A DNA stretch of 5,204 nucleotides from Bacteroidota bacterium (lineage in GTDB: Bacteria > Bacteroidota > Ignavibacteria > Kapaibacteriales > Kapaibacteriaceae), in contig DNLG01000003.1 in the NCBI GenBank assembly GCA_003488525.1, positions 1-5,204 on the forward strand, written 5' to 3'. The position numbers and the translations under genes were made by a program. The first letter of the stretch is position 1, and the number at the start of each line of letters is the position of its first letter. Below the pieces are notes generated by a model that searched no databases, was not told the DNA's origin, and saw only the letters and a list, made by a program, of their open reading frames with translations. Positions 1 to 5,204 of this stretch are shown in pieces.

Positions 1-329
1 GACACCCATTGGTACAGGGCGCGGCGCACGGGAGGGGGCACGAGGCGGATAAGCAGTGAGGCTACTCTGTGGATGCCGCCAAGGCGGGCAAAGAGATAGA
101 TAATGGCTCGATCTTCAATGAGTAGTTCTCTGAGGTGCGTCAGGACGTAGACTGTATCGGGTGGACCCATGATGCCATGAGCTTGCAGAAGCGCAGCACC
201 TTCGTCGGACTGGAAGGAGAGGTACTGAAACTGACCTCGGGTGTCGAACCGATGGAGGTAGCGCACGACGATGTCGCAGAGGTTGCAGACGCCGTCAAAG
301 ATCACCGTGATCGATGCACCGGCCGGCAT
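1..329 (-). CDS. DCC-family (DUF393) thioredoxin-like protein, N-terminal part
   Basis: This reading frame is open from an ATG at 329 to the left edge, giving 109 codons with the C-terminus missing. Residues 11-18 read FDGVCNLC, the D-G-x-C-x-x-C signature that names the DCC family of predicted thiol-disulfide oxidoreductases (YuxK-like). Cys15 and Cys18 would be the redox pair of a thioredoxin-like fold. Further family features follow: a Phe/Gln-rich stretch (FQYLSFQSDEG, about 37-47), a hydrophobic TVYVL strand, a LGGIHRVASLLIRLVPPPVR segment, and ALYQWV just before the edge. There is no signal peptide, so the protein is probably cytoplasmic or peripherally membrane-associated. Its substrate is unknown, as for most of the family. 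The start lies 1 nt after the TGA of the methyltransferase gene with no clear Shine-Dalgarno sequence, so it is probably translationally coupled. The family assignment is firm; the function is not. Confidence 0.88.
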   Translation of the reverse strand, partial: MPAGASITVIFDGVCNLCDIVVRYLHRFDTRGQFQYLSFQSDEGAALLQAHGIMGPPDTVYVLTHLRELLIEDRAIIYLFARLGGIHRVASLLIRLVPPPVRRALYQWV

Positions 330-330
330 A

Positions 331-1398
331 TCAGGCTATACGGGTAAGGTGTGCCACGTAGAAACCGTCGCCACCGTCGTCGCCGGGAAGGGTGGTCCAT
401 TGGCGCTCGAGGACGAAGCCGGCGCCCGGGATCGATGCAAGGAAGGAGGCGATCTGATGAGCCCCCTCTTCAGGCAGAATGCTGCAGACGGCGTACACGA
501 CACGTCCGCCGATTTTGGCGACCTTTGCGCCGTGGCGAAGCAACTGCAGCTGCAGGGCAAGGAGCTCCGCAAAGCCCTCCTCGGTGCGGTGATACAGAAT
601 GTCGGGGTTGCGCCGAACCACGCCCGTGCCGGTGCATGGGGCGTCGATGAAGACTCCGTCGGCAGTTTCGAAGAGTCGCTTGATAACCTTCGTTGATGTT
701 GCCAGGCGCGTCTCGATAATGTCGACACCGGCGCGTGTGGATCGGTGCCGCAGCGCCTGGAGTTTCGATGCCACCACATCGACGGCGATGATGCGCCCCT
801 TGTTCATCATCGATGCCGCGAACAGTAGAGTCTTACCTCCCGAACCAGCGCAGGAATCAACAATGCGTTCGCCGGCCGCAGCCTTCAGTTCCTGTCCGGC
901 GCGCACGGATGTGATGTCCTGCTGTTCGAACCAGCCTGCTGCAAAGGCCTCCGTTGCGAACAGTCCGAACGGACGATCAATGCGAAGCATTCCGTCGCTA
1001 ACCGGGTGCGGTGCATGTTGGTGAAGGGCCGTGCGGCAGGCATCGAGCGTGCTGCGAAGGGTGTTTACGCGGACAAAAACCGGAGCATCTGACAGCATGC
1101 GGGCCAGAACTTCATCGCGGCGTTCACCATACGCCAGGCCGACGCGCTCGCGCAGCCATTCCGGGAAGGCGGCACGGTGAGGATCGACAACCCCGTCGAG
1201 CTCACCCTCGAGGGCAGCTTCGATGTTGTCGTAGCGAACCGCCTGGAAGATCACGCGACGCAGCTCCGAGGCGAGTTCTTCCGATGGTGAAACATCGCGG
1301 AAAAGACGTTCGATGGAAGAGGTCAGGTGTCGACCCTGTGCGAGCGTATCATAAACGCAGTCGCGCACGGCGCCATGCAGAGCAGCGGGTAGGGGCAT
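331..1398 (-). CDS. RsmB/NOP-family rRNA (cytosine-C5)-methyltransferase
   Basis: This 355-residue protein is predicted to transfer a methyl group from S-adenosylmethionine to C5 of a cytosine in rRNA. E. coli RsmB (429 aa) does this at m5C967 of 16S rRNA. Residues 1 to about 100 are helical and resemble a shortened NusB-like RNA-binding domain. VFVRVNTLRS (107-116) is the typical entry to the catalytic part. Motif I is DSCAGSGGKTL (181-191), followed by the motif II acidic residue in AVDV (205-208). Motif IV is IDAPCTGTG (251-259) with Cys255, and motif VI is YAVCSILPEE (302-311) with the presumed nucleophile Cys305. DGFYVAHL (344-351) is the usual C-terminal signature. Motif I has AGSGGK where many family members have AAPGGK. 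The ATG lies 4 nt after the Rieske stop with no obvious Shine-Dalgarno sequence. It is cytoplasmic housekeeping at the distal end of the operon. The family is near certain; the exact target base is inferred, so no gene symbol is given. Confidence 0.92.
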   Translation of the reverse strand: MPLPAALHGAVRDCVYDTLAQGRHLTSSIERLFRDVSPSEELASELRRVIFQAVRYDNIEAALEGELDGVVDPHRAAFPEWLRERVGLAYGERRDEVLARMLSDAPVFVRVNTLRSTLDACRTALHQHAPHPVSDGMLRIDRPFGLFATEAFAAGWFEQQDITSVRAGQELKAAAGERIVDSCAGSGGKTLLFAASMMNKGRIIAVDVVASKLQALRHRSTRAGVDIIETRLATSTKVIKRLFETADGVFIDAPCTGTGVVRRNPDILYHRTEEGFAELLALQLQLLRHGAKVAKIGGRVVYAVCSILPEEGAHQIASFLASIPGAGFVLERQWTTLPGDDGGDGFYVAHLTRIA

Positions 1399-1402
1399 TG
1401 CG

Positions 1403-1879
1403 TCAGGTTGTGATCGTCAGAACATTCGACTGAGCATCGAACGTCGCAGTGAATCTCTTCAGGTTTGTTGCTGAACCGCTCAGAGGCTGTCGGGTAACCG
1501 AGCCATCCGTTCGCGAGAACTCAGCACGATGGCAGGGGCAGACGCAGTTGCCCTGCGGCGATGCCGGCAGATCCACCGGGCAGCCCTGGTGCGTGCACGT
1601 CGAACTGAAGACAGCGAAGGTAGAGTCGGCGATCCTCGAGATGAAAACGGGTTCGTTGGCATTCAGCCCCGTCACTGCCTGAAGCGTTATCCCGCCGATG
1701 GCGGCCAGTTCGGGGAGTTTCGAGATGTCGACCGTGAATGTCTGCCCGGTCGGTGTTGTCGGGTTCGACTCATCCTGCTCGCATCCGGTAACGATACCGG
1801 CGATGACCGGTGCTGAAAGGACGAGGCCGACCGATGAGGTGGCGCGACGTAAAAAGTCTCGACGTGACTGCGTTGACAT
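1403..1879 (-). CDS. Tat-exported Rieske [2Fe-2S] protein, probable lipoprotein
   Basis: This is a 158-residue protein. Residues 5-11 (SRRDFLR) form a twin-arginine motif, followed by a hydrophobic stretch (about 14-31). That stretch ends in VTGC, a plausible lipobox with Cys33 as the lipidated residue. The Rieske domain fills about 47-158. Box 1 is CTHQGC (95-100) and box 2 is CPCH (114-117). Cys95, His97, Cys114 and His117 would bind the 2Fe-2S cluster, and Cys100 and Cys116 would form the usual disulfide. Tat export fits a cofactor folded in the cytoplasm, so the mature protein should sit at the membrane facing the periplasm and carry one electron. The start at 1879 is preceded by GAGGAG with 9-nt spacing and places the Tat motif at the N-terminus. 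A longer frame from 1978 would bury the signal and overlap the upstream gene. No cytochrome b gene is adjacent, so a bc-complex role is unproven. Confidence 0.93.
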   Translation of the reverse strand: MSTQSRRDFLRRATSSVGLVLSAPVIAGIVTGCEQDESNPTTPTGQTFTVDISKLPELAAIGGITLQAVTGLNANEPVFISRIADSTFAVFSSTCTHQGCPVDLPASPQGNCVCPCHRAEFSRTDGSVTRQPLSGSATNLKRFTATFDAQSNVLTITT

Positions 1880-1888
1880 GTCAGGGGG

Positions 1889-1894
1889 CTCCTC
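1889..1894 (-). promoter_or_regulatory. Ribosome binding site of the Rieske gene
   Basis: GAGGAG on the minus strand lies 9 nt before the ATG at 1879, in the 23-nt gap after the small membrane protein gene. It decides the start in favour of 1879 over the longer frame beginning at 1978. Confidence 0.8.
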
Positions 1895-1902
1895 AGATGT
1901 TG

Positions 1903-2199
1903 TTAGGATGACTTCCGCATACGAACCACACCAAGGATGATCAAGGTTCCGCACACACCAAGAACGAACGCATAGCACCGTGGGAAGTCGGCAACGGTGC
2001 TGTTAAGCGGAAGCAGGCCAAACTTGAATGCCGGCACGTACTCGGTCGTGCGCGTGATGGTGCCGAAGAGCTCGTCTTTGACCTCCTTGACGATCTCTTC
2101 GCGGTCCTTTGAGAAGACCTGATGTCCGTCCTGGTGCCATGCATAGCCCCCTACCAGAATACCAACGATTCCGAGGATGATGAGCAGGCGATTGAGCAT
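1903..2199 (-). CDS. Small protein with two membrane segments, unknown function
   Basis: I do not recognise a family for this 98-residue protein. It has a hydrophobic segment at about 4-20 and another at about 75-93, and it ends in a basic tail (RMRKSS). Between them lies a polar loop of about 55 residues. This loop contains His22 and His26, a charged stretch (SKDREEIVKEVKDEL, 30-44) likely to be helical, and a Thr/Arg-Thr-Thr-Glu segment leading to VPAFKFGLLP (55-64). By the positive-inside rule both termini should be cytoplasmic and the loop periplasmic. The ATG has GGAG 5 nt upstream and follows the heme-barrel gene by 21 nt; the Rieske gene follows after 23 nt. This position suggests a membrane partner or anchor of the neighbouring redox proteins, which is inference only. 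It has no heme motif, and its single Cys pair (75 and 83) lies within or near the second membrane segment. Confidence 0.8.
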   Translation of the reverse strand: MLNRLLIILGIVGILVGGYAWHQDGHQVFSKDREEIVKEVKDELFGTITRTTEYVPAFKFGLLPLNSTVADFPRCYAFVLGVCGTLIILGVVRMRKSS

Positions 2200-2204
2200 G
2201 TCGA

Positions 2205-2208
2205 CTCC
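2205..2208 (-). promoter_or_regulatory. Ribosome binding site of the small membrane protein gene
   Basis: GGAG on the minus strand lies 5 nt before the ATG at 2199, inside the 21-nt gap after the heme-barrel gene. It supports this short ORF as a real gene. Confidence 0.65.
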
Positions 2209-2220
2209 GTGTAGCAGGTG

Positions 2221-3411
2221 TCAGTAGAAAATGTGCAATTGGAAGTTCCAGCGCGACGAATAGCCATCCCTCCACGTGTCGAGCACGCGATACTCGGGTC
2301 GAAACTCCACGTAGGGCAGAAGAAAGATCTGCGCGCCGACAATGGCCGTGTTGGTCTGGACTGTACCACTGGCATTTGCCTGATCCGTCCAGTAGCGCTC
2401 GGCTCGAATGTACGGGAACGCCCACGTCGTCGCCTGATACATGAGCTCGGCTGACCAGTTCTCGGTCTCGATCACATCATCAAGGTCCATCCCGGTACGG
2501 TCGATCAACAGCGACAGGTGATCACTCAGTCCAATGCCGGCAAAGGCGCTGGTGAGCATGAAACTGCCATTGCGAAGAATCGACCCGCCGAACCACATGT
2601 TGAGGTTGCCATCAAATGCACGCGGCCAGACGACGGCGCGTGCCGTGATCGTGGGCTGATTGCCGCTGATGGGAGAATAACTCTGTGTGGCTCCGTCACT
2701 AATGCGAACCTGCGATAGACCTTCGGAGCCGAAGACGCCGGTCTGCACGGTGAGCCACTTCAGCCCCTCATAGGTGATCTCTGCGCCATACTCCGACCAG
2801 TCAGGAGCCACGAGCGTCTGCCGCGTCGTTGACGTCATGAAGCTGTATGCGCCCATCGTATGGTCATCATAGCGCATGCCGATGGACGGACGAAAAAGAC
2901 CGGCACGCAGCTGGGGGAGACTCAGCGAGGGGGCGATGATCACGGAGGCCGACCCCATGCGCTGTCCGGCATAGACAATACGCTGGTCGCTGTTCGGACC
3001 CTGCCGCAATGCTGCAAGGTTGAACATGCCTTCGATGGTGACAGCTTTGATCGGCGTGAGTGCGGCATACAGTGACGCCTGCATCGGAAACGTGGCGCGC
3101 TTGGAGTCCGGACTCGTGAACGCGCGTGTGCTCTGCACTCGGGCATCCATACCAAGCGTCAGCATTCCGTCGAAGAACGTGTTCTCCTTGTCGATGGCAT
3201 ACATCGGTGCAAGGAATGACGAGTCGCGACTGATGAGCCCAACGTCATACCAGCTATACCAGCCCAGGTCGTTGCGGACACCGCCACCCGACGGTGCGAC
3301 GTGGCAGTTGGAGCAGCGGTTGCCGGATATGGCTGAAAACTGAGGGATCGCCACAGCAGTAGCCGTGGCGATCCCCATGATGATCGAGATGAGCAGTGCT
3401 TGCATGCGCAC
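2221..3411 (-). CDS. Monoheme cytochrome-beta-barrel fusion, probable outer-membrane protein (Cyc2-like architecture)
   Basis: This 396-residue protein starts with a Sec signal peptide (about 1-21, likely cleaved after AVA). A single c-type heme motif, CSNCH (33-37), follows, then a Gly-rich GGGVRNDLG stretch (42-50). The remaining 340 or so residues have alternating polar and hydrophobic strands rich in Tyr, Trp and Phe, separated by short turns and longer polar loops, and the chain ends in QLHIFY. A C-terminal aromatic residue after such a strand is typical of outer-membrane beta-barrels. One N-terminal heme joined to a porin is the architecture of Cyc2-type outer-membrane cytochromes, some of which oxidise Fe(II). 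I infer a similar layout from architecture, not from a recognised sequence match. The gene lies 7 nt after the paired-domain lipoprotein gene. The start is either GTG at 3411 (AGGA 5 nt upstream, adds Arg2 to the signal) or ATG at 3405 (AGGA 11 nt upstream). GTG is preferred, though not decisively. Confidence 0.82.
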   Translation of the reverse strand: MRMQALLISIIMGIATATAVAIPQFSAISGNRCSNCHVAPSGGGVRNDLGWYSWYDVGLISRDSSFLAPMYAIDKENTFFDGMLTLGMDARVQSTRAFTSPDSKRATFPMQASLYAALTPIKAVTIEGMFNLAALRQGPNSDQRIVYAGQRMGSASVIIAPSLSLPQLRAGLFRPSIGMRYDDHTMGAYSFMTSTTRQTLVAPDWSEYGAEITYEGLKWLTVQTGVFGSEGLSQVRISDGATQSYSPISGNQPTITARAVVWPRAFDGNLNMWFGGSILRNGSFMLTSAFAGIGLSDHLSLLIDRTGMDLDDVIETENWSAELMYQATTWAFPYIRAERYWTDQANASGTVQTNTAIVGAQIFLLPYVEFRPEYRVLDTWRDGYSSRWNFQLHIFY

Positions 3412-3416
3412 TAGAA

Positions 3417-3420
3417 TCCT
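3417..3420 (-). promoter_or_regulatory. Ribosome binding site of the heme-barrel gene
   Basis: AGGA on the minus strand overlaps the TAG stop of the upstream lipoprotein gene (TAGGA). It lies 5 nt before GTG at 3411 and 11 nt before ATG at 3405, so spacing favours the GTG start. The overlap with the stop suggests that a ribosome finishing one gene can start the next. Confidence 0.5.
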
Positions 3421-4435
3421 ACTTCAGCTTAAAGGTTGCAAGGCACTTTTCGAAGATCGGCAGATAGACTGACTGCTCGGGCTTGAACCAGTTCATCGTC
3501 ACGCGCACCATTCGGTCGCCCTTGACCATGAAATATGCCCTTGACTGGATGTTGGCCGCAGGGTTGTAGGTGAAGTAGTAGGCCTTCACACCCGAGAGTG
3601 ACGTTGCCGTTGCGCTTCCGCCACCATACTTGCCCTTGTTTTGCTCGATGATCTTATCGAGGTTCTTCTGGTCCTTCGCATCGAACACGTCCACCTGAAT
3701 CGTACAGTCCAGGCGCGAGCCGGCGAAGCTCATCGAGGACAGACCCGAGGCCTGACCCTTTGTTCCCTGGAAGTTCTGTGGGATCTGGATCGTAAAGTCC
3801 GGAGCATTGTAATTGCGCAGAGTATCGGAAGGGGGCTCTGGGGCAGCCGGACCCGAAGGGGTAGGAGCAGCAACGACAGGACGCTGGGCAAGCTTCACGC
3901 TTGAGAGGACCTCGGCGAATTCCTTCTCGTATTCGCCGAAGGTGTTGCCAAAAGCAGCCAACGTAACGATCGTTACAACAGAGTCATTCTCCGCAAAGTA
4001 GATCTCCGAGCGATACTCTCCGTCTTCCTGGTCGAACTTGACGGCCAGCTTCTGTGCTGGCTTGCCACCGAGGGTTGCCACCGAGCGTTCGTAGCGATCG
4101 AGGTTATCTTCAAACTCCAGCTTGGAGCGCTTGACCAGAGAGTCGATCGTAGTGGCTGAGTCCAGCGGGAAGGCACGCAGCTCGATCTTCGCTCCGCCCT
4201 TGCCTTTACCGAAGGACAGGAAACGGGAGCTATGGGCCTTTGACGAGATTGCCAGAACAAGGTCGCCGCGACGCTGCTGCACGAACCAGTTCTTGGGCAC
4301 CTTGATCTCGAATTTGCGGATCTCGTCCTTGCGGAGTTCAAGACCCTCGATCGGCACCGGTGTGGCTTTGCGCGAGCAGCTTGCCAGGGTCATGACAAGG
4401 ACCATGGCGAGCGTGACGTAGCGAAGTGTGGACAT
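3419..4435 (-). CDS. Lipoprotein with two tandem PsbP/DcrB-like domains
   Basis: This is a 338-residue protein. A short signal peptide ends in the lipobox LASC, with Cys20 as the lipidated residue. Two related domains of about 130-140 residues follow (about 41-183 and 208-338), joined by a Pro/Ala-rich linker (185-203). They align to each other by eye: FEIKVPKNW with FTIQIPQNF, AKIELRAFPLDS with CTIQVDVFDAKD, a Lys-rich helix in each, SEIYFAEND with SRAYFMVKGD, and EFAEVLSSVKL with IFEKCLATFKL. This pattern of an opening strand ending in P-x-N-[WF], a closing helix and a final strand resembles PsbP/DcrB-type folds. The exact family is uncertain and no catalytic site is seen. It has no heme motif. 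The ATG at 4435 has GGAG 9 nt upstream and puts the signal at the N-terminus; a start at 4462 lacks a binding site. Being sandwiched between two cytochrome genes suggests an envelope assembly or docking role, which is inferred. Confidence 0.82.
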   Translation of the reverse strand: MSTLRYVTLAMVLVMTLASCSRKATPVPIEGLELRKDEIRKFEIKVPKNWFVQQRRGDLVLAISSKAHSSRFLSFGKGKGGAKIELRAFPLDSATTIDSLVKRSKLEFEDNLDRYERSVATLGGKPAQKLAVKFDQEDGEYRSEIYFAENDSVVTIVTLAAFGNTFGEYEKEFAEVLSSVKLAQRPVVAAPTPSGPAAPEPPSDTLRNYNAPDFTIQIPQNFQGTKGQASGLSSMSFAGSRLDCTIQVDVFDAKDQKNLDKIIEQNKGKYGGGSATATSLSGVKAYYFTYNPAANIQSRAYFMVKGDRMVRVTMNWFKPEQSVYLPIFEKCLATFKLK

Positions 4436-4444
4436 GTTGCGATT

Positions 4445-4448
4445 CTCC
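4445..4448 (-). promoter_or_regulatory. Ribosome binding site of the paired-domain lipoprotein gene
   Basis: GGAG on the minus strand lies 9 nt before the ATG at 4435. The alternative ATG at 4462 has no purine-rich site in the bases before it, so this element decides the start. Confidence 0.65.
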
Positions 4449-4467
4449 GTTGTGTTAATCATCGATT

Positions 4468-4872
4468 TCAGTTGTTAAGAGCCCCTTCCCGAACCCACTG
4501 CGTCATACCGCTGCGGTGGTTTGCCGAGACGCGTTCCTGCAGCAGTCCCCACGGATGAGAAAAGGTGCCATTGAGAACCTGGATAACGAGGCTTTCGTCC
4601 GGCTTGCCCGGCACGATAAGATTGCCGCGGTCGAACATCAGCGTCGAGTACGACGTCAGCCGAATGCCTGCAGCCGGATTGATATCAGCATGGCATCCGC
4701 CCACGCCGCATGAAAGGGCAATGAAGGGCAGGACATGTGCTCGGAAGCTCACGTTCGTATCAGGAAAGATGATGTCGGCCGGGTTGGTCACCACATTATC
4801 ACCGCAGGCGGCCAGGGCTATGCACGAGACGGCCATTGCGGCAACGATCAAGGGCGACCACAAGGGGCTCAT
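4468..4872 (-). CDS. Monoheme c-type cytochrome lipoprotein with a CX4CH site
   Basis: This is a 134-residue protein. The signal peptide ends in LAAC, with Cys23 as the lipidated residue. FRAHVLPFIALSCGVGGCH (43-61) matches the opening of the small cytochrome c domain common in Planctomycetes and Bacteroidota. The heme-binding pair is CGVGGCH (Cys55, Cys60, His61), a CX4CH variant of CXXCH like those in some cytochromes c3. Also typical are AAGIRLTSYSTLM (67-79), VPGKPDESLVIQVLNG (87-102) and the closing MTQWVREGA (123-131). Where the family usually has Met-Pro as the distal heme ligand, this protein has His106-Pro107. The ATG overlaps the PanB stop by one base (TGATG), and a strong AGGAGGAG lies 8 nt upstream. 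It probably shuttles electrons in the periplasm or at a membrane surface. Heme attachment is likely but not proven for this spacing. Confidence 0.85.
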   Translation of the reverse strand: MSPLWSPLIVAAMAVSCIALAACGDNVVTNPADIIFPDTNVSFRAHVLPFIALSCGVGGCHADINPAAGIRLTSYSTLMFDRGNLIVPGKPDESLVIQVLNGTFSHPWGLLQERVSANHRSGMTQWVREGALNN

Positions 4873-5204
4873 CAGTAGCTCTCCTCCTGAGTCGGGAAGG
4901 CTCGCCCCTTGACGTCTGAAACGAATGCCTGCACGGCCGATGTCATCACATCATGCAGCTCGGCGTATCGACGCACAAAGCGAGGGCGGAACTCGGTGGA
5001 CATGCCCATCATATCGGTCCACACCAGGATCTGTCCGTCGCAATCCGGTCCCGCTCCGATGCCGATCGTTGGAACGTCGACGAGTTTCGTGACCTCTGCG
5101 GCAAGCGAAGACGGAATCTTCTCGAGAACGATCGCGAAGGCTCCGGCCTGCTGCAGCGCCACAGCGTCGCGCTTGATGGCATCGGCCTCCGAAGGATCCA
5201 GGCC
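4872..5204 (-). CDS. panB: 3-methyl-2-oxobutanoate hydroxymethyltransferase (PanB), C-terminal part
   Basis: The frame is open at the right edge and supplies 110 residues up to the TGA at 4872-4874; the N-terminal half or more is outside the window. PanB adds a hydroxymethyl group from 5,10-methylenetetrahydrofolate to 3-methyl-2-oxobutanoate, making ketopantoate for pantothenate and coenzyme A in the cytoplasm. AGAFAIVLEKIP (fragment residues 20-31) contains the family's catalytic Glu (residue 28 here, Glu181 in E. coli). PTIGIGAGPDCDGQILVWTD and FRPRFVRRYA are near-invariant PanB stretches. The chain ends as expected for the family, in a FPTQEESY-type tail. The metal-binding Asp/Glu residues lie in the missing N-terminal part. 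The stop overlaps the start of the cytochrome gene by one base, so this housekeeping gene appears to lead, or sit within, the redox operon. Confidence 0.95.
   Translation of the reverse strand, partial: GLDPSEADAIKRDAVALQQAGAFAIVLEKIPSSLAAEVTKLVDVPTIGIGAGPDCDGQILVWTDMMGMSTEFRPRFVRRYAELHDVMTSAVQAFVSDVKGRAFPTQEESY
4881..4888 (-). promoter_or_regulatory. Strong ribosome binding site of the CX4CH cytochrome gene
   Basis: AGGAGGAG on the minus strand lies inside the end of panB, 8 nt before the ATG at 4872. It is the best Shine-Dalgarno match in the window, so the cytochrome is probably translated efficiently as well as coupled to panB. Confidence 0.8.

Follow-up and report, generated by a model that had tools for sequence, protein, structure and literature searches.

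A predicted single-heme outer-membrane barrel encoded near a Rieske lipoprotein in Kapabacteria-like bacteria: a possible electron relay

Results

The barrel gene and its gene row

The window, meaning the whole 5,204-nt stretch of DNA analyzed, contains on its minus strand a gene (2221..3411) whose 396-amino-acid product is predicted to be a one-heme outer-membrane protein. The gene begins with GTG, and an ATG follows two codons in; among the best 120 of 251 protein homologs, the closest were 394 amino acids long and started at the next ATG after the GTG of the window. Because 251 proteins matched at E ≤ 1e-3, the open reading frame (ORF) is more than a chance one. Read on the plus strand, the same interval is broken by six stops. 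The first-pass annotation had located this ORF and left unstated its strand and its conserved Rieske, YceI, and 98-amino-acid neighbors.

The barrel gene sits in a tight row of genes, all on the minus strand. The row includes a small lipoprotein-like PSCyt1 protein (4468..4872; PF07635 above cut-off), a lipoprotein-like protein (3419..4462) that matches DcrB weakly, below the Pfam cut-off, and is a neighbor in the closest loci as well, and RsmB (331-1398; Pfam above cut-off). Between RsmB and the barrel gene lie a Rieske [2Fe-2S] protein (1403..1879) with a twin-arginine start and the lipobox VTGC-EQDES (PF00355, E 2.8e-9 on the longer ORF 1403-1978), and a 98-amino-acid protein, here tm98 (1903..2199), with two hydrophobic ends and the conserved middle D[EP][LI]FGT...Fx[LF]GLLP. 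What we take to be the 3′ end of a PanB-like gene and an ORF that is presumably DCC-like also belong to the row. When six window proteins were scanned with Pfam, PSCyt1, Rieske, and RsmB were above their cut-offs. The barrel protein had no family in Pfam, NCBIfam, or PADLOC, and neither Pfam nor NCBIfam gave tm98 a match above cut-off. The CGVGGCH of the PSCyt1 protein has CX4CH spacing; a heme bound at this site would be attached in a less common way.

Heme segment and predicted barrel

The predicted single heme c site, CSNCH, occupies residues 33-37 (3301..3315, minus strand). The heme segment reads AIPQFSAISGNRCSNCH, then VAPSGGGVRNDLGWY. It is preceded by AIPQF (residues 21-25; 3337..3351, minus strand), which is in register with the Cyc2 motif AxPxF, and followed by GGGVRNDLGWY (residues 42-52; 3256..3288, minus strand), of which GGGVRNDLG makes up residues 42-50. 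Each of the 96 aligned members has exactly one CXXCH, with C33, C36, and H37 each present in 96/96; the site likely binds one heme. The complete set of invariant columns was C33, C36, H37, R46, R91, D182, D183, H184, R336, and R375. Past residue 40, only three columns were rich in His or Met: M110, H184, and H393. These were therefore taken as candidate second heme ligands. H184 (96/96) belongs to a DDHT loop at residues 182-185 (2857..2868, minus strand); M110 (3082..3084, minus strand; 95/96) faces outward by strand parity, and H393 (2233..2235, minus strand; 92/96) lies in the last strand and faces inward by the same measure.

Residues 1-21 (3349..3411, minus strand), judged by eye, form a hydrophobic, signal-peptide-like start. 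Structure models predicted a 16-strand barrel at residues 84-395 (2227..3162, minus strand). The AlphaFold2 model built from 96 sequences had a pLDDT of 92.9, with residues 13-21 as the sole stretch below 50; in an earlier model from 55 sequences, residues 17-44 were below 50. The protein ends in Tyr396, and the C-terminal residue was Y or F in 94/96 members. The first-pass annotation had claimed a signal peptide, one CSNCH motif, and approximately 340 barrel-like residues ending in an aromatic residue, and had proposed structure prediction as a check, naming a range of 14-18 strands. The sequence has a signal-peptide-like start, the CSNCH, approximately 340 residues after it, and a terminal Tyr, and the prediction was a confident 16-strand porin-type barrel.

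The solved folds nearest to the barrel model were OprP and OprO, at 15-16% identity, with alignments that begin at model residue 72-73, past the CXXCH segment. A sequence-profile search of the PDB with the barrel protein gave no match at E ≤ 10. Matches to OmpU that start at model residues 19-20 were considered as a hint of a plug in the lumen and were not counted, because a match range gives end points only. When strand-face parity was taken from variable columns only, it agreed with the first assignment in 15/16 strands and the inward-face count was 12/12. By this parity, conserved charged residues face inward in the barrel, and the conserved inward arginines are R91, R169, R336, R371, R375, and R387.

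Comparison with Cyc2 and temptin-like proteins

Cyc2 is described (PMC8406198) as a protein of at least 365 amino acids with a single N-terminal CXXCH, a 16-strand porin barrel nearest to OprO/OprP, the motif AXPXFAR[Q/K][T/Y], and PXL four residues past CXXCH. The window protein shares with Cyc2 the signal start, the single CXXCH, and AxPxF in register ahead of the heme site; its 396 amino acids exceed the length bound, and its predicted 16-strand barrel is nearest to OprO/OprP, as published for Cyc2 (PMC8406198). In AIPQFSAIS, however, AxPxF is kept and the AR[QK] of Cyc2 is absent, and in CHVAPSGGG, after the heme site, PxL is absent and GGGxRNxLG stands instead.

Six Cyc2-like proteins were obtained from Proteobacteria plasmids with a typed Cyc2 probe and then aligned. 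They read A-x-P-x-F-x-x-Q-T-G-x-x-C-x-x-C-H, followed by FPELTPYGR with small changes; PxL was present in 6/6, and the full AR[QK] in only 3/6. The pattern AxPxF....[ST]G..C..CH is in register between the barrel family and Cyc2. Profile comparison of the family with the six Cyc2-like proteins gave Prob 93.9 over 41 columns that end just past CXXCH and are in part signal peptide, the barrels remaining unaligned; with a broader Cyc2-like set it gave Prob 91.3 over 29 columns. For a control set of five ordinary cytochromes c taken from those plasmids, the value was Prob 10.8, and the Cyc2-like proteins against the ordinary cytochromes gave Prob 38.7. In the PDB, the typed Cyc2 probe found only weak cytochrome matches.

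The neighbors also differed. An annotated c-type cytochrome occurred at 6/6 Cyc2-like loci (in L138-L142 downstream of the Cyc2-like gene, in L143 upstream of it), and the stretch examined at these six loci had no Rieske annotation; the barrel family, in contrast, has Rieske, tm98, and often YceI as neighbors. On a Caballeronia plasmid (L138), the Cyc2-like gene has upstream of it a gene for a high-potential iron-sulfur protein (1421-1732), another iron-sulfur neighbor of a one-heme porin.

Because two published motif elements (AR[QK] and PxL) are missing, we do not file the barrel as Cyc2; by its sequence, the protein is not Cyc2 under the published definition. The Cyc2-like fusion claimed in the first-pass annotation thus stands as to layout and as to a distant link of the heme segment to Cyc2 by profile, and is unsupported as to membership in Cyc2. 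Its suggestion of a separate lineage of heme-barrel proteins is supported. The GGGVRNDLG stretch, which it had called unlike Cyc2, does take the place of PxL, but the stretch is not private to the barrel and matches temptin-like proteins.

These matches came from three small CxxCH proteins whose genes adjoin barrel genes in distant relatives of the same class. Comparison of the segment from CxxCH through GGGxRNxLG with the three proteins gave Prob 95.9 over 23 columns, and the barrel family and the small proteins have the mini-motif CxxCHxxxxGGGxxNxxG in common. The one protein of the three that was scanned with Pfam (L137) matched Temptin_C (PF24784). Unlike the barrel family, the temptin-like proteins have no barrel; they carry an Asp-rich DSDGDG stretch and a C-terminal secretion-tail domain. 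Those with the CxxCH...GGG..N..G pattern and secretion-tail-like C-termini near a barrel gene lie at 637-1341 in L137, 2629-3300 in L134, and 2964-3647 in L132. The temptin-like and Cyc2-like profiles, compared with each other, gave 2.8 and no mutual match. The heme segment may combine two motif traditions or may resemble an ancestral form; this reading is only suggestive because few sequences (6, 5, and 3) entered the comparison alignments.

Spread of the family

Named homologs among the best 120 of the 251 came from Kapabacteria, Ignavibacteria, and further Bacteroidota bins, or from an unplaced bacterium. The barrel was found in 55/60 related genomes, including 51/56 high-quality genomes of the lineage (at least 90% complete, at most 5% contaminated). 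In an even sample of the phylum, 55/296 genomes had a barrel match, and 54 of these 55 belonged to the same class. On GTDB contigs, 90 stretches encode a relative of the barrel. From these, 77 distinct loci were retained; some carry, as given, the bin labels Latescibacterota, Gemmatimonadota, or Myxococcales. Three other loci are labeled Bradyrhizobiaceae (L047), Aquificales (L093), and Melioribacter roseus (L035), and these labels misfit their barrel sequences and neighbors. The three are likely mislabeled bins, since both barrels and neighbors look Kapabacteria-like. A tblastn search of plasmids with the window protein gave no match at E ≤ 0.01.

Conservation of the gene row

The 77 GTDB loci were searched with profiles built iteratively from the window genes and from one YceI gene, and neighbors were counted in the 65 loci with at least 2.5 kb downstream, loci from one genome being counted separately. 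A Rieske gene lay on the same strand in 50/65 loci, within a range that ran from 200 bases ahead of the barrel gene to 2.6 kb past it (upstream in L105 and L106). By same-strand profile matches within this range, tm98 was present in 50/65 loci and a YceI lipocalin in 29/65; the tm98 matches in L102 and L105, 0.8-1 kb from the barrel gene, are possibly spurious and due to profile drift. The order barrel, 98-amino-acid protein, Rieske was kept in 40/65. None of the nearest neighbor matches within the limit was on the opposite strand (65 loci). The identity of YceI was confirmed with Pfam in two loci, and YceI had no match in L031-L048, close relatives of the window. A PSCyt1 match on the same strand within 2.6 kb was found in 29/77 loci. 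Among eight distant loci of the same class that were read, L128 had a Rieske neighbor.

The same linkage was seen in the 60 related genomes. After the removal of 3 fragments from 67 barrel matches, 64 barrel copies were set against all 107 Rieske matches, and 53/64 had a Rieske match within 2.5 kb; these copies were spread over 47/55 barrel genomes. Of the 60 genomes, 53 matched both profiles, 2 only the barrel profile, 2 only the Rieske profile (one weak match, 5.2e-18, and one clear match, 2.1e-36), and 3 neither.

Some loci had unusual arrangements. In L067, L070, L071, L074, and L094 (labeled Latescibacterota or Gemmatimonadota), tm98 follows the barrel gene by approximately 25-30 bases and there is no Rieske match. 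L103 (6755-13445) has a tandem duplicated triplet of a multi-CxxCH protein, the barrel, and a Rieske gene. In L049 (10982-13771) and L058 (11088-13901), the gene row is followed downstream by genes for proteins of approximately 930 amino acids with one CXXCH or CX4CH near the start; by Pfam, the one in L049 has Ig-like repeats and a secretion tail below cut-off.

The linked Rieske protein

The Rieske protein of the window has the ligand motifs CTHQGC and CPCH, that is, C-x-H and C-x2-H plus two disulfide cysteines. In the Rieske alignment the four ligand positions were kept in 18/18, and the disulfide cysteines were missing from some members. PDB matches of the window protein were the Rieske proteins of b6f, bc1, and AioB. 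The linked Rieske protein is typically a Tat-signal lipoprotein, and its residues past the lipid cysteine are often acidic (+2, 47/56; +4, 27/56; +5, 30/56; parsed from the 77 loci with a lipobox pattern that accepted all 56, with at least 2 of the 56, L054 and L092, mis-parsed). Other lipoproteins of the same loci, 33 controls predicted by regular expression, were acidic at +2 in 6/33, at +4 in 1/32, and at +5 in 2/32. In the window, the residues read C-E-Q-D-E-S.

PMC5080379 defines C-X-K-(D/E)2-X as a signal for surface export in Capnocytophaga and describes related acid-rich signals for Bacteroides and Flavobacterium. With low confidence, we place the Rieske lipoprotein on the outer face of the outer membrane, because the acid-rich residues past its lipid cysteine resemble this Bacteroidota signal. 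The signal may be read otherwise than in Capnocytophaga, and a Glu at +2 might point to a different location.

A role as subunit of a bc complex was considered and set aside. The six window proteins scanned with Pfam included no cytochrome b. In a search of the genome with one cytochrome b model (PF00033), the sole match at E ≤ 0.001, below cut-off, was on another contig and beside a separate twin-arginine gene; because this cytochrome-b-like gene lies elsewhere, the barrel-linked Rieske protein is probably not a bc-complex subunit. The genome also contains two heme-copper oxidase matches and cytochrome c assembly matches.

Discussion

To our knowledge, the known electron routes of bacterial outer membranes are either one-heme porins of the Cyc2 type or multiheme porin-cytochrome complexes. 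We give an even chance to the reading that the locus encodes an outer-membrane electron relay of Cyc2-like layout, in which a 16-strand one-heme barrel trades electrons with a Rieske lipoprotein. The barrel would carry electrons through the outer membrane, either to or from the Rieske lipoprotein, whose gene lies two genes downstream. Its heme segment would fold against or into the barrel, with H184, M110, or H393 as the putative second heme ligand. On one face, electrons would step between the barrel heme and the Rieske [2Fe-2S] cluster; on the other, the periplasmic carrier would be the PSCyt1 lipoprotein in close relatives and, in others, perhaps a YceI-bound quinone. As with Cyc2, the substrate might be a small soluble reductant, Fe(II) for instance. 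We infer every step of this electron flow, and gene linkage is not proof of contact between barrel and Rieske protein. Several loci speak against the relay: 15/65 had no Rieske match within the limit, 6/65 had neither Rieske, tm98, nor YceI, and L131-L137 (3.3-4.1 kb each) had no match to any of the three. Among the related genomes, a linked barrel-Rieske pair was absent from 8/55 barrel genomes and from 11/64 barrel copies. Two barrel genomes had no Rieske match, and of the five genomes lacking the barrel, one had a strong and one a weak Rieske match, which likewise speaks against the relay.

A quinone carrier deserves separate mention. BcnA belongs to the YceI family. Together with the cytochrome b561 LcoA, this lipocalin limits the peroxidation of membrane lipids (PMC9113575), and YceI-like domains bind ubiquinone-8 (PMC8981238); a quinone shuttle is therefore possible in YceI-bearing lineages. 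A wider version of the relay is tentative and somewhat doubtful. It would be a new kind of electron gate in the outer membrane, made of a heme-plugged porin and a surface-exposed Rieske protein, joined in many lineages by a quinone-carrying YceI and a two-helix linker, that serves as a core trait of the whole order in the role of Cyc2 or Mtr.

The same YceI neighbors allow another reading, in which barrel, YceI, and Rieske proteins carry out redox repair of the envelope and keep quinones or lipids reduced, rather than forming an extracellular electron route. The presence of YceI in 29/65 loci and the activities of BcnA, LcoA, and YceI-like domains just cited agree with it, but the close relatives L031-L048 had no YceI match, and we consider it quite improbable. 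A solute channel of the OprP/OprO type, with a heme that gates or merely stabilizes the pore, would account for the phosphate porins being the closest folds and for the conserved inward arginines. The invariance of CXXCH in 96/96 members and the frequent linkage to a redox protein argue against a mere channel, which likewise seems to us quite improbable.

The barrel could also be a divergent Cyc2, an Fe(II) oxidase that sends electrons inward and in which Rieske replaces the usual periplasmic cytochrome. Cyc2 oxidizes Fe(II), with a heme potential near +208 mV (PMC8406198). The like size class, single CXXCH, 16 strands, nearest porins, and AxPxF....[ST]G..C..CH in register all fit this reading; AR[QK], complete in only 3/6 Cyc2-like proteins, is not strict, and at one of the six Cyc2-like loci a high-potential iron-sulfur protein is annotated upstream. 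Yet the window protein lacks both AR[QK] and PxL, the latter present in 6/6 comparison proteins, and a c-type cytochrome, but no Rieske, is annotated at each of the six comparison loci. Occurrence in 51/56 high-quality genomes is, moreover, broad for a specialized iron oxidizer. A divergent Cyc2 is thus, in our judgment, unlikely.

The relay as we propose it resembles two known systems in part. The Geobacter Ext cluster has the porin ExtI, the 104-amino-acid ExtJ, and the Rieske protein ExtO together, much like barrel, tm98, and Rieske here; it also has a cytochrome b and multiheme cytochromes, and ExtI, unlike the window barrel, is reported to have no heme or iron-sulfur binding motif (PMC5877670). 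In MtrAB and PioAB, electrons also pass through an outer-membrane barrel, but one of 26 strands with a separate decaheme cytochrome, against the predicted 16 strands here (PMC8406198 and PMC10654088). In the open-licence literature searched, no title or abstract start among the best-ranked papers described a pairing of a one-heme porin with a Rieske protein, the nearest being the Geobacter Ext cluster, and within that literature the pairing is apparently undescribed.

If the relay is real, extracellular electron exchange would be routine in uncultured Kapabacteria-like bacteria, and not a speciality of iron oxidizers. The barrel would provide marker-gene searches with a second family, distinguishable by motif, and, together with the Rieske protein, would make up a small two-protein system testable in E. 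coli.
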